Of a DNA stretch of 64,000 nucleotides, positions 1 through 64,000 are shown in pieces. The notes below the pieces were generated by a model that saw nothing but the letters and a program-made list of their open reading frames with translations, was not told the origin of the DNA and did no database searches. The translations under genes were made by a program, and so were the position numbers. The stretch comes from Neomicrococcus lactis (lineage in GTDB: Bacteria > Actinomycetota > Actinomycetes > Actinomycetales > Micrococcaceae): positions 868,001 through 932,000 of the forward strand of contig NZ_JACHBL010000001.1 of the NCBI RefSeq assembly GCF_014200305.1, written 5' to 3'. Numbering within the stretch: position 1 is the stretch's first letter; each line of letters starts with the position of its first letter.

Positions 1-1836
1 ACCGCACCGGTGCCCGCCGCCACCGATCCGGCGCTCATTCGAAACTTCTGCATCATCGCGCACATTGACCACGGTAAGTCCACCCTGGCCGACCGCATGT
101 TGCAGCTCACCGGCATCGTTTCGCAACGTGACATGAAGGCTCAATATCTTGACCGCATGGACATCGAGCGCGAGCGTGGCATCACCATCAAGAGCCAGGC
201 CGTGCGCATGCCGTGGGAAGTGGATGGCACCGCTTACGCCCTCAACATGATCGACACGCCGGGCCACGTGGACTTCACCTACGAAGTCTCTCGTTCGCTG
301 GCCGCGTGCGAAGGCGCCGTATTGCTGGTGGATGCAGCTCAGGGCATTGAAGCCCAGACGCTTGCCAACCTGTACTTGGCGATGGAAAACGACCTCACCA
401 TCATTCCGGTCCTGAACAAGATTGACCTTCCGGCAGCGCAGCCAGAGAAGTACGCGGCTGAATTGGCCAACCTCATTGGTGGAGATCCTGAGGACGTGCT
501 CCGCGTGTCTGGTAAGACCGGCGAAGGCGTCGAGGCCTTGCTGGATCGCATCGTGGGAACGCTGCCAAGCCCTGTGGGTGACGCCAACGCGCCGGCCCGC
601 GCCATGATTTTTGACTCCGTCTATGACACCTACCGCGGCGTGGTCACCTACGTTCGCGTGGTCGACGGCAACCTATCTCCGCGCGAGCGCATTCAGATGA
701 TGTCGACGCGTGCTACCCACGAACTCTTGGAGATCGGCGTCAGCTCGCCCGAGCCCGTCCCGACGAAGGGCTTGGGCGTTGGCGAAGTGGGCTACCTGAT
801 CACGGGCGTGAAGGACGTACGCCAGTCGAAGGTGGGCGATACCGTCACCAACTTCGCTAAGCCAGCCACGGAATCCCTCGGCGGCTACGAAGACCCGAAG
901 CCAATGGTGTTCTCCGGCCTGTACCCGATCGACGGCTCTGACTACCCAGCACTGCGCGATGCACTGGACAAGCTCCAGCTCAACGACGCTGCGCTTGTCT
1001 ACGAACCAGAAACCTCTGTGGCTCTGGGCTTCGGCTTCCGCGTTGGCTTCTTGGGCTTGCTGCACCTTGAAATCACCCGCGAACGCCTCGAGGCAGAATT
1101 CGGCTTGGACCTCATCTCCACCGCACCAAACGTGGTGTACCAGGTGAAGACCGAGGACAAGAAGATGACCACCGTGACGAACCCCAGCGAGTTCCCGTCC
1201 GGCAAGATTTTGGAAGTCCACGAACCAATGGTGGCAGCAACCATCCTTGCCCCGAACGAATTCGTGGGCGCCATCATGGAGCTGTGCCAGTCTCGTCGCG
1301 GCATCATGCGCGGCATGGACTACCTGTCTGAAGATCGCGTGGAGATCCGTTACCACTTGCCGTTGGCTGAAATCGTCTTCGACTTCTTCGACGTCTTGAA
1401 GTCCAAGACCCGCGGCTACGCCTCCCTGGACTGGAAGGCCGACGGTTCGCAGATCGCCGACCTCGTCAAGGTGGATATCTTGCTTCAGGGCGAGCAGGTG
1501 GACGCCTTCAGCGCCATCACCCACAAGGACAAAGCGTATTCCTACGGCGTCATGATGACCGGAAAGCTGCGTGAGTTGATTCCACGCCAGCAGTTCGAGG
1601 TGCCCATCCAGGCTGCCATCGGTTCCCGCATCATTGCCCGCGAATCCATCCGCGCTATCCGCAAGGACGTTCTTGCCAAGTGCTACGGCGGTGACATCTC
1701 CCGTAAGCGCAAGCTGCTCGAGAAGCAGAAGGAAGGCAAGAAGCGTATGAAGATGGTGGGCCGCGTCGAGGTTCCTCAGGAAGCCTTCATCGCAGCACTC
1801 TCTTCCAGCGACAGCTCCAAGGACAAGAAGAAGTAA
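1..1836 (+). CDS. lepA: Elongation factor 4 (LepA), 5' end at window edge
   Basis: Ribosomal back-translocase GTPase acting on the 70S ribosome. The reading frame is open from base 1. A GTG at base 10 gives 608 residues, but Arthrobacter-type LepA proteins carry a few extra residues before [12 protein letters not shown], so the true start probably lies just outside the window. Numbered from the GTG, the P-loop AHIDHGKST is at 17-25, DTPGH at 82-86 and NKID at 136-139. The lysine-rich C-terminal domain unique to LepA follows, ending KDKKK. It lies 6 nt upstream of hemW, the usual neighbour in this group. Identity is certain from the motifs and length; only the start is open. Confidence 0.97.
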
Positions 1837-1842
1837 TAGCGA

Positions 1843-3084
1843 ATGCCATCCATTTTGCCTGACGGGGATCCGGCTCCATCTGACGGTCGGCTCCCCGAAG
1901 GCACTGCCGCGCGCTCAGCCGGTCGCGACTTCTCGCTCTACGTGCACATCCCTTTTTGTGCGGTTCGTTGCGGCTATTGCGACTTCAACACCTACACAGC
2001 TAGCGAGTTGGGCGGCGGCGCGTCTCAAGCGACGTACGCCAACGCGGTCAGCCGTGAACTGGAGTTTGCTCAGCGTGCGCTGACAGAATCTGGTATCGAA
2101 TCGCGCCATCTGTCCACGGTGTTCTTTGGTGGCGGTACGCCAACCCTCTTGCCAGCCAATGACCTCGCCAGCGTGCTGCGCACGGCCAAGGACCTGTGGG
2201 GCTTCAAGGACGGCGCAGAAATCACCACCGAGGCCAACCCTGACTCCGTAACCAAAGAGTCTCTGAAGATTCTCAAGGACGCCGGCTTCACGCGGGTTTC
2301 TTTTGGCATGCAGTCGGCCGTTCCTCACGTGCTGAAGGTGCTTGACCGCACCCATCAGCCCGAAAACGTGGGTCTCATGGTTCAGGCAGCCAAGGACCTT
2401 GGACTGGATGTCAGCGTAGACCTCATCTACGGAACGCCGGGGGAGTCGCTCGAGGACTGGAAGACCAGCCTCGAGACCGCCATTGGCTACGAGCCGGACC
2501 ACATCTCGGCATACTCGCTCATTGTTGAGCCCGGAACGAAGCTAGCGGCTCAGATGCGCCGCGGCGAAGTGCCGGAAGTGGACGAAGACGATCACGCCGA
2601 AAAGTACGAACTGTCTGACCGCATGCTCGCGGCAGCTGGCTTCACTTGGTACGAAGTTTCCAACTGGGCCAAAACTGAGGACCAACGCAGCGAGCACAAC
2701 CTTGCCTATTGGCGCGGCAACGATTGGTGGGGCGCAGGCCCTGGCGCGCACTCACACATTGGTGGAACGCGCTTTTGGAACGTCAAGCACCCGACTGCAT
2801 ATCAGGGGCGCGTTGACGCATTGGTGTCGCCTGCGGCTGCCCGGGAAATTCCGGACGAAGATGCCCAGTATCTGGAAGAACTCATGCTGAAGGTGCGCAT
2901 CGCCGAAGGCTTGCCACTGTCTGCTTTGCGGGATGATGCACGACGACGCGTGGCCGGCTTGATTGCCGATCGCTTAGTTGAGCCGGGGCCTGCATTGGGT
3001 GCGTCGGGGGAGAAGCGTTTGGTCTTGACGCTCAACGGTCGCCTTCTGGCGGACCGCGTGGTCAAGATTCTTGCCGACTTCTAG
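1843..3084 (+). CDS. hemW: Radical SAM heme chaperone HemW (formerly HemN-like)
   Basis: 413-residue radical SAM protein. The cluster-binding CxxxCxxC is at C39, C43 and C46 (FCAVRCGYC), and the glycine-rich SAM-binding segment FFGGGTPT lies near residue 95. The third cysteine is followed by DF as in HemW. True HemN has CxxxCxxC followed by another cysteine. The family inserts heme into respiratory enzymes and is cytoplasmic. ATG 1843 follows the lepA stop by 6 nt, suggesting co-transcription. Its stop TAG overlaps the stop of the convergent DUF4870 gene in one CTAG. Confidence 0.93.
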   Translation: MPSILPDGDPAPSDGRLPEGTAARSAGRDFSLYVHIPFCAVRCGYCDFNTYTASELGGGASQATYANAVSRELEFAQRALTESGIESRHLSTVFFGGGTPTLLPANDLASVLRTAKDLWGFKDGAEITTEANPDSVTKESLKILKDAGFTRVSFGMQSAVPHVLKVLDRTHQPENVGLMVQAAKDLGLDVSVDLIYGTPGESLEDWKTSLETAIGYEPDHISAYSLIVEPGTKLAAQMRRGEVPEVDEDDHAEKYELSDRMLAAAGFTWYEVSNWAKTEDQRSEHNLAYWRGNDWWGAGPGAHSHIGGTRFWNVKHPTAYQGRVDALVSPAAAREIPDEDAQYLEELMLKVRIAEGLPLSALRDDARRRVAGLIADRLVEPGPALGASGEKRLVLTLNGRLLADRVVKILADF

Positions 3085-3503
3085 TCGATCAGTCGCAGGT
3101 TGAAGCGGTAGCGGTAAGGGCGACCCTTGTTAACCTCGATGCCTGCGATGACACCGTTGATGGTCAAGAAGAGCCACAGCAGAACTGCGATGAAGGCAAA
3201 GAATCCACCGATGATGGGGATCATCGACAAGAGGTTCGCGACGATTGCCAGAAGGGTTGGTGGAAGCGTGAAGTTGAACGCTTCCTTGGACTCCTGAGCC
3301 GTGAATGGTCCACGATCGCGGAAAACATAGTGAATGATGCCGGAAGGCACACATCCCAAGATCGAGCCGAAGTGAGCAATAGTGGCCCACTGGCGATCTT
3401 CACTTGGAGTCAAGTGGCGTGGCTGTTGCGCAGACGCTTCAAAGCGGGAATTGTCCTGAGGATTCCTAGGGTTCCCACCGCCGTTGTTTGGCCCGCCGTT
3501 CAC
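3081..3503 (-). CDS. DUF4870 domain membrane protein
   Basis: Small membrane protein of about 140 residues. The N-terminus is glycine/asparagine rich and disordered. It is followed by the DUF4870 pattern: a soluble segment (SEDRQWATIAHFGS), a first hydrophobic helix, an FNFTLPP loop and two further helices. I chose the GTG at 3503 because AAGGAG lies 9 nt upstream (3513-3518). An in-frame ATG at 3539 would add 12 residues but lacks such a site. The function of the family is unknown. It converges on hemW, sharing the stop bases CTAG. Confidence 0.8.
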   Translation of the reverse strand: MNGGPNNGGGNPRNPQDNSRFEASAQQPRHLTPSEDRQWATIAHFGSILGCVPSGIIHYVFRDRGPFTAQESKEAFNFTLPPTLLAIVANLLSMIPIIGGFFAFIAVLLWLFLTINGVIAGIEVNKGRPYRYRFNLRLID

Positions 3504-3692
3504 CGTTGTTGACTCCTTGAAAGTGTTTTCATGTATCAAAAATGCTCGGCAGGTGCCGATGAATTCTCGCCCATCTTAACCTGCCAGCACCGCAATAACC
3601 GCATGGCTCGCGGAAACCAGGCGCATCTTTGCCTCAATTGCCGCGGGAAAGCACGACGACACATAGCCGCCGCCTTTTGGATAAGGACATGC

Positions 3693-3708
3693 AGATATGT
3701 GAATATCT
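3693..3708. promoter_or_regulatory. Putative ArsR operator and promoter of the ars operon
   Basis: Perfect inverted repeat AGATAT-gtga-ATATCT directly upstream of the arsR coding region. It overlaps a plausible -10 (GAATAT, 3701-3706) placed 18 nt after TTGGAT (3677-3682). A repressor bound here would block polymerase, as expected for autoregulated ArsR proteins. The promoter would put the transcript start at about the GTG at 3713, so a leaderless message is possible. Inferred from position and symmetry only. Confidence 0.45.
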
Positions 3709-3712
3709 ACAA

Positions 3713-4126
3713 GTGAAACTTGTTACGGCACTTCAATCTGAAGCTGAATCCAGCTGTTCGAGCCAAATGGTTCGGGCCGCCGTGGATGACTCAGCATCCG
3801 CAGATCTCGCAAACACCTTTAAGGCATTGAGCGATCCTTGCCGCGTCCGGCTCCTGTCCATCATTGCCGCCCACGAAAACCAAGAAGCCTGCGTGTGCGA
3901 CTTGAACGAGTCCTTCGAGCTTTCGCAACCCACCATCAGCCGTCACTTGAAGATTCTTGCCGACGCTGGTCTAGTCACTCGCGATAAGCGTGGTGTCTGG
4001 GTCTACTACCGCGCTAACAACGACGCGCTCGTCAAGCTGGCCGACTTCCTCTGGCCAAGTCAGCCTGCCGAACCGGTATCGAACCGTCGTACAGCTGCCC
4101 CTGCAAAGTTGGCGGCAAGAGCGTGA
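3713..4126 (+). CDS. arsR: ArsR-family arsenic-responsive repressor
   Basis: Winged-helix ArsR/SmtB repressor. The recognition helix region reads CDLNESFELSQPTISRHLK and contains the ACVCDL metalloid-site motif typical of ArsR, with two cysteines two residues apart. A further cysteine precedes the domain. The frame is open from 3629. Candidate starts are ATG 3689, GTG 3713 and ATG 3767 (119 aa), none with a strong ribosome site. I prefer 3713 because the dyad and -10 lie immediately upstream. The stop overlaps the aquaporin start as GTGA. It should repress arsR-aqp-arsC until arsenite or antimonite binds. Confidence 0.85.
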   Translation: MKLVTALQSEAESSCSSQMVRAAVDDSASADLANTFKALSDPCRVRLLSIIAAHENQEACVCDLNESFELSQPTISRHLKILADAGLVTRDKRGVWVYYRANNDALVKLADFLWPSQPAEPVSNRRTAAPAKLAARA

Positions 4127-4809
4127 CACCTACGGGCCTTCAGCGCGTCGTCGCAGAGTTCCTCGGCACAGCCTTCCTCGTGATGGGCGTGATCGGCTCG
4201 GGCATTTATGCCTCGAAGCTATCCACTACCGATGACGGACTAGCGCTTCTCGAAAACAGCATCGCCACGGGTGCAATTCTGGTTGCCTTGATCATCGCGT
4301 TCCAAGGAATTTCTGCCAGCTTCAATCCCGTAGTGACCTTGGTGGACCGTTTCCTGGGACATCTGGACACGAAACTCATGTTTGCCCTCATGGGTGCGCA
4401 AATGGCAGGTGGAATCACCGGCACGTGGCTCACGCACACCATGTTTGAAAAGCCAGCGTTCACCATTTCCACGAATGATCGCTTCGGCGGACATCTTTGG
4501 ATTTCCGAAGTCATTGCGACGATAGGGCTCTTGCTCATCATCTTCTTGACGATCAAGAGTGACAACGCGAGATATGTCTCCGTGGCCGTGGGTGGTTACA
4601 TCGCTGCCGGGTATTGGTTCACGTCATCCATGAGCTTCGCCAACCCAGCCGTGACGTTCGCTCGCGTTTTCACGGACACCTACGCCGGAATCACTCCAAC
4701 TTCCGCGTGGCCCTATATCGCTGCGCAGCTAGTGGGCGCCGCCCTCGCAACCGGCCTCATTGTTTTCCTCATCAAAAAGCCAACCCACTCTTCGAAGGAA
4801 CTCTCATGA
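4123..4809 (+). CDS. MIP-family channel in ars operon (AqpS-like arsenite channel)
   Basis: 228-residue integral membrane channel of the aquaporin/glycerol facilitator family, with six hydrophobic helices. The two half-helix motifs are NPV (SFNPVVTL, first half) and NPA (SFANPAVTFAR, second half). The first NPA is altered to NPV, a change often seen in solute-conducting members. It sits between arsR and arsC, starting with GTG inside the arsR stop (GTGA). The arsR-aqpS-arsC arrangement is known from Sinorhizobium meliloti, where AqpS lets arsenite made by ArsC leave the cell by diffusion. The same role is inferred here. No ArsB or Acr3 pump lies nearby. Confidence 0.85.
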   Translation: MTPTGLQRVVAEFLGTAFLVMGVIGSGIYASKLSTTDDGLALLENSIATGAILVALIIAFQGISASFNPVVTLVDRFLGHLDTKLMFALMGAQMAGGITGTWLTHTMFEKPAFTISTNDRFGGHLWISEVIATIGLLLIIFLTIKSDNARYVSVAVGGYIAAGYWFTSSMSFANPAVTFARVFTDTYAGITPTSAWPYIAAQLVGAALATGLIVFLIKKPTHSSKELS

Positions 4810-5249
4810 CTGACAACTCTGCAACCGCTGAAACCGCTAACCAGGCTGACCGCCCCAGCGTCCTTTTCGTCTGCGTGCACAACGCGGGTCGCTCGCAAAT
4901 GGCCGCAGGCTACTTGGAACATCTCGCCCAGGGTGCCATCGAGGTTCGTTCGGCAGGCTCTGAGCCAGCAGACAAAATCAACCCTTCTGCAGTAGAAGCC
5001 ATGCTCGAAGAGGGCATCGACATCCGCGATCAGAAGCCGAAGATCCTGACCACTCAGGCCGTCAAAGACTCAGACGTGGTCATCACCATGGGCTGCGGCG
5101 ATACGTGCCCCATCTTCCCGGGCAAGCGCTACGAGGACTGGAAACTGGAAGATCCAGCAGGCAAGGGCGTCGATTCCGTGCGCCCCATCCGTGACGAAAT
5201 TCGCGCGCGCATCGAGACGCTGATCAGCGAACTTCTTCCCACGCGCTAG
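4806..5249 (+). CDS. arsC: Arsenate reductase, low-molecular-weight phosphatase fold
   Basis: 147-residue cytoplasmic reductase of arsenate to arsenite. The phosphatase P-loop CVHNAGRSQM (Cys-X5-Arg) starts about 30 residues in. A downstream GCGDTCP segment and a DP motif (LEDPAGKG) complete the active site. Actinobacterial enzymes of this type use mycothiol/mycoredoxin or an internal cysteine relay with thioredoxin; the sequence alone does not decide which. ATG 4806 overlaps the aquaporin stop (ATGA) and GAAGGA lies 5 nt upstream. A longer open frame from 4614 runs inside the aquaporin gene and is not real. Confidence 0.93.
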   Translation: MTDNSATAETANQADRPSVLFVCVHNAGRSQMAAGYLEHLAQGAIEVRSAGSEPADKINPSAVEAMLEEGIDIRDQKPKILTTQAVKDSDVVITMGCGDTCPIFPGKRYEDWKLEDPAGKGVDSVRPIRDEIRARIETLISELLPTR

Positions 5250-6097
5250 TTATCCACTTCCGTCAGGAAGTCGATAATCTCCTCGACGCGACCCAGCAGG
5301 GCGGGTTCAACGTCGGCGTAGTTGGTTACGCGCGACAGAATGCGCTGCCACGCCAGGCCCAGGTCTTCGGGCGTGGAAGCTGGCCATCCAAACGCGGTGA
5401 CGATTCCGTTCTTCCAGTCTTGGCCGCGGGGGATAACTGGCCAGGCGGGAATTCCCAGAGCGCTGGGCTTGACCGCCTGCCACACGTCAACGTACGGGTG
5501 ACCCACAATCAGGACATTGCCGGCCGCGCCGGGAACTTTCATGGCGCGCTCGGCGATCTTCTGCTCCTTGGTGCCCATGACCAAGTGGTCTACAAGAATT
5601 CCCAAGCGACGCTGTGGGCTGGGCGCGAAGTCGGCGATCACCGCAGCCAAATCGTCGACGCCGTGGAGCGGTTCCACCACAATGCCTTCCACGCGAAGGT
5701 CGTGGCCCCACACTTTCTCCACCAGCTCGGCGTCGTGCTTACCTTCAACCAAGATGCGGCTGGCACGTGCGGTGCGCGCTTTCAATCCCTGGACCACTAC
5801 GGATCCGGAGGCAGAGCGCGCGACGGGAGGCAGCGTCGTCGTCTTCACGGGAGCAATGATGCGGACGGGTTCGCCATCCAAGAGGAAGCCGTAACCGGCC
5901 TTGAAGGAACGGGTCTTTCCGCCGCGGCCCTCCAAGTGGAGCACCAACATGCCGCCGGATTTCTCAATCCGCATAATTTCACCCACAAAGCCGGTCTCGA
6001 CGTCCTCGATGACCATGCCTTGCGCGGCGGGCACTTCTCGCAATGATTTCCGAACCGGCTTTCCAATTGCTTGCGGTCCCCATGAGCTGTAGTCCAC
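5246..6097 (-). CDS. DUF3097 family protein
   Basis: 283-residue actinobacterial conserved protein of unknown function. The first 110 residues look beta-rich (GFVGEIMRIEKSGGMLVLHLE). The middle contains ILVEGKHDAELVEKVWG and about 60 residues later LGILVDHLVMGTKE. The spacing and the acidic residues resemble a TOPRIM fold (EGxxD, then D-x-x-x-G), as in RNase M5 or primases; this resemblance is my inference. The GTG start at 6097 has GGAGAGGAGA immediately upstream. It is divergent from hrcA and its stop overlaps that of arsC. Confidence 0.8.
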   Translation of the reverse strand: MDYSSWGPQAIGKPVRKSLREVPAAQGMVIEDVETGFVGEIMRIEKSGGMLVLHLEGRGGKTRSFKAGYGFLLDGEPVRIIAPVKTTTLPPVARSASGSVVVQGLKARTARASRILVEGKHDAELVEKVWGHDLRVEGIVVEPLHGVDDLAAVIADFAPSPQRRLGILVDHLVMGTKEQKIAERAMKVPGAAGNVLIVGHPYVDVWQAVKPSALGIPAWPVIPRGQDWKNGIVTAFGWPASTPEDLGLAWQRILSRVTNYADVEPALLGRVEEIIDFLTEVDN

Positions 6098-6148
6098 ATC
6101 TCTCCTCTCCGGCCCTTGATGCTAGCAATGCCTCAAGAAGTATTAGAC

Positions 6149-6175
6149 TTAGCACTTGATCGTGTCGAGTGCTAA
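6149..6175. promoter_or_regulatory. CIRCE operator of hrcA-dnaJ
   Basis: TTAGCACTT, 9-nt spacer, GAGTGCTAA: the classic HrcA-binding inverted repeat with one mismatch from TTAGCACTC-N9-GAGTGCTAA. It lies 28 bp upstream of the hrcA ATG. A -10-like TATTAG (6141-6146) sits just before it and TTGATG (6116-6121) could be the -35 with a 19-nt spacer. The operon is therefore heat-shock controlled by its own first product. Confidence 0.92.
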
Positions 6176-6203
6176 AAGTATGAGCACTAGAGGGAGGTGC
6201 CGC

Positions 6204-7253
6204 ATGGATCAGTTCAAAGCTAGCCGACGAGATACGTCCAAAACGGAACCTCGTCGCCTCGAAGTTCTCCGGGCGATCGTTGAGGATTTCGTGCAGACCC
6301 GTGAGCCAGTGGGCTCCAAGGCTCTCGTGGAACGTCATCTCTTGGACGTCTCTGCTGCCACCATTCGTAATGACATGGCGGCGCTTGAGGACGAGGGCTT
6401 CATCGTTGCACCACACACGTCGGCCGGCCGCATTCCCACGGAAAAGGGCTACCGCCATTTCGTGGACATGATTGAGGAAGTTCGCCCGCTCTCGGCGGCG
6501 GAGCGACGTGCCTTCCAGGTCATGCTCGAGGGCGCTGAGGATGTTGACGAAATCCTGGACCGCACGGTTCGCATGCTGGCTCAGATTACGCAGCAGGTTG
6601 CGGTTTTGCAGGTTCCCATAGTGAACGACGACGCTGTTCGGCATCTCGAGCTCGTTTCGTTGGGTGCCACTCAAGCATTGATCGTGCTCATTTCTTCGAC
6701 CGGCAAGGTGGAGCAGCGCGTCATTGTGGCTCCAGCGAGCACCACGGACGAGTTGTTGAGCGAAGTACGCACGGCCATCCTGAGCACCATTCAGGGCAAG
6801 CCGATGATGGTCGTGGGAGCCGAGGCTCGCGTGGGCGTCACCACGTTGCCTTTCCCACTGCGAGAGCTTGGCGAGCTGGTTGCCGCCGGGCTCGAAGTCA
6901 TGGCGAATCAGGGCAACAGCTCGCGCTATTTGGTAGCTGGCACTGGAAACTTGGCACGCTCTACAAGCGACTTCCAGCAGACCATCACACCGATCTTGGA
7001 CACCCTTGAGGAACAAGTTGTCCTCTTGCGGTTGTTGTCAGAACTAGAACAGGACGCGCATGGAATCGCTGTGTCCATTGGACACGAGAATTCCTACGGA
7101 GGACTCTCCGAAGCTTCCCTCGTGACGTCCTCCTACGGACCCGGGCAGCTCGCGAAGCTCGGCGTCCTTGGCCCGACGCGCATGGATTACCCCGCAAGTA
7201 TGGCTGCCGTGAGAGCGGTAGCCCGATACTTGTCACGAATTTTGGCCAGCTAG
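6204..7253 (+). CDS. hrcA: Heat-inducible transcriptional repressor HrcA
   Basis: 349-residue repressor of class I heat-shock genes. The N-terminal winged helix (RRLEVLRAIVEDFVQTREPV, then SAATIRNDMAALEDEGFI) is followed by the GAF-like regulatory domain and ends in AVRAVARYLSRIL, as in the family. It binds CIRCE when GroEL is titrated away. ATG 6204 has GGGAGGTG at a good distance; the open frame extends back to 6156 but the extension would cover the CIRCE site. It is followed 37 nt later by dnaJ, the standard actinobacterial hrcA-dnaJ2 arrangement. Confidence 0.96.
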   Translation: MDQFKASRRDTSKTEPRRLEVLRAIVEDFVQTREPVGSKALVERHLLDVSAATIRNDMAALEDEGFIVAPHTSAGRIPTEKGYRHFVDMIEEVRPLSAAERRAFQVMLEGAEDVDEILDRTVRMLAQITQQVAVLQVPIVNDDAVRHLELVSLGATQALIVLISSTGKVEQRVIVAPASTTDELLSEVRTAILSTIQGKPMMVVGAEARVGVTTLPFPLRELGELVAAGLEVMANQGNSSRYLVAGTGNLARSTSDFQQTITPILDTLEEQVVLLRLLSELEQDAHGIAVSIGHENSYGGLSEASLVTSSYGPGQLAKLGVLGPTRMDYPASMAAVRAVARYLSRILAS

Positions 7254-7290
7254 CACCTAGCTGAATCGCTAGAAAGGAAACTGCCACCAC

Positions 7291-8415
7291 ATGGCAACCC
7301 ACTACGAGGTATTGGGCGTCTCCCAGGACGCCACCGCGGAAGAAATCAAGAAGGCGTACCGCAAGCTCGCCCGTAAGCTCCACCCGGACATCAACCCGGG
7401 CGCTGAGGCTGCTGAAGAGTTCAAGCTCGTCACGCGCGCGTATGAAGTGCTCTCCGATCCGGATAAGCGCAACATCTACGATCAGACGGGTAACGAGAAC
7501 GGCACGTCCCAAGGCTTCGGCGGCGGCGCTGGTGACTTCGGTTTCGGCGATATCTTTGAGCAGTTCTTCGGTGCTGCATCCGGCGCCGGTCAGGGTCCCA
7601 TCCCACGCACCAGCCGTGGACGCGATGCACTCATCACGGCAACCATCGAGCTCAAGGACGCCGTGCAGGGCACGGTTTACCCCTTGGACATCGAAACCGC
7701 CGTCACCTGCCCGGTCTGCGATGGCTCGTGCTGTGAAGCCGGCACGCAGCCGGAAACCTGCACCATTTGCCGCGGCCGCGGTCAGGTTCAGCGCCCGGTT
7801 CGTTCCTTCTTGGGACAGATGATGACCCTCGAAACCTGCTCCGCTTGCCGCGGACACGGCACCATCATTCCTAGCCCGTGCCGCGAGTGCCAGGGCCAGG
7901 GCCGCATCCGTGAGCGCGTCACCAAGCAGCTCAAGATTCCAGCAGGCGTCAGCACGGGCACGCGTATCCGCTTGGACAGCCAAGGCGAAGTCGGCCCCGG
8001 CGGCGGACCAGCCGGTGACCTCTACGTGGAAATCGACGTCAAGCGCCACGCCGTCTTCGAGCGCGAAGGAAACGACCTTCACGCCGAAGTCACGTTGCCA
8101 ATGACCGCTGCTTCGCTCGGAACCACCGTCAAGTTGGACACCTTCGATGGCTCGAAGGACGTCACCGTGGATCCAGGTACGCAGACGGGGCACACGGTCC
8201 GCTTGCCAGATCTTGGTGTGCCTCGTTTGCGTGGCTCGGGACGCGGAAACATCGTGGTTCACATCAACGTCGAGACTCCTACCAAACTCGACGACGAACA
8301 GCGCGAGCTCCTCGAAAAGCTCGCCGCACTGCGCGGCGAAGAGTTCGCTGAGGGCCGCGTGGAACAGCGCGGTGGCTTTTTCTCCCGCATCAAGGATCAC
8401 CTGAACTCTCGCTAG
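7291..8415 (+). CDS. dnaJ: Molecular chaperone DnaJ (hrcA-linked copy)
   Basis: 374-residue type I J-protein, co-chaperone of DnaK. The J domain (residues 1-70) has the HPD motif in [10 protein letters not shown] Gly/Phe stretch follows ([20 protein letters not shown]). The zinc region has four CxxC repeats: [24 protein letters not shown] and CRECQGQG; the first has SC in place of GxG and is slightly degenerate. The two C-terminal substrate domains follow. Shares the CIRCE-controlled transcript with hrcA. Confidence 0.96.
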
Positions 8416-8438
8416 AGCCTTCTCAAGAGAAGAGAATC

Positions 8439-9212
8439 ATGAGCAACCAGGCATTTTGGTTCGGTTCGTCGCTGGAGGACGTAACCTCCGGCGACGAGCT
8501 GGACCTTGAAGGCCCCGAAGGACACCACGCCGCCACGGTGAAGAGAATTACCGTGGAGGAATTGGTGGACCTCTTGGACGGTGCCGGTCACCGCGCCGAG
8601 TGCACGGTGTTGAGCACGTCCAAGACGGGCCTTCACTTGCGGGTTGAAGAACTTCGTACCGAAGACCCACCGCGCTTTCCCATCACGCTCGTGCAAGCAC
8701 TAGCTAAGGGAGACCGCGATCTGCAAGCCGTGGAGTCCGCGGTGGAGCTCAATGTCAGCCACGTAGTGCCCTGGCAGGCCGAGCGCAGCATTGTGAAATG
8801 GCCAGCAGATCGCGCCGCGAAGGCACTCGCCAAATGGGAATCCCTCATTTTGGCTGCCACCAAACAGTCGCGCCGCAGTTTCCGACCCAGCATTGAATCA
8901 GCGCTGACGACGCCGCAGCTCACCCGCCGCATCGAGGATTGGGTTGCGAACGGCTCACTTGTGGTGGTGTTGCACGAGGCCGAAGAAAATGCCTTGGGCG
9001 CGGTAGTTGGCACTTACGTGCGCGAACCGCGGGAAACGAGCGGCGGCGTCGTACTCATTGTGGGTCCTGAAGGCGGTGTCTCACCGCAAGAAATCGAAAA
9101 ATTCACCCAAGCGGGAGCCGTTCCAGCGCTACTCGGCAAGAACGTTTTGCGCAGCTCGAGCGCCGGTCCGGCGGCAATGGTGCTAGTGCGACACCTCGCC
9201 GGTGAGCTCTAG
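8439..9212 (+). CDS. rsmE: 16S rRNA (uracil1498-N3)-methyltransferase
   Basis: 257-residue SPOUT methyltransferase. The N-terminal PUA-like part contains GPEGHHAATVKRI. The SPOUT knot carries LIVGPEGGVSPQEIEKF and LGKNVLRSSSAGPAAM, the SAM-binding signatures of RsmE. It methylates U1498 in the decoding region of the small subunit. It begins 23 nt after dnaJ, and hrcA-dnaJ-rsmE is a common actinobacterial order. Confidence 0.94.
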   Translation: MSNQAFWFGSSLEDVTSGDELDLEGPEGHHAATVKRITVEELVDLLDGAGHRAECTVLSTSKTGLHLRVEELRTEDPPRFPITLVQALAKGDRDLQAVESAVELNVSHVVPWQAERSIVKWPADRAAKALAKWESLILAATKQSRRSFRPSIESALTTPQLTRRIEDWVANGSLVVVLHEAEENALGAVVGTYVREPRETSGGVVLIVGPEGGVSPQEIEKFTQAGAVPALLGKNVLRSSSAGPAAMVLVRHLAGEL

Positions 9213-9232
9213 ACGCTAACGAGCTCTAGACC

Positions 9233-10171
9233 CTAACGAACCGTGAAGGTCTTGGTGTCCGTTGCGATATGGATGTCAGAATCCTTGTTCTGCCCCCACA
9301 CTGACAGCTGGTAGGTGCCCGGCTTCAGGGTGACTTCAAACCGGAATTCGCCATCATTAGGAAGCTGATCTGGTTCAGCAAGGACGCCGTCTGCAACTTG
9401 AGCGCCCACCGTCCCGTTGTTCACCGTCGCCACGCTATAGAAGGAACCGCCACTGAACTTGGAGGTAACGCCGAAAGCCTTGATGGGGGAGCCGTAGGAG
9501 GAAGCCTCGGACGGATCGACCAGCCAGACCGGCGCACGCATGCTGTCGGTGCGGGCCAATGGACGGTCAAGTTTCACGAGGCCCCACGCGTCATAGCCTT
9601 GGCGGCCATCCACCACAATGCTCACGGCTGGCTTTTGCTTGCCGGTCAACAATCCCGAGTTCGCGGCAGCGGCAGTGGCCGTGTACACCAGCTGCTGAAT
9701 ACTGCGCTCGGCGAGGCCCTTGTCCACGGACTTGTCGAAGGCATCGGAGGAAATGTCCACCGTGATCACGTTCTCGGCAGAAATGGTGGCGCCAATGCGC
9801 TTTGCGGAAGACCAGACGTTGAAGTAGTCCGGATCCGCGGGCTCCGCCTCAAGCATGTGCTTGACGCTGGTAACCACGGGATCGCCTTGGTCCGCTACCG
9901 GCAAGAACTCGCGGTACAAAAAGACGTTGTCCCCGTTTTCGCCCAACCAATAGACAGGCGAAAGCTGATTGACGCCGAGATCTTCGAGCTTGGCGTCCGT
10001 CGCCGTTGGGACGGCAACCGATCCTGACGCAGAGGATTTGGTAGGCATCGAAGATTGGCCACCAGGCAGGGTTGAATCGCTGATTGAGCAACCGACAGCA
10101 GCAAGCAGCACTGTTCCGGTAGCTACCGTTCCCGCAATCACAATGCGGGCACGGCCTTTCAACGATGGCAT
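9233..10171 (-). CDS. Lipoprotein with GerMN and Gmad2-like domains
   Basis: 312-residue exported lipoprotein. From ATG 10171 the N-terminus is a signal with lipobox LLAAVGC. The mature part has a GerMN-type domain (roughly residues 55-200, with the ADPDYFNVW and GLAERSIQQLVYTATAAA segments). A Gmad2-like Ig-type domain (SPIKAFGVTSKFSGGSFYSV to the end) completes it. These domains occur in spore-germination and in actinobacterial surface lipoproteins of unclear role. AGAGGA lies about 10 nt before ATG 10171. A GTG at 10198 would add nine residues and is less likely. Convergent with rsmE. Confidence 0.82.
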   Translation of the reverse strand: MPSLKGRARIVIAGTVATGTVLLAAVGCSISDSTLPGGQSSMPTKSSASGSVAVPTATDAKLEDLGVNQLSPVYWLGENGDNVFLYREFLPVADQGDPVVTSVKHMLEAEPADPDYFNVWSSAKRIGATISAENVITVDISSDAFDKSVDKGLAERSIQQLVYTATAAAANSGLLTGKQKPAVSIVVDGRQGYDAWGLVKLDRPLARTDSMRAPVWLVDPSEASSYGSPIKAFGVTSKFSGGSFYSVATVNNGTVGAQVADGVLAEPDQLPNDGEFRFEVTLKPGTYQLSVWGQNKDSDIHIATDTKTFTVR

Positions 10172-10392
10172 CAACAAATAATCCTCTTTAACGGTCACTG
10201 CGCTGGGGGAGGCGCGTCCTTTAGGCTACACACGAGTAACAACCAGAAACAGTGTTATCTGTAAACGTAATCATTCCTTAATCAATTCTTGACCGTTTGA
10301 GCATTGCTCCAAGTGCGCACTTGCCCAGTGAACTACAATCAAAAAGGCGCGAATTTATTCGTTAAATCAGAGAAGATAGGTGTCCATCACGC

Positions 10393-11505
10393 ATGGCAGA
10401 TGAGCTCGAAACTCCAGAGAGCTTCAGTGTTCCATTCGATTCCACCGCAGAAATGGTTGCGGCACTCGGTGCGCAAGACCAACTTTTGAGGGTGCTCTCG
10501 GGCGTATACCCGAACGTCAGCGTTACCCCGCTTGACCAAGAACTCACCGTTAAAGGACCTCGCTCTGACGCCGCTATGGTGCAGTCAGTCTTGGAAGACG
10601 CGCGGCAATTGGCCCGCACCGGCACCACGGTGACGCTGGAAATTATTGAAGAGCTCGTCCGGCACCGCACGCGATCAGCCGGTTTTGCCCCTGAGACGAC
10701 GTCTCGCATCAAGCACGACGCCGCAGCTCACCTGCCGACGACACCTTCGGCTTTCAGCGGGCTTCCGACCCAAAGCTACGGCCTGAATATTTTGACAAGT
10801 CGCGGCCGAAGCATTCGCCCAAAGACAGTGAACCAGCAGCGCTACGTCGACGCGATTGACGAGAACACGGTCATCTTCGGTATTGGCCCTGCAGGTACCG
10901 GCAAGACCTACTTGGCTATGGCGAAAGCCGTCCAAGCATTGCAGGCCAAGGAAGTCTCGCGCATTATTCTGACGCGACCGGCCGTTGAAGCCGGCGAAAA
11001 GCTGGGCTTCTTGCCGGGCACGCTCACGGACAAGATTGACCCTTACTTGCGGCCTTTGTATGACGCGCTACATGACATGGTGGATGCGGAGACGATCCCA
11101 CGGTTGTTGGCGGCCGGAACCATTGAAGTGGCCCCGCTGGCCTACATGCGAGGCCGCACCCTCAACGATGCGTTCATCATCTTGGACGAAGCACAGAACA
11201 CCACCCCTGAACAGATCAAAATGTTCCTGACGCGTTTGGGCTTCGGAGCGAAGATGGTCATCACGGGTGACATCACTCAAGTGGATTTGCCGGGCGGAAC
11301 TCGCTCGGGGCTGCGCGTGGTCACCGAGATTCTTGAGGACGTGGACGGAATTTCGTTCCAGTACCTCGAGGCATCCGACGTGGTGCGACATCGTCTCGTC
11401 TCCGAAATTGTGAGCGCGTACGAAAAGTGGAATGACCAGCAGGGTTCTCTGCCTGGACCAGGATCACGAGGAACACGGAAGAGCGGGATGAAAAATGTCA
11501 ATTGA
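10393..11505 (+). CDS. phoH: PhoH-like ATPase
   Basis: 370-residue cytoplasmic NTPase. The Walker A is GIGPAGTGKTYLAMA and the Walker B is AFIILDEAQNTTPEQ, followed by MVITGDITQVDLPGG. The N-terminal portion with LYPNVSVTP-like and TVKGPRSD stretches resembles a single-strand nucleic-acid binding (KH-like) region. The 194 nt upstream, shared with the divergent lipoprotein gene, must hold both promoters. Its end overlaps ybeY by 11 nt, indicating translational coupling in a phoH-ybeY-corC-era operon linked to RNA metabolism. Confidence 0.93.
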   Translation: MADELETPESFSVPFDSTAEMVAALGAQDQLLRVLSGVYPNVSVTPLDQELTVKGPRSDAAMVQSVLEDARQLARTGTTVTLEIIEELVRHRTRSAGFAPETTSRIKHDAAAHLPTTPSAFSGLPTQSYGLNILTSRGRSIRPKTVNQQRYVDAIDENTVIFGIGPAGTGKTYLAMAKAVQALQAKEVSRIILTRPAVEAGEKLGFLPGTLTDKIDPYLRPLYDALHDMVDAETIPRLLAAGTIEVAPLAYMRGRTLNDAFIILDEAQNTTPEQIKMFLTRLGFGAKMVITGDITQVDLPGGTRSGLRVVTEILEDVDGISFQYLEASDVVRHRLVSEIVSAYEKWNDQQGSLPGPGSRGTRKSGMKNVN

Positions 11506-11968
11506 AATCAGCAACGAGACGTCGGTTGACATGGATCTCGACGAAGTCCGCAAACTAGCTCGCTTTGTCCTCGACAGCTTGTGGGTTCACCCCGAAGCTG
11601 AAGTGGGTATCACGCTCGTGGATGAAGAGGCTAGCGCCCGCCTTCACGTGGAGTGGATGGATCTTGAGGGACCAACGGACGTCATGTCCTTCCCCATGGA
11701 CGAGCTGACTCCCGGCACTCCCGGCAACGTGAGCAGCGCCGGCATGCTGGGCGACATCGTGATTTGTCCTGAAGTGGCAAAGCAGCAGGCCCAGGCCGGC
11801 GGCCACTCGTACCTCGATGAAGTCCTGCTCTTGACCACGCATGGTCTCTTGCACCTGTTGGGCTTCGATCACGAGGAAGCGGAAGAGCGCGAGGAAATGT
11901 TCTCCTTGCAGCGTGAGCTCTTGGAGAAGCACTTGGGCCGCCCTGCGCCCAAGGAGACCATCGCATGA
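11495..11968 (+). CDS. ybeY: Endoribonuclease YbeY (rRNA maturation)
   Basis: 157-residue zinc-dependent RNase needed for 16S rRNA 3' end maturation and ribosome quality control. The metal site HGLLHLLGFDH supplies H116, H120 and H126, and the TDVMSFP motif precedes it. ATG 11495 lies within the last codons of phoH, and the stop overlaps the next start as ATGA. Confidence 0.95.
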   Translation: MSIEISNETSVDMDLDEVRKLARFVLDSLWVHPEAEVGITLVDEEASARLHVEWMDLEGPTDVMSFPMDELTPGTPGNVSSAGMLGDIVICPEVAKQQAQAGGHSYLDEVLLLTTHGLLHLLGFDHEEAEEREEMFSLQRELLEKHLGRPAPKETIA

Positions 11969-13302
11969 GTCCAGCATTACTCGCACTCGGTGCAATTGCT
12001 TTCCTATTGATTGCCGGTCTACTGACCGCCGTTGAAGCTGCCTTCCTCTACTTGAGCCGCCAAGAAGCCGAACAGCTGCTAGCCAATAGGCCCAAGCACA
12101 AGCTACGTGCCATCCTGGATGATCCAGTGCCACACACGAATGCATTGCGTTTGTGGCGACTGTGGTTTGAAATGGCATCTGCGGTTGCTGTGGCGCTGTT
12201 CTTCTATTTCGTCATCGCGAACATGTGGATTGCGGGTCTCGCCGCCACACTCACGATGGCTGTCATGGCCTTCGTAGTGGTGGGCGTATCGCCACGACGA
12301 ATTGGCCGGAACCGTGCTGCATCCTTCGTTTCCGGAACCGCATCTCTCATCCGCTTCTTGCGCGTCATTCTTGGACCAATTCCACAGTGGCTCGTCGGCA
12401 TTGGAAATCAGCTCTCCCCAGGGGAGACCGCTGCAGACGAAGCGTTCTTTTCCGAAGAGCACTTCCGCGACATGGTGGACCGCGCCAACGAAGCGGACAT
12501 GATCGAAGACGTGGAAGCCGAATTCATTCACTCCGTGTTTGACCTCGGCGATACCCGAGTTCGCGCCGTGATGGTGCCGCGAACAGACATGGTGACCGTG
12601 GACTCCGGCACCTCGCTCGCGGAGTGCATGACGCTCTGCTTGAAGTCCGGCTGCTCGCGCATCCCCGTCATTCAGGAATCGAGCGACCACATAGTGGGCA
12701 TCGTTTACCTGAAGGACATCGCTCGGGAACTGCACTTCCACGACGATCCGCAGTCTCCCGTGGACAACATCGCACGCGATGTTCGCTATGTCCCTGAATC
12801 CAAGTCCGTTGCTGAGCTCTTGAAAGAGCTACAGATCGAATCGACCCACGTGGCCATCGTCATTGACGAGTACGGCGGAACCGCCGGTCTTGTGACGCTC
12901 GAGGACCTCATCGAAGAAATCGTGGGCGAGATCGACGACGAATACGACCGTTCGCGGCCAGACATTGAAGAAGTACGTCCCGGCGTCTTCCGCATTAGCG
13001 CACGCACGCCGTTGGACGATCTTGGTGAACTCTTCAACAAGGACCTCGAAGACGACGAAGTCGACACCGCTGGCGGTCTTCTCGCCAAGCACTTGGGCCG
13101 TGTGCCGATTGTGGGCTCCGAAGTTACTGTTGAAGGCATTCACTTGCATGCAGAAACCCTCGAAGGTCGGCGCAACCGTATTGGTTTCTTGCTGACGTGG
13201 TTTGAGCCAGACACTGAAGACACTGACGATGAACCGCAAGGGTCCACGGGACGCCGTGACTCTGATGACCTCCACCAGCACGAAAGTGGGCAACACTCAT
13301 GA
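11965..13302 (+). CDS. CNNM/HlyC-CorC family transporter, CBS domains
   Basis: 445-residue membrane protein. An N-terminal CNNM (DUF21) domain of three to four helices starts at residue 2 (ALLALGAIAFLLIAGLLTAV). A CBS pair follows (VMVPRTDMVTVDS, then HVAIVIDEYGGTAGLVTLED), then the C-terminal CorC_HlyC domain. The family is linked to magnesium/cobalt efflux or sodium-coupled magnesium export; the old name haemolysin is misleading. It overlaps ybeY and era by 4 nt each. In this operon it may serve magnesium balance for ribosome assembly, which is inference. Confidence 0.9.
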   Translation: MSPALLALGAIAFLLIAGLLTAVEAAFLYLSRQEAEQLLANRPKHKLRAILDDPVPHTNALRLWRLWFEMASAVAVALFFYFVIANMWIAGLAATLTMAVMAFVVVGVSPRRIGRNRAASFVSGTASLIRFLRVILGPIPQWLVGIGNQLSPGETAADEAFFSEEHFRDMVDRANEADMIEDVEAEFIHSVFDLGDTRVRAVMVPRTDMVTVDSGTSLAECMTLCLKSGCSRIPVIQESSDHIVGIVYLKDIARELHFHDDPQSPVDNIARDVRYVPESKSVAELLKELQIESTHVAIVIDEYGGTAGLVTLEDLIEEIVGEIDDEYDRSRPDIEEVRPGVFRISARTPLDDLGELFNKDLEDDEVDTAGGLLAKHLGRVPIVGSEVTVEGIHLHAETLEGRRNRIGFLLTWFEPDTEDTDDEPQGSTGRRDSDDLHQHESGQHS

Positions 13303-14249
13303 GCTTGACGCCAGAAAATTACCCGAAGGATTACCGGGCGGGCTTCACCTCGTTTGTGGGACGTCCGAATGCCGGAAAGTCCACCCTCACCAACGCACTC
13401 GTGGGTCAAAAAGTAGCGATTACCTCGAGTAAGCCACAGACCACGCGCCACACGATTCGTGGCATCGTGCATCGTCCAGAGCACCAGCTCGTCATCGTCG
13501 ACACTCCAGGCCTGCACCGTCCGCGCACGCTTCTTGGTCAGCGCCTCAACGACCTCGTGGCCGAGACCTTGGGCGAAGTGGATGCGGTGGGCTTCTGCTT
13601 GCCAGCAAACGAGAAGATCGGCCCCGGCGATAAGTTCATTGCCCAGAAGCTGGGTGGACTGCCACCACGCACTCCGATCGTCGCGCTCGTCACCAAGACT
13701 GACCTCGTGACCCCGGCGCAACTGGCAGAGCAATTGCTTGCCGTCAGCCAGCTGGGAGACGAACTCTTGGCACCTAAGGGATTTGCCGCCGTCGTACCGG
13801 TATCCGCGAAAGACGGGTATCAGGTAGAGGAAGTCATCGGCGTTCTTGCGAAGCTCATGCCACAGTCGCCACCGCTGTACCCAGACGGTGAACTCACGGA
13901 CGAGCCTGAGATGAAAATGATCTCGGAGCTCATTCGCGAGGCCGCGTTGGAGGGCGTCCGTGACGAGCTTCCGCACTCGCTCGCCGTCGTGGTGGAAGAA
14001 ATAATTCCGCGCGAAGACCGCCCGGCTGACAATCCGATGGTGGACATCCACGTCAACGTTTTCGTGGAACGCCCCAGCCAGAAGTCGATCATCATTGGCA
14101 AGGGCGGATCGCGTCTGCGCGACGTTGGAACTCGTGCTCGTAAGGAAATCGAAGCGCTTTTGGGCACCAAGGTGTACCTGGATCTCCATGTGAAGGTTGC
14201 CAAGGAATGGCAGCGCGACCCGAAGCAGTTGGGTCGTCTAGGTTTCTAG
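13299..14249 (+). CDS. era: GTPase Era (ribosome assembly)
   Basis: 316-residue GTPase binding 16S rRNA near its 3' end. G1 GRPNAGKST (21-29), G3 DTPG (68-71) and G4 TKTD are intact. The C-terminal KH domain contains IIIGKGGSRLRDVG. It ends the phoH-ybeY-corC-era operon. The start ATG overlaps the preceding stop (ATGA). Confidence 0.97.
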   Translation: MSLTPENYPKDYRAGFTSFVGRPNAGKSTLTNALVGQKVAITSSKPQTTRHTIRGIVHRPEHQLVIVDTPGLHRPRTLLGQRLNDLVAETLGEVDAVGFCLPANEKIGPGDKFIAQKLGGLPPRTPIVALVTKTDLVTPAQLAEQLLAVSQLGDELLAPKGFAAVVPVSAKDGYQVEEVIGVLAKLMPQSPPLYPDGELTDEPEMKMISELIREAALEGVRDELPHSLAVVVEEIIPREDRPADNPMVDIHVNVFVERPSQKSIIIGKGGSRLRDVGTRARKEIEALLGTKVYLDLHVKVAKEWQRDPKQLGRLGF

Positions 14250-14335
14250 CGAGAATTCAAACCGGTTTCAATTTTTACGACAAGCGACCGTCAATAAATC
14301 GCTAAAAGGCGGTAGGGGAGTGTTAGGGTCGAACC

Positions 14336-16239
<1,904 letters not shown>

Positions 16240-16260
16240 GTAAGGGCCGTACCGCCCTCA

Positions 16261-17034
16261 GTGACCACCTCTGTAATGTCTCGCAACGCGTCCTTCGCGG
16301 CACGCTCTTATCGAACCCACGGGATTGTGCTTCGCACCTACAAGTTAGGCGAAGCTGATCGCATCATTGTGATGCTCAGTCCCGAGTATGGGCAGATTAG
16401 GGCCGTCGCGAAGGGCGTGCGGCGGACATCCTCCAAGCTGGGAGCAACGCTAGAACCGTTCATGCTGGTGGACGCGCAGATTGTGCATGGCCGGACACTG
16501 GATATCATCACTCAAGCGCAGCTTCAGCGGCCCTACGGTCAGTTGATAGCCGCGGATTACACTCTCTTTACGACGGCGAACGTCATGGCCGAGACCGCCG
16601 AGCGTCTGACCCAGACTGACGACGAATCCTCTGCGGTCCAGTACCGGCTCTTCCACGGCGCCTTGGCCGCCTTGTCTCGAAACCAGCACAATCCTTCACG
16701 CGTGTTGGACTCTTATCTTTTGCGTGCGCTTGCCGCCGAAGGCTGGGCGCCGAACTTCTCCGAATGCGTCAAGTGCGGACGCCCTGGACCGCATGCTTCC
16801 GTCAACATCGTGTTGGGCGGCAGCGTCTGTGTAGATTGCAAGCCATCCGGTTCGTTGTCTCCTGGTCCATCCGCGGTAATGCTGCTCGCGGCGCTCTTGG
16901 CCGGCGACTGGGATCTGATTGACGCAGCGGACATGGCTGACCAACGAGCTGCCTCCGGAATCGTCACAGGTTACGTACAATGGCACCTCGAACGCGCACT
17001 GACGTCGATGCGTCATATTGAAAGGACCACCTGA
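16261..17034 (+). CDS. recO: DNA repair protein RecO
   Basis: 257-residue recombination mediator loading RecA with RecR. The OB-fold N-terminus contains ARSYRTHGIVLRTYKLGEAD. The C-terminal zinc knuckle has CVKCG and, 20 residues on, CVDC. The start could be GTG 16261 or ATG 16276; the shorter form better matches the usual RecO N-terminus. Its stop directly abuts the uppS GTG. Confidence 0.93.
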   Translation: MTTSVMSRNASFAARSYRTHGIVLRTYKLGEADRIIVMLSPEYGQIRAVAKGVRRTSSKLGATLEPFMLVDAQIVHGRTLDIITQAQLQRPYGQLIAADYTLFTTANVMAETAERLTQTDDESSAVQYRLFHGALAALSRNQHNPSRVLDSYLLRALAAEGWAPNFSECVKCGRPGPHASVNIVLGGSVCVDCKPSGSLSPGPSAVMLLAALLAGDWDLIDAADMADQRAASGIVTGYVQWHLERALTSMRHIERTT

Positions 17035-17820
17035 GTGACCGGCACCTACCAAGCTCCTTATACGCATCCTTCGGGTGCGACGGTGCCGAAGATGGATCCA
17101 CGCTTCGTACCTCAGCACGTGGCAATTGTTATGGACGGCAACGGTCGTTGGGCTAATCAGCGCGGCTTGCCACGCACCGAGGGTCACCGCGCCGGCGAGG
17201 CCGCTTTGCTCGACGTCATGGCCGGTGCCGTGGAAATGGGCATCAAGTATGTCTCCGTCTACGCGTTCTCCACCGAAAACTGGAAGCGCAGCCCTGAAGA
17301 AGTCCGTTTCCTCATGGGCTTCTCCCGAGACGTCTTGCGACGCCAGCGCGACACCTTGAATTCGTGGGGCGTCAAAATTCGATGGGCTGGTCGCAAGCCG
17401 CGCTTGTGGTCCAGCGTCGTCAAAGAACTGCAAGACGCTGAGAAGCTGACCGCAAACAACACCGGCACGCAGCTGACGATGTGCGTGAACTACGGCGGAC
17501 GGGCCGAGATCGCCGATGCCATCTCCAAGCTGGCCGAAGACGTCAAACGTGGAAAGCTGTCTCCCAACGGCATCACCGAACGCACGCTAAACCGATACTT
17601 GTACGCGCCCGAAATGCCGGACGTCGATTTGTTCTTGCGAACCTCGGGGGAGCAGCGCACTTCCAACTTCCTGCTGTGGCAGTCGGCTTACGCCGAAATG
17701 GTGTTCATGGACGTGCTGTGGCCAGACGTTGACCGCACCACACTCTGGGCGGCCGTGGAACAGTACGCTCAGCGCGACCGTCGCTACGGCGGGGCCGTTG
17801 ACCAGGCGAGCCAAAGCTAG
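17035..17820 (+). CDS. uppS: Isoprenyl transferase (undecaprenyl diphosphate synthase)
   Basis: 261-residue cis-prenyltransferase making the long-chain lipid carrier for peptidoglycan. The signature [10 protein letters not shown] carries the catalytic aspartate D34. [20 protein letters not shown] holds the substrate-binding arginines and serine. The GTG start follows the recO stop with no gap. Its stop shares CTAG with the convergent hydrolase. Confidence 0.95.
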
Positions 17821-18863
17821 CGTAGGTAGCCGTCCGCCCACCTCGTGATTTCTTCATAGGCGCTTTCTCGAACGAGAGCGGTTGAGCTGAAGATGTCATG
17901 CATGCCGTCAGAGATACGCACCACCGTCACCCTGCGGCCGAGGCTGAGCACCCGTTTGAGGTTCACGTCCACATCCAGCACCGAATCCGCTGACATCATT
18001 TCGGGGACAAAACTGAGCCCCAGCTTGGACCGCTCCGCGTAGAGCGCCAAGATGGGCACCTCAATATTGAGACCTTTACTGACGAGCGTGTGCCCGTTGA
18101 GAATCGCCAAGAGCCACCCTGCTCGAATGGGGAAAGCCAAGCGCGGTCGCCAAAGTGGATGAAGGTCCCATTCACCTTCTGCTTCTTTACTCAAGGAACG
18201 CCAATAGTGGTCCACTTCGGGAAGTTTCACGAGCTGCCGCGGATTCCTCCGCGCTAGGGGAGTCAGCACGGAGGCCACAGTGTTTCGCAGGGGACTGGAG
18301 CCATAGAACTCGAGCCATGGCGAGTTGAGGATCAAGGCTTTAAAGATCTCTGGATGTCGCGAAGCAAAGAGCGAAAGCACTAGTCCACCGGTCGAATGCG
18401 CCATGCCAACGATTTCCACCGATCCTTGGTCCGCGAGACTCTCACGAATGGCGGATATGGCTGCGCTCAGATCCTCGTCGTACTCGCTGAGGTCCGTGAT
18501 GAAGCCGGGCGTGGACCACTCCCGCAGACTCCTTCCAAAACGGCGCAAGTCCAGCGCGAAGAAGTGATAGCCACGCGCATGCCAGTATTCGGCGAGCCGC
18601 CGGTGGTAGAAGTAGTCGCTCCATCCATGGATGTACAGAACCGCCTGTACACGTGTGGAGTCCGTCTCTTGCGGTGCGTCCGGACGGTACCGGACGATCG
18701 TTGCGGAAACCGGGCCTTCGTCGTCGTCCTGAAAATGCAGTGAACTGTACTCAAAATCCTCACCCAAAATATCGGGGCGCCATTCGCCCGCAAGAGTGTC
18801 TGCGGCAAAGCTTCCGCCGACAACCTCCTCAGGAACGGAGTTTGCATCACTGGAATCTGACAT
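17817..18863 (-). CDS. Alpha/beta hydrolase (monoacylglycerol lipase-like)
   Basis: 348-residue hydrolase. The oxyanion region [18 protein letters not shown] is near residue 90. The nucleophile elbow is [11 protein letters not shown], with Ala in place of the first Gly of GxSxG. The C-terminal ISDGMHDIF supplies the catalytic histidine. There is no signal peptide. The family acts on ester lipids; the substrate is unknown. Divergent from pyrD and convergent with uppS. Confidence 0.83.
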
Positions 18864-18929
18864 ACGTTGAGCCTACTGGCGACGGCAACGTATTTGGATG
18901 CATTCGGGCCCGCTGGAAGAATACAGAGC

Positions 18930-20027
18930 ATGCGTTTTTATCCCACGTTCTTCAAAGTTTTCTTTTCCGGCATGGATCCTGAAAAGGCTCACCACGTGGG
19001 ATTCTCCATGGTCCGCGCAGCAGAGAAAGCTGGCGCTTCAGCAGTGCTGCGCCGCCTGACCTCACCAGACCAGTCCCTCGAGCGCACCGTCATGGGCCTG
19101 CGATTCCCGTCGCCTTTCGGGTTGGCCGCCGGCTTCGACAAAGAAGGACACGGAACCACCGCCTTGTGCGATCTCGGTTTCGGCCACATCGAGGTAGGCA
19201 CCGTGACCGCTATTGCGCAGCCGGGTAACCCACAGCCACGACTCTTCCGCCTCGTCGAAGACAAAGCCGTCATAAACCGCATGGGTTTCAACAATCCAGG
19301 TGCCGTCGCTGTAGCCCCGCGCATCAAAGAGTCCCTCAAGCACCTCTCACGCCGTTTCGGGGGAACCCGCCCCATCATCGGCATCAACATTGGCAAGAGC
19401 AAGGTGGTGGAGCTCGAGGACGCCGTAGAAGATTACCGCCAGAGCACTCGCACTCTCGCTCCGCTCGCCGACTACATGGTGGTGAATGTTTCGTCGCCGA
19501 ACACTCCCGGTCTTCGCCTCTTGCAGTCCGTGGAAAGCTTGCGTCCCATTCTCGATGCTGTGCGCGAGGAGTCTTCGCGCAGTGCCGGCCGACACGTCCC
19601 GCTGCTCGTGAAGATCGCTCCGGACCTGGCCGACGAAGACATTGCGGACGTCGCACGCTTGGCAACGGAGTTGGAGCTGGATGGCATCATCGCCACCAAC
19701 ACCACCATTTCTCGTGAAGGCCTGAAGAAGGACGCTCAAGAGGTAGCCGAAATCGGCGCCGGCGGACTCTCCGGTGAACCGTTGAAGGCCCGCTCGCTCG
19801 AAGTACTGAAGCAACTCCGCGCCGTTCTGCCACGTGAAACCACCGTTGTCTCGGTTGGTGGTGTCACGAGTGCAGAAGACGTGATTGAGCGCCTGCAGGC
19901 CGGCGCCAACTTGGTTCAGGGTTACACCGCGTTCCTCTACGAGGGTCCATTCTGGGCATGGCGCATCAACGCCGGACTCAAGAAGGCGCAGCGAACCGGA
20001 CGTCTCAACAGCAACAAGGCGCTGTAG
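18930..20027 (+). CDS. pyrD: Quinone-dependent dihydroorotate dehydrogenase (class 2)
   Basis: 365-residue FMN enzyme of pyrimidine synthesis, attached to the membrane and passing electrons to quinone. The N-terminal amphipathic helix MRFYPTFFKVFFSGMDPEKA is typical of class 2. NVSSPNTPGLR contains the catalytic serine, and the FMN-binding SVGGVTSAEDV lies near the C-terminus. I start at ATG 18930; the open frame begins at 18867 but the extra residues do not fit the family. Confidence 0.95.
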   Translation: MRFYPTFFKVFFSGMDPEKAHHVGFSMVRAAEKAGASAVLRRLTSPDQSLERTVMGLRFPSPFGLAAGFDKEGHGTTALCDLGFGHIEVGTVTAIAQPGNPQPRLFRLVEDKAVINRMGFNNPGAVAVAPRIKESLKHLSRRFGGTRPIIGINIGKSKVVELEDAVEDYRQSTRTLAPLADYMVVNVSSPNTPGLRLLQSVESLRPILDAVREESSRSAGRHVPLLVKIAPDLADEDIADVARLATELELDGIIATNTTISREGLKKDAQEVAEIGAGGLSGEPLKARSLEVLKQLRAVLPRETTVVSVGGVTSAEDVIERLQAGANLVQGYTAFLYEGPFWAWRINAGLKKAQRTGRLNSNKAL

Positions 20028-20055
20028 CGGCGCGAGGCAGCGTCGTCGTACTCAA

Positions 20056-20100
20056 AAAATTAGCCGGATCGCTCATCAACGAGCAGGTCCGGCTAATTTT
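20056..20100. terminator. Bidirectional intrinsic terminator
   Basis: A perfect 13-bp stem (AAAATTAGCCGGA against its complement at 20088-20100), with an inner GCTC/GAGC stem in the loop. A-tract on one side and T-tract on the other let it work for pyrD (+) and the DUF3043 gene (-), which converge here. Confidence 0.9.
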
Positions 20101-20116
20101 CTATCGAGCCAAATAG

Positions 20117-20704
20117 TTACTGAGGGTATTCGCCGCGCGCAACCTGTGGCTTCGGCAAACGGAGCTTGCGGAACTGCATGCCGCGGGTAGCCGCGTACCA
20201 GAGGACGCCGCGCTCTACCTGGCCGAACTTCTCGATCAGGCGCTTCTTGAGCTTGCGGGTCATGATGAACGTGTCCACCACGGTAATGAGCAAGACAGCC
20301 CACATAGCCAACGTGATGTAGGTCTGGACGTTGATGTCCTGAATAACCAAAGCAACGATGATGAACGCCAAGAGAACGAACATCAAGTACTCAGAAATCA
20401 TGTAGCGGGCGTCAACGAAAGCACGCGCGAAACGGCGCTGCTCGCCGCGGTCCTTAGGCAAGAGGTAACGCTCGTCGGCGGTCTCGTTCGCGAGGCGGAA
20501 CTGGCGCTGGCGCTCTTCGCGTTCCTTGAGGCGCTGCTCTTTGCTGAGCTTGCGATCGCTTGGAACCAGCGGACGCTTGTTTTGAGCCTGCTGCACAGAG
20601 CGCTTAGGCGTGGGTGCACCCTTTCCAGCCTGGGCGTCACGCTGCGTGACTACCGGCTCAGGAGTGACAGGGGAATCGGTCTCATTTTTCTTACGTCCAA
20701 ACAC
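20117..20704 (-). CDS. DUF3043 membrane protein
   Basis: 195-residue actinobacterial protein. The N-terminal ~105 residues are highly charged (KLSKEQRLKEREERQRQF) and may form a helix. Two transmembrane helices follow (around YLMFVLLAFIIVALVI and YITLAMWAVLLITVVDTFIM), and the tail is basic. Function unknown. It starts with GTG at 20704, divergent from the M20 dipeptidase gene. Confidence 0.85.
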   Translation of the reverse strand: MFGRKKNETDSPVTPEPVVTQRDAQAGKGAPTPKRSVQQAQNKRPLVPSDRKLSKEQRLKEREERQRQFRLANETADERYLLPKDRGEQRRFARAFVDARYMISEYLMFVLLAFIIVALVIQDINVQTYITLAMWAVLLITVVDTFIMTRKLKKRLIEKFGQVERGVLWYAATRGMQFRKLRLPKPQVARGEYPQ

Positions 20705-20740
20705 CCGGCAATCCTACCGGTCAGTGGATAGAGTGAAGAA

Positions 20741-22153
20741 ATGGCATTGAATCCTGTTAACCCTGACACCACTGTAGATATTGACGCCATCCGTCAGATC
20801 GTGTCCCAAAATTTCCCTGAGAGCTTGGACCAGCTCATTGCGCTCGCGCGGATTCCGTCCGTCGCGTGGGAGTCTTTCGACGCTTCCAAGGTGCAAGAGA
20901 GCGCCGAGGCCGTTGCCGCCCTCGCGAAGTCCGTCGGCTTTGACGATGTCCGCATTGCGACGGCCCCTACTGACGAAGGCAAGCAGGGATACCCCGCAGT
21001 CCTCGCTCGCAAACCAGCCGCAGAGGGCAAGCCCACCATCCTGCTCTACGCGCACCACGACGTGCAGCCGCCGGGGGATCGCGCCCTCTGGGATTCCGAG
21101 CCCTTCGAGCCAGAACTCCGCGGTGATCGCTTGTTTGGTCGCGGCGCGGCTGATGACAAGGCCGGCGTCATTGCTCACATTTCTGCGGTGCGAGCGCTTG
21201 AAGTTGCGATGCCAGGCCACGGTCTGGGCATTTCACTCTTTATCGAGGGTGAAGAGGAAGCCGGCTCGCCGTCCTTCCGCAATTTCTTGGAGGAGAACCG
21301 CGCTGACCTCGCCGCTGACGTCATTGTGGTGGCCGACTCCGCGAACTGGGCCGTTGGAACGCCGGCACTGACCACCTCGCTGCGCGGAATGGTTGCCGGG
21401 GAGTTCGAGATCCGCGTCTTGGAGCACGCCGTGCACTCAGGCATGTTTGGCGGTCCCGTTTTGGACGCGCCGCTACTCGCCGCGCGTTTGGTTGCTTCCT
21501 TGCACGACGACGATGGCAACGTCGCGATTAAAGGCTTGCTTTCGAAGGAAGAAGCGGACGTTGATTACGACGACGCTCAGTTCCGTTCCGATTCATCCGT
21601 AGTGTCTGGCTATCAGTTGGCGGGCACCGGAAAGCTCACGGACCGCTTGTGGAATAAGCCAGCGATCTCTTTGATCGGCTTGGACATGGTGAGCGTCGCA
21701 GAATCAGCAAACGCATTGATTCCGAGCATTCGAGGCAAGCTCAGCATGCGCCTTGCCCCCGGCCAGGATGCCGCCGCAGCTGGCGCCGCATTGAAGAAGC
21801 ACATTGAGTCCTTGGATCTGCGCGGCGCTCACGTGTCGTTCAAGCTGACGGAAGAGGGCAGCTCCTACTTCCAGGACGCAGAGAACGACGCCGCAGCTCG
21901 CCTCATGAACGACTGCTTGCGGGACGCTTGGGGAACCGAGCCCGTGAACACGGGTATTGGCGGAAGCATCCCGTTCATCGCGGACCTCAAGGAACTGTAC
22001 CCGTCGGCGCACATTCTGATCACGGGCGTTGAAGATCCGGACTCGCGTGCCCACAGCGCTAACGAGTCGTTGCACGTTCCGGAGTTTGAGAAGGCGATCG
22101 TCGCGGAATCACTCTTGCTGGCGCGTTTGGCCAACAACGGTCTCGGCGAATAG
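20741..22153 (+). CDS. M20 family metallo-dipeptidase
   Basis: 470-residue cytoplasmic peptidase with two metal ions. Metal-site motifs are YAHHDVQPPGD (His, Asp), GRGAADDKAGV (bridging Asp) and EGEEEAGSPS (catalytic Glu pair). The dimerisation lid lies between about residues 200 and 320. Related proteins are annotated as Xaa-His or beta-Ala-Xaa dipeptidases; the exact substrate is unknown. Confidence 0.9.
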   Translation: MALNPVNPDTTVDIDAIRQIVSQNFPESLDQLIALARIPSVAWESFDASKVQESAEAVAALAKSVGFDDVRIATAPTDEGKQGYPAVLARKPAAEGKPTILLYAHHDVQPPGDRALWDSEPFEPELRGDRLFGRGAADDKAGVIAHISAVRALEVAMPGHGLGISLFIEGEEEAGSPSFRNFLEENRADLAADVIVVADSANWAVGTPALTTSLRGMVAGEFEIRVLEHAVHSGMFGGPVLDAPLLAARLVASLHDDDGNVAIKGLLSKEEADVDYDDAQFRSDSSVVSGYQLAGTGKLTDRLWNKPAISLIGLDMVSVAESANALIPSIRGKLSMRLAPGQDAAAAGAALKKHIESLDLRGAHVSFKLTEEGSSYFQDAENDAAARLMNDCLRDAWGTEPVNTGIGGSIPFIADLKELYPSAHILITGVEDPDSRAHSANESLHVPEFEKAIVAESLLLARLANNGLGE

Positions 22154-22317
22154 TTCATCCCAGAACTAGCGCGAGCTAGTACGGGAACAAGCCGCTGGGT
22201 CGAGGTGTTACACACTATGCGAAGGTTTGGTGCGGCAACTCGACCCTTGCGGACGTAAGATTGATGCAACAACGCGGCCTTTGATTTATGGGCCGTGAGA
22301 AAGAGAGTGAACTAGAT

Positions 22318-22692
22318 ATGAGTACTGTCACCAACGATGTTCAGGCCTCCGCTGAGGAGATGCCAACTCACGAAGTACAGCTCTCCGAGGTAGCAGCTGA
22401 CAAGGTACGTAGCTTGCTCGAGCAGGAAGGTCGCACTGACCTCCGCTTGCGTGTAGCTGTTCAGCCTGGCGGCTGCTCTGGCTTGATCTACGAGCTGTAC
22501 TTTGACGAGCGCGTCTTGGATGGCGACGCCGTTCGCGACTTCGATGGCGTAGAAGTCATCGTGGACAAGATGAGCGTTCCGTACCTCAACGGCTCATCTA
22601 TTGATTTTGAGGACACGATCAGCAAGCAGGGTTTCACGATTGATAACCCGAACGCAGGCGGATCGTGCGCTTGTGGTGACTCATTCCACTAA
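22318..22692 (+). CDS. erpA: A-type iron-sulfur carrier (ErpA/IscA)
   Basis: 124-residue Fe-S insertion protein. The three conserved cysteines are C53 (GGCSG) and C117 and C119 (CACG) near the C-terminus. ATG 22318 follows an AAGAGAG stretch; an earlier in-frame start at 22288 is possible. It is next to the cytochrome oxidase genes, as in other actinobacteria. Confidence 0.93.
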   Translation: MSTVTNDVQASAEEMPTHEVQLSEVAADKVRSLLEQEGRTDLRLRVAVQPGGCSGLIYELYFDERVLDGDAVRDFDGVEVIVDKMSVPYLNGSSIDFEDTISKQGFTIDNPNAGGSCACGDSFH

Positions 22693-22712
22693 GCGAACCT
22701 GACTTGGGACTA

Positions 22713-22760
22713 CGCTCCGGAATGTCATTTAGGCGTGCCGGAGCGTTGTTTTCCTTTTTC
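22713..22760 (+). terminator. Intrinsic terminator after erpA
   Basis: CGCTCCGG (22713-22720) pairs with CCGGAGCG (22738-22745) and is followed by a T-rich run (TTGTTTTCCTTTTT). It separates erpA from the ctaC operon. Confidence 0.85.
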
Positions 22761-22909
22761 TGCGCGCAGAAGAGGGTAAGCTCTACAGGGAGTAGTAGAA
22801 GAACAACGAACGATTGAAGATTCCAACGAGTCAGGGAGTGGGAAAGTTCCCACGGTCTCGCTGGGAACTTCATCGGAATCGCCGCACCAACGAAGAGGAA
22901 GGGCCGTCT

Positions 22910-23776
22910 GTGAGTTCGCAAGATCGAACCGGTAGCCGCCGGACGGTAGCAAAGGTCACCGCCATTGCCGCCGCGGGCACGCTGCTGTTGACGGGTTGTT
23001 CGGAAGAAGTTCAGCGAGGCTGGCTTCCGAACGTCGTAAAGGACACCACAAACCACACTGGAGCAATTCAAGAGTTATGGGTTAACTCATGGATCGCGTC
23101 TTTGATCATCGGTTTGCTCACTTGGGGTTTGATGCTCTGGTGCATCATCGCCTACCGTCGCCGTAAGGGTGACGAAGGCTACCCACGCCAGTTGAGCTAC
23201 AACCTGCCAATGGAAATCTTCTACACGGCAGTTCCGATCGTCATCATTCTTGCTTTCTACAGCTTCTCCAACTCGGTTCAGCACAAGATTGACGCTCCTG
23301 TTGACTCGCCGCTCGTCATCGACGTTCGTGCAAAGCAGTGGGCTTGGGACTTCAACTACAAGTACGAAGGCGAAGAGAAGTACTTCGCTGGCGTACAGGC
23401 ACACTTGGATGGCACTGAAGGCACCAAGGAAAAGCTCCCAACCTTGTACTTGCCAGTGAACGTCCCAGTGACTTTCGAGTTGAACTCGCGCGACGTCATT
23501 CATTCTTTCTGGATCCCGGCCTTCTTGCAGAAGCTCGACATGATCCCAGGCAAGACCAACCACATCTACCTCACTCCTCAGACCGAGGGTACGTTCGACG
23601 GTAAGTGTGCAGAGCTTTGCGGTGAATACCACTCGGAAATGCTTTTCAACGTCAAGGTTGTCTCTGAAGAAGAGTTCAAGCAGTACTTGGCAACGCTTCC
23701 TGACGGACAGATCGGTGAGGAATACGACCGTAAGCCGGACGTCGTCAACAGCACTACCCAAGGCGAAGGGGAGTAG
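22910..23776 (+). CDS. ctaC: Cytochrome c oxidase subunit II (lipoprotein)
   Basis: 288-residue aa3 oxidase subunit that takes electrons from cytochrome c at the CuA centre. From GTG 22910 (AGGAAGGG upstream) the signal ends in lipobox LLLTGC with C30 lipidated. Two transmembrane hairpin helices follow, then the cupredoxin domain with the CuA site [12 protein letters not shown]. The open frame extends upstream to 22814 but those residues do not form a signal. First gene of ctaC-ctaD-ctaF. Confidence 0.95.
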
Positions 23777-23781
23777 ACACA

Positions 23782-25506
23782 ATGACTACTTACGAATACG
23801 CCACGGATGAAGCGAAGGCCATCTCGCCTCGCGTTGTCCCGGTGTCGAAGGGTCGTATCGTCGTTGACTGGATCACGACGACAGACCACAAGAAGATCGG
23901 TTACCTCTACCTGATCACCTCGTTCTTGTTCTTCTGCATCGGCGGTGTCATGGCTCTCATGATCCGTGCCGAGCTGTGGGAACCAGGAATGCAGATCCTT
24001 CAGACGAAGGAACAGTACAACCAGCTCTTTACGATGCACGGCACGATCATGTTGCTCATGTTCGCAACGCCATTGTTCTCGGGCTTTGCCAACGTTTTGA
24101 TGCCACTTCAGATTGGTGCTCCTGACGTTGCGTTCCCACGTTTGAACGCTTTGGCCTACTGGCTGTACTTGTTCGGCTCTGTTATTGCAGTCGCCGGCTA
24201 CATCACCCCCCAGGGTGCTGCATCGTTCGGTTGGTTCGCATACGCACCGCTTGCCTCCACCACCTTCAGCCCTGGCGTGGGTGGCGACCTCTGGGTCTTC
24301 GGTCTGGCACTGTCCGGTTTCGGTACCATCCTTGGTTCCGTCAACTTCATCACCACGATCATCACGATGCGCGCTCCTGGCCTGACCATGTGGCGTATGA
24401 GCATCTTCACGTGGAACACGCTCATCACGGCATTCTTGATCATCATGATCTTCCCGCCGTTTGCTGCTGCACTGTTCGCGCTAGGTGCTGATCGCCGCTT
24501 CGGCGCACACGTCTTCGACCCTGAGCACGGCGGTCCAATCCTCTGGCAGCACTTGTTCTGGTTCTTCGGTCACCCCGAGGTTTACGTGTTGGCCCTGCCG
24601 TTCTTCGGTGTGGTTTCTGAAATCTTCCCGGTCTTCTCTCGTAAGCCAATCTTCGGCTACAAGGGTCTGATCTTCGCGACGATTTCCATCGCTGCACTGT
24701 CCGTATCCGTATGGGCACACCACATGTACGTCACCGGCGCCGTCTTGCTTCCGTTCTTCGGATTCATGACGATGCTCATCGCAGTTCCAACCGGTGTGAA
24801 GTTCTTCAACTGGATCGGCACCATGTGGCGAGGATCCATCACCTTCGAAACGCCAATGCTTTGGTCGATCGGCTTCTTGGTGACCTTCCTCTTCGGTGGT
24901 CTGACCGGTATCACGCTCTCGGCTCCGCCACTCGACTTCCATGTCTCTGACACCTACTTCGTGGTTGCACACTTCCACTACGTGGTCTTCGGTACCGTGG
25001 TCTTCGCAATGTTCGCTGGCTTCTACTTCTGGTGGCCAAAGTGGACGGGCAAGATGCTCAACGAGCGCCTTGGCAAGATCCACTTCTGGCTCTTGTTCAT
25101 CGGCTTCCACATGACGTTCCTCATCCAGCACTGGTTGGGCGTTATCGGTATGCCACGTCGCTACGCCGACTACATGGTTGAAGACAACTTCACGGCAATG
25201 AACCAGGTTTCCACGGTGGGCTCCATGATCTTGGCGCTCTCCATGGTTCCGTTCTTCTGGAACGTCTACACCACGGCTCGCAATGGTCGGAAGATCGAAG
25301 TTGATGATCCATGGGGCTTCGGTGCCTCGCTGGAATGGGCAACGTCTTGCCCTCCACCACGTCACAACTTCCACTCCATCCCACGCATCCGCTCAGAGCG
25401 TCCTGCGTTGGATCTGCACCATCCTGAGTTGTCGGCTTTCCGTTCGACTCCAACGAACCCCGCCGCGAAGATCTTCGGCCCAGCTGATCAGGGAGACAAG
25501 CGCTAA
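23782..25506 (+). CDS. ctaD: Cytochrome c oxidase subunit I
   Basis: 574-residue catalytic subunit with twelve transmembrane helices, heme a, heme a3 and Cu[16 protein letters not shown] is the CuB-ligand helix with the cross-linked His-Tyr, and HHMYVTG and VAHFHYV supply the remaining metal and heme ligands. It starts 5 nt after ctaC. It ends TAATG, overlapping ctaF. Confidence 0.98.
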
Positions 25507-25907
25507 TGAAAGTTGAAACTGGCATCTTTTTGGGTGGAGCCCTCTTCTTCCTTCCGATCGGAATCGTTTACGGTTTCTTGACGGACTTCAAGGAATGGGT
25601 TGGCTTCCCGGCCATCTTGATGGTCTCGATCATGTCGGCCTTCATCGGCTTCTACTTGTACAAGACCGCCAAGAGCGTCGGAATGCGTCCAGAGGACCGC
25701 GCTGACGGCGAGATTCACGAGAATTCGGGAATCGTCGGCGCGTTCAGCCCTTGGAGCTGGTGGCCAATCGCCCTCGCCGGCGGTGCAGCTATCGGATTCC
25801 TCGGATTGGCAGTTGGCTGGTGGATTCTCTTCATCGGCGCTGGCTTCTCGGCGATCGGTCTTGTCGGCTGGGTTTACGAATACAGCCGCGGAGATCACGC
25901 ACACTAA
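25506..25907 (+). CDS. ctaF: Cytochrome c oxidase subunit IV (actinobacterial)
   Basis: 133-residue membrane protein with four predicted helices in two hairpins (GALFFLPIGIVYGFL; MVSIMSAFIGFYLYK; then two after SPWSWWPIAL). This is the actinobacteria-specific small subunit of the aa3 oxidase in the bcc-aa3 supercomplex. Its ATG shares a base with the ctaD stop. Confidence 0.92.
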   Translation: MKVETGIFLGGALFFLPIGIVYGFLTDFKEWVGFPAILMVSIMSAFIGFYLYKTAKSVGMRPEDRADGEIHENSGIVGAFSPWSWWPIALAGGAAIGFLGLAVGWWILFIGAGFSAIGLVGWVYEYSRGDHAH

Positions 25908-25919
25908 GAATTCCGCAGT

Positions 25920-25967
25920 AAAGGGTGGGGCCCTGACTCAATAACGAGTCAGGGCCCCACCCTTTTT
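25920..25967 (+). terminator. Strong intrinsic terminator of ctaCDF operon
   Basis: Perfect 20-bp stem (25920-25939 with 25946-25965), six-base loop AATAAC, followed by T residues. It ends the oxidase operon 13 nt after ctaF. Confidence 0.95.
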
Positions 25968-26102
25968 CGTACCCCGACAAAGTCAACTGCCATCCGCCAG
26001 AGAAGCAGTCCTTCAGTCACACGTCCATCGCCACACGTGGGCTGTAGATGATCAATAAAAGGGGAACGCCACTAGGGGAGTAGGTGCCCTTAGGATTGAT
26101 GC

Positions 26103-26849
26103 ATGCCATCCTCAATGCCGAAGTATCAACGTATTCGCCTTGAGCTCAAGCAGATGGCCGAGGAGCGCGCTACAAGTCGCGATCCCATTCCCAGCGAGCG
26201 TGATCTCAGCGTTCACTTTGCTGCAGCCCGTATGACCGTCCGCCGAGCTATTGACTCACTTGTTGAAGAAGGCGTCTTGGAACGTGTGGTAGGCGTTGGC
26301 ACGTTCGTCTCCAGACCGAAGGTCGATCTACACGCGCGACTGACCTCGTACTCCGAAGAAATGCAACGACGTGGCATGGTGCCCACGGCTCGAGTGCTCC
26401 ATTTCGACGAACGGTCCGCAAACACGGTTCTAGCGCGCGAAATAGAACTCACCGAGGGTGAACCCGTAATTCGCCTCCAGCGCCTTCTACTGGCCGATGG
26501 AGAGCCTATGAGCCTCGACGAGAACTATCTGCCGGCCAAGTACGTGCCGGGGATCCTCGATGAGCCTCCACCGTCGTCCCTCTATAACCTGCTGGAGGTC
26601 CGCTACGGCATTGTTATGCAGTGGGGTGAGGATCAGGTCGAGGCGACCGCTGCAACGCCCTCAGAGGCGCGTTTGCTGGGTATCGACGTAGGCATGCCAC
26701 TCATGCGCATTCAACGCCATGCATTCGTGGGCCAACGGCTCATGGACTATTCCGTATCGCTGTACCGGGCTGACCGCTACAAGCTCTGGGTGCCACTCGA
26801 GCGCGTGAGGACAAGCACGCGGCGGCCTGCAGCCAGCCGCGATCTGTAA
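26103..26849 (+). CDS. GntR/HutC-family transcriptional regulator
   Basis: 248-residue regulator. The N-terminal winged helix spans about residues 5-75 (SERDLSVHFAAARMTVRRAI). A UTRA effector domain follows (about 90-235, with GEPVIRLQRLLLADGEPMSLDENYLP). HutC-type regulators usually sense sugars, amino-sugar phosphates or amino acids. ATG 26103 has AGGA 8 nt upstream; ATG 26118 is an alternative. No metabolic gene follows, because accessory DNA begins right after it, so its target cannot be guessed from context. Confidence 0.88.
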   Translation: MPSSMPKYQRIRLELKQMAEERATSRDPIPSERDLSVHFAAARMTVRRAIDSLVEEGVLERVVGVGTFVSRPKVDLHARLTSYSEEMQRRGMVPTARVLHFDERSANTVLAREIELTEGEPVIRLQRLLLADGEPMSLDENYLPAKYVPGILDEPPPSSLYNLLEVRYGIVMQWGEDQVEATAATPSEARLLGIDVGMPLMRIQRHAFVGQRLMDYSVSLYRADRYKLWVPLERVRTSTRRPAASRDL

Positions 26850-26940
26850 GCCCGTCTCAGAGCTGTATTTCTAGAACACGAGTCTTCCCTGACCCGCTTC
26901 GAGTATTTGTTGGTGTTGAGCTACGCCGGTGCAACGTAAC

Positions 26941-26978
26941 GGGGTGGCTTGTGAAAAAGTGAAATATCCGACGATAGT
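26941..26978 (+). repeat. 38-bp Tn3-like terminal repeat, copy 1 (relic)
   Basis: Begins GGGGTGGCTTGTG and shares 32 of 38 positions with 43857-43894, including an identical 20-nt core (positions 14-33). Starting with GGGG and a length of 38 bp are typical of Tn3-family ends. Both copies face the same way. Copy 2 sits beside a Tn3 transposase fragment, which supports the reading. Confidence 0.55.
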
Positions 26979-27129
26979 GCGATTTCCTGCCAAGTGCAGC
27001 CGTTGAACAGCATTCTTGCCGGCTTGTAGCGCTGGGCCTGATCTTCGTAGGCCTTGTTTATTGCAAAGCCCGGAGGCCATTACTTTGGCGTACACGACAG
27101 GCGATACATCAAGAACCTCTACAATCCAG

Positions 27130-27134
27130 GGCTA
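27130..27134 (+). repeat. Target-site duplication, left copy (GGCTA)
   Basis: GGCTA directly outside the left inverted repeat, matching GGCTA outside the right one at 41472-41476. Five bases is the standard Tn3-family duplication. Confidence 0.93.
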
Positions 27135-27174
27135 GGGGTCTTGGTAGTAATGGGGACGGATTGAGCGCTAAGCC
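27135..27174 (+). repeat. Left terminal inverted repeat (40 bp)
   Basis: Identical to the reverse complement of 41432-41471 over all 40 bases. Its inner part contains the stop codon of the resolvase gene. Confidence 0.97.
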
Positions 27175-27770
27175 TCCAGGGTCGCTTTGGCGGTGGGGCG
27201 CCGTCCGATGCTTGCCTTGTCGAGGTGCCCGTAGATGGTGGAGCGCGGGACCTGGAGGAGGTCGGCGATGCGTTGGACCGTATGGGTCCCCGCGTCGTAG
27301 AGCTGCTGGGCGTGGTGGGCCTGGTCGGGGGTGAGTTTCGGGCGTCTTCCTCCTGTTCGCCCGCGGGCGCGGGCGGCGGCGAGTCCGTCGCGGGTGTTGG
27401 CGACGATGAGTTCTCGTTGCAGTTCGGCCAGGACTGAGAGCATTCCGAACATCGCACGTCCTTCCGCGGTCGTGGTGTCGATGCCCTGCTCAAGGACACG
27501 TAATCCCACACCACGCTCGCGGAGGGCCGCACCGAGGGTCACCAGGTGGAGCACCGAGCGTCCGAGCCTGTCCAGGCGGGTGATGACCAGCTGGTCGCCT
27601 GCGCGGTTGGCCGAGGCGAGGGCCTTGTCGAGCTCGGGCCTGCTGGCCTTGGCACCGCTGGCATGGTCGAGGTAGATGTTTGCCGGGTCGACGCCGGCGC
27701 GGGCCAGGGCATCCGTTTGGTGGTCAGGGTTTTGGTCGGCGGTGGAGACCCGCGCGTATCCGATCAACAT
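27168..27770 (-). CDS. tnpR: Tn3-type serine resolvase
   Basis: 200-residue site-specific recombinase resolving cointegrates of the transposon. The N-terminal catalytic domain starts IGYARVSTADQNP with the nucleophilic serine. The DRLGRS motif is near residue 70, and a C-terminal helix-turn-helix follows (TVQRIADLLQVPRSTIYGHL). I start at ATG 27770, which gives the usual length; the open frame to 27893 runs through the res region. The stop lies inside the left inverted repeat. Confidence 0.95.
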   Translation of the reverse strand: MLIGYARVSTADQNPDHQTDALARAGVDPANIYLDHASGAKASRPELDKALASANRAGDQLVITRLDRLGRSVLHLVTLGAALRERGVGLRVLEQGIDTTTAEGRAMFGMLSVLAELQRELIVANTRDGLAAARARGRTGGRRPKLTPDQAHHAQQLYDAGTHTVQRIADLLQVPRSTIYGHLDKASIGRRPTAKATLEA

Positions 27771-27895
27771 GTGTCGATAATACCGGTGCTGCATGGTTTG
27801 ACGACGTTGATTTCCGGCACGGGTTTCAGACATTGTTTCCGCGGCGTGTCGCCGACAGGTTCGGGATGTCGTCAAATGACCGTTTCTCGACATGC
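27771..27895. promoter_or_regulatory. Putative res site of the transposon
   Basis: The 125 bp upstream of tnpR contain several resolvase-like half-sites. TGTCG (27772-27776) pairs with CGACG further on, TGTCGCCGACA lies near 27846-27856, and TGTCG (27867-27871) faces CGACA (27888-27892). Tn3 resolvases bind three such imperfect dyads between tnpR and its neighbour, so position and content fit. Confidence 0.55.
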
Positions 27896-27920
27896 TACGT
27901 CCAGTCGCGGTGTATCCCGC

Positions 27921-28128
27921 TTAGAGCAGACCCCGCTCCTGCTGTTTGGGTGGGCAGGGAACCGTTCCATAGGAGCAGAAAACGCAGCAGTCCCCCAACC
28001 GCTGGGCGTAGACGCTCCCCGCAGCCGGGGCATACCCAGAAGAACTGGCATGCGTCGGTCGGCATCTGAACGGAAGTGGCTACGCCGCACGACGGGCACG
28101 ACACCACGGAGTTTAATTCGACGGACAT
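27921..28128 (-). pseudogene. GDCCVxC-domain (seleno)protein, frameshifted
   Basis: From ATG 28128 (GGAG 9 nt upstream) the frame gives VVSCPSCG, MPTDACQFFWVCPGCG and RLRPAV, matching the small zinc-like GDCCVxC family often found in mercury/metal elements. The family signature GDCCVFC is encoded next, but in another frame. A run of five C on the + strand (27992-27996) has one base too many. Removing it restores LRPAVGDCCVFCSYGTVPCP and a stop at 27921. As read, the frame runs on to 27895 with unrelated residues. This is a true frameshift or a homopolymer error. Confidence 0.72.
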
Positions 28129-28191
28129 CTCTAGGCTCTCCATGGGTTGGCAGAAAATGCGGTTGACGGCCCCGATTGTCTGGCTGACCGG

Positions 28192-28830
28192 TCAGCCGAT
28201 GAAAGCGGGCAGGAATCGCAGAAAGACCGACCCTGCGACCAAGACGTAGGCGATGGCCACGAGCGTTCCGGCCCAGTCGGCGGCGAACCTGGTCACGGCC
28301 CGGGGCGCGGGAATGATGCCGTGGACGAGGTTGCGGACCGTGAGCAGGATAAACAAGGGGATCATCGCCGCCCACACGACCATGCAGTACAGGCACAGGA
28401 TATAGATCTCGAAGAGGGCCTGGCTCCAGAGCCAGATCACGAACACCGTCCCCAGGCTCACCCCAACCTGTAGCCCTGCCCAGTACCAGCGTCCCGGGGA
28501 AGCCCCGGAGAGCACCATCATGGCGGTGGCCAGGATGAGCGCGAAGGCGACGATGCCGATCAGCGGGTTGGGGAAGCCGAAGAGTTCGGACTGCCAGGTG
28601 CCCATGACCCTCCCGCAGGAAACCCACGGGTTCACGTCGCAGCTGGTGATGTGGCCAGGGTTCTTGTACAGGGCCAGGCGCTCCAGGACGAGGATGGCCG
28701 AGGCGACCCAGCCCACGGCCCCGGAGATCAGCAGCACGAGGCCGAAGGCACGGGGGAGGGCGAATCGGGGAACCCGGACGGATGGTTCCCGGGGGCCTGC
28801 CGCGTGGTCATCGGTTCTCGGTGTGGTCAT
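28192..28830 (-). CDS. Vitamin K epoxide reductase (VKOR) family protein
   Basis: 212-residue membrane protein with about five helices. The VKOR active-site pair is C146 and C149 (ILCLYC). The loop pair C64 and C72 (SCDVNPWVSC) shuttles electrons from the partner. Bacterial VKOR reoxidises DsbA with quinone, replacing DsbB. It lies 30 nt downstream of a DsbA-like gene on the same strand, which matches that pairing. Confidence 0.92.
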   Translation of the reverse strand: MTTPRTDDHAAGPREPSVRVPRFALPRAFGLVLLISGAVGWVASAILVLERLALYKNPGHITSCDVNPWVSCGRVMGTWQSELFGFPNPLIGIVAFALILATAMMVLSGASPGRWYWAGLQVGVSLGTVFVIWLWSQALFEIYILCLYCMVVWAAMIPLFILLTVRNLVHGIIPAPRAVTRFAADWAGTLVAIAYVLVAGSVFLRFLPAFIG

Positions 28831-28860
28831 GGTGTCTTCTTCCGGTTCCAGGGACGGGGT

Positions 28861-29556
28861 TTAGTTGGCGGCGGCTTCGGCGATGGCGGCCTGGAACTGT
28901 TCCAGGCTCTGGACCGTGAGCATCTTGCCGTCGAGGAAGAAGGTCGGGGTGCCGGTCACGCCCAGGGCCTTCCCGTCGGCGATGTCGAGCTTTACGCGTT
29001 CCTCGGTGGTCGGGTCGGCGACGGCCGCGTCGTAGGCGGCCATATCGAGTCCGAGGTCTTCGGCATAGGTGCGGAACAGGGCGCTCTTGTTCTCGGCGGA
29101 TTCGCCCCACTGGGCTTGGGTGTCGAACATCTTCTTGTACATCGGTTCGTAGGCGTCCTGCTGGGCTGCGGCCTCCACGGCCACGGCGGCGTTCGTGGAG
29201 TTCAGGTGCCCTGGCAGCGGGAAGTAGCGGTGGACGAAGGTGACGTTCTCCGAGTACTCGGCGCGCAGCTCCTCGACGAACGGGTAGGCCGCACCGCAGG
29301 CTTCGCATTCGTAGTCCAGGAACTCCACCAGGACCGCCTTCTCGCTTGGTGCTTGGGAAAGCACCCGGCTGTTCTCCCGGACGACCTGCTGTTCGGTGGT
29401 GGCGGCGTCGGCTGCTTGGGGGGAAGCGGCCTTGGAGTTTCCCTGGGCGACGGCGTAGCCGATGATCGCAGCGACAACGGCGGCGGCCAGCAGGATCCAG
29501 ACGACGATCTTGGGTTTCTTCGGGGATCGGGTGCTGGGAGGGATCGGAGTGCTCAC
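28861..29556 (-). CDS. Membrane-anchored DsbA-family thiol oxidoreductase
   Basis: 231 residues. A cytoplasmic basic N-terminus is followed by one helix (about 18-37) and an extracytoplasmic thioredoxin fold. The active site is C84-E-A-C87 (DYECEACGAAYPF) and the cis-proline loop is TGTPTFF. I start at GTG 29556; the open frame to 29937 has no DsbA features upstream. With the downstream VKOR it forms an oxidative folding pair on the transposon. Confidence 0.9.
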   Translation of the reverse strand: MSTPIPPSTRSPKKPKIVVWILLAAAVVAAIIGYAVAQGNSKAASPQAADAATTEQQVVRENSRVLSQAPSEKAVLVEFLDYECEACGAAYPFVEELRAEYSENVTFVHRYFPLPGHLNSTNAAVAVEAAAQQDAYEPMYKKMFDTQAQWGESAENKSALFRTYAEDLGLDMAAYDAAVADPTTEERVKLDIADGKALGVTGTPTFFLDGKMLTVQSLEQFQAAIAEAAAN

Positions 29557-29698
29557 GTGGTGTTCCGTTCTGTGGCCGGCGTGCACTAGGGCAGGCCGGA
29601 CGGGTGGGGAGTGTGGGGTGGAATGGCCGTAGCCGGGCGCGGCTGTTCGGTGCACCGTGGCAAGGAGGAATGCGGTTCCCTGATGATCGGCTGTCCCG

Positions 29699-30031
29699 TC
29701 ACCGGCAGGTGCATCCTTCGGGGGTGCAGCAATCCGGGTCCACGGTGAGGACGAGTTCCAGCAGATCACCCAAGGCCGATCCGAGCCGTGGGTCGGCCAA
29801 CCGGTACCAGGTGTTGCGGCCCTCCGGCTGGGCCGCAACCAGTCCGCATCCGCGCAGGCAGGTGAGTTGGTTCGACATCGACTGCCGGGAGACGCCCAGC
29901 TCCGTGGCCAGGTCCGAGGGCCTCGCGGGGGCGTCACGCAGGGCCAACAGGATCCGGGTCCGGGTCCCGTCCGACAGGGCGTGGCCCAATTGCGTCAAGG
30001 CCGAGGTATGCGTGGGGGTTGCGCTTTTCAT
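29699..30031 (-). CDS. CmtR-like ArsR/SmtB metal sensor
   Basis: 110-residue winged-helix repressor resembling mycobacterial CmtR. Cysteines C58 and C62 (CLRGC) in the recognition helix region and C102 in the tail (DPDCCTPEGCTC) match the C57/C61/C102 cadmium-lead ligands of CmtR. Three more tail cysteines (C101, C107, C109) are present. ATG 30031 is preferred. The second sensor gene is divergent, with 203 bp between. A direct repeat TGATCCA at 30048-30054 and 30063-30069 lies over its presumed promoter. Confidence 0.87.
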   Translation of the reverse strand: MKSATPTHTSALTQLGHALSDGTRTRILLALRDAPARPSDLATELGVSRQSMSNQLTCLRGCGLVAAQPEGRNTWYRLADPRLGSALGDLLELVLTVDPDCCTPEGCTCR

Positions 30032-30206
30032 CAAACACCACGGTACATGATCCAATGTATAGTGATCCATTTCCGAGGTCGGGTGAAAGCCACCTCACTC
30101 GGCATCCAGCATTCGGCCCGACTACGCCTTCTCGATCCCCGACGCTCCCGTCAGTCGAGGTCAGGAGCGTGCCCTGGAAGCCTCCACTGCGTTCATCAAA
30201 CTCGAT

Positions 30207-30225
30207 ATATCGTAATTTACGATAT
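30207..30225. promoter_or_regulatory. 19-bp palindromic metal-sensor operator
   Basis: ATATCGTAA-T-TTACGATAT is a perfect 9-bp inverted repeat around one base. It ends 9 bp before the ATG of the second sensor and overlaps a -10-like TATGAT (30223-30228). From that -10 the transcript would begin at or next to the ATG (30235), so a leaderless message is likely. Symmetry and position fit an ArsR/SmtB operator. Confidence 0.75.
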
Positions 30226-30234
30226 GATCGATGT

Positions 30235-30618
30235 ATGACGATTGAATATAGCGGTGAAGACGGCTGCAAGGGGCTTGACCCGGCAGCCGCCCTGTTCCAT
30301 TCCCTGGGCGATCCAGCCCGCCTCGCCATCGTCAAGCGGATGGCGCATGGTGAGGTCAGGGTCAGCCAACTGACCCATGAGCTGGGGTTGGCCCAATCGA
30401 CCGTGTCCACGCACGTGGCCTGCCTGCGGGACTGTGGACTCGTCGAGGGCCGCGCAGAGGGCCGCAGTGTCTACTACTCGCTGACGCGTCCCGAGCTCAT
30501 GGACATGCTGGCCCAGGCCGAAATCCTCTTGGCCGCGACCGGCAACGCGGTGAGCCTGTGCCCGACCTATGGCACCGCCGCCAGGGAAAACGACACCATC
30601 CAGGAGAGTGCCCGATGA
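30235..30618 (+). CDS. ArsR/SmtB-family metal-sensing repressor (second copy)
   Basis: 127-residue winged-helix repressor. CLRDC (C63, C67) sits at the same place as the cadmium-binding CLRGC of CmtR, with extra cysteines C11 and C109. The helix-turn-helix is VSQLTHELGLAQSTVSTHV. ATG 30235 is preferred, just after the 19-bp operator; the open frame back to 30019 crosses the divergent promoter. The stop overlaps the ATPase start as ATGA, so sensor and pump are co-expressed. Confidence 0.88.
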   Translation: MTIEYSGEDGCKGLDPAAALFHSLGDPARLAIVKRMAHGEVRVSQLTHELGLAQSTVSTHVACLRDCGLVEGRAEGRSVYYSLTRPELMDMLAQAEILLAATGNAVSLCPTYGTAARENDTIQESAR

Positions 30619-32567
30619 GCGACGCCTGCGGCTGCAGCGACGAAACAATGGCCCCCGGCACGGCAGGCGAAGAGAAAGCGGAAGGCTTCTGGCAGGTGAG
30701 AGAGGTCCGTGCCGCCGCCGTGTCCGGGGTGCTGCTGCTGGCTGGCTGGATCACTTCCCTGGTCGGGGGCCCGCAGTGGCTGACCTTGCCGCTGGAAATC
30801 ATCGCGTTGCTGGTCGCGGCCTGGACCTTCGTTCCCTCCACGCTGCGGAGCTTGGTTAGGGGCAAGATCGGCGTCGGCACCCTGATGACGATCGCCGCGG
30901 TGGGCGCGGTGCTGCTGGGACAAATCGAGGAAGCAGCGATGCTCGCCTTCCTCTATGCCATCTCCGAAGGCCTGGAGGAATATTCCCTCGCCAAGACCCG
31001 GCGGGGTCTGCGCGCCCTGTTGGACCTCGTCCCGGCCGAGGCAACGGTGCTGCGCCACGGCACCCAGTTCACCGTATCCCCGGCAGAACTCGTCCCCGGG
31101 GATCGGATGGTCGTGCGCCCGGGGGAACGGCTCGCCACGGACGGCAGGATCGTCACCGGGCGCACCTCCCTGGACACCTCGGCGTTGACCGGCGAATCGG
31201 TGCCGGTCGAAGCCGGTCCGGGAACCGAGGTCTGGGCCGGTTCCATCAATGGCACCGGCCCGCTGGAGGTCGAGGTCACCAGCACCGCGGAGAACAACTC
31301 CCTGGCACGCATCGTGCACATCGTGGAGGCCGAACAGTCCCGCAAGGGCCCCGGCCAACGCCTGGCCGACTCCATCGCCAAGCGGCTCGTCCCGGGTATC
31401 CTCATCGTCGCGGGCCTGATCATCGTCTTCGGGTTCATCGTCGGGGAACCCGTGCTCTGGTTCGAACGCGCCCTGGTGGTGCTGGTCGCCGCCTCGCCCT
31501 GCGCGCTGGCGATCTCCGTGCCCGTCACCGTCGTGGCCTCCGTCGGTGCGGCCAGCCGCATCGGCGTGCTGATCAAGGGCGGCGGGGCGCTGGAAACCCT
31601 GGGCAGGATCCGCACCATCGCCTTGGACAAGACCGGCACCCTCACCCGCAACCAACCGGCCGTCATCGACGTCGCCACCGCCGGCCCGGCGACCCGCACG
31701 CAGGTGCTGGCGCTGGCCGCCGGGCTCGAAGAACGCAGCGAGCACCCGCTGGCGCGCGCCATCCTCGCCGCGACCCCGGACCGGGCCAACGTCACCGACG
31801 TGGACACGGTCCCCGGAGCCGGACTGGAAGGCCTGCTCGACGGGCAAAAGGTGCGCCTGGGCCGCCCGGGTTGGATCGAGCCCGGTGAACTGGCCGCGGA
31901 TGTGGAGCGCATGCAACGGGCCGGTGCCACGGCGGTGCTGATTGAACAGGACGGCCAGGTAGTGGGAGCCGTGGCGGTCCGCGACGAGCTTCGCCCCGAA
32001 GCCCGAGAAGTCATCGCCCGGCTTACCCGGTCCGGCTACACGACAGTGATGCTCACCGGCGACAACACCATCACCGCCAACGCCCTGGGGAAGGACGCCG
32101 GCATCACCGAGGTCCACGCCGATCTGCGCCCCGAGGACAAGGCGGACATCATCCGCCGGCTCAAGGCGAACCGGCCCACCGCCATGGTCGGTGACGGCGT
32201 CAACGACGCCCCTGCCCTGGCCACGGCCGACACCGGCATCGCCATGGGTGCCATGGGCACCGACGTCGCCATCGAGACCGCCGATGTCGCACTGATGGGC
32301 GAGGACCTGAACCACCTGCCCCAGGTGCTGGACCACGCCCGGCGGACCCGCCGCATCATGCTGCAAAACGTCGGGCTGTCCCTGCTGCTGATCGCCCTCC
32401 TGATCCCGCTTGCCTTGTTCGGGATCCTCGGGTTGGCGGCCGTGGTCCTGATCCACGAGCTGGCCGAGATCCTTGTCATCGCCAACGGCGTTCGTGCCGG
32501 ACGGATAGCACGGAAAAACCAGCTTGACGCCCGGCAGCCCGGCCCCGTGTTGGAGCCTGCGGCATGA
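30615..32567 (+). CDS. Heavy-metal P1B-type ATPase (cadmium/zinc/cobalt class)
   Basis: 650-residue metal efflux pump. The short N-terminal tail is cysteine-bearing (C5, C7) without a full metal-binding domain. TGES is at 192-195, the transmembrane metal motif is SPC at 294-296, the phosphorylation site DKTGT starts at 338, and GDGVNDAP follows. The SPC motif, in place of CPC, points to the P1B-4 group (CtpD/CoaT, and near CtpG of mycobacteria, which is controlled by CmtR). The last helix has HELAE where P1B-4 pumps have HEGGT, so the ion range is uncertain. Cadmium is favoured by the neighbours. Confidence 0.9.
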   Translation: MSDACGCSDETMAPGTAGEEKAEGFWQVREVRAAAVSGVLLLAGWITSLVGGPQWLTLPLEIIALLVAAWTFVPSTLRSLVRGKIGVGTLMTIAAVGAVLLGQIEEAAMLAFLYAISEGLEEYSLAKTRRGLRALLDLVPAEATVLRHGTQFTVSPAELVPGDRMVVRPGERLATDGRIVTGRTSLDTSALTGESVPVEAGPGTEVWAGSINGTGPLEVEVTSTAENNSLARIVHIVEAEQSRKGPGQRLADSIAKRLVPGILIVAGLIIVFGFIVGEPVLWFERALVVLVAASPCALAISVPVTVVASVGAASRIGVLIKGGGALETLGRIRTIALDKTGTLTRNQPAVIDVATAGPATRTQVLALAAGLEERSEHPLARAILAATPDRANVTDVDTVPGAGLEGLLDGQKVRLGRPGWIEPGELAADVERMQRAGATAVLIEQDGQVVGAVAVRDELRPEAREVIARLTRSGYTTVMLTGDNTITANALGKDAGITEVHADLRPEDKADIIRRLKANRPTAMVGDGVNDAPALATADTGIAMGAMGTDVAIETADVALMGEDLNHLPQVLDHARRTRRIMLQNVGLSLLLIALLIPLALFGILGLAAVVLIHELAEILVIANGVRAGRIARKNQLDARQPGPVLEPAA

Positions 32568-33076
32568 GCGCGGCAGCCGAGCGGACCACAGGAGGGCGGT
32601 CCGGCCACTTCCGGTCCCGGTCCCGGACCGTGATGCTGGGCGGGGCGGCGTTGCTCGCCGCCACCGACCTTGTCTCGAAGTGGGTGGCGGAGAGAAACCT
32701 GACCGTGGGCGAGTCCCTGGGCCTGGGGCCGCTGGACATCAGGCTGTTTTACAACACCGGGGTGGCCTTCAGCCTCGGCGCGTCCCTCCCGCCCTGGACG
32801 GTCGCGGCCGCGACCGGGCTGATTATCGCGGCCCTGTTCTGGTTCCTGCTGGCTTCCGAACCGGCCATGACCGGGCTCTCCCGCACGGGGGCGGCCCTGT
32901 TGCTCGGCGGCGCATCGGGGAACTTCATTGACCGGCTGGACGGGCGCGGGGTCGTGGACTTCCTGCACAGCGGATGGTTCCCCACCTTCAACCTCGCAGA
33001 CGTCTTCGTCACCGGGGGTGCCGCCTTGATGGTCCTCGGGGCGTTCAGGCGCCAACCGGAAGAAAATCCCGGATAG
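32564..33076 (+). CDS. lspA: Lipoprotein signal peptidase II
   Basis: 170-residue aspartic peptidase with four membrane helices. The catalytic aspartates are D123 (GNFIDRL) and D146 (FNLADVF), and the FYNTGVAFS motif is present. It overlaps the ATPase stop by ATGA. Extra lspA copies occur in lead and cadmium resistance operons (pbrC). Here one downstream lipoprotein, the TlpA-like protein, could be its client. Confidence 0.93.
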   Translation: MSAAAERTTGGRSGHFRSRSRTVMLGGAALLAATDLVSKWVAERNLTVGESLGLGPLDIRLFYNTGVAFSLGASLPPWTVAAATGLIIAALFWFLLASEPAMTGLSRTGAALLLGGASGNFIDRLDGRGVVDFLHSGWFPTFNLADVFVTGGAALMVLGAFRRQPEENPG

Positions 33077-33161
33077 TCCGTCCGACTCGCCCTGCCGCAA
33101 TCCGGCGCAGCGCGGACAAAATACCGGTGGCGCCACCGATCCCCCACCCTGAAAGGACACC

Positions 33162-33770
33162 ATGGATCTCATCCCCTCCATCCTGCAGGCCATCGGCCTG
33201 TTCATGGCCACCAACATCGACGACATCATCGTGCTCTCATTGTTCTTCGCCCGCGGTGCCGGACAGCGCGGGACAACGGCCCGGATCCTGGCGGGCCAGT
33301 ATCTCGGCTTTGGCGGAATCCTCGCCGCGGCCGTCCTCGTGGCGCTAGGCGCAGGGGTATTCCTCCCTCCCCAGGCGATCCCCTACTTCGGCCTCATCCC
33401 CCTGTTCCTCGGCCTGTGGGCGGCATGGCGAGCCTGGCGAGCCTGGCGGGCAGCCGACGACGACGATGATGCCAAAGTCGCTGGCAAGAACGTGGGGGTA
33501 TTGACTGTCGCGGCTGTCACCTTCGCCAACGGCGGGGACAACATCGGGGTCTATGTTCCGGTTTTCCTCAGCGTGGGACCGACCGCCGTGGTGGCATACT
33601 GCATCGCCTTCCTCGCACTGGTTGCAGTTCTCGTGGTGCTGGCCAAGTTCATTGCCACGCGCCGGCCGATTGCCGAGGTCCTGGAACGCTGGGAGCACGT
33701 CCTGTTCCCGATCGTCCTCATCGGCCTCGGGGTGTTCATCCTCGTCGAGGGAGGGGCCTTTGGACTCTAA
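33162..33770 (+). CDS. cadD: CadD-family cadmium resistance transporter
   Basis: 202-residue membrane protein with five to six helices. The paired motifs TNIDDIIVLSLFF (17-29) and FANGGDNIGVYVPVF are the CadD signature. A WRAWRAWRAADDDDDAK stretch forms a charged cytoplasmic loop; its WRA repeats come from a local tandem repeat in the DNA near 33425-33455. CadD confers cadmium resistance in staphylococci. AAAGGA precedes ATG 33162. Confidence 0.9.
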   Translation: MDLIPSILQAIGLFMATNIDDIIVLSLFFARGAGQRGTTARILAGQYLGFGGILAAAVLVALGAGVFLPPQAIPYFGLIPLFLGLWAAWRAWRAWRAADDDDDAKVAGKNVGVLTVAAVTFANGGDNIGVYVPVFLSVGPTAVVAYCIAFLALVAVLVVLAKFIATRRPIAEVLERWEHVLFPIVLIGLGVFILVEGGAFGL

Positions 33771-33982
33771 CAAGTCCACCTCCGGCAAGGACAGGGCCGG
33801 CACGCTTTCGTCACCGCAATCCCCGAACCCCGAAACCGAACTGGAACAGATTGCCACATAACCCCAGCAATCCACGGTGGGGACGGTGCCGGTAACACCG
33901 GAACCCGCCTCGCAGTCCGCAATGTATATACCCAGCGCGGACCTCTTGGCCAACGCTGCGAACATCCCAGGAGCTAGAAATC
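33771..33982. other. Spacer between cadD and tlpA-like gene
   Basis: About 210 bp without a supported gene. A 33-codon frame from TTG 33762 to 33861 follows GGGAGGGG but has no recognisable product. AGGAG near 33969 serves the downstream gene. Confidence 0.3.
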
Positions 33983-34609
33983 ATGACCGACCCCCTTCCG
34001 TCCCCCTTGAAGCATGCGGGACGCCGCACCTTCCTGCGAGTCGCTGCCCTGGCCGCCGCCGCACTGCCCTTGGCCGCATGCTCCGGTGGCGAGGACTCCC
34101 TGGCCAAGCAGGCGCGGGAGGGAAACAACAAGAACTACATAGCCGGCGATGGCTCGGTGGAGGAATACGGTCCGGAATCCCGCACCGCACCGGTCAAGAT
34201 CAGCGCGGTGGCCTACGACGGAACCACCATTGATTCGGCCACCTGGGTGGGCCAGGCAACGGTGCTGAACTTCTGGTACGCGGCATGTGCACCGTGCCGC
34301 ATTGAGGCCCCGCACTTGGTGGAACTCAGCAGCGAATATGAGGGCAAGGTCGAGTTCATTGGCATCAATGTGCGCGACGAAAAGGAGGCCGCCGAGGCGT
34401 TCGAGCGCACCTTCGGCATCACCTACCCCTCGGTGCAGGACACCCAGGGCGCGATCCAGCTGGCCATGACCCAGTACGTTCCGTTGCAAGCGGTGCCCAC
34501 CACCCTGGTGCTGGATAGGCAGGGCAGGGTCGCGGCACGCATTCTGGGTGCTGCAGAAAAAAGTACGCTCAAGGCCCTGATCGATACCGCCCTCACCGAG
34601 GCCCTGTGA
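33983..34609 (+). CDS. TlpA/ResA-like thiol-disulfide lipoprotein
   Basis: 208-residue exported thioredoxin-like protein. The N-terminus has a twin-arginine-like GRRTFLRV and lipobox LAAC with C33. The redox pair is C102-A-P-C105 (WYAACAPCR), and AVPTTLVLDRQG forms the cis-proline loop. In system II cytochrome c maturation this protein reduces apocytochrome heme-binding cysteines, receiving electrons from CcdA. The next three genes complete that pathway. AGGAG lies upstream of the ATG. Confidence 0.9.
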   Translation: MTDPLPSPLKHAGRRTFLRVAALAAAALPLAACSGGEDSLAKQAREGNNKNYIAGDGSVEEYGPESRTAPVKISAVAYDGTTIDSATWVGQATVLNFWYAACAPCRIEAPHLVELSSEYEGKVEFIGINVRDEKEAAEAFERTFGITYPSVQDTQGAIQLAMTQYVPLQAVPTTLVLDRQGRVAARILGAAEKSTLKALIDTALTEAL

Positions 34610-35403
34610 TGCTTTCATCGCTCGTTGCTTCCCTCGCAATTCCTGCACAGGGGGGCAACCAGTTTGCAGAGATTGTGCAGGACAGTTCGCTGATCCTCGC
34701 GGTCCCCGTCGCCATCCTTGCGGGACTGGTCTCCTTCCTGTCCCCGTGCGTGCTGCCCTTGGTGCCTGGCTACCTGGGTTACGTCACCGGCCTGTCCGGC
34801 GCCGACCTCGCCGAACAGAAGCGTGGTCGCATGGTCGCGGGCATTGGGCTGTTCATCCTCGGTTTCACTGCCGTCTTTGTCCTGGCGGGCGTGGTCTTTT
34901 CACAGATCGCCGTCTGGATGAGATTCGAAGGTTCTTGGGTCACCCAACTCCTGGGCGTGCTGGTGATCCTCATGGGAGTGGTGTTCATGGGCGGTTTCTC
35001 GTTCATGCAACGCGATGCGAAGATCCACCGCAAACCGCCCGCAGGACTCTGGGGTGCCCCGGTTCTCGGTGTCACCTTCGGCCTGGGCTGGGCACCGTGC
35101 ATTGGGCCCACGCTGGCGGCAGTCCTGGCGATGAGCACAGGCATTGATCCCAACCCCGCCAAGGGCGCCTTGTTGACGTTCTTCTACTGCATGGGCTTGG
35201 GCCTGCCGTTTGTTTTCATCGCACTTGGTCTGCGCCGCGGAATGGGCACCATGAAGTTCTTCCGCCGGCACCAGCTGGCGATCATGCGCTTCGGCGGCGG
35301 CATGTTAATACTGCTGGGACTCCTGATGGCCACCGGCCTGTGGGGTTCGTGGGTCACGCAATTGCAGGACTGGTTCACCAACGAGGTCAGGTTGCCCATC
35401 TAA
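34609..35403 (+). CDS. ccdA: CcdA thiol electron transporter
   Basis: 264-residue membrane protein of six helices in two repeats, each with one redox cysteine: LSPCVLPLVPGYLGYV and GWAPCIGPTLAA. It carries electrons from cytoplasmic thioredoxin to the TlpA/ResA-like partner outside. ATG 34609 gives a TGATG overlap; GTG 34606 is an alternative one codon upstream. Its stop overlaps the resB start as TAATG. Confidence 0.93.
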   Translation: MLSSLVASLAIPAQGGNQFAEIVQDSSLILAVPVAILAGLVSFLSPCVLPLVPGYLGYVTGLSGADLAEQKRGRMVAGIGLFILGFTAVFVLAGVVFSQIAVWMRFEGSWVTQLLGVLVILMGVVFMGGFSFMQRDAKIHRKPPAGLWGAPVLGVTFGLGWAPCIGPTLAAVLAMSTGIDPNPAKGALLTFFYCMGLGLPFVFIALGLRRGMGTMKFFRRHQLAIMRFGGGMLILLGLLMATGLWGSWVTQLQDWFTNEVRLPI

Positions 35404-37022
35404 TGGCGAAAAAAGTTTCTAAAAAAGACATTGCGGTCCCGGCCCTCGGGTTCCTTGGGATGCTCCGCTGGGCCTGGACCCAGCTCACCAGCATGCGCAC
35501 CGCACTCTTCCTGCTGCTGCTCCTGGCGGTGGCGGCGGTGCCCGGCTCGCTCTTTCCCCAGCGCTCGGTGAACCCGGAGCAGGTGACCACCTATCTGGCC
35601 AACAAGCCGGTGCTTGGCCAGTGGCTTGACCGCTTCCAGCTCTTTGATGTCTATTCCTCGGTGTGGTTCTCGGCGATCTACCTGCTGCTGTTCATCTCCC
35701 TGATCGGGTGCATCCTGCCCCGGGTCAAGAAGCACGCCAAGGCGCTGCGCACACCGCCGCCACGGACGCCTTCGCGGCTGGACCGCCTGCCGCAGAATGG
35801 AGCCATCCGGATCCAGCCGGCCTCCGAGTCCGGTCTCAGCGACGCGCAAATCGCCAGGGAAGCCGCGGCGCTCTTGAAGAAACGCGGATACCGCTCCGAA
35901 GCCCGCACCGAGGGGGCCAACCCGTCGGTCGGCGCGGAACGGGGATACACCCGGGAAATCGGCAACCTCCTGTTCCACACATCTCTGGTGGGACTCCTGG
36001 CCTCGGTGGGTATCGGTGGGGCGTTTGGCTACAACGGGCAGCACCTGTTGGTCGAGGGGGACACGTTCGTCAACTCCCTGGTGTCCTACGACGCTTTCAC
36101 GCCCGGCACTTGGTTCCAGGAAGACTCCTTGGACCCCTACTCGGTGAAGCTCGAGAAGTTCAACGTCACCTTCGACCGCGAATCGACCACGCACTTCGGC
36201 CAGCCCCTCGATTTCACCGCCGAGGTCGAAACCCGTCGCAGCCCCGGTGCGGAACCCGAAAAGGAAACGATCCGAGTCAACCACCCGCTGCGCATCGATG
36301 GCGCGGACATGTACCTGGTCGGCAACGGCTACGCACCGGTGGTCACCGTACGTGACGGCAACGGTGACGTTGCCTTCAGCGGCCCGGTGGTCTCCGTGCC
36401 GCAGGATGGCATGTACACCTCCCTGATGGTCATCAAGGCCCCCGATGCGAAGCCGGACCAGCTGGGGTTCCAGGGATTTCTGCTGCCCACCGCGATGACG
36501 GACGAGACAGGGTTCGCGATTTCCGGGGACCCGAACGCCATTAACCCGCAGCTCCAGCTGAATTCCTACTATGGGGACCTGGGGCTGGATGACGGCATGC
36601 CGCAAAACGTCTACGTGCTGGAAACCGACCGGCTCACCGAGATGAACAACCGCGACCTCGAGGCCGGCGGCATCGTGCTAGGTGCCGGGCAGACCTACGA
36701 ATTGCCCGACGGCAAGGGAAGCATTTCCTTTGACGGACTCAAGCGCTATATCGGCGTGGACATCGCCTACGACCCGAGCAGGCGCCCCGTCGCGGTCTTT
36801 GCAGCCCTTTCACTGTTGGGATTGGGCATCTCGCTCTTCACCCCGCGTCGCCGTGCTTGGGTGAAAATCAAGACCTCCGTTGACGGCTCGGGCCGTGAAG
36901 AGCGGGTCATCGAATACGGATTGCTGGCCCGCGGAGAAGACCACGGACTTGAATCCGAGGCCAAGGAGCTGCGCAAGCTCCTTGAACAGCAGTGGCCCGC
37001 CGTTGAGCGAGCCGGAGTCTAG
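35403..37022 (+). CDS. resB: Cytochrome c biogenesis protein ResB
   Basis: 539-residue component of the heme lyase. Two helices at the N-terminus surround the FPQRSVNPEQV loop, a third follows the QIAREAAALLKKRGY region, and a large extracytoplasmic domain runs up to a final helix near residue 465 (FAALSLLGLGISLF). A cytoplasmic tail ends it. It works with CcsB to attach heme to CxxCH cysteines. ATG 35403 overlaps the ccdA stop. Confidence 0.93.
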   Translation: MAKKVSKKDIAVPALGFLGMLRWAWTQLTSMRTALFLLLLLAVAAVPGSLFPQRSVNPEQVTTYLANKPVLGQWLDRFQLFDVYSSVWFSAIYLLLFISLIGCILPRVKKHAKALRTPPPRTPSRLDRLPQNGAIRIQPASESGLSDAQIAREAAALLKKRGYRSEARTEGANPSVGAERGYTREIGNLLFHTSLVGLLASVGIGGAFGYNGQHLLVEGDTFVNSLVSYDAFTPGTWFQEDSLDPYSVKLEKFNVTFDRESTTHFGQPLDFTAEVETRRSPGAEPEKETIRVNHPLRIDGADMYLVGNGYAPVVTVRDGNGDVAFSGPVVSVPQDGMYTSLMVIKAPDAKPDQLGFQGFLLPTAMTDETGFAISGDPNAINPQLQLNSYYGDLGLDDGMPQNVYVLETDRLTEMNNRDLEAGGIVLGAGQTYELPDGKGSISFDGLKRYIGVDIAYDPSRRPVAVFAALSLLGLGISLFTPRRRAWVKIKTSVDGSGREERVIEYGLLARGEDHGLESEAKELRKLLEQQWPAVERAGV

Positions 37023-37030
37023 GAGACCGA

Positions 37031-38059
37031 ATGGAAAACGACATGCCCACGATCAACGTGGCCCTGGGACAATACAGCGACCTGTTCATGTTGCTGTCGG
37101 CTCTTGTGTATGCGGCAGCCTTCGTCGCCTTCGCGTGGGACCTTGCGAAGTCAAGCAAGCTCATCCGGGAGATCGACGCCGCCACCCTCGCCTCGGAAAA
37201 GAAGGTGCTGGTCGCGGCCGGGGCGACCGACTCCCCGCCTGCGGACAGATCGACCCATGAGTTGGTCAACGATTCCATGGACTACACCGTCGCTTCCACA
37301 AAGCGCATGGCGGCCAAGGTCGCGGTCTCACTGACCTGGCTCGGTGTGCTCATGCAGGGCTTTGCCGTGGTTGCCAGGGCCATTGCGGCGGCCCGGGTGC
37401 CGTGGGGCAACATGTACGAATTCTTGTCCACCGGCTCCTTCCTGGTCGCCCTCGTCTTTTCGCTGGTGCTGGTGAAGAAAGACCTGCGCTTCATGGGCAC
37501 TTTCGTCATCGGCCTGGTCACCGTGATGCTGTGCGGCGCCACCATGGGCTTCCCCACCCCGGTTGCCCACCTGGTGCCCGCCCTGCAGAGCTACTGGCTG
37601 ATCATCCACGTCTCCATTGCGGTGTTGGCCTCGGCCCTGTTCACCATCACCTTCGCCATGAACGTCCTTCAGCTGGTGCAACACGCCAGGATGGATGCGC
37701 TGGCTACCGGCAAGAGCGACAAGCTGCCGTTCATGCGCCTGGTCCCCGGTGCCGCCGCCCTCGAAAACTTTGCATACCGCATCAATGCCGTGGCGTTCGT
37801 GATGTGGACGTTCACCGTGATGGCCGGTGCCATTTGGGCCGAGGCCGCATGGGGTCGCTACTGGGGCTGGGACACCAAGGAAGTCTGGAGTTTCGTCATT
37901 TGGGTTGTCTACGCCGGCTACCTGCACGCCCGTGCAACCGGCGGCTGGACCGGTGCCCGCTCGGCATGGCTGAGCATTATTGGCTACCTTTGCTTGGTCT
38001 TCAACTTCACCGTCGTGAATCTCTACTTCAACGGGCTGCACTCCTACGCCGGCGTCTAA
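37031..38059 (+). CDS. ccsB: Cytochrome c biogenesis protein CcsB (CcsA/ResC)
   Basis: 342-residue heme-handling membrane protein with about eight helices. The tryptophan-rich WWD-type motif is WGRYWGWDTKEVWSF, which presents heme to ResB and apocytochrome. Flanking histidines are present (LIIHVSIAV, YLHARATGG). AGGAG precedes ATG 37031 by 7 nt. It closes the tlpA-ccdA-resB-ccsB set. Confidence 0.94.
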   Translation: MENDMPTINVALGQYSDLFMLLSALVYAAAFVAFAWDLAKSSKLIREIDAATLASEKKVLVAAGATDSPPADRSTHELVNDSMDYTVASTKRMAAKVAVSLTWLGVLMQGFAVVARAIAAARVPWGNMYEFLSTGSFLVALVFSLVLVKKDLRFMGTFVIGLVTVMLCGATMGFPTPVAHLVPALQSYWLIIHVSIAVLASALFTITFAMNVLQLVQHARMDALATGKSDKLPFMRLVPGAAALENFAYRINAVAFVMWTFTVMAGAIWAEAAWGRYWGWDTKEVWSFVIWVVYAGYLHARATGGWTGARSAWLSIIGYLCLVFNFTVVNLYFNGLHSYAGV

Positions 38060-38123
38060 ATGCCCTCGCAGCGCTCACCAGGGGCTCCGGATCCCCCGAC
38101 AACGGGTCCGGGCCCATCGGTGC

Positions 38124-38153
38124 GCGAGGCCACGCTCCCGAGCGTGGCCTCGC
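38124..38153 (+). terminator. Hairpin after ccsB
   Basis: Perfect 13-bp stem (GCGAGGCCACGCT and its complement) with loop CCCG, 65 nt after ccsB. No T-run follows, so it may end transcription only partly. It separates the cargo from the convergent tnpA. Nothing else is recognised in 38060-38334. Confidence 0.6.
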
Positions 38154-38334
38154 CTAGCAATCGCAGGCCAATCAGCATCATGCCTTGGTCCCCTTGGTGG
38201 ACTTCACCGCCCGGAAAAGTGTCATGACACAGCGAGCGTAGGCAAAGCTGTCCCGTTCAAGGTTCCCCTTGCGGGACTGGTTACTTTCAGAGCAACGTTG
38301 GTCCATACCAGTATCAGACCCCGCTACCTATGGT

Positions 38335-41300
38335 TCAGTCAGCACTATCAGGGGAGATACGCAGGGGGCGGAGCCCGCTTGGTGTGGTGGTGGTGAAGGC
38401 GTAGCGACCGAGCATGTTGACGTGTTGATCGCCGAGCGGGGACAGGCGGGCGATATCGGCGTCGTCCACGAGGTTGCCGGCCTCGCGCAGTGCATTGATG
38501 GAGGCATCGGTGTAGCGGGTGTTCCAGAGCACGATGGCGTTCAGGACCAGGCCGAGTGCACCGAGCTGGTCTTCCTGGCCTTCACGGTAGCGCTGGTAGA
38601 TCTGTCCGCGCCGCCCGTGGAAGATCGCGCGTGCCAGGCGGTGGCGTGATTCCTGGACGGTCTGCTGCGTATGGGTCGTTCGTCGGTAGGTTTCCTCGAG
38701 TGGGTCGATGAGGGCGAGCAGGTGGATGGTCTTGTCCATGCGCCCATATTCGGTGATCGCGGCACCGAGTGGGGACGGGCTGCCGTCACGGGAGAGCATG
38801 CGCAGCAAGTCGTAGGCGCGCACCGTCCCTGTCGCCAGAGACGCAGCGACGCGGGTCATGTCATCCCAGTGTGCGGCGATCCTGGCTAAGTTGATCCGGT
38901 TGCGGGCGACATCGTTCAGCGACCCGTAATCGGAGTCCGTGGTGCCACGCGGGGTTGCGCGCCAGAGGCGTTGGTCGGACAGGTTGGCGATCCGTGGCGA
39001 GAACCGGTAACCCAGAAGGGCGAAGATCCCGAAGACCATGTCGGAGTAGGAAGCCGTGTCCGAGGTGATCGTTTCTGGTCGGGGACCGCCGTCGAGGTTC
39101 AGTATCGTGTCCAGCGCGTAGAGTGAATCACGCACGGTGCCGGGCGCGACAGTGGCGCCGATGCCGGCCACCTGGTCGTTGACCGCGTTGAACCACGTCA
39201 GCCCGCGTCCTCGGCCGAAATACTTCGGGTTCGGGGCAGCGTTGATCGTGCGTACCGGGACCACGAACCGCAGACCATCGACGGAGGCCAGCAGCCCACC
39301 ACCCCACACCTGGGCGACAGGGATCTCACCCTGGGCCTTGATTAGGGTCGCGTTTGCGGCGGAGTGGGTCTCGCTGCGCAGGTAGTTGGCATCCACGTGT
39401 CCGAGCCGAGCGCGCGTCAGGGACGGGTGTCCCTCGGCAACCACGGGTGTCAGGCCAACTTTGCAGGCCTCTGCGACCAGCAGCGCCGCAACCGAGCGCG
39501 GCAGATCATCCATGCGGGCCTTGGACTGCCCGATGTGGGTGTAGGCGTCGAGGAACCCGGTCCAGGAATGAACCTCCAGCAGCAGCTCGGGAAGATCCAC
39601 CCGTGGCAGCATCGAGGCGACCTGCCCACGGAGTTCACGCAGCGAGTCCGGGATCTCCAAGGCATCCAGACGGTCAACCTTCAAACGTGTGCGCCCGTCC
39701 GTACTTGAGGGTTCCAGCCGTACCGAACCGTTCGGGCCCACTTCCTCGAGGCTTGCCGTCAAGCTCCTCCAGGCCGTATCCAGCACCTCAACACGATCGT
39801 TCATGTGCTCGGCAGCCGGCCCTTCCAGGCCCAAGCTGGTCAGCGCCCGATCGCGTACCTGCTCCCACTGCTCACCATCGAGCAGCTGGGCGCGTGGGTC
39901 GCCCCACCGGGTCGATGGTGTGGCAAACACGTCCCGACGGCGCAGGCAAACGCGTAGCTGCTCCAACACGCACAAAACCCATGCTTCCCGGTCAACTTCT
40001 ACCCCGTCGCGACAGAACACCGCCGCGCGCCAGGCAGCCGGTACCAAGGCCTCGGTAACGTCGTCCTTGTGGAGCTGCCGGCGGCCACGCAGGGCTTCCA
40101 ATCCGGCCAGGGCATCAAGCACAGGCTGTCCCGTTGCCGTTGCCCGCAGTGGCAACACGGTAGCCAACAACCCCAGGAATGGGGCAACCGTCCGGTATCG
40201 GCGGGCCACCTGCACACGCATCGCGCCCTCCAGTCCCGAGGCGTCCGGGATGAGAGCACCGACCGTGTCGGCGTACTGCGCGATCTGATCCCTTGCGGCG
40301 ACCTTCTCCAGCCGGGCCCATACCGTCGCTACATCGACTTGCTCGCCCGCTTCCTCCAGCAGGCAGACCAATTCACGCCCGACACGGGCAAGAACAGCCG
40401 AGGCTTTCTCCAGCTCCGGCAGTGTCTCCAACCGTGCCGCGACCGCAGCCCTCTTCGAGGGTCCCAATACCTTCGAGGCCATCAGTGCATCGAACAAGTC
40501 CAACGCATCATCGACCGCCGCCACTGACAACGCTTCCACTGTCGCAACCAACGTGGCCGTGCGGCGCGGCTCCGCCAACCGGCGCAGCGACTGCGCCTTT
40601 GCTTCCACCCCATACCGTGCCAGCGCCCGTAACCGGGATGCCGGCATTCCTGAAGTCTCCACCGCGCCAATACCCAGGGCCCTGACTTGCTCGACCCGCG
40701 CCAGGGCCTTGTTCAAGGCAGGCCCGGACAACCTCACAGGCCCTGCGCGTAATGCTTCTAACCTGGACCCACGGGCACCCTCATCAACGGCCAGCAATCC
40801 AAGCAAACGTCCCGGCAACTGAGGATCCGCGGCCATTGCTGCCCCAGCCAGTCGCTCGTACAGCTCCGACCCTGCACGTTCACGGGCAGCCTGAACCGAC
40901 TTCAATAGTCTCGTCACTCCAGGAAGGAGTATCTGTTTCCGACGCAACCAGGCCACCGCATGGGCGAACAACGCCTTCGGCCCCTCACCGTGCGTCCAGG
41001 CGCGCGAGTAAACGAACTCGCTCAGATCCTCGACCGCAGCTCCCGAGAAGTCCCCATAGCCATAGAGCCGGCGGATCTCCCGCGCATGAGCGTTCGGAGT
41101 CGCAACCCGCTCGGGGTACCGCTTGATCACCGACGGATCATTGATTCGGAGCTGTGCCGCCAAATATTCCACCACGGACCACGGAACATCCAGCGGATCC
41201 GACAGGAACGCCCCCAGGAACCGCACTGTCCCAACCTGAAGCGCAAAACCGAGCCGATTATGCTCACCGCGACGCTCAGCAATCCCTTCCAGGTCAGCCG

Positions 41301-41403
41301 CGTCGAGATAGAAGAACTGCTCCAGCTCCGCCGGAGATGGTTCGCCTACGAACCGCCCGAACACCACCGTTTGTTCCTCGGTCAAATATTGATCAGTCGG
41401 CAT
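38335..41403 (-). CDS. tnpA: Tn3-family transposase TnpA
   Basis: 1022-residue DDE transposase of Tn3 size. The N-terminal DNA-binding part (FGRFVGEPSPAELEQFFYLD) recognises the ends. The catalytic core contains TSDTASYSDMVFGIFALLGY with one catalytic Asp, LIKAQGEIPVAQVWGGG upstream, and the C-terminal LARAIFHGRRGQIYQRY segment. It starts 28 bp inside the right inverted repeat, and the reading frame is intact, so it should be active. Confidence 0.97.
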   Translation of the reverse strand: MPTDQYLTEEQTVVFGRFVGEPSPAELEQFFYLDAADLEGIAERRGEHNRLGFALQVGTVRFLGAFLSDPLDVPWSVVEYLAAQLRINDPSVIKRYPERVATPNAHAREIRRLYGYGDFSGAAVEDLSEFVYSRAWTHGEGPKALFAHAVAWLRRKQILLPGVTRLLKSVQAARERAGSELYERLAGAAMAADPQLPGRLLGLLAVDEGARGSRLEALRAGPVRLSGPALNKALARVEQVRALGIGAVETSGMPASRLRALARYGVEAKAQSLRRLAEPRRTATLVATVEALSVAAVDDALDLFDALMASKVLGPSKRAAVAARLETLPELEKASAVLARVGRELVCLLEEAGEQVDVATVWARLEKVAARDQIAQYADTVGALIPDASGLEGAMRVQVARRYRTVAPFLGLLATVLPLRATATGQPVLDALAGLEALRGRRQLHKDDVTEALVPAAWRAAVFCRDGVEVDREAWVLCVLEQLRVCLRRRDVFATPSTRWGDPRAQLLDGEQWEQVRDRALTSLGLEGPAAEHMNDRVEVLDTAWRSLTASLEEVGPNGSVRLEPSSTDGRTRLKVDRLDALEIPDSLRELRGQVASMLPRVDLPELLLEVHSWTGFLDAYTHIGQSKARMDDLPRSVAALLVAEACKVGLTPVVAEGHPSLTRARLGHVDANYLRSETHSAANATLIKAQGEIPVAQVWGGGLLASVDGLRFVVPVRTINAAPNPKYFGRGRGLTWFNAVNDQVAGIGATVAPGTVRDSLYALDTILNLDGGPRPETITSDTASYSDMVFGIFALLGYRFSPRIANLSDQRLWRATPRGTTDSDYGSLNDVARNRINLARIAAHWDDMTRVAASLATGTVRAYDLLRMLSRDGSPSPLGAAITEYGRMDKTIHLLALIDPLEETYRRTTHTQQTVQESRHRLARAIFHGRRGQIYQRYREGQEDQLGALGLVLNAIVLWNTRYTDASINALREAGNLVDDADIARLSPLGDQHVNMLGRYAFTTTTPSGLRPLRISPDSAD

Positions 41404-41431
41404 ATCACCACGCTACCTCGCGCCCGAGCAG

Positions 41432-41471
41432 GGCTTAGCGCTCAATCCGTCCCCATTACTACCAAGACCCC
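41432..41471 (-). repeat. Right terminal inverted repeat (40 bp)
   Basis: Exact reverse complement of 27135-27174. The tnpA promoter must overlap it. Confidence 0.97.
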
Positions 41472-41476
41472 GGCTA
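41472..41476 (+). repeat. Target-site duplication, right copy (GGCTA)
   Basis: GGCTA directly outside the right inverted repeat, same as at 27130-27134. Confidence 0.93.
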
Positions 41477-41546
41477 CATCCGCGCCTCGGGCGGCGTCTT
41501 CCATGCGATCGTCTGCGGACCGCGGGAACATCCTCATCCAATCGCC

Positions 41547-41576
41547 TTGACAAGACTTGCCACTTCAGAAGATGAT
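41547..41576 (+). promoter_or_regulatory. Promoter of secreted-peptide cluster
   Basis: A perfect -35 TTGACA (41547-41552), 18-nt spacer, and -10-like GATGAT (41571-41576), placed about 45 bp before the first gene of the cluster. Confidence 0.5.
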
Positions 41577-41621
41577 CACTTCCAATCCACAGTGAGGTGG
41601 ATCACATGATGAGGGGGATCA

Positions 41622-42041
41622 GTGGTTCAGGACGTGAACGAAAAACCCAAGCGATCAAAGCCCGGTCGAGCGTCAATCGCTTTGACAAGCGCTCTCGCCT
41701 TATCCCTTTTTGCCGCTCCAATAGCCGCATATGCTGCGGAGTCACAATACGCAAATTCAACATCTCGTATTGAAGATTCATACGCCGCTTCAAGCATAAT
41801 TGGGTCGCACACTGGTGGGCGGGGGTTCGTCTCTGGCAACGCATCCCTCTTGTACGCGCAAGTCGAGAGCCGATCCGCCAGCACCTACAGCATCCTTGCC
41901 TATGCCGTACGCCAATATGGAGGACCGGTAACCATGACGCATGCTCCTCATAGCAACTCATGGAGCTTGTGCAAATGGTACTTAGACGATGGAAAAACAA
42001 CAGCGGGCACACTGAATCTGACTTGTTGGAGGTCATACTAA
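41622..42041 (+). CDS. Small secreted cysteine protein, paralogue A
   Basis: 139-residue exported protein. The signal peptide ends near AAYAAES (about residue 40). The mature part is short, polar and rich in Ser/Tyr. It ends SLCKWYLDDG...LTCWRSY with two cysteines 22 residues apart, which could form one disulfide. It aligns with the protein at 42655: QYA at the mature start, GGR, S-L-x-x-QV, and C-x-W...GT...L-x-CW at the end. I do not recognise the family. GAGGGGG precedes GTG 41622; GTG 41634 is an alternative. It overlaps the next gene as TAATG. Confidence 0.72.
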   Translation: MVQDVNEKPKRSKPGRASIALTSALALSLFAAPIAAYAAESQYANSTSRIEDSYAASSIIGSHTGGRGFVSGNASLLYAQVESRSASTYSILAYAVRQYGGPVTMTHAPHSNSWSLCKWYLDDGKTTAGTLNLTCWRSY

Positions 42042-42658
42042 TGAAGACACGAAGAGTTGAGGTAGGGGGTAGGCGAATAGTGTTCGCAGGCTGCGCGCTC
42101 CTGGTCGGATCTTGTCTTATCTGGGGTGGGGCGAGCGTAGCAAGTGCCAACTCTCGATCAGCAATTAGTGAGAAATTCACTGTTCTGAACGAGGCGCGGA
42201 AAACTGTAGATATTCCTCCAGCGTCGGTTTTCCAGGAACAAGGCCACGGTCAAGGCGGTGTGAAGTCCGACACCGCCCGGTTGATAGGCGAAGTTCAAAC
42301 AACTAACTTCTATGTCGCTACAGATGTCGTAAATAACGTCTGCCTCATAGTGGTCGACGATATTCAGCAGTTCACAGCGTCGACCTGTGCACCCCCCGAC
42401 TTTGTCTCTCAGGAAGGACTAGCCCTAAAGTCCGTGTACCTGGGAAAGAGCACCGAGGCGTTCTTGGTCCCTGATGACGTGACCGTGCAACTTCCCGCTA
42501 TGTGGAAGCGCATCAGCGAAAACCTTGTCGTAGTGACTGGCGCAAACTCACAGGACCGCCGAGCGACAGCGGCTACCTCTGACGGGAAAAAGTTCGAACT
42601 GAAAAGGTACGACGACCCTGCCTCGACTGAGAAGCTACCAATACCGGCAAAGCCATGA
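42041..42658 (+). CDS. Exported protein of the secreted-peptide cluster
   Basis: 205 residues. The N-terminal hydrophobic segment (IVFAGCALLVGSCLIWGGASV) acts as signal or anchor. The mature domain contains NNVCLIVVDDIQQFTASTC with two cysteines, and a C-terminal basic tail. The family is unknown. A perfect GGAGG lies 8 nt before ATG 42041. It is coupled to both neighbours by overlapping start and stop codons, so it probably works with them. Confidence 0.75.
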   Translation: MKTRRVEVGGRRIVFAGCALLVGSCLIWGGASVASANSRSAISEKFTVLNEARKTVDIPPASVFQEQGHGQGGVKSDTARLIGEVQTTNFYVATDVVNNVCLIVVDDIQQFTASTCAPPDFVSQEGLALKSVYLGKSTEAFLVPDDVTVQLPAMWKRISENLVVVTGANSQDRRATAATSDGKKFELKRYDDPASTEKLPIPAKP

Positions 42659-43044
42659 CCACGATGACGGGCCGAAACCGGAAGTTTCCGCTGTATGCAT
42701 TGTGCGCTGCCTTAGTCGCGTGCCTACTGATACCCGCAACCACTGCATTCGCGTATACCGAGGTTCAATACGCGTATGGCACTCAGTCAGGATGGGGGGT
42801 CATCCGTGCCTCTACACAGGGCACCATCGAGGGCGGACGAGTTTACACTGCGGGCTCGCTCTGGACCGTTCAGGTCGACACATGGAGACCCTTCCCTTAC
42901 GACTCGGTTGCGTGGTCTGCCGTGGGCATCCGGTCAGTAGCGGGAAGCCACCTCCCTGTTTCATCTTCTAAGAGCCGCTGCTGGTGGACCTACGGACACT
43001 ACGTCTCAGGTACTCAGCCGCTCTTTTGCTGGAAACGGGTTTAA
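42655..43044 (+). CDS. Small secreted cysteine protein, paralogue B
   Basis: 129 residues. The signal peptide is ALCAALVACLLIPATTAFA, followed by a short mature protein ending SRCWWTYGHY...LFCWKRV. It is a diverged paralogue of the protein at 41622 by the shared QYA, GGR, QV and C-x-W...L-x-CW pattern. Aromatic residues are frequent. The start overlaps the previous stop as ATGA. Possible roles are bacteriocin, signalling peptide or surface protein; none is shown. Confidence 0.72.
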   Translation: MTTMTGRNRKFPLYALCAALVACLLIPATTAFAYTEVQYAYGTQSGWGVIRASTQGTIEGGRVYTAGSLWTVQVDTWRPFPYDSVAWSAVGIRSVAGSHLPVSSSKSRCWWTYGHYVSGTQPLFCWKRV

Positions 43045-43049
43045 AGCCC

Positions 43050-43547
43050 GTGAGTGAAGACCGAACCGTGGAAGCAAGCCCGACCTCGGAGAACCGTATA
43101 ACTACCACTAGGGCAATCCTGGGTGGGGCCGTGGCAAGCCTCGTGATTGCTGGAGGCTTCGGAATTGCCGTACTTATCGCGACGGGACTCAATATGGGGC
43201 TCGTGTTAGGTATCGACGGTAGAGCCCAGTCGGTTAGCAGCTCTGCTCCAGCTGTGGTGCCAGCTTTGGTCGTTTGTGCTGCCGCAGCCCTCCTGTTTGC
43301 ATCACAGGAAATCTGGTGGGCGCCCGTCGCCGGACGTATCACTGCGGGAGCGATTACAGTAGCCGTCATCGTCGTGGGAAGCCTCCAGTACGACGAGCAG
43401 TACTACCGCAATATCGGGGTAGTGCCCTGGTGGGAAATCGTCGTAATAGCGAGCTCGCAATCCATGCTTTCATACGCCTTCGTAGGTATGGTCATTGCCA
43501 GCTTAGTGATAAAAGCTGGCGCCCGACGCGGAAACATGAGCCCCTAG
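43050..43547 (+). CDS. Four-helix membrane protein of the secreted-peptide cluster
   Basis: 165 residues from GTG 43050, with four predicted helices (AILGGAVASLVIAGGFGIAV; ALVVCAAAALLFAS; GAITVAVIVVGSL; then a last one around SYAFVGMVIASLVI) and a short basic tail. No recognised family. It follows paralogue B by 5 nt. In peptide-toxin operons such a protein often gives immunity or export; here that is only a suggestion. Confidence 0.68.
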   Translation: MSEDRTVEASPTSENRITTTRAILGGAVASLVIAGGFGIAVLIATGLNMGLVLGIDGRAQSVSSSAPAVVPALVVCAAAALLFASQEIWWAPVAGRITAGAITVAVIVVGSLQYDEQYYRNIGVVPWWEIVVIASSQSMLSYAFVGMVIASLVIKAGARRGNMSP

Positions 43548-43856
43548 GCGTGTTCGGAGTGGAGTGCGGCGCTACGGAATTTCTCAAGGTGAATGGGGCC
43601 AGTGGGAGTTAGGCGGCTGCTTCTGTGTGGGTTTTCTGGGATGGTTTGTTGATTCATGCCGCGCCTGGGACCCGCTGCGTCCCACGCGTCGTGCTTCGTC
43701 CAGATTGAAAAAACCCTTGTGCTCCGGTCCAGTGGGACGGCGACGGCACGTCTTGGACCATGGGGAACTGTCCCGCCTTCACCGAGGCTGACACACGCCG
43801 CCTGAAGGCTGGGTGTGGGTTGGGTCGGTCACTCCAGCTCCCCCAGAGGAGGAGTA
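43548..43856. other. No gene recognised
   Basis: About 310 bp between the peptide cluster and the relic transposon end. Short open frames on both strands lack ribosome sites and resemblance to anything known. Probably decayed mobile DNA. Confidence 0.4.
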
Positions 43857-43894
43857 GGGGCGCCTTGTAAAAAAGTGAAATATCCGACGTTAAG
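43857..43894 (+). repeat. 38-bp Tn3-like terminal repeat, copy 2 (relic)
   Basis: Begins GGGGCGCCTTGTA and matches 26941-26978 at 32 of 38 positions with a 20-nt identical core. It lies about 35 bp before the remnant transposase, supporting a Tn3-family origin. Confidence 0.6.
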
Positions 43895-43929
43895 GTTTCG
43901 CCGCGCGTCGCAGCGGCCATTATTTACCG

Positions 43930-44424
43930 GACTTGATCTGGTTGGCCCGTGAACGTATCCAAAATCGCCGCGCACTGTTAGACATGATCCGCGTCACTGC
44001 GTCCCTCGCTATCGGGACAGCGCGCGCCGATGACTTGCTCCGCATTCTCTCCCGTGACGGCAGCGCGCCTCCGCCCGATGAAATATACCGACGAATGGAC
44101 TACACACAGCAGACAATCCAGGAGTCCCGCCACCGACTGGCCCCTGCGATCTTCCACGGTCGCTGCGGACAGATCTACCCAGCGCTGCCGTGAAGGCCAG
44201 GAATAAGACCAGTTCTGCGCGCTGGGCCTAGTACCGAGAACCATCGTGCTCTGGAGCACCCTCTACACCGACGTCGCCATCATTACGCTGCGAGGTTGGA
44301 AATCACGTTGATGAAACCGATGTCGCTCGTATATCATCGCTCGGCGACCAAAACATCAACATGCTAGGGTGCTATGCCTTCACTGCATCCCCGTCGACCG
44401 GACTCCGGCCTCTCCGTATGTCTC
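43930..44424 (+). pseudogene. Decayed Tn3-family transposase, C-terminal fragment
   Basis: Translation in shifting frames matches about the last 165 residues of the intact TnpA at 38335. Examples are RVTASLAIGTARADDLLR, TQQTIQESRHRLAPAIFHG, ALGLVPRTIVLW, and GDQNINMLGCYAFTASPS with RPLRMS at the end. It has an internal stop after CQE, a stop after the VLW block, frame changes and a short deletion, and lacks about 85 percent of the gene. It is diverged from the intact copy, so it comes from another, older element. Confidence 0.85.
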
Positions 44425-44427
44425 GAG

Positions 44428-44751
44428 TCAGCTTGCAATTACACCGTACCGTCTCAATTCCAAGTTCTGCGCGGTGTCGTTGGCTATGTCGATTGCCTCT
44501 TCAACATGTACGGAGAAAAGTCTCAGTTTTCCCTCCAGAGGTGAGGGATCGTCAGGTTGGGATAGGACTTCACCATCGGTTTGCTCCACAGCTGCGTAGA
44601 GTTCATCGAGGCTCGCCAAGAAGGTGAGCCGGCGCCCCAGAGGCGTCACAAAAGCAACCTTGGCTTGACCGTTACTGCCGTCGACTTCGATGGCACCTAC
44701 TGGAGAAAGTACTGCCTTTAGGGCGCGTACGAAATAGTCATAGTCTCGCAC
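44428..44751 (-). CDS. Immunity-like protein next to secreted toxin candidate
   Basis: 107-residue acidic, soluble protein without signal peptide, start GTG 44751. No family recognised. It begins 5 nt after the stop of the exported protein at 44757 and must be on the same transcript. A small cytoplasmic protein right after a secreted nuclease-like protein is the usual toxin-immunity layout, and that is the only basis for the call. Confidence 0.6.
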   Translation of the reverse strand: MRDYDYFVRALKAVLSPVGAIEVDGSNGQAKVAFVTPLGRRLTFLASLDELYAAVEQTDGEVLSQPDDPSPLEGKLRLFSVHVEEAIDIANDTAQNLELRRYGVIAS

Positions 44752-44756
44752 GCCCG

Positions 44757-45536
44757 TTACCTGACGTTACTCGGGTAGGCGGTGATGATTCGATAGTCAC
44801 CTGCGGAGACCGCAACGACTGGGTAGAAGGTGTGTACGGTGCGGCCGTCAAAGCGTCTCAGCTCTACGACGCCGCGGTATTTGTATGTCTGGTTAGTTGG
44901 GTTGTAGACGCCACTGTAGACGTGCTGGAGCGCATCAGTGATGGCAAAATCAGCCATGTCACGCCAATTCGCACCCACATAGATAGCCTTGTTTGCCCAG
45001 TCATTCATGTGAGCGTCTTTGATGTGGCGGTATCCCCACCCAGTGGTCCCGCACTTCAGATAGATGGCGCGGTAAGCATACGGAACCGAGTTCAGGTAAA
45101 AGGTTCTGACATTTTTGGTAGATGCGTCGAATGCGCCACAGGCACCCCAAGTAGTTGGTACATATGCTGCTGTGGTGGACATTGCTGAAATGGAACGGAT
45201 ACCACCAGGTGCCGACGCTTGCACGGACCCGGGATCGAGTTGTTTTCCGTTCACCCAAGCGGTCAGTTCGCCGTTTTCAAGTTCCGCATCAAGGCTCTCC
45301 AGTTCATCTTGGGAGAGGCCGCTTTCAGTAGACGCTTCTTCGGAAAGCTGGTCGGCAATTTCTGTCATTTCCCGGTCCGTCAGCGGGTGAGCAAGTGCCT
45401 CACTGTCCGCCTGCGCGATGACTTCCGGCGTGATGGGGACGACCTCGGCGGCCGACGCTTGCGTAGCACCCGAAAAGGTCAGTAATCCGGCCAAAAGCGC
45501 AGCGGCAAGTGATGTCGCAAATCTACCTGATTTCAA
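44757..45536 (-). CDS. Secreted protein with predicted BECR-type nuclease toxin domain
   Basis: 259 residues from TTG 45536, with AGGAGA about 6 nt upstream. The signal peptide ends TQASAAE. A Glu/Ser-rich propeptide-like region runs to about residue 110. The C-terminal ~130 residues hold a compact domain with GYRHIKDAH, an alpha-helical ITDALQHV segment, and strands YRGVVELRRF, HTFYPVVAV and YRIITAYPS. The GYxHIxxxH start followed by beta strands ending YRV/IxTxYP resembles Barnase-EndoU-ColicinE5/D-RelE (BECR) toxin nucleases; this assignment is from pattern only. Two cysteines (GACGAF, LKCGTTG) may form a disulfide. Confidence 0.65.
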   Translation of the reverse strand: MKSGRFATSLAAALLAGLLTFSGATQASAAEVVPITPEVIAQADSEALAHPLTDREMTEIADQLSEEASTESGLSQDELESLDAELENGELTAWVNGKQLDPGSVQASAPGGIRSISAMSTTAAYVPTTWGACGAFDASTKNVRTFYLNSVPYAYRAIYLKCGTTGWGYRHIKDAHMNDWANKAIYVGANWRDMADFAITDALQHVYSGVYNPTNQTYKYRGVVELRRFDGRTVHTFYPVVAVSAGDYRIITAYPSNVR

Positions 45537-45998
45537 TTACTTCTCCTCACAGTATTCGTATTATTACTGCACCGCCAATGAGGTGTGATCAGTTTCGCAT
45601 AAGTTGGTCGCAAATCACTGCATTGGCGGTATAGATCTCCAAAGCCGGATATGGTGGACTGCAGATTCTGCTGGCGATCATGAATACTGGTGGGTAGTCC
45701 TGGTCGTTGTCCTATTCCCGCGGGCTTGCCAGCCGTCATTCCAGCTTTCAAGGAGCTGCACCCCCCGGCGGTCGGCCCGAAACGCTAATGCCATCCGGCT
45801 CTGGCGACGAGCACTGCCCTGCCAAGTCGGCCTTCCTCGCCATGCAACCACAAATCCGCAAAAGCCTCGCCTTCGGCAAGGCGGTCATAGAGGCGGCGTG
45901 TGAATCCTTCGGATATCCGACGCCAAGCCTTCGCGATGTCCGGTAACGATGCTCTGTGCGCCAATCCTCGGATTCACGACGCCCATCGCCAGGGTGCA
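45537..45998. other. No gene recognised upstream of the toxin candidate
   Basis: About 460 bp. The first 60 bp hold the toxin promoter (minus strand, AT-rich TAATAATAC near 45560). The remainder has only short unlikely frames, and none shows a ribosome site or known motif. Confidence 0.4.
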
Positions 45999-46048
45999 CA
46001 AAAAAGTCCGCCCCCACATCAACTAAATGTTGAGTGAGGGCGGACTTT
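45999..46048 (-). terminator. Terminator of the ctaE-qcrCAB operon
   Basis: AAAGTCCGCCC (46003-46013) pairs with GGGCGGACTTT (46038-46048), with an inner partial stem around CATCAAC/GTTGAGTG. On the minus strand a T-run follows. It lies 20 bp after qcrB. Confidence 0.88.
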
Positions 46049-46067
46049 CTAGGTGACAGAAGAACTG

Positions 46068-47741
46068 TTAGTGCTTCAATTCCTTGGCGTCGTCGTGGCC
46101 AGCTTCAACTGCATGGTGACCATGAGCCTTAGCTTCCTGGAGTTCGCGTGGAGTAACTGGAGCAACGCGATCTTCGAAGAAGAAGCGAGACAGCTTGCCG
46201 CGTTGCTTCTCCCAGAAGGTGACCTTGCCATCAGCGTTTGGAAGGGCTGGGATGACCTCTGGGGACTCCCAAGCAACCAACTTGTAGCGCTTGTACTCAT
46301 CCAAGTCCTCGTGACGCTCGGAGTAGCCACCAACTGGCGACATCTCGATGATGCCAGCCTCGCGCCCGTGCAAGACGATCTCACGATCCTTGCGCTGCAG
46401 CGAGAGGCAAATGCGACGAGTGATGATGAAGCCGAGGATCGGGCCGAGGAAGAAGAGGACGCGCAACCAGTAGGTGACGTCATTCAAAGCAACGTGGAAG
46501 TGCGTTGCGATCAAGTCGGACGATGCAGCTGCCCACATTACGCAGTACCAGATGAAGCCAGCAACGCCGACGCCGGTACGGAATGGAGCATTACGTGGAC
46601 GTTCTGCGAAGTGGTGTTCGCGGTTGTCCTTGGTAACCCAGCGTTCGATCCATGGCCAAGCCATCATCGTGCCGATGAGGATTGCAGCCGGAATCATAGG
46701 AGCCAAAACGTTCAGGATGAGGTTGTTGTGTCCCCATGGAAGCGGAAGGATCCACTCGAAGGAGAAGTCACCCAGAACACCTGGCATCAAGCGAAGTGCG
46801 CCGTCAACCCAGCCGATATACCAGTCAGGTTGCGTACCTGCGGAAACAGGGGATGGGTCATATGGACCGTAATTCCAGATCGGGTTGATGGTGAAGAAGC
46901 CCGAGATAAGAGCAACAACACCGAACACGATGAAGAAGAAGCCGCCAGCCTTCGCACCGAAGACAGGACCAACAGGAGCGCCAACAACGTTCTGGGCGGT
47001 CTTGCCTGGGCCTGCGTACTGGGTGTGCTTGTGCAAGACCACGAACATCATGTGCAAGACGATCATCAAGATGATGAGAGCAGGAACAACCATGACGTGG
47101 AGAATGTACAAGCGGCCGATGATTGCCGTACCTGGGAACTCCCCACCGAAGAGGAAGAACGAGATATAGGTACCAACAACCGGGATGGCCTTGATAACAC
47201 CGTCGATAATGCGCAGACCGTTACCGGAAAGCAGATCATCGGGGAGGGAGTAGCCGGTGAAGCCAGCTGCCATGCCCAGAATCAACAAGACGCAACCGAT
47301 AACCCAGTTGAGTTCACGAGGACGACGGAACGCGCCCGTGAAGAACACGCGCAACATGTGCACAGACATTGCTGCAACGAAGAGCAGAGCGGCCCAGTGG
47401 TGGACCTGACGTGCGAACAAGCCGCCGCGGATCTCGAAGGAGATATCCAACGAAGATGCGTAAGCAACAGACATCTCTACACCCTTGAGTGGGTTGTAGG
47501 AGCCTTCGTAGATCGTCTCTGCCATCGAAGGGTTGAACCAGAACGTCAAGAACGTACCGGAGAGCAACAACACGACGAACGTGTAGAGAGCAACTTCACC
47601 GAACATAAACGTCCAGTGGTCAGGGAAGACCTTGCGGCCAAATTCCTTGACGAGTCCAGAAGCCGCGACACGCTGATCAACGAAGTTCGCGATCTTGCCT
47701 GTCTTGGTCTTCGGCTCGAAAACCTGGGTGCTAGTACTCAC
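46068..47741 (-). CDS. qcrB: Cytochrome bc1 complex cytochrome b subunit
   Basis: 557-residue heme b protein with eight core helices and an actinobacterial C-terminal extension. Heme-ligand histidines appear in ARQVHHWAALLFVAAMSVHML and in LYILHVMVVPALIILMIVLHM. The quinol-site motif is PWGHNN, the variant of PEWY found in this group. It is the core of the bcc-aa3 supercomplex. Its ATG overlaps the qcrA stop. Confidence 0.97.
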   Translation of the reverse strand: MSTSTQVFEPKTKTGKIANFVDQRVAASGLVKEFGRKVFPDHWTFMFGEVALYTFVVLLLSGTFLTFWFNPSMAETIYEGSYNPLKGVEMSVAYASSLDISFEIRGGLFARQVHHWAALLFVAAMSVHMLRVFFTGAFRRPRELNWVIGCVLLILGMAAGFTGYSLPDDLLSGNGLRIIDGVIKAIPVVGTYISFFLFGGEFPGTAIIGRLYILHVMVVPALIILMIVLHMMFVVLHKHTQYAGPGKTAQNVVGAPVGPVFGAKAGGFFFIVFGVVALISGFFTINPIWNYGPYDPSPVSAGTQPDWYIGWVDGALRLMPGVLGDFSFEWILPLPWGHNNLILNVLAPMIPAAILIGTMMAWPWIERWVTKDNREHHFAERPRNAPFRTGVGVAGFIWYCVMWAAASSDLIATHFHVALNDVTYWLRVLFFLGPILGFIITRRICLSLQRKDREIVLHGREAGIIEMSPVGGYSERHEDLDEYKRYKLVAWESPEVIPALPNADGKVTFWEKQRGKLSRFFFEDRVAPVTPRELQEAKAHGHHAVEAGHDDAKELKH

Positions 47742-48790
47742 CGCTCACCACGCTCCCAATAGCTCGGGCCAACAGGGGACTGGAAATCGCTCTGTGCAAC
47801 CAAGAAGCCATCTGGATCGACGGTGATTGGGAGCTGTGGAAGAGCGTGACCGGCAGGGCCAAAGATAACCTTGCACTCCTGGGTCAAGTCAAAGGTCGAC
47901 TGGTGGCAAGGGCACAACAAGTGGTGCGTCTGCTGCTCGTACAAAGCAACCGGGCAACCAACGTGCGTGCAGATCTTGGAGTACGCAACGATGCCGTTGA
48001 CGTGCCAGTTTTCACGACCTGGAGAGATCTGCATCTTGGAAGGATCGAGACGCATCAAGAGGACGACGGCCTTAGCCTTTTCGTTCAGCTTGCCCTCGTG
48101 CATTTCATTCAAGCCCTCTGGGATGACGTGGAATGCAGAACCGATCTGAACGTCAGACGCCTTGATCGGGAGACCGGAAGGGTCACGGACCAAACGAACG
48201 TCCTTGTCCCACATGGTGTAACGCAGACGATCAACCATCTCGTTGGCGCTGAGCTTGGAGGTATCCAAGTCGCGGAACATGAAGATTGCCGGAATCGGCG
48301 CAAGAGCCATAGCACCGATCAAGGTGTTACGGATCAATGGACGACGCTTGATGCCAGACTCGTCAAGAATGTCGTTGACCATCTGTGCTGCTTCAGCACG
48401 ATCTTCTTCTTTGGTGATCTCGTGACGCTCTTGTACCCACTCGTGGTCAGGCATCAAGGTCTTCGTCCAGTGGACGATACCTACACCAATGCCGAGCATT
48501 GCGAACGCGGTGCCCAGACCGAGCAACATGTTCTGCAAGCGAAGGTCAGCAATGGAGGTGGTGTGTCCAATTACGAAGTAGGACACAAAGAAGAGGAGTG
48601 TGCCAAGAATCGAAACGATGAACAACAGGGAAACCTGACGTTCTGCTCGTTTCTCGGCTACTGGATCGGTGTCCGCAAGCCGAGGCCGGTGCGGCGGAAG
48701 ACCCGGATCCCGGAACTGCTCCGGGTTATCCTGGCCAGCCGTAGCAACGGTGCCAGGCTCGTTCGGCCCCCCGTGACTATGGTTGCCCAT
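47738..48790 (-). CDS. qcrA: Rieske iron-sulfur protein of the bc complex
   Basis: 350 residues with three N-terminal helices (the actinobacterial form) and a C-terminal Rieske domain. The cluster is bound by CTHVGC and CPCHQS. I prefer ATG 48790, about 11 nt after AGAAGGA; ATG 48802 is nearly on top of that site. Lies between qcrC and qcrB. Confidence 0.95.
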   Translation of the reverse strand: MGNHSHGGPNEPGTVATAGQDNPEQFRDPGLPPHRPRLADTDPVAEKRAERQVSLLFIVSILGTLLFFVSYFVIGHTTSIADLRLQNMLLGLGTAFAMLGIGVGIVHWTKTLMPDHEWVQERHEITKEEDRAEAAQMVNDILDESGIKRRPLIRNTLIGAMALAPIPAIFMFRDLDTSKLSANEMVDRLRYTMWDKDVRLVRDPSGLPIKASDVQIGSAFHVIPEGLNEMHEGKLNEKAKAVVLLMRLDPSKMQISPGRENWHVNGIVAYSKICTHVGCPVALYEQQTHHLLCPCHQSTFDLTQECKVIFGPAGHALPQLPITVDPDGFLVAQSDFQSPVGPSYWERGER

Positions 48791-48865
48791 ATTCTGTCTC
48801 ATCCTTCTCTCAATAGGAATGTTTTCAAGTGATGTTGGTAGTGAGACTACCGAAAGTGCAAGGAA

Positions 48866-49651
48866 TTACGAGGAGCGCGAGGTGATCCAGATGGTGAAAC
48901 CAATGATCATCGCAAGACCAGCAGTCCAAATGAAGAGACCTTCAGACACTGGGCCGAGCGATCCGAGCTTTTCTCCGCCGGGGGAGCCCTGAGCTTCAAT
49001 TTCCTTCAAGAAGGTGATGACGTCACGCTTCTCTTCAGGGGTGATGTTGGAGTCATTGAAGACCGGCATGTTCTGCGGGCCGGTCGCCATTGCTTCGTAG
49101 ATGTGCTTTTCCGATACACCAGCAAGGGTTGGAGCGAACTTACCGCGGGTCAATGCACCGCCAGCAGCTGCTGCGTTGTGGCACATTGCGCAGTTCACGC
49201 GGAAGACGGTTCCACCGTTTGCCGAGTTACCGCCGTTGTCCAAGTACTTCTCCTCTGGGATGGCTGGGCCAGCACCGAGGGAAGCGACGTATGCAGACAT
49301 CTGGGAAATCTGCTTTTCATCAAACTGAACCGGCTTGGCCTGAGCCTGCGGTCCCTGCATCTGCATCGGCATACGGCCGGTGCCAACCTGGAAGTCAACA
49401 GCAGCAGCGCCAACGCCAATGAGCGAAGGTCCGGAATCAGAGCCTTCGGCGTTCAGGCCGTGGCAGGTAGCGCAGTTTGCTGCGAAGAGCTTTCCACCCT
49501 CCTCGACATCCTGAGCGGAGGCCGTGGTGGACGCTTTGGCGCCACTCAAGCTTGTTGCGGCGAAATACAAACCACCGGTGACCAACAGACCAATCATGAG
49601 AAGCGCAAATGCGGCGAGCGGGTGGCGACGCCGTTGCGAAATAGCCTTCAC
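48866..49651 (-). CDS. qcrC: Diheme cytochrome c subunit of the bc complex
   Basis: 261 residues. An N-terminal helix, two cytochrome c domains with heme sites CATCHG and CAMCHN, and a C-terminal helix (WTAGLAMIIGFTIWI) are present. The two domains replace soluble cytochrome c in actinobacteria and pass electrons straight to CtaC. Its hemes must be attached by a system II machinery, such as the one on the transposon or a chromosomal copy elsewhere. Start GTG 49651. Confidence 0.97.
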   Translation of the reverse strand: MKAISQRRRHPLAAFALLMIGLLVTGGLYFAATSLSGAKASTTASAQDVEEGGKLFAANCATCHGLNAEGSDSGPSLIGVGAAAVDFQVGTGRMPMQMQGPQAQAKPVQFDEKQISQMSAYVASLGAGPAIPEEKYLDNGGNSANGGTVFRVNCAMCHNAAAAGGALTRGKFAPTLAGVSEKHIYEAMATGPQNMPVFNDSNITPEEKRDVITFLKEIEAQGSPGGEKLGSLGPVSEGLFIWTAGLAMIIGFTIWITSRSS

Positions 49652-49699
49652 GAGCTTTTTCCTTACCTAGTGCGAGCGATAGCAGTCTTGAGTGGGCTT

Positions 49700-50338
49700 C
49701 TACTTCAAGAAGTAGATGATTGCGAAGAGCGCAATCCACACCACGTCGACGAAGTGCCAGTAGTAGGAGACAACGATGGCTCCGGTTTCCTCAAACTGGC
49801 CGAAGTTGCGTGCCAAGAACGCGCGGCCGATGATCAGCAAGAACGCGATCAAGCCGCCAGCAACGTGAATTCCGTGGAAGCCAGTGGTGAGGTAGAAGGC
49901 AGATCCATAAGCGTGGGAGCTCAGGGAGATGCCATGGCGTACGAGTTCGACGTATTCAAAAGCCTGAACAGATACGAAGATCGAACCCATAATGAAGGTG
50001 AGTACGAACCATTCGACCATTCCCCATTCCTTGAACTGGAACAGGCCGCCAGAACGGCGAGGCTTATGACGCTCAGCTGCCCACACGCCAAACTGGCATG
50101 TGACAGAGCTGAGAACAAGGATGATTGTGTTTAGAAGAGCGAACGGGACGTTCAGCTTCGCCGTTTCCGATGCCCACAATTCGGGCAGGGCTGCGCGCAA
50201 AGTGAAGTACATAGCGAACAGGGCGGCGAAGAACATCACCTCGCTTGAAAGCCAAACAATGGTGCCTACCGAAACGAGGTTCGGACGATTAGGCACCGGA
50301 TGGGCCGGGGCATTTAGGGCATGAGTTGCAGTGGTCAC
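49700..50338 (-). CDS. ctaE: Cytochrome c oxidase subunit III
   Basis: 212-residue membrane protein with seven-helix subunit III pattern ([49 protein letters not shown]). I start at GTG 50338; the frame runs back to 50374 without family resemblance. First gene of ctaE-qcrC-qcrA-qcrB. Confidence 0.96.
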
Positions 50339-50344
50339 CCACCT

Positions 50345-50374
50345 ATTATGGCTGTGACACGCCCAAACTCCCAA
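50345..50374 (-). promoter_or_regulatory. Promoter of ctaE-qcrCAB
   Basis: On the minus strand TTGGGA, 18-nt spacer, CATAAT. The -10 ends 6 nt before the ctaE GTG, so transcript start and start codon would nearly coincide, as in leaderless messages. Confidence 0.5.
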
Positions 50375-50485
50375 CGCAATTTGCTTCGCGTCGTGTGTGT
50401 TTCTTCGCTTATATGGGGGTAATCCGCGAAATTCCGCGGGAGAAACAATTCCTCTGTTTCTACGAAACGTAGATAACCTATCGGT

Positions 50486-51556
50486 GTGTCAACGATTCAA
50501 GCCGCTCAGAAGTTTCCGAATTGGTCAACCATCATCACTCGATTGATCTCTCACGACGATCTTTCGACAGATGAAGCCAACTGGGCAATGGCCGAGATTA
50601 TGGCCGGAAATGCCTCAGATGCTCAGGTTGCTGGCTTCCTGGTTGCCCTGCGGTCTAAAGGCGAGACGGTAGACGAGCTCACCGGTTTGGTCGAAGCAAT
50701 GGTTGGCGCCGCCCGGCCTCTCGATATCGGGGGAGAGAAGCTGGACATTGTCGGCACCGGTGGCGATCGACAAAACACTGTGAACATTTCCACAATGGCT
50801 TCACTCGTGTGCGCAGGCGCAGGTGCGCGAAATGTTAAGCACGGAAATCGCGCTGCTTCATCTTCGTCGGGTTCAGCTGACGTCATGGAGGCACTTGGCA
50901 TTCGCCTCGACGCCCCGGTTGAACATCTTGAATCCATCTTGGATTCCTCGAATATTACTTTTTGCTTTGCTCAGGTATTCCACCCGTCAATGCGATTTGC
51001 GGCTCCTGCACGTAAGCAGCTTGGCGTTGCGACCGCATTCAACTTCATGGGTCCATTGACGAATCCTTCCCGCCCCACGGCCTCTGCCATTGGTTGCGCA
51101 GACGCCCGCATGGCTCCTCTAATGGCTGGCGTGTTGGCGAAGCGCGGTTCACGCGCACTGGTCTTCCGCGGTGCGGACGGGCTTGATGAACTCACCACCA
51201 CGGCCGAGAACACGGTGTGGGAAGTTCGCGATGGCGCCGTTCAGGAATCCACCTTTAACGCTCAGGACATTGGAATCGCTCGCGCAACGCTCGATGATCT
51301 GCGCGGCGGCGACGCTCAGCACAATGCCCAGGTAGTTATTGACGTGCTCAAGGGCGCCCACGGACCGGTGCGAGACGCCGTCGTACTCAATGCCGCCGCC
51401 GGACTGGTTGCTTTCGATGAAACCGCAACCGGAGGCCTGACTGAGCGACTTGCCGCCGCCGCTGACCGTGCCCGAGACGCGATTGACTCCGGTGCCGCGC
51501 TTCAGGCCCTTCAGCGCTGGGTTGAGGCCTCTTCAGCCGCAGCTCCCACCTCGTAG
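50486..51556 (+). CDS. trpD: Anthranilate phosphoribosyltransferase
   Basis: 356-residue enzyme of tryptophan synthesis joining anthranilate to phosphoribosyl pyrophosphate. The PRPP loop is [14 protein letters not shown] and the second loop is [21 protein letters not shown]. Starts with GTG 50486. It is not with other trp genes here; the position next to ctaE is usual in Micrococcaceae. Confidence 0.96.
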
Positions 51557-51572
51557 CTACAAACTCTAGGGC

Positions 51573-51601
51573 TTGTAAACCTTAATACAAGGTTTTAGAC
51601 T
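51573..51601 (+). promoter_or_regulatory. Promoter with internal operator before SatD-like gene
   Basis: TTGTAA (51573-51578), 17-nt spacer, TAGACT (51596-51601). The spacer holds the perfect inverted repeat AAACCTT-aatac-AAGGTTT (51577-51595). The ATG lies 6 nt after the -10, so the message is probably leaderless. The repeat is a likely repressor site, perhaps for the product itself. Confidence 0.6.
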
Positions 51602-51607
51602 TGTTGA

Positions 51608-52192
51608 ATGATTGTTCTGACGATCGACCAACGAGGCTCCCGTGCGAGCGAAGATAAAGTTCAAGCACTTCTTGAACAGCTTCGTGGAGTTCAGACGGTA
51701 CGGCCCTTCCAGCGAACTGCCGGCGACGAACTCCAGGCAGTCCTCAAATCTGCCCCTGACGCGATGGGCATTGCCCTGCATCTCGCGCAATCAGGGGACT
51801 GGAGCGTCGGCATTGGCGTTGGCCCGGTGAATGAGCCGCTCCCGAAAGAGACTCGCGCCGGTTCCGGCGATGCCTTCGTGTATGCCCGCAGCGCCGTCGA
51901 GGCCGCAAAGAAGAGTCCCGCCAACCTCTGCCTGCGTGCCTCAGAGCATGAGTCCGCAGGGGAGCGGCTTGATGCCTCGCTCCAGTTGGTTTCGCTTCTA
52001 GAACGACGACGCAGCTCGCCTTCCGCGGAAGCCGGTAGATTGCTCGCTAGTGGACTCACGCAACGCGAGATCGGCGATTCGCTAGGAATTTCACAACAAG
52101 CCGTTTCCTCGCGGCTCTCGAGCGGATTGTGGAATGAGGTCGAGCGCATGAAAGCATGGATCGCCGACGACCTTCAGGAGCTCAGCCAATGA
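51608..52192 (+). CDS. SatD-like protein with C-terminal helix-turn-helix
   Basis: 194 residues. The first ~110 follow the SatD pattern: DELQAVL, SVGIGVGPV, then GDAFVYARSAVEAA. The C-terminus is a sigma-like helix-turn-helix (LTQREIGDSLGISQQAVSSRL). SatD was named from a streptococcal locus and its role is unclear. Overlap with the next gene as ATGA suggests a functional pair. Confidence 0.75.
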   Translation: MIVLTIDQRGSRASEDKVQALLEQLRGVQTVRPFQRTAGDELQAVLKSAPDAMGIALHLAQSGDWSVGIGVGPVNEPLPKETRAGSGDAFVYARSAVEAAKKSPANLCLRASEHESAGERLDASLQLVSLLERRRSSPSAEAGRLLASGLTQREIGDSLGISQQAVSSRLSSGLWNEVERMKAWIADDLQELSQ

Positions 52193-52803
52193 CGTGGATA
52201 GCGCTAATCATCTTCGCCCTCATCATCCCGGCTTCCATACCGCTGGTTCTCAAGCGCTATCAAGAGTCTTCTCGCATCTTGGTCTTCGGAAGCGCCTCCC
52301 TCATTCTTGCGCTGGGCCTCGCTGCCGCGGCTCTTGGCGCGCTTGACCCAATAGCCTCAAATATCCCGCTGGCACTACTCGTCGTGCTGGGTGTCCTAGT
52401 GTCAGCCTTCGGCGGCGGACCCATGACGGTCGCCATTTTGCGCGCTTCGCATCGCGTTGACGTCGAGCAGAGCACTGAACCCACGGTTCCTGCGGTGTCT
52501 CAAACCGTTCCTGGCGCCGAAAGCATCTCCGTTCCAGAACTCGAGTCTCTGGCCGAAGACAATACGGAACACGACCCTGTGCTGCGCGGCGGACTCTGGA
52601 TCGGACTCCTGGAGCGAATTGCCGTCACCACCACCTTATTCATGGGGTGGCCCGAAGGAATTGCGCTAGTCCTCGGCGTCAAAGGCCTTGGACGGTACAA
52701 GGAACTCGGCAAAGAAGGTGCCGCAGAACGATTCATTCTGGGCACCTTCGCAAGTGTGTTGTGGGCGTGCGCTTGTTACGGCATCGTCCAGCTTTTGATT
52801 TAG
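52189..52803 (+). CDS. Membrane protein paired with SatD-like gene (DUF3307-like)
   Basis: 204 residues. Two to three helices are at the N-terminus (TWIALIIFALIIPASIPLVL; ILVFGSASLILALGLAA; IPLALLVVLGVLVSAFGGG). A Glu-rich linker and a second membrane part follow, ending FILGTFASVLWACACYGIV. CAGGAG lies 8 nt before ATG 52189. SatD-like genes often accompany membrane proteins of this kind; the family assignment is tentative. Confidence 0.72.
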   Translation: MTWIALIIFALIIPASIPLVLKRYQESSRILVFGSASLILALGLAAAALGALDPIASNIPLALLVVLGVLVSAFGGGPMTVAILRASHRVDVEQSTEPTVPAVSQTVPGAESISVPELESLAEDNTEHDPVLRGGLWIGLLERIAVTTTLFMGWPEGIALVLGVKGLGRYKELGKEGAAERFILGTFASVLWACACYGIVQLLI

Positions 52804-52840
52804 GAATAGTTCTTTTGGGATCTGAAGCTGAGGGCTCGTC

Positions 52841-53119
52841 TTACTCGAGGCCCAAGGAGAAGGCAGCTTCGAGATCGTGCTGGGAGTACGCGCGGAAAGC
52901 GATCTGAGTATTCGTTTCCAGCACACCCTCGGCCTTCGACAACTTGTTTGCAATGACCTCAGCGAGATCTTCATGCTTCCGAACGCGTGCAATGGCAATC
53001 AGGTCCCAGTCGCCAGCCACTGAATAGACCTCGCTGATGCCCTGGATCTCGGAAATTTCCTGCGCGCACTCTGGAATGCGATCTGCCTCAACCTGAATCA
53101 TGACAAAAGCGGTAATCAT
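52841..53119 (-). CDS. Stand-alone Lrp/AsnC effector (RAM) domain protein
   Basis: 92 residues with the RAM fold only and no DNA-binding domain: AFVMIQVEADRIPECAQEI, then VAGDWDLIAIARV, the GDxD-type ligand site. Such proteins bind amino acids and form oligomers; the partner is unknown. AAGG precedes the ATG. Confidence 0.88.
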   Translation of the reverse strand: MITAFVMIQVEADRIPECAQEISEIQGISEVYSVAGDWDLIAIARVRKHEDLAEVIANKLSKAEGVLETNTQIAFRAYSQHDLEAAFSLGLE

Positions 53120-53145
53120 GAGAGAGCCTTTCTACGTCGAAAAAT

Positions 53146-53535
53146 CTACTTCGAGCTTATTGCAGAACGGCGAGATTTCGCCCGAATAAGCGCTCGTATT
53201 GCGGCATGCCCCACGAGGAAGAGACCCAAAGTCACAAAAGTGACGATCTGGAACGCCGGAGCCGCCGTGGCACCAAACAAAACTCGAAGGATCAAGCCGA
53301 GCCCCGCCGTCGTAATCCATACAACGACAGCGTCCGGCCAAATTGAACCCACGCGCGACGGCCACGCAAAGTGTCCCACCACGCGGATGATGAGATAGGC
53401 CAAGAGGAACGGGGCGGCCGTCTGTGCAATGCCTAGGGGAGTGAGGCCGTGTTCGTGCGTCTGACGCCCAAGCATCGTGAACACCACGATCAGCACGACG
53501 TCGATGAGATATCGAGATCCTTGAGAAAGCTTCAT
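53146..53535 (-). CDS. DUF3054 membrane protein
   Basis: 129 residues with four helices, including IDVVLIVVFTMLGRQTHEHG and a WPDAVVVWITTAGLGLILR stretch typical of DUF3054. Function unknown. It lies just upstream of the Lrp-type gene on the same strand. Confidence 0.85.
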   Translation of the reverse strand: MKLSQGSRYLIDVVLIVVFTMLGRQTHEHGLTPLGIAQTAAPFLLAYLIIRVVGHFAWPSRVGSIWPDAVVVWITTAGLGLILRVLFGATAAPAFQIVTFVTLGLFLVGHAAIRALIRAKSRRSAISSK

Positions 53536-53760
53536 GACTCAACTCTAGAGAGCAAAACATCACCGAAGCTGACAGCCCCACTCAGTGCTAGCACTTAACA
53601 CGGTTATGTTACTCATTAGTTCGATCCGCCGAAGTAAAGAATTAGTGGTCAGGCTCTCGAAAATGTATTGACTGCGCGAAATTAAGGGCGCACCATGGGC
53701 ATGTTGATTCGTCTCTCACATTGCACTTTCGAGGTATCACTTCACCGAAAAGAGGCAGCG

Positions 53761-55086
53761 ATGCGTATCGCTTCCACCACGGTTGGCACCACCACTTCAC
53801 CCAGCCTTCCTCAACGGCCACTGCTGATAGTCACCTTCTTCGCTGGACTTTGGATTGCGCTCGGCGAAGTAGATCGACTCATCACTATGGTTCCGGCCGG
53901 AGTTTTCTCAGTCAGTTTCAATGCGGCCAGTTCGTTTCGCCTCTCACTCTCAACTCCCAGTGAAACGGCAAGCCCGTGGGCGAATTTTCCTGCGCTCGAA
54001 CCCATTGCTCACCCGTTCGTATGGGCTTATTTCTGGCTCGATCTGCTGTTCATCCTCACGTATGTCCTGGCATTAGTTCTTGCCGCGCGATTCGTTCGCG
54101 CCCTGACGCCTGGCAGCCCACGGTTCACTCTGCTCACCCGACCGCGGTGGCAATTTGCGATTGCCGCCGGAGCCATGGACCTCGTAGAGAACATCGCGCT
54201 GGTGCTGTTGGTATTTAGTGATCCCACCATACCGGCGCCACACGCATTCATCATCATCGCGTCACTGTCCACCACGCTGAAGTGGATCCTCATTCTGCTG
54301 GCACTGCTTCCGAGTCTTCTGGGTCTCCTCGGAACCCGCGAAGGCAAAAAGTGGATGTCGCCACGAGCCAAAGCGCTGCTGGCTCACCGTTACTCGTTGC
54401 TGGCCTTCCTTCCCATCGCGGGAATGGGGCTTATTCCGGCTTCTGGGGTTCTCGAGCAGCTACCCGACGTGCAGCGTTCTTGGTTCGACTTCACGCAGGG
54501 AACCGGCGACTACGTTGGACTGCAACACGCGGGCGCTGCCGTCATCACGCTGCTCATGGTCATATTGGGTGTTTTCATCATGGGTCGCATAGTCACTGAC
54601 CTCATAGTTCGCCGCTCGGTGTCCACAGAAGTCCGCCGAGAACCCACACCACTTTGGCAGTGGCTCTACGCGCCTTTGATTGTCGGTGGGCTGGCGCTCC
54701 TGGTACTTGCCTCCGGTCGCGGCGATGTTCGGTTCCTGTCGCTCGCTGCGTTTCTCCTCATGCCACTTGGGATAGCCGGTCTCTCTAGAGTTCTTCGTGG
54801 TCGCCTCGGTTTTCGTCCAGAAAATGGGCCGGATCCACGGCGATATACAGCCGATGAAGCACGCCTTGTCTGGATCGTGGGGGGGCATGCTGGCGTTGGC
54901 TACCGCCGTCGTCGCTTCCCTGACTCTCATTCGATCCCACGCAGTGTTTACGATGCTCGGCCACGGCTCCCTTTTCCAGGCGATGATTCCCGTTCTTGGA
55001 TTCGCTTTGGCCGTTGCCGCGTGGCCCTCAGGCCGGCCTGCACTCGAAAAGGTCTGCGAACTGGCCCACATCACGGCGCTGACTGA
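53761..55086 (+). CDS. N-terminal part of a membrane patatin-like protein (frameshifted)
   Basis: From ATG 53761 (GAGG upstream; ATG 53695 also possible) the frame encodes at least seven hydrophobic segments, such as LLIVTFFAGLWIALG, FWLDLLFILTYVLALVLAARF and LIVGGLALLVLASG. After a run of seven G (54879-54885) the frame becomes Arg/Pro-rich and loses all membrane character. The other frame continues with helices. Removing one G joins WIVGG to MLALATAVVASLTLI, giving one protein of about 1079 residues with the gene below. Confidence 0.75.
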   Translation: MRIASTTVGTTTSPSLPQRPLLIVTFFAGLWIALGEVDRLITMVPAGVFSVSFNAASSFRLSLSTPSETASPWANFPALEPIAHPFVWAYFWLDLLFILTYVLALVLAARFVRALTPGSPRFTLLTRPRWQFAIAAGAMDLVENIALVLLVFSDPTIPAPHAFIIIASLSTTLKWILILLALLPSLLGLLGTREGKKWMSPRAKALLAHRYSLLAFLPIAGMGLIPASGVLEQLPDVQRSWFDFTQGTGDYVGLQHAGAAVITLLMVILGVFIMGRIVTDLIVRRSVSTEVRREPTPLWQWLYAPLIVGGLALLVLASGRGDVRFLSLAAFLLMPLGIAGLSRVLRGRLGFRPENGPDPRRYTADEARLVWIVGGHAGVGYRRRRFPDSHSIPRSVYDARPRLPFPGDDSRSWIRFGRCRVALRPACTRKGLRTGPHHGAD

Positions 55087-57001
55087 TCCCAACCAACGCC
55101 CAGACATCACGCTCAACATGCCTCACGGCGATACCTCTGGCGCTCTTCGCATTCCCGCCCAGCGTCAGCAAAGGAGAATGTGGGGCACGGCGTGGTCACT
55201 CATCATTCTCAGCACTGTGGGCCTCGGCGCGGTGTATATCCGGCCTGTCGACGTTGCTGATTCTCTCGGTGTTTTCGGTTCACTCATGTTTGCGTTTTCA
55301 CTCGTTGCGCTTCTGATTGGAGCCACGGTGATTGTTCACACCTTCTACGCTCCGCCGGAGGTGTTCTGGTCCAAGTGGTTCCGGCTTCGCGAATCGCCAA
55401 TCGCCACCCTGTTTGGTGCGTTCGTCGTCGTGGCCCTCTTCGCCGGTAGTAATACAGAGGTTCACGGAGTTCGAACCTTCTCCGAATCTGCAAGCCCTCA
55501 ATCCGCAACCATCCAGCGACACACCCCGCAAGAGACGATTGACGCATGGTGGAGCCGGACCGAGAAGTGTCGCGTTACGCTATCTGACGGTGTGACCAGA
55601 GCTCGGCCGCTTGTCATGGTGGCTTCGAAGGGTGGTGGCATTCGGGCCGCTTATTGGACTGCTATAGCTCTTCAGCGCATGTCTGAAACGAATCCCTGTG
55701 CTTTGGCTTCGATTGCGGTGGCATCGGGTGTATCCGGTGGCTCGATGGGACTTTCCATCAGCCGATTCAACGGGGCTGGTCAGGCTAACGCCGTGGACGA
55801 AGTCCGTTCGATGGGCCAATCGAGCGCTCTATCTCAAGCGACTCTTGGTCTTCTCCTGCGAGACCCTCTGTACACCGCTACGGGCGTTCCTGCGCTGACT
55901 GGTTTCGGTCCGAGCGATGGCGGATGGAATATCACCGACATACCTGAAGCTCGGTGGGTCGATCGAGCCGGACTGATGGAACTCGACTGGGAAAAGCGCT
56001 CGGCAACGTCTCTATCGCAGGATTTCTGGAACCCACCCACCGAAAACCGCGAAGACAAGCTCAGCGCAGACCTGATCCTCAACTCAACTGACGCCATTAC
56101 CGGTTGCCGAGTCTTGGTCTCCCACATCAACGCGACAGAGCCTCAGCGCTCAGCCGATGAAGTCGCCACCACTACGCGAGGGTGCTCAAACAGCTCGGCT
56201 CCGTTGCCTTTTTCCATCGATTTCTATCGCCAATTCGTGCAGAGTCCCACGCAGGTGCTGGATCGCTGCAACGGAACCCTGACGGCCGCCACGGCTTCCA
56301 TGCTGTCCGCTCGTTTTCCATACGTGACCCCCTCGGGCGTCGTTGGCCCATGCCACAGCAGTCCTCAAGCGCAGCTGATTGATGGGGGATACGCGGAGGT
56401 GACGGGCTTGGGATCCATTATTGACTTGGGCCCGGAGCTCCTTGAGGCCGCCGCGCAGAAATCACAGGTCGAAAATGGTGACCCGGTCATACCGATCGTG
56501 ATCTATCTGGATAACGACCGTGGCGGAGACTTGCTCCCTGCCCCACCCAACGCGATCTCCGAATTGATGATCCCGATTACTGGCAATTCGAATGCCGCAA
56601 CCTCGCAGGTATCTGCCGCTTCGCTGCTTCAGCGGGCCGCACACTTGGTTGGTTTTCAGTCCCAGAACGACGACGCCGCTAAGGTCAGCGAAACAGCTTC
56701 GGCATTATTGCAAGGCAGCGTGATTGTGGTTTCGCAGCGTTCGGAGCCATCGGTTGCCGCACCCTTGGGCTGGATTCTTTCCTCCGCAAGTACGAAGCAA
56801 ATGGATAAGTCACTCGAGCAAGAAGTCACTCGTGGCTGCAGCGTTGAATCGAACAACGTGAATGGATATCCGAGCCTCGGTTATCTCGTGAATCTCTTTG
56901 GAGCCTGCCCTGCTGGGGTGCCAGATGGGGGCGCGGGGAGCGACACTGCTATCGAAATTTGGCCCCCTAGTGCTTTTTTTGTCCGCAAATACCCCCACTG
57001 A
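54797..57001 (+). CDS. C-terminal part of a membrane patatin-like phospholipase (frameshifted)
   Basis: The frame has three more hydrophobic segments and then a patatin-type hydrolase domain. The oxyanion glycine motif is SKGGGIRAAYW, the nucleophile elbow GVSGGSMG with Ser, and the dyad aspartate IDGGYAEVTG. True translation of this part presumably needs the upstream half; internal starts such as ATG 54824, 54854 or 54887 have no clear ribosome site. The family cleaves lipid acyl esters at membranes. The role here is unknown. G7 at 54879-54885 is the break point. Confidence 0.78.
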   Translation: MVASVFVQKMGRIHGDIQPMKHALSGSWGGMLALATAVVASLTLIRSHAVFTMLGHGSLFQAMIPVLGFALAVAAWPSGRPALEKVCELAHITALTDPNQRPDITLNMPHGDTSGALRIPAQRQQRRMWGTAWSLIILSTVGLGAVYIRPVDVADSLGVFGSLMFAFSLVALLIGATVIVHTFYAPPEVFWSKWFRLRESPIATLFGAFVVVALFAGSNTEVHGVRTFSESASPQSATIQRHTPQETIDAWWSRTEKCRVTLSDGVTRARPLVMVASKGGGIRAAYWTAIALQRMSETNPCALASIAVASGVSGGSMGLSISRFNGAGQANAVDEVRSMGQSSALSQATLGLLLRDPLYTATGVPALTGFGPSDGGWNITDIPEARWVDRAGLMELDWEKRSATSLSQDFWNPPTENREDKLSADLILNSTDAITGCRVLVSHINATEPQRSADEVATTTRGCSNSSAPLPFSIDFYRQFVQSPTQVLDRCNGTLTAATASMLSARFPYVTPSGVVGPCHSSPQAQLIDGGYAEVTGLGSIIDLGPELLEAAAQKSQVENGDPVIPIVIYLDNDRGGDLLPAPPNAISELMIPITGNSNAATSQVSAASLLQRAAHLVGFQSQNDDAAKVSETASALLQGSVIVVSQRSEPSVAAPLGWILSSASTKQMDKSLEQEVTRGCSVESNNVNGYPSLGYLVNLFGACPAGVPDGGAGSDTAIEIWPPSAFFVRKYPH
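54879..54885 (+). other. G7 homopolymer at the frameshift
   Basis: Seven consecutive G where six would keep a single reading frame across the membrane patatin-like gene. It could be phase variation by slippage, mutation or a sequencing indel. Confidence 0.75.
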
Positions 57002-57176
57002 ATTTGAGCACCCCATATAGGCACTCGCTTTTTTCGACTCAATGATTTCCACATGTCAGAAATACGAGCGAAAAACCATTGCCGATCTACGGGAAAACTG
57101 CTTGGATCAGTTAAGTCCCTATGGGTTTAGTGAGATTCATAGCGGGCTGATCTATTAGTTCAACAATGGAGTTGTC

Positions 57177-58655
57177 ATGACACAGCAGTTGGCAGGTCAA
57201 GCGGTCCACACAGATCTTTACATCAACGGAGAGACAGAAGGCGCGGAAGGCGGACTGACGATCAAGGATCCCGCGAATCCAACAGAAGTCGTTGGTGTTG
57301 CAGCCGCAGCGACGAGGCAGCAAGCCCTAGATGCCGTTGCAGCCGCAAAGAAGGCGTTCCCAGCTTGGTCGGCATTGGAACCCGAAAAACGTGCTCGATA
57401 CCTCAGCGAAGCAATCAAGGTTCTAGCGGAATTCCAGATGGAAGACGCCGAAGTATTGTCTCGAGAGAACGGAAAGATCCTCCAAGAAGGCATTATCGAT
57501 CTCATCGTCTTCAACATTCGATTCCAACTGGCCTGCGGCCTTGCCGATAAAGTCAACGAAACAACCGTGCTTGCAGGCCCGCCCACCGAGACCGTCGTCG
57601 CCTACAAACCACTTGGCGTCGTGACGTTGATCGTGCCTTTCAACTGGCCGCTCGCAATTTTGGCCGCTTCGCTTCCTTACGCCCTGGTCGCCGGCAACAC
57701 CGTGGTGGTCAAGCCACCACCATCTGCACCACTGGCAACAGCGCGTGTACTTCAGCGCGTGGCGCAGCAACTTCCCGCAGGCGTTCTCAACGTTATTACC
57801 GGGGAAGATGCCGTCGTTGGAGAACCTCTCATTGCTAATGATGATGTGGCCAAGGTGTGCTTCACCGGAAGTAGTAACGGTGGAAAGCGCATCATGGAAA
57901 TGGCCTCACGAAACCTCACGCGAGTGGCGTTGGAACTCGGAGGAAATGACCCTGCGCTCATCCTTGAGGACGCCGAAATTGACGACGCCTCATTAGACCG
58001 CTTGTTCCACGGCACATTCGACACCACGGGCCAGGTTTGCATGGCAGTGAAACGCCTCTATGTTCACCGGTCTCGTTACGAGGAAGTCGTGGAAGGATTG
58101 AAGGCACGGCTCGAGAACACGGTTCTTGGCCGCGGCACCGACCAAGGAACCACCATGGGACCACTGCATTCGCCACTCCAGAAAGCACTCGTTAATGAGT
58201 TGGTTGAAGAAGCTAAAGCCTCCGGAGCAGAGGTTTTGGAGTTCGGAAGTCTGCCCGAAGGTGAACTTGCCGCAGGCAACTTTGTTCGCCCATCATTGGT
58301 GCTGAATCCAGACCCATCACTGCGAATCGTCACTCTGGAGCAATTTGGGCCAACACTACCGATCTTGGTCTTTGACGATGTTGAGGAAGCAATAGCTGCC
58401 GCAAACGACACCTGGGCAGGACTCTGCGCCTCAGTGTGGACCAAAGATGACGCGAAAGCACGCAGCATCGGCTCTCGACTCGAAGCAGGCTATGTCTTCG
58501 TCAACTCACACGGTCCAGCCACGCTTGATGAGAGAGCCCCATTTGGAGGCTTCAAGGCGTCTGGCATGGGACGAGAAATGGGCACAGAAGGCCTCCGCGA
58601 ATTCATGGATACTCGCAGCGTAGGTATCAACGTAGGGGGATTCGAAGCCCACTAA
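57177..58655 (+). CDS. NAD(P)-dependent aldehyde dehydrogenase
   Basis: 492-residue enzyme oxidising an aldehyde to the acid. The general base lies in LELGGNDPALIL and the catalytic cysteine in TTGQVCMAVKR. The cofactor-binding FTGSSNGGKRI and PFNWPLA are present. It resembles the broad aldehyde/benzaldehyde group; the substrate is not evident. GGAG precedes ATG 57178 region closely. Monocistronic, with a hairpin after it. Confidence 0.92.
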   Translation: MTQQLAGQAVHTDLYINGETEGAEGGLTIKDPANPTEVVGVAAAATRQQALDAVAAAKKAFPAWSALEPEKRARYLSEAIKVLAEFQMEDAEVLSRENGKILQEGIIDLIVFNIRFQLACGLADKVNETTVLAGPPTETVVAYKPLGVVTLIVPFNWPLAILAASLPYALVAGNTVVVKPPPSAPLATARVLQRVAQQLPAGVLNVITGEDAVVGEPLIANDDVAKVCFTGSSNGGKRIMEMASRNLTRVALELGGNDPALILEDAEIDDASLDRLFHGTFDTTGQVCMAVKRLYVHRSRYEEVVEGLKARLENTVLGRGTDQGTTMGPLHSPLQKALVNELVEEAKASGAEVLEFGSLPEGELAAGNFVRPSLVLNPDPSLRIVTLEQFGPTLPILVFDDVEEAIAAANDTWAGLCASVWTKDDAKARSIGSRLEAGYVFVNSHGPATLDERAPFGGFKASGMGREMGTEGLREFMDTRSVGINVGGFEAH

Positions 58656-58663
58656 ATGTGCAT

Positions 58664-58696
58664 GGGAGCTACACGAACCTAAATTGTGTAGCTCCC
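58664..58696 (+). terminator. Hairpin after the aldehyde dehydrogenase gene
   Basis: GGGAGCTACAC (58664-58674) pairs perfectly with GTGTAGCTCCC (58686-58696). It lies 9 nt after the stop. The T-run is missing, so termination strength is uncertain. Confidence 0.65.
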
Positions 58697-59141
58697 GTCC
58701 ATCTAGACAGGTAAGGATCTGGGGGAGCGGCGCTCATTTCAAGATGCCCCAATCAGCAGTTCAAGTGGTCTGACCAAGGCAGCCCGATACTTGGGTCCCA
58801 CACAAGAAAACTGCTAGCAGTGCTGCACAAATGAACAGCTGAGTTCTCAAGATTGTTTGAGGTGCTTTCATCCGGAGAGTCATGAGTTATTGACGGCGTC
58901 TAGGAACCGACAAATGCAAGGGGACAAATGCGTGGGTCTCGGTTCCAGCGCCTCGCAGAAGATATGGAATAGGGGCTACAGGTCAGCCGACCCCACTCAG
59001 TCAGATTCATGCTAGTTGACATAATGTATATTATCGGCGCTCCAATATAGTCTCTAGACATGTACAACTAAGTGGCTTGGATGCCGGTTACTCTAAGTGA
59101 ATCTAACGTCTTACATCGAGCAAAGACTGAGCAACATCACC
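58697..59141. other. Intergenic region before the LysR gene
   Basis: About 445 bp without a supported gene. It contains the perfect inverted repeat ATAAT-gtat-ATTAT (59021-59034) beside TTGACA (59016-59021), a likely regulator-binding promoter for the LysR gene. A frame from 59072 is weak. Confidence 0.45.
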
Positions 59142-59588
59142 ATGGAACTTCGACAGATCGAAGCATTCATCGCCGTCGCCGAAGAATTGCACTTCGGACG
59201 CGCAGCTCAACGCTTGCACATGGCTCAGTCGCCACTCAGTCAATCCATCAAGAAACTTGAGAAGGATTTAGGCGCACAACTCGTTGAGCGCAATACACGG
59301 ACCGCCTCATTGACTAAGGCTGGACAGTCTTTTCTGCCACATGCTCGAAATGTACTCACAGAGCTGGATCTCGCGCGACGATCCACGAACTCTGACGATG
59401 GTGCTATCTACGGTCAGCTGTCCATCGGATTCTCCGGCGCGTTGAACCATTCCACATTGCCACCTCTGACAAGGGCTTTGCGCGCCTACTACCCCGGCCT
59501 GGATTTAATTCTAAACGGTGGGCTTTTGACTCAGGATGCTCTAGATCAATTGCGCCAAGGAAGCCTCGATCTTGCCTCTGCGCACTAG
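59142..59588 (+). pseudogene. Truncated LysR-family regulator
   Basis: From ATG 59142 the protein begins MELRQIEAFIAVAEELHFGR, the classic LysR winged helix, with AQRLHMAQSPLSQSIKKLE. The co-inducer domain starts (LSIGFSGALNHSTLPPL) but stops at residue 148, whereas LysR proteins have about 300. The last residues LDLASAH run straight into the convergent S51 gene, with overlapping stops. About 150 codons have been lost, probably by deletion. The DNA-binding part could still act. Confidence 0.85.
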
Positions 59589-60280
59589 CCCAGCTGGATG
59601 CAGGTGCCTTCAGAAATGACGGTTCGTTCTCCGTTCACCACCGAGACGGCCGACTGGTCATCGAGCGCATATGCGTCATTGTCGATCTGCTGAAACCATT
59701 TCTGAGCGGCGTCGAGGGTGTTCGTCGGCATGTCCGGATGATTCAGATGTGGGAAAAGTGAGAAATTCACAAGGCCCAGAGTTTGATCAGCGGGCGCCGA
59801 CGGATCCTCGACGCTTGCTTCAAGGCCCTTTGATCCAGAGGTGACGAACTCGCGCCCAATGCGCGGCGTCAGAACCATACTGCCGGCGCTCACGCCGACC
59901 CACACGAGGTCTGGGAAATTCAGCAGCTCTTCCCACAGGCCGGATGCGTGCAACCAGTGACGCAAGTACACGGCGTCGCCACCATCCACCAGCAGGACGT
60001 CGGTGGCATCCAGCCATGGGAGCCACCGACTCTTGTTCATCGTCGGCAAAGCCAGCAGCTCCAACAAGCCCACAGATGACCATCCGAGCCCCGTCATATG
60101 AGTCGCTTCCTGGCCCGACACAAAATTCCACATGGTCTTCGGCGTGCACCACGGATGCCCGTATTGAGCGGTAGGAATGCACAAGGCTGAAGATTCAGAG
60201 ATGGTCTTCCCTAAGAGGTTTTCGAGTCCGGTGCGAATGCTGCCGTTCGTCACTCCACCCGAGGTCAACAGCAGTTTCAT
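59585..60280 (-). CDS. Peptidase S51 family (dipeptidase E-like) protein
   Basis: 231 residues. The nucleophile is in VGVSAGSMVL, a GxSAGS variant of the S51/class I glutamine amidotransferase fold, and LLVDGGDAVYL precedes it. The histidine partner is probably in FPHLNHPD. Such enzymes cleave Asp- or Glu-containing dipeptides, or are related cyanophycinases. ATG 60280 overlaps the TetR stop as ATGA. Confidence 0.87.
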   Translation of the reverse strand: MKLLLTSGGVTNGSIRTGLENLLGKTISESSALCIPTAQYGHPWCTPKTMWNFVSGQEATHMTGLGWSSVGLLELLALPTMNKSRWLPWLDATDVLLVDGGDAVYLRHWLHASGLWEELLNFPDLVWVGVSAGSMVLTPRIGREFVTSGSKGLEASVEDPSAPADQTLGLVNFSLFPHLNHPDMPTNTLDAAQKWFQQIDNDAYALDDQSAVSVVNGERTVISEGTCIQLG

Positions 60281-60909
60281 GCTGCACCACCTTGAAAAAT
60301 CGAGTCCAGCTGGGAGCGGCATTCGCGGAAGACCAGAATAGGATCCACGGCCTCACCCTCAGCCGCCAACTCCCCCCAGCGAATCCAACTCGTTCGCCAC
60401 AGCGCCAGGTAAACCTCGGCTACCAAAAGTAAGCGAGCGTCGTCGTGCTCCGGAAAATTTCTTTGGAGTGCCACCCTCAAGGCCTTGCTTAAGTCTTGCT
60501 CTTGCGCCGCGGCGAGCGAGCGCATGTCACCTTCCATTGCAAGGAGACGGGCAATGCGACGGTGCTCCCCCAGGCTCGCCGTATTTTCAGAAAGCATCAC
60601 GCGTTCAGCAGCATCGGCAATGAGATGCATCGGATCGACAGGACGCGGCATGGCGCTCACATCAAGGGACTCAATGACGTCCAACATGCGGCGATGTCCA
60701 GGCAACGCGGCCTGATCTTTGCTCGCAAAGTATCGGAAGAAAGTACGCGAGGAAATGCCGGCGCGGTCCGCAATGTCCTGAACCGTCGTTGCGGCGACGC
60801 CCTTCTCTTCAAACAGAGAAATGGCCGCCTCGTGGATCTCGGCCTCCGTCTGAAGACGACGCCTCTCACGCAATCCAAGTGGCGCGTCCTCAACTGCTCC
60901 GGGGCGCAT
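60277..60909 (-). CDS. TetR-family transcriptional repressor
   Basis: 210 residues from ATG 60909 (GGAGGGG just upstream; GTG 60924 possible). The N-terminal helix-turn-helix is TTVQDIADRAGISSRTFFRYFASK. The C-terminal ligand domain is all-helical. It is divergent from an MFS drug exporter, so it probably represses that gene and itself through the shared operator. Confidence 0.9.
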   Translation of the reverse strand: MRPGAVEDAPLGLRERRRLQTEAEIHEAAISLFEEKGVAATTVQDIADRAGISSRTFFRYFASKDQAALPGHRRMLDVIESLDVSAMPRPVDPMHLIADAAERVMLSENTASLGEHRRIARLLAMEGDMRSLAAAQEQDLSKALRVALQRNFPEHDDARLLLVAEVYLALWRTSWIRWGELAAEGEAVDPILVFRECRSQLDSIFQGGAA

Positions 60910-60933
60910 TGCCCCTCCCCTCACATCGTTGTG

Positions 60934-60973
60934 TTGAAAAACACTATTCTATGACACTTATGCCAAACTGTCA
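60934..60973 (+). promoter_or_regulatory. Promoter and TetR operator of the MFS exporter gene
   Basis: TTGAAA (60934-60939), 18-nt spacer, TTATGC (60958-60963) form a promoter for the exporter. The inverted repeat TGACA-N12-TGTCA (60952-60973) overlaps the -10, suitable for TetR-type repression. Confidence 0.5.
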
Positions 60974-61051
60974 CAGTATGCCATAATTTCGAAGCGGAAA
61001 CTTTCGTTGTAACCCATGATGACACCCCTTTGCACAGAAATAGGTAACTGT

Positions 61052-62518
61052 ATGCCCTCGTCCCTCGCACAAGAGGAATCCGCTCCACCACAAACGAAAG
61101 CGGAGCAGCAACTCAGCACTAAGGGTGTCACCACCATCATCACCGTGCTGGCGCTCTCCGCGTTCTTGATGATTCTCAATGAGACCGTGCTCTCCGTGGC
61201 ACTTCCCAACCTCATGGCCGAATTCAACGTGAATGCCGTGAGCGTTCAATGGCTGACTACCGGCTTCTTGCTCACGATGGCCATCGTCATTCCCACCACG
61301 GGTTTTTTGATTCAGCGCTTCACCACTCGAAGCCTGTTCACCGTGGCCGTTTCACTTTTCCTCGTGGGCACGTTCGTGGCCGCCATTGCACCGAATGTTG
61401 GTGTGATCCTGGTGGGCCGCATCATTCAGGCAAGCGGCACGGCCATTGTTCTTCCGTTGCTCATGGTGACCACGTTGACGCTCGTTGCACCCGCCCGTCG
61501 CGGTGCGGTCATGGGATTGAACTCCGTGGTGATTTCGGTTGCGCCGGCTATCGGCCCCACCCTTTCCGGCCTCGTTGTTGAAGCCTGGGGCTGGCGTTGG
61601 ATCTTCGGCGCGCTGGTCCCTCTGGCTGCCATCTTGCTTATTGCGGGTTTCGTAGCGCTCAAGCACAAGACTCCAACCCGTCGCGCTCCGCTGGATATTC
61701 TTTCCGTCATTGTTTCGGCTATCGGATTCGGCGGCTTGGTCTACGCACTCGCTTCTATCTCCGAAATCATCCACGGCTCGATAGCTCCTCTGATCGCCTT
61801 CGTCGTGGGTCTGGCTGCTCTCGCCATCTTCGTGAAGCGTCAGATCGCACTGAACCGCGACAACGGCGCCACGCTCTTGAACTTGATGCCTTTCACGCGT
61901 CACAACTTCCGCCTATCCGTGGCACTTCTCATGATCGCGATGGGCACCATGCTGGGAACCGTCATGATTCTGCCAATCTATCTCCAAAACGGACGAGATA
62001 TCAGCGTTCTCGAAACTGGTCTCATGCTGCTCCCGGGCGGCCTGATCCAAGGTATTGCTTCGCCGTTCGTCGGCCGCATCTTCGACAAGGTGGGTGCACT
62101 CCCCCTCGTTCTGCCCGGCTCGATTCTGCTTGCAGGAAGCATGTGGTGGCAGACCACTTTGAGTGCTGACACTCCCCTTCGTCTGGTCATCGCGATGAAC
62201 GTGGTCTTCTGCTTGGGTCTGGCCCTACTGATGACCCCATTAATGACGACGGCGTTGGGTGACCTTCCGCGCAACATGTACGGACACGGTTCCGCAATTT
62301 TGAATACGCTCCAGCAGTTGGCTGGCGCGGCGGGCACGGCGGCTTTCGTCGCAGCGCTCTCGATTGGTTCGGCTACCGCAGCGATGCGCGGCTCGAGCGA
62401 TGCCGATTCCGTGATTGCCGGCGCTCACGCCACGTTCACTTTTGGTGGCATCTTGGCCACGTTGGCAATCGTGCTGGCGTTCTTCATCAAGAAGGCGGCT
62501 CCAGCCGAGAAGCACTAG
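61052..62518 (+). CDS. MFS drug exporter, DHA2 (EmrB/QacA) type
   Basis: 488 residues from ATG 61052 (AGGT upstream; ATG 61016 also in frame), with about fourteen hydrophobic segments. The first-helix motif LMILNETVLSVALPNLM and the WLTTGFLLTMAI and GRIIQASGTAIVLPL motifs are typical of DHA2 proton-coupled multidrug exporters. It is paired with a divergent TetR gene. Substrates are unknown. Confidence 0.92.
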   Translation: MPSSLAQEESAPPQTKAEQQLSTKGVTTIITVLALSAFLMILNETVLSVALPNLMAEFNVNAVSVQWLTTGFLLTMAIVIPTTGFLIQRFTTRSLFTVAVSLFLVGTFVAAIAPNVGVILVGRIIQASGTAIVLPLLMVTTLTLVAPARRGAVMGLNSVVISVAPAIGPTLSGLVVEAWGWRWIFGALVPLAAILLIAGFVALKHKTPTRRAPLDILSVIVSAIGFGGLVYALASISEIIHGSIAPLIAFVVGLAALAIFVKRQIALNRDNGATLLNLMPFTRHNFRLSVALLMIAMGTMLGTVMILPIYLQNGRDISVLETGLMLLPGGLIQGIASPFVGRIFDKVGALPLVLPGSILLAGSMWWQTTLSADTPLRLVIAMNVVFCLGLALLMTPLMTTALGDLPRNMYGHGSAILNTLQQLAGAAGTAAFVAALSIGSATAAMRGSSDADSVIAGAHATFTFGGILATLAIVLAFFIKKAAPAEKH

Positions 62519-62554
62519 TCCGTTATTTCAAGGACACAGCTGAAATAGAGCAGA

Positions 62555-62609
62555 CAGAAGGGATCTCCACCCTCCGTCACCAGAGCGGATGGGCCGGAGA
62601 TACCTTCTG
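62555..62609. terminator. Hairpin between MFS gene and uvrA-like gene
   Basis: CAGAAGGGATCTCC and GGAGATACCTTCTG form a 14-bp stem with one mismatch, followed by TTT. It sits between two convergent genes and could serve both. Confidence 0.6.
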
Positions 62610-62642
62610 TTTAGGCCATAAAAGCCAGCCGATAAAGGAAGG

Positions 62643-64000
62643 CTAAGCGCCCACATACTCCTTCAAGTACTTACCCGTGAGCGTTGACGCATCTTTGACG
62701 ATCTCAGCCGGGGTTCCTTCGAAGACCACCTTGCCGCCTTCGTTACCTGCACCCGGACCCAGATCAATGATCCAGTCCGCATGGGCCATCACCGCCTGAT
62801 GATGCTCAATGACAATCACGGACTTCCCGGACTTTACGAGTCGATCAAGCAGTCCCATGAGCTGCTCAACGTCTGCCAAGTGCAGGCCCGTTGTGGGCTC
62901 ATCCAGAACGTAGATCTCACCCTTATCCGCCATTTGGGTTGCGAGCTTGAGTCGCTGGCGTTCACCGCCAGAGAGCGTGGTGAGTGGCTGGCCCAGGCTC
63001 AGGTAGCCGAGACCAACATCGGCCAAGCGCTGCAGAATCTTGTGCACCGCCGGAATTTTCGCGTCCCCGGCTCCAAAGAACGCCTCGGCCTCATCCACTG
63101 GCATGGAAAGAACTTCGTCGATGTTCTTGCCGGCCAAACGGTACTCAAGGACCTCGGGCTGGAAGCGCTTGCCCTCGCAGTCTTCACACGTGGTGCCCAC
63201 GGTCGCCATGAAGCCAAGCTCCGTGTAGACCACGCCGGCACCATTACAGGTAGGGCATGCCCCTTCAGAGTTCGCACTGAAAAGCGCGGGCTTCACACCG
63301 TTCTCTTTGGCGAATGCCTTGCGGATGGGTTCGAGCATCCCGGTATAAGTCGCGGGATTGCTGCGGCGCGATCCACGGATGGCGGTCTGGTCGATAGATA
63401 CAACGCCCTCATTCTTGGCGATTGAACCATGGACCAGCGAGCTCTTTCCCGAACCAGATACACCGGTGACAGCCACAAGAACGCCCAACGGAACGTCGAT
63501 GTCCACGTTCTGCAGATTGTTCTCCGAAGCACCACGAATCTTGAGCGACCCCTTGGGCTTATTCACGTTCGGCTTGAGCTGAGCACGATCATCCAGATGC
63601 TTGCCGGTGACAGTGCCGCTCTTCCGAAGATCCGCCACAGAACCCTCGAAGCAGATCTGTCCGCCGTGAGAACCCGGGCCAGGACCCATGTCCACTACGT
63701 AGTCGGCGATCTCGATCATCTCCGGCTTGTGCTCCACCACGAGGACGGTGTTGCCCTTGTCCCGAAGTCGTTGCAACAGCTCGTTCATGCGCTGAATATC
63801 GTGTGGGTGCAGTCCCACTGAAGGCTCATCAAATACGTACGTCACGTCCGTAAGCGCGGACCCCATGTGGCGGATCATTTTCACGCGCTGGGATTCACCG
63901 CCGGAGAGAGATCCAGAAGGACGGTCAAGGGTCAGATATCCCAAGCCAATCTCCACGAACTGATCCAAGGTGTGCTGCAGGTTCTCGATCAAGGGCGCCA
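62643..64000 (-). CDS. UvrA-like ABC ATPase, 5' end beyond window
   Basis: C-terminal 450 or so residues of a UvrA-family protein. Two ABC signatures (SGSLSGGESQRVKM and TTLSGGERQRLKL), Walker A GVSGSGKSS, two Walker B segments (FDEPSVGLHPHD, LDEPTTGLH), and a zinc site CPTC...CEDCEG are visible. In-frame spacing and the lack of the long UvrB-binding insertion visible here suggest the short UvrA2/DrrC-like paralogue, often near drug exporters, but the missing N-terminus is needed to decide. The frame runs off the window end. Confidence 0.85.
   Translation of the reverse strand, partial: APLIENLQHTLDQFVEIGLGYLTLDRPSGSLSGGESQRVKMIRHMGSALTDVTYVFDEPSVGLHPHDIQRMNELLQRLRDKGNTVLVVEHKPEMIEIADYVVDMGPGPGSHGGQICFEGSVADLRKSGTVTGKHLDDRAQLKPNVNKPKGSLKIRGASENNLQNVDIDVPLGVLVAVTGVSGSGKSSLVHGSIAKNEGVVSIDQTAIRGSRRSNPATYTGMLEPIRKAFAKENGVKPALFSANSEGACPTCNGAGVVYTELGFMATVGTTCEDCEGKRFQPEVLEYRLAGKNIDEVLSMPVDEAEAFFGAGDAKIPAVHKILQRLADVGLGYLSLGQPLTTLSGGERQRLKLATQMADKGEIYVLDEPTTGLHLADVEQLMGLLDRLVKSGKSVIVIEHHQAVMAHADWIIDLGPGAGNEGGKVVFEGTPAEIVKDASTLTGKYLKEYVGA

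Follow-up and report, generated by a model that had tools for sequence, protein, structure and literature searches.

A patatin-like membrane gene in two reading frames

We analysed a window of 64,000 nucleotides from Neomicrococcus lactis, the genome of which amounts to 2.70 Mb in two contigs. The window carries a patatin-like membrane gene, and inside this gene lies a run of seven G at 54879-54885, exactly where a preliminary description of the DNA had put it. The reading frame of the first piece is open from ATG 53761 through the G7 run and onward, out of the coding frame, to 55086, while the second piece is open in the +1 frame up to a stop codon ending at 57001. The features of the locus are as follows (residue numbers are those of piece 2).

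53761 to 54876, plus strand: piece 1, 372 amino acids in frame 1; amino-terminal membrane half with 8 hydrophobic segments and no cysteine
54877 to 54886, plus strand: junction of ten bases, containing the G7 run (54879-54885) and no A
54886 to 55086, plus strand: out-of-frame tail of piece 1, reaching a stop that ends at 55086
54887 to 56998, plus strand: piece 2, 704 amino acids in the +1 frame; 5 more hydrophobic segments, then the predicted patatin-fold domain; stop codon at 56999-57001
55556 to 56908, plus strand: predicted patatin-fold domain, residues about 224-674, with eight cysteines
55631 to 55639, plus strand: GGG of the glycine-rich motif, residues 249-251, invariant in 40 aligned sequences
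55733 to 55735, plus strand: Ser283 of GVSGG, invariant in the 40 sequences
56381 to 56389, plus strand: DGG with Asp499, invariant in the 40 sequences

Both pieces were scored with a coding-frame model, for which 257 ORFs of 750 bases or more in the same genome served as the training set. Frame 1 was best over 53761-54787 (38.2, versus -715.7 and -293.4 for the other frames) and frame 2 was best over 54887-56998 (96.7, versus -1317.0 and -1353.1); over 54887-55086, where both frames are open, frame 1 scored -63.3 and frame 2 scored 12.5. The model thus backs each piece in its own frame, as had been proposed. On its own the model sets the switch at 54788, about 100 bases early, because 54788-54885 scores almost equally in the two frames (-3.6 and 3.1). 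Matches to piece 1 in tblastn reach window position 54882 in two of the four relatives tried (L003 and L005). Judged from this homology, the frame break is at the G run, which settles the early placement by the model. Neither reading of the ORFs nor the frame model revealed further breaks inside the two pieces.

Relatives and genomic setting of the gene

Relatives carry both pieces as a single protein of roughly 1000-1100 residues. A search with piece 2 found the gene in 10 of 396 genomes of the order and in 12 of 395 genomes of the family (13 with an alignment as query), the window's own genome included in each case. A single-protein query of the contig collection gave no matches, but an alignment of piece 2 found 277 related loci there, the best 80 of which were kept (L046-L125). 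At E<=1, one ORF accounts for the matches to both pieces in 72 of the 80 loci, a count that includes one locus with a shortened ORF (L081); at E<=0.01 it does so in 68. Piece 1 was unmatched in seven loci, namely L076, which lies at a contig end, and six distant ones; in the remaining locus, L091, the matches to the two pieces lie in different ORFs. The order-level search gave 14 loci in which both pieces match one ORF, partly the same genes as among the 80. The closest relatives among the best 80 of the 277 loci are 43-44% identical to the window gene over the best segment. The single-ORF relatives, from Serinicoccus, Tessaracoccus, Arthrobacter, Agromyces, Kribbella and other genera, have the same architecture and conserved residues as the window gene, but they are unsplit at this place and mostly carry Gly-Asp where the window has its G run.

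The junction was compared across an alignment of 78 relatives, from which L076 (contig end) and L091 (broken) were left out. Exactly three residues separate the aligned end of piece 1 from the aligned start of piece 2 in 76 of them, so that nine bases stand where the window has ten (54877-54886); the other two are distant relatives that do not align at the junction. None of the 78 is split at the break site of the window. The comparison with relatives that had been proposed as a check therefore bears out the view that this is one gene in two pieces, broken at the G run. Columns were counted in 74 relatives after four incomplete or distant rows had been dropped. The junction residues are Gly in 68 of the 74, followed by Asp in 63, and none has Gly in the Asp column. 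As the junction in the window contains no A, Asp is not encodable there in any frame. At the 104 columns conserved in at least 80% of the 74 relatives, the window departs from the consensus at eight, two of which are the junction itself; the median departure of the relatives is also eight, and five members of the closest clade depart at 6-9. The window gene thus shows no sign of long decay and, with no further lesions in either piece, we rejected a pseudogene with accumulated decay.

The patatin membrane gene is absent from the one other genome of the genus that was compared (G001). Synteny with this genome is good on the left up to window position 53549, and on the right it begins again at 59586. 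Between these borders the window holds the patatin gene, an aldehyde dehydrogenase and a LysR gene that is shortened, and the contents of the other genome there include an integrase and a Cro/C1-type regulator. The LysR-type regulator gene (59097-59588), at the right border of the differing region, is cut to 163 amino acids, its substrate domain being matched only to position 59 of 209. In a tree of piece 2 (71 rows, 8 distant relatives left out), the window gene falls into a clade with Serinicoccus and Tessaracoccus (7 rows, support 100), apart from the Arthrobacter group (13 rows, support 95). In codon score the two pieces surpass just 3.8% and 6.5% of 186 genes sampled; taken by itself this is no proof, because a syntenic neighbour, DUF3054, scores equally low (6.5%). 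The patatin gene is accessory and, we infer, was probably acquired horizontally.

Two further observations were made on the genome. Elsewhere in the window, 28001-40000 has a GC content of 0.63-0.67 per 2 kb, against mostly 0.54-0.61 in the remainder. The second contig carries an IS110-family element (L044, 15322-16913) that shares 99.6% identity with an element carried by a Glutamicibacter protophormiae plasmid, and a G7 run lies at the edge of this element.

Architecture of the encoded protein

A simple hydropathy scan gave about 13 hydrophobic segments, eight in piece 1 and five in piece 2. The preliminary description had proposed about ten helices followed by a patatin domain with intact GxSxG and DGG; the domain, as a predicted fold, and its motifs held up, and the helix count has to be raised to about 13. 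Patatin-like phospholipases are defined by a Ser-Asp dyad in GxSxG and DGG/DGA together with a glycine-rich oxyanion loop, and piece 2 contains all of these motifs. G281, S283, G285, D499, G500, G501 and G249-G251 are invariant in the 40 aligned sequences, as are cysteines 228, 407, 433, 461 and 489. We take Ser283 to be the nucleophile of GxSxG, Asp499 of DGG to be the catalytic aspartate and GGG 249-251 to form the oxyanion hole.

Structures were predicted for piece 2 (pLDDT 82.5) and for a whole relative, L050 from Serinicoccus chungangensis (pLDDT 86.2). A Foldseek search with the piece 2 model gave nine matches at E<=0.001, with E down to 1e-05. Against patatin-fold structures, VIA-align gave Z 16.3-20.9 and rmsd 3.3-5.6; the values for patatin, iPLA2-beta, CapE and CapV were Z 17.9-20.9. 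Among single structures, 6aun (iPLA2-beta) gave Z 20.9 with rmsd 4.7 over 301 residues, 9ioq gave Z 20.2 with rmsd 3.8 over 277, and 4pka (plant patatin) gave Z 20.1 with rmsd 5.2 over 303. Piece 2 is thus predicted to have the patatin fold over its whole domain. It shares the fold and the GGG, GxSxG and DGG motifs with known patatin-like phospholipases (plant patatin 1oxw/4pka, iPLA2-beta 6aun, CapV, CapE and PlpD). The window protein differs from these in that sequence identity is only about 9-17%, the patatin domain stands behind about 13 hydrophobic segments, cysteines are invariant, and the Pfam Patatin family is not matched.

Indeed, PF01734 gave no match to the window protein at E<=1; it matched 2 of 14 alignment members at this threshold, the best at 0.0018, and L005 reached 17.6 bits against a gathering cut-off of 27.7. 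An NCBIfam ABC transporter model hit piece 1 at E 0.0011, with 17.5 bits against a cut-off of 845, and was taken as chance; no NCBIfam model matched piece 2. Rfam gave nothing in the 64,000-nucleotide window at gathering scores, and a sequence search of solved structures returned no significant match. When the model of the whole relative was compared with the PDB, the patatin domain occupied the top of the list and the membrane half had no convincing match. The viral structure library gave three matches at E<=0.001, all to patatin-like or PNPLA proteins. An anti-phage role was considered and rejected: neither piece matched PADLOC at E<=1, and the likeness to CapV and CapE is common to other patatin-fold proteins, including VipD and ExoU at lower Z.

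Charged residues alternate between the loops in a pattern that, by the positive-inside rule, places the amino terminus on the inner side of the membrane and the domain on the outer side. The patatin-fold hydrolase domain therefore probably lies outside the membrane, as far as this can be read from the loops, and the five invariant cysteines suggest that it works outside the cell. The models, taken with the hydropathy scan, indicate that the protein is probably a membrane protein of about 13 helices with a patatin-fold hydrolase domain. Literature searches on patatin-like proteins with frameshift, homopolymer, phase variation, transmembrane helices or Arthrobacter, and on phase variation or homopolymeric tracts in Actinobacteria, gave no title on this gene among the matches listed.

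Origin of the frame offset

Most probably, the frame offset goes back to a one-off, one-base event at the poly-G run, either a recent real mutation or an error in the consensus, and not to an evolved switch. At the position of the Gly-Asp of most relatives, the window gene would have lost the Asp codon, with a longer G run arising in its place, and a further change in the length of the run, either during replication or in the consensus, would then have moved the frame. As printed, the sequence would be translated only as far as 55086, through the first eight helices, and an enzyme would be made only if piece 2 were started independently. In the GeneTack study (PMC3711429), singleton frameshift genes are breaks in a single genome supported by protein matches. 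The window gene, broken in one genome, with protein matches and with no homologous breaks in relatives, does not differ essentially from this class as it is described there.

That the change is real, a recent mutation in the sequenced strain, has a chance that falls not far short of even. The cut LysR neighbour and broken alleles elsewhere in the family favour it. Three broken members were seen, and two of them, the window and L091, break at G runs. In L091 (Kribbella capetownensis) the frame breaks around a G6 run at 2994-2999, shortly before the glycine-rich motif and at a different place in the gene from that of the window. L081 (Arthrobacter sp. E3) has an in-frame TGA at 2167, in the membrane half; L018 is the same gene, and its protein-level match passes through the stop in one frame. 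The alleles of L091 and L081 were broken independently.

An error of sequencing or consensus at the G run, with the gene whole in the organism, is the other form that a one-off length change could take; it is a serious contender, although we would not give it an even chance. The preliminary description had named it as the plain alternative, and it is still live. The authors of GeneTack expect that breaks in single genomes with protein support are sequencing errors rather more than true indels (PMC3711429). The genome has 12 G/C runs of at least seven, and the frame model puts only that of the window in coding sequence and the other 11 outside it, although the status of these 11 rests on the model because six lie in or at the edge of an ORF of at least 70 amino acids. 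The preservation of the catalytic motifs and of almost every conserved column would also fit an intact gene. On the other hand, indels do not seem to be frequent in the assembly. We ran a frame scan over 464 kb, consisting of 400 kb of evenly spaced stretches and the window, which listed 122 switches and flagged nine: seven in the 400 kb sample (L031 twice, L033 twice, L034, L035 and L040) and two in the window (4072 and the G7 site). When the neighbouring ORFs were read, none of the seven was judged to be a true break. Of 120 simulated insertions, the scan saw a switch in 115 but flagged 79, and its gene-overlap rule can hide true breaks. Error is further opposed by the 17 G/C runs of six in the 464 kb, of which 14 sit inside an ORF of at least 120 amino acids, and by the broken family alleles in other genomes.

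Reversible on/off switching, which the preliminary description had raised as a possibility, would require that the run slips in replication and that a minority of cells makes the full protein. We consider this unlikely, and the comparison with relatives does not support it. A G7 run can slip reversibly, and a switch, too, would lead one to expect a G run in the gene of a membrane protein with intact coding on both flanks. In L091 the break likewise falls at a G run, and a metagenome-assembled relative from the Nocardiopsaceae (L097) has an in-frame G7 at 2638-2645, a few codons ahead of the position that corresponds to the break in the window, in an ORF that is whole. Against this, a conserved slippery tract was looked for at the site and rejected: the 76 relatives aligned there have at most five G, the nearby G7 of L097 being the one near exception, and none of the 78 is split. 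Long runs are avoided in the family, with 48 G/C runs of at least six observed in its ORFs against about 221 expected from synonymous shuffling, and two of at least seven against about 61, the expected numbers being for stop-to-stop ORFs, which include some upstream sequence. The longer runs of the genome, two of nine and one of eight, lie outside coding segments by the frame model, and seven G is short beside known switching tracts. The window thus differs from poly-G contingency loci in that the tract is not kept at the site in relatives and the family is depleted of such runs; here, moreover, it was seen in one genome.

Published cases bear on switching in both directions. Most phase-variable gene products are exposed to the environment of the cell, according to the GeneTack study (PMC3711429). 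In the actinobacterium Propionibacterium acnes, variable G/C runs are reported to affect reading frames (PMC4746626), and the window resembles this case in that here, too, the frame of an actinobacterial gene depends on a G run. However, run length in P. acnes followed the clades, and the authors took this as slow accumulation and not as active modification (PMC4746626). A switch built on a recent tract, acting on an outward-facing patatin hydrolase of 13 helices in a family in which poly-G tracts with breaks recur (the window, L091 and the in-frame G7 of L097), is improbable to the same degree; were switching true, it would be an unusual case for actinobacteria.

Better candidates for length-variable tracts are the two C9 runs of this genome (L148 1501-1509 and L156 1501-1509), which are longer than the G7 of the window. 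Both lie outside ORFs of 70 amino acids, and one is closely followed by an ORF with a lipoprotein-like beginning. Two G7 runs within 100 bases of each other (L154 and L155, contig 1 1381751-1381845) lie in a stretch that is entirely non-coding by the frame model despite an ORF of 274 amino acids.

Programmed recoding, by a shift of the ribosome or RNA polymerase at the run, or translation of piece 2 from its own start to give two proteins that assemble, is very improbable: possible starts of piece 2 lie near the run (GTG 54797 or ATG 54887) and a protein split between helices could in principle reassemble, but all 78 aligned relatives are unsplit at this place, and -1 slippage, the best-known type in bacteria, would enter the third frame, which stops after 11 codons, whereas piece 2 is in the +1 frame, so that a programmed -1 ribosomal frameshift was rejected.

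A one-off length change, the reading we prefer, makes the break as such an ordinary one, since homopolymers commonly carry indels confined to one genome, in nature as well as in assemblies. Interest in the gene itself is modest: it encodes a probable patatin-fold hydrolase behind about 13 hydrophobic segments that occurs in many actinobacterial genera and falls below the Pfam cut-off in the members scanned.
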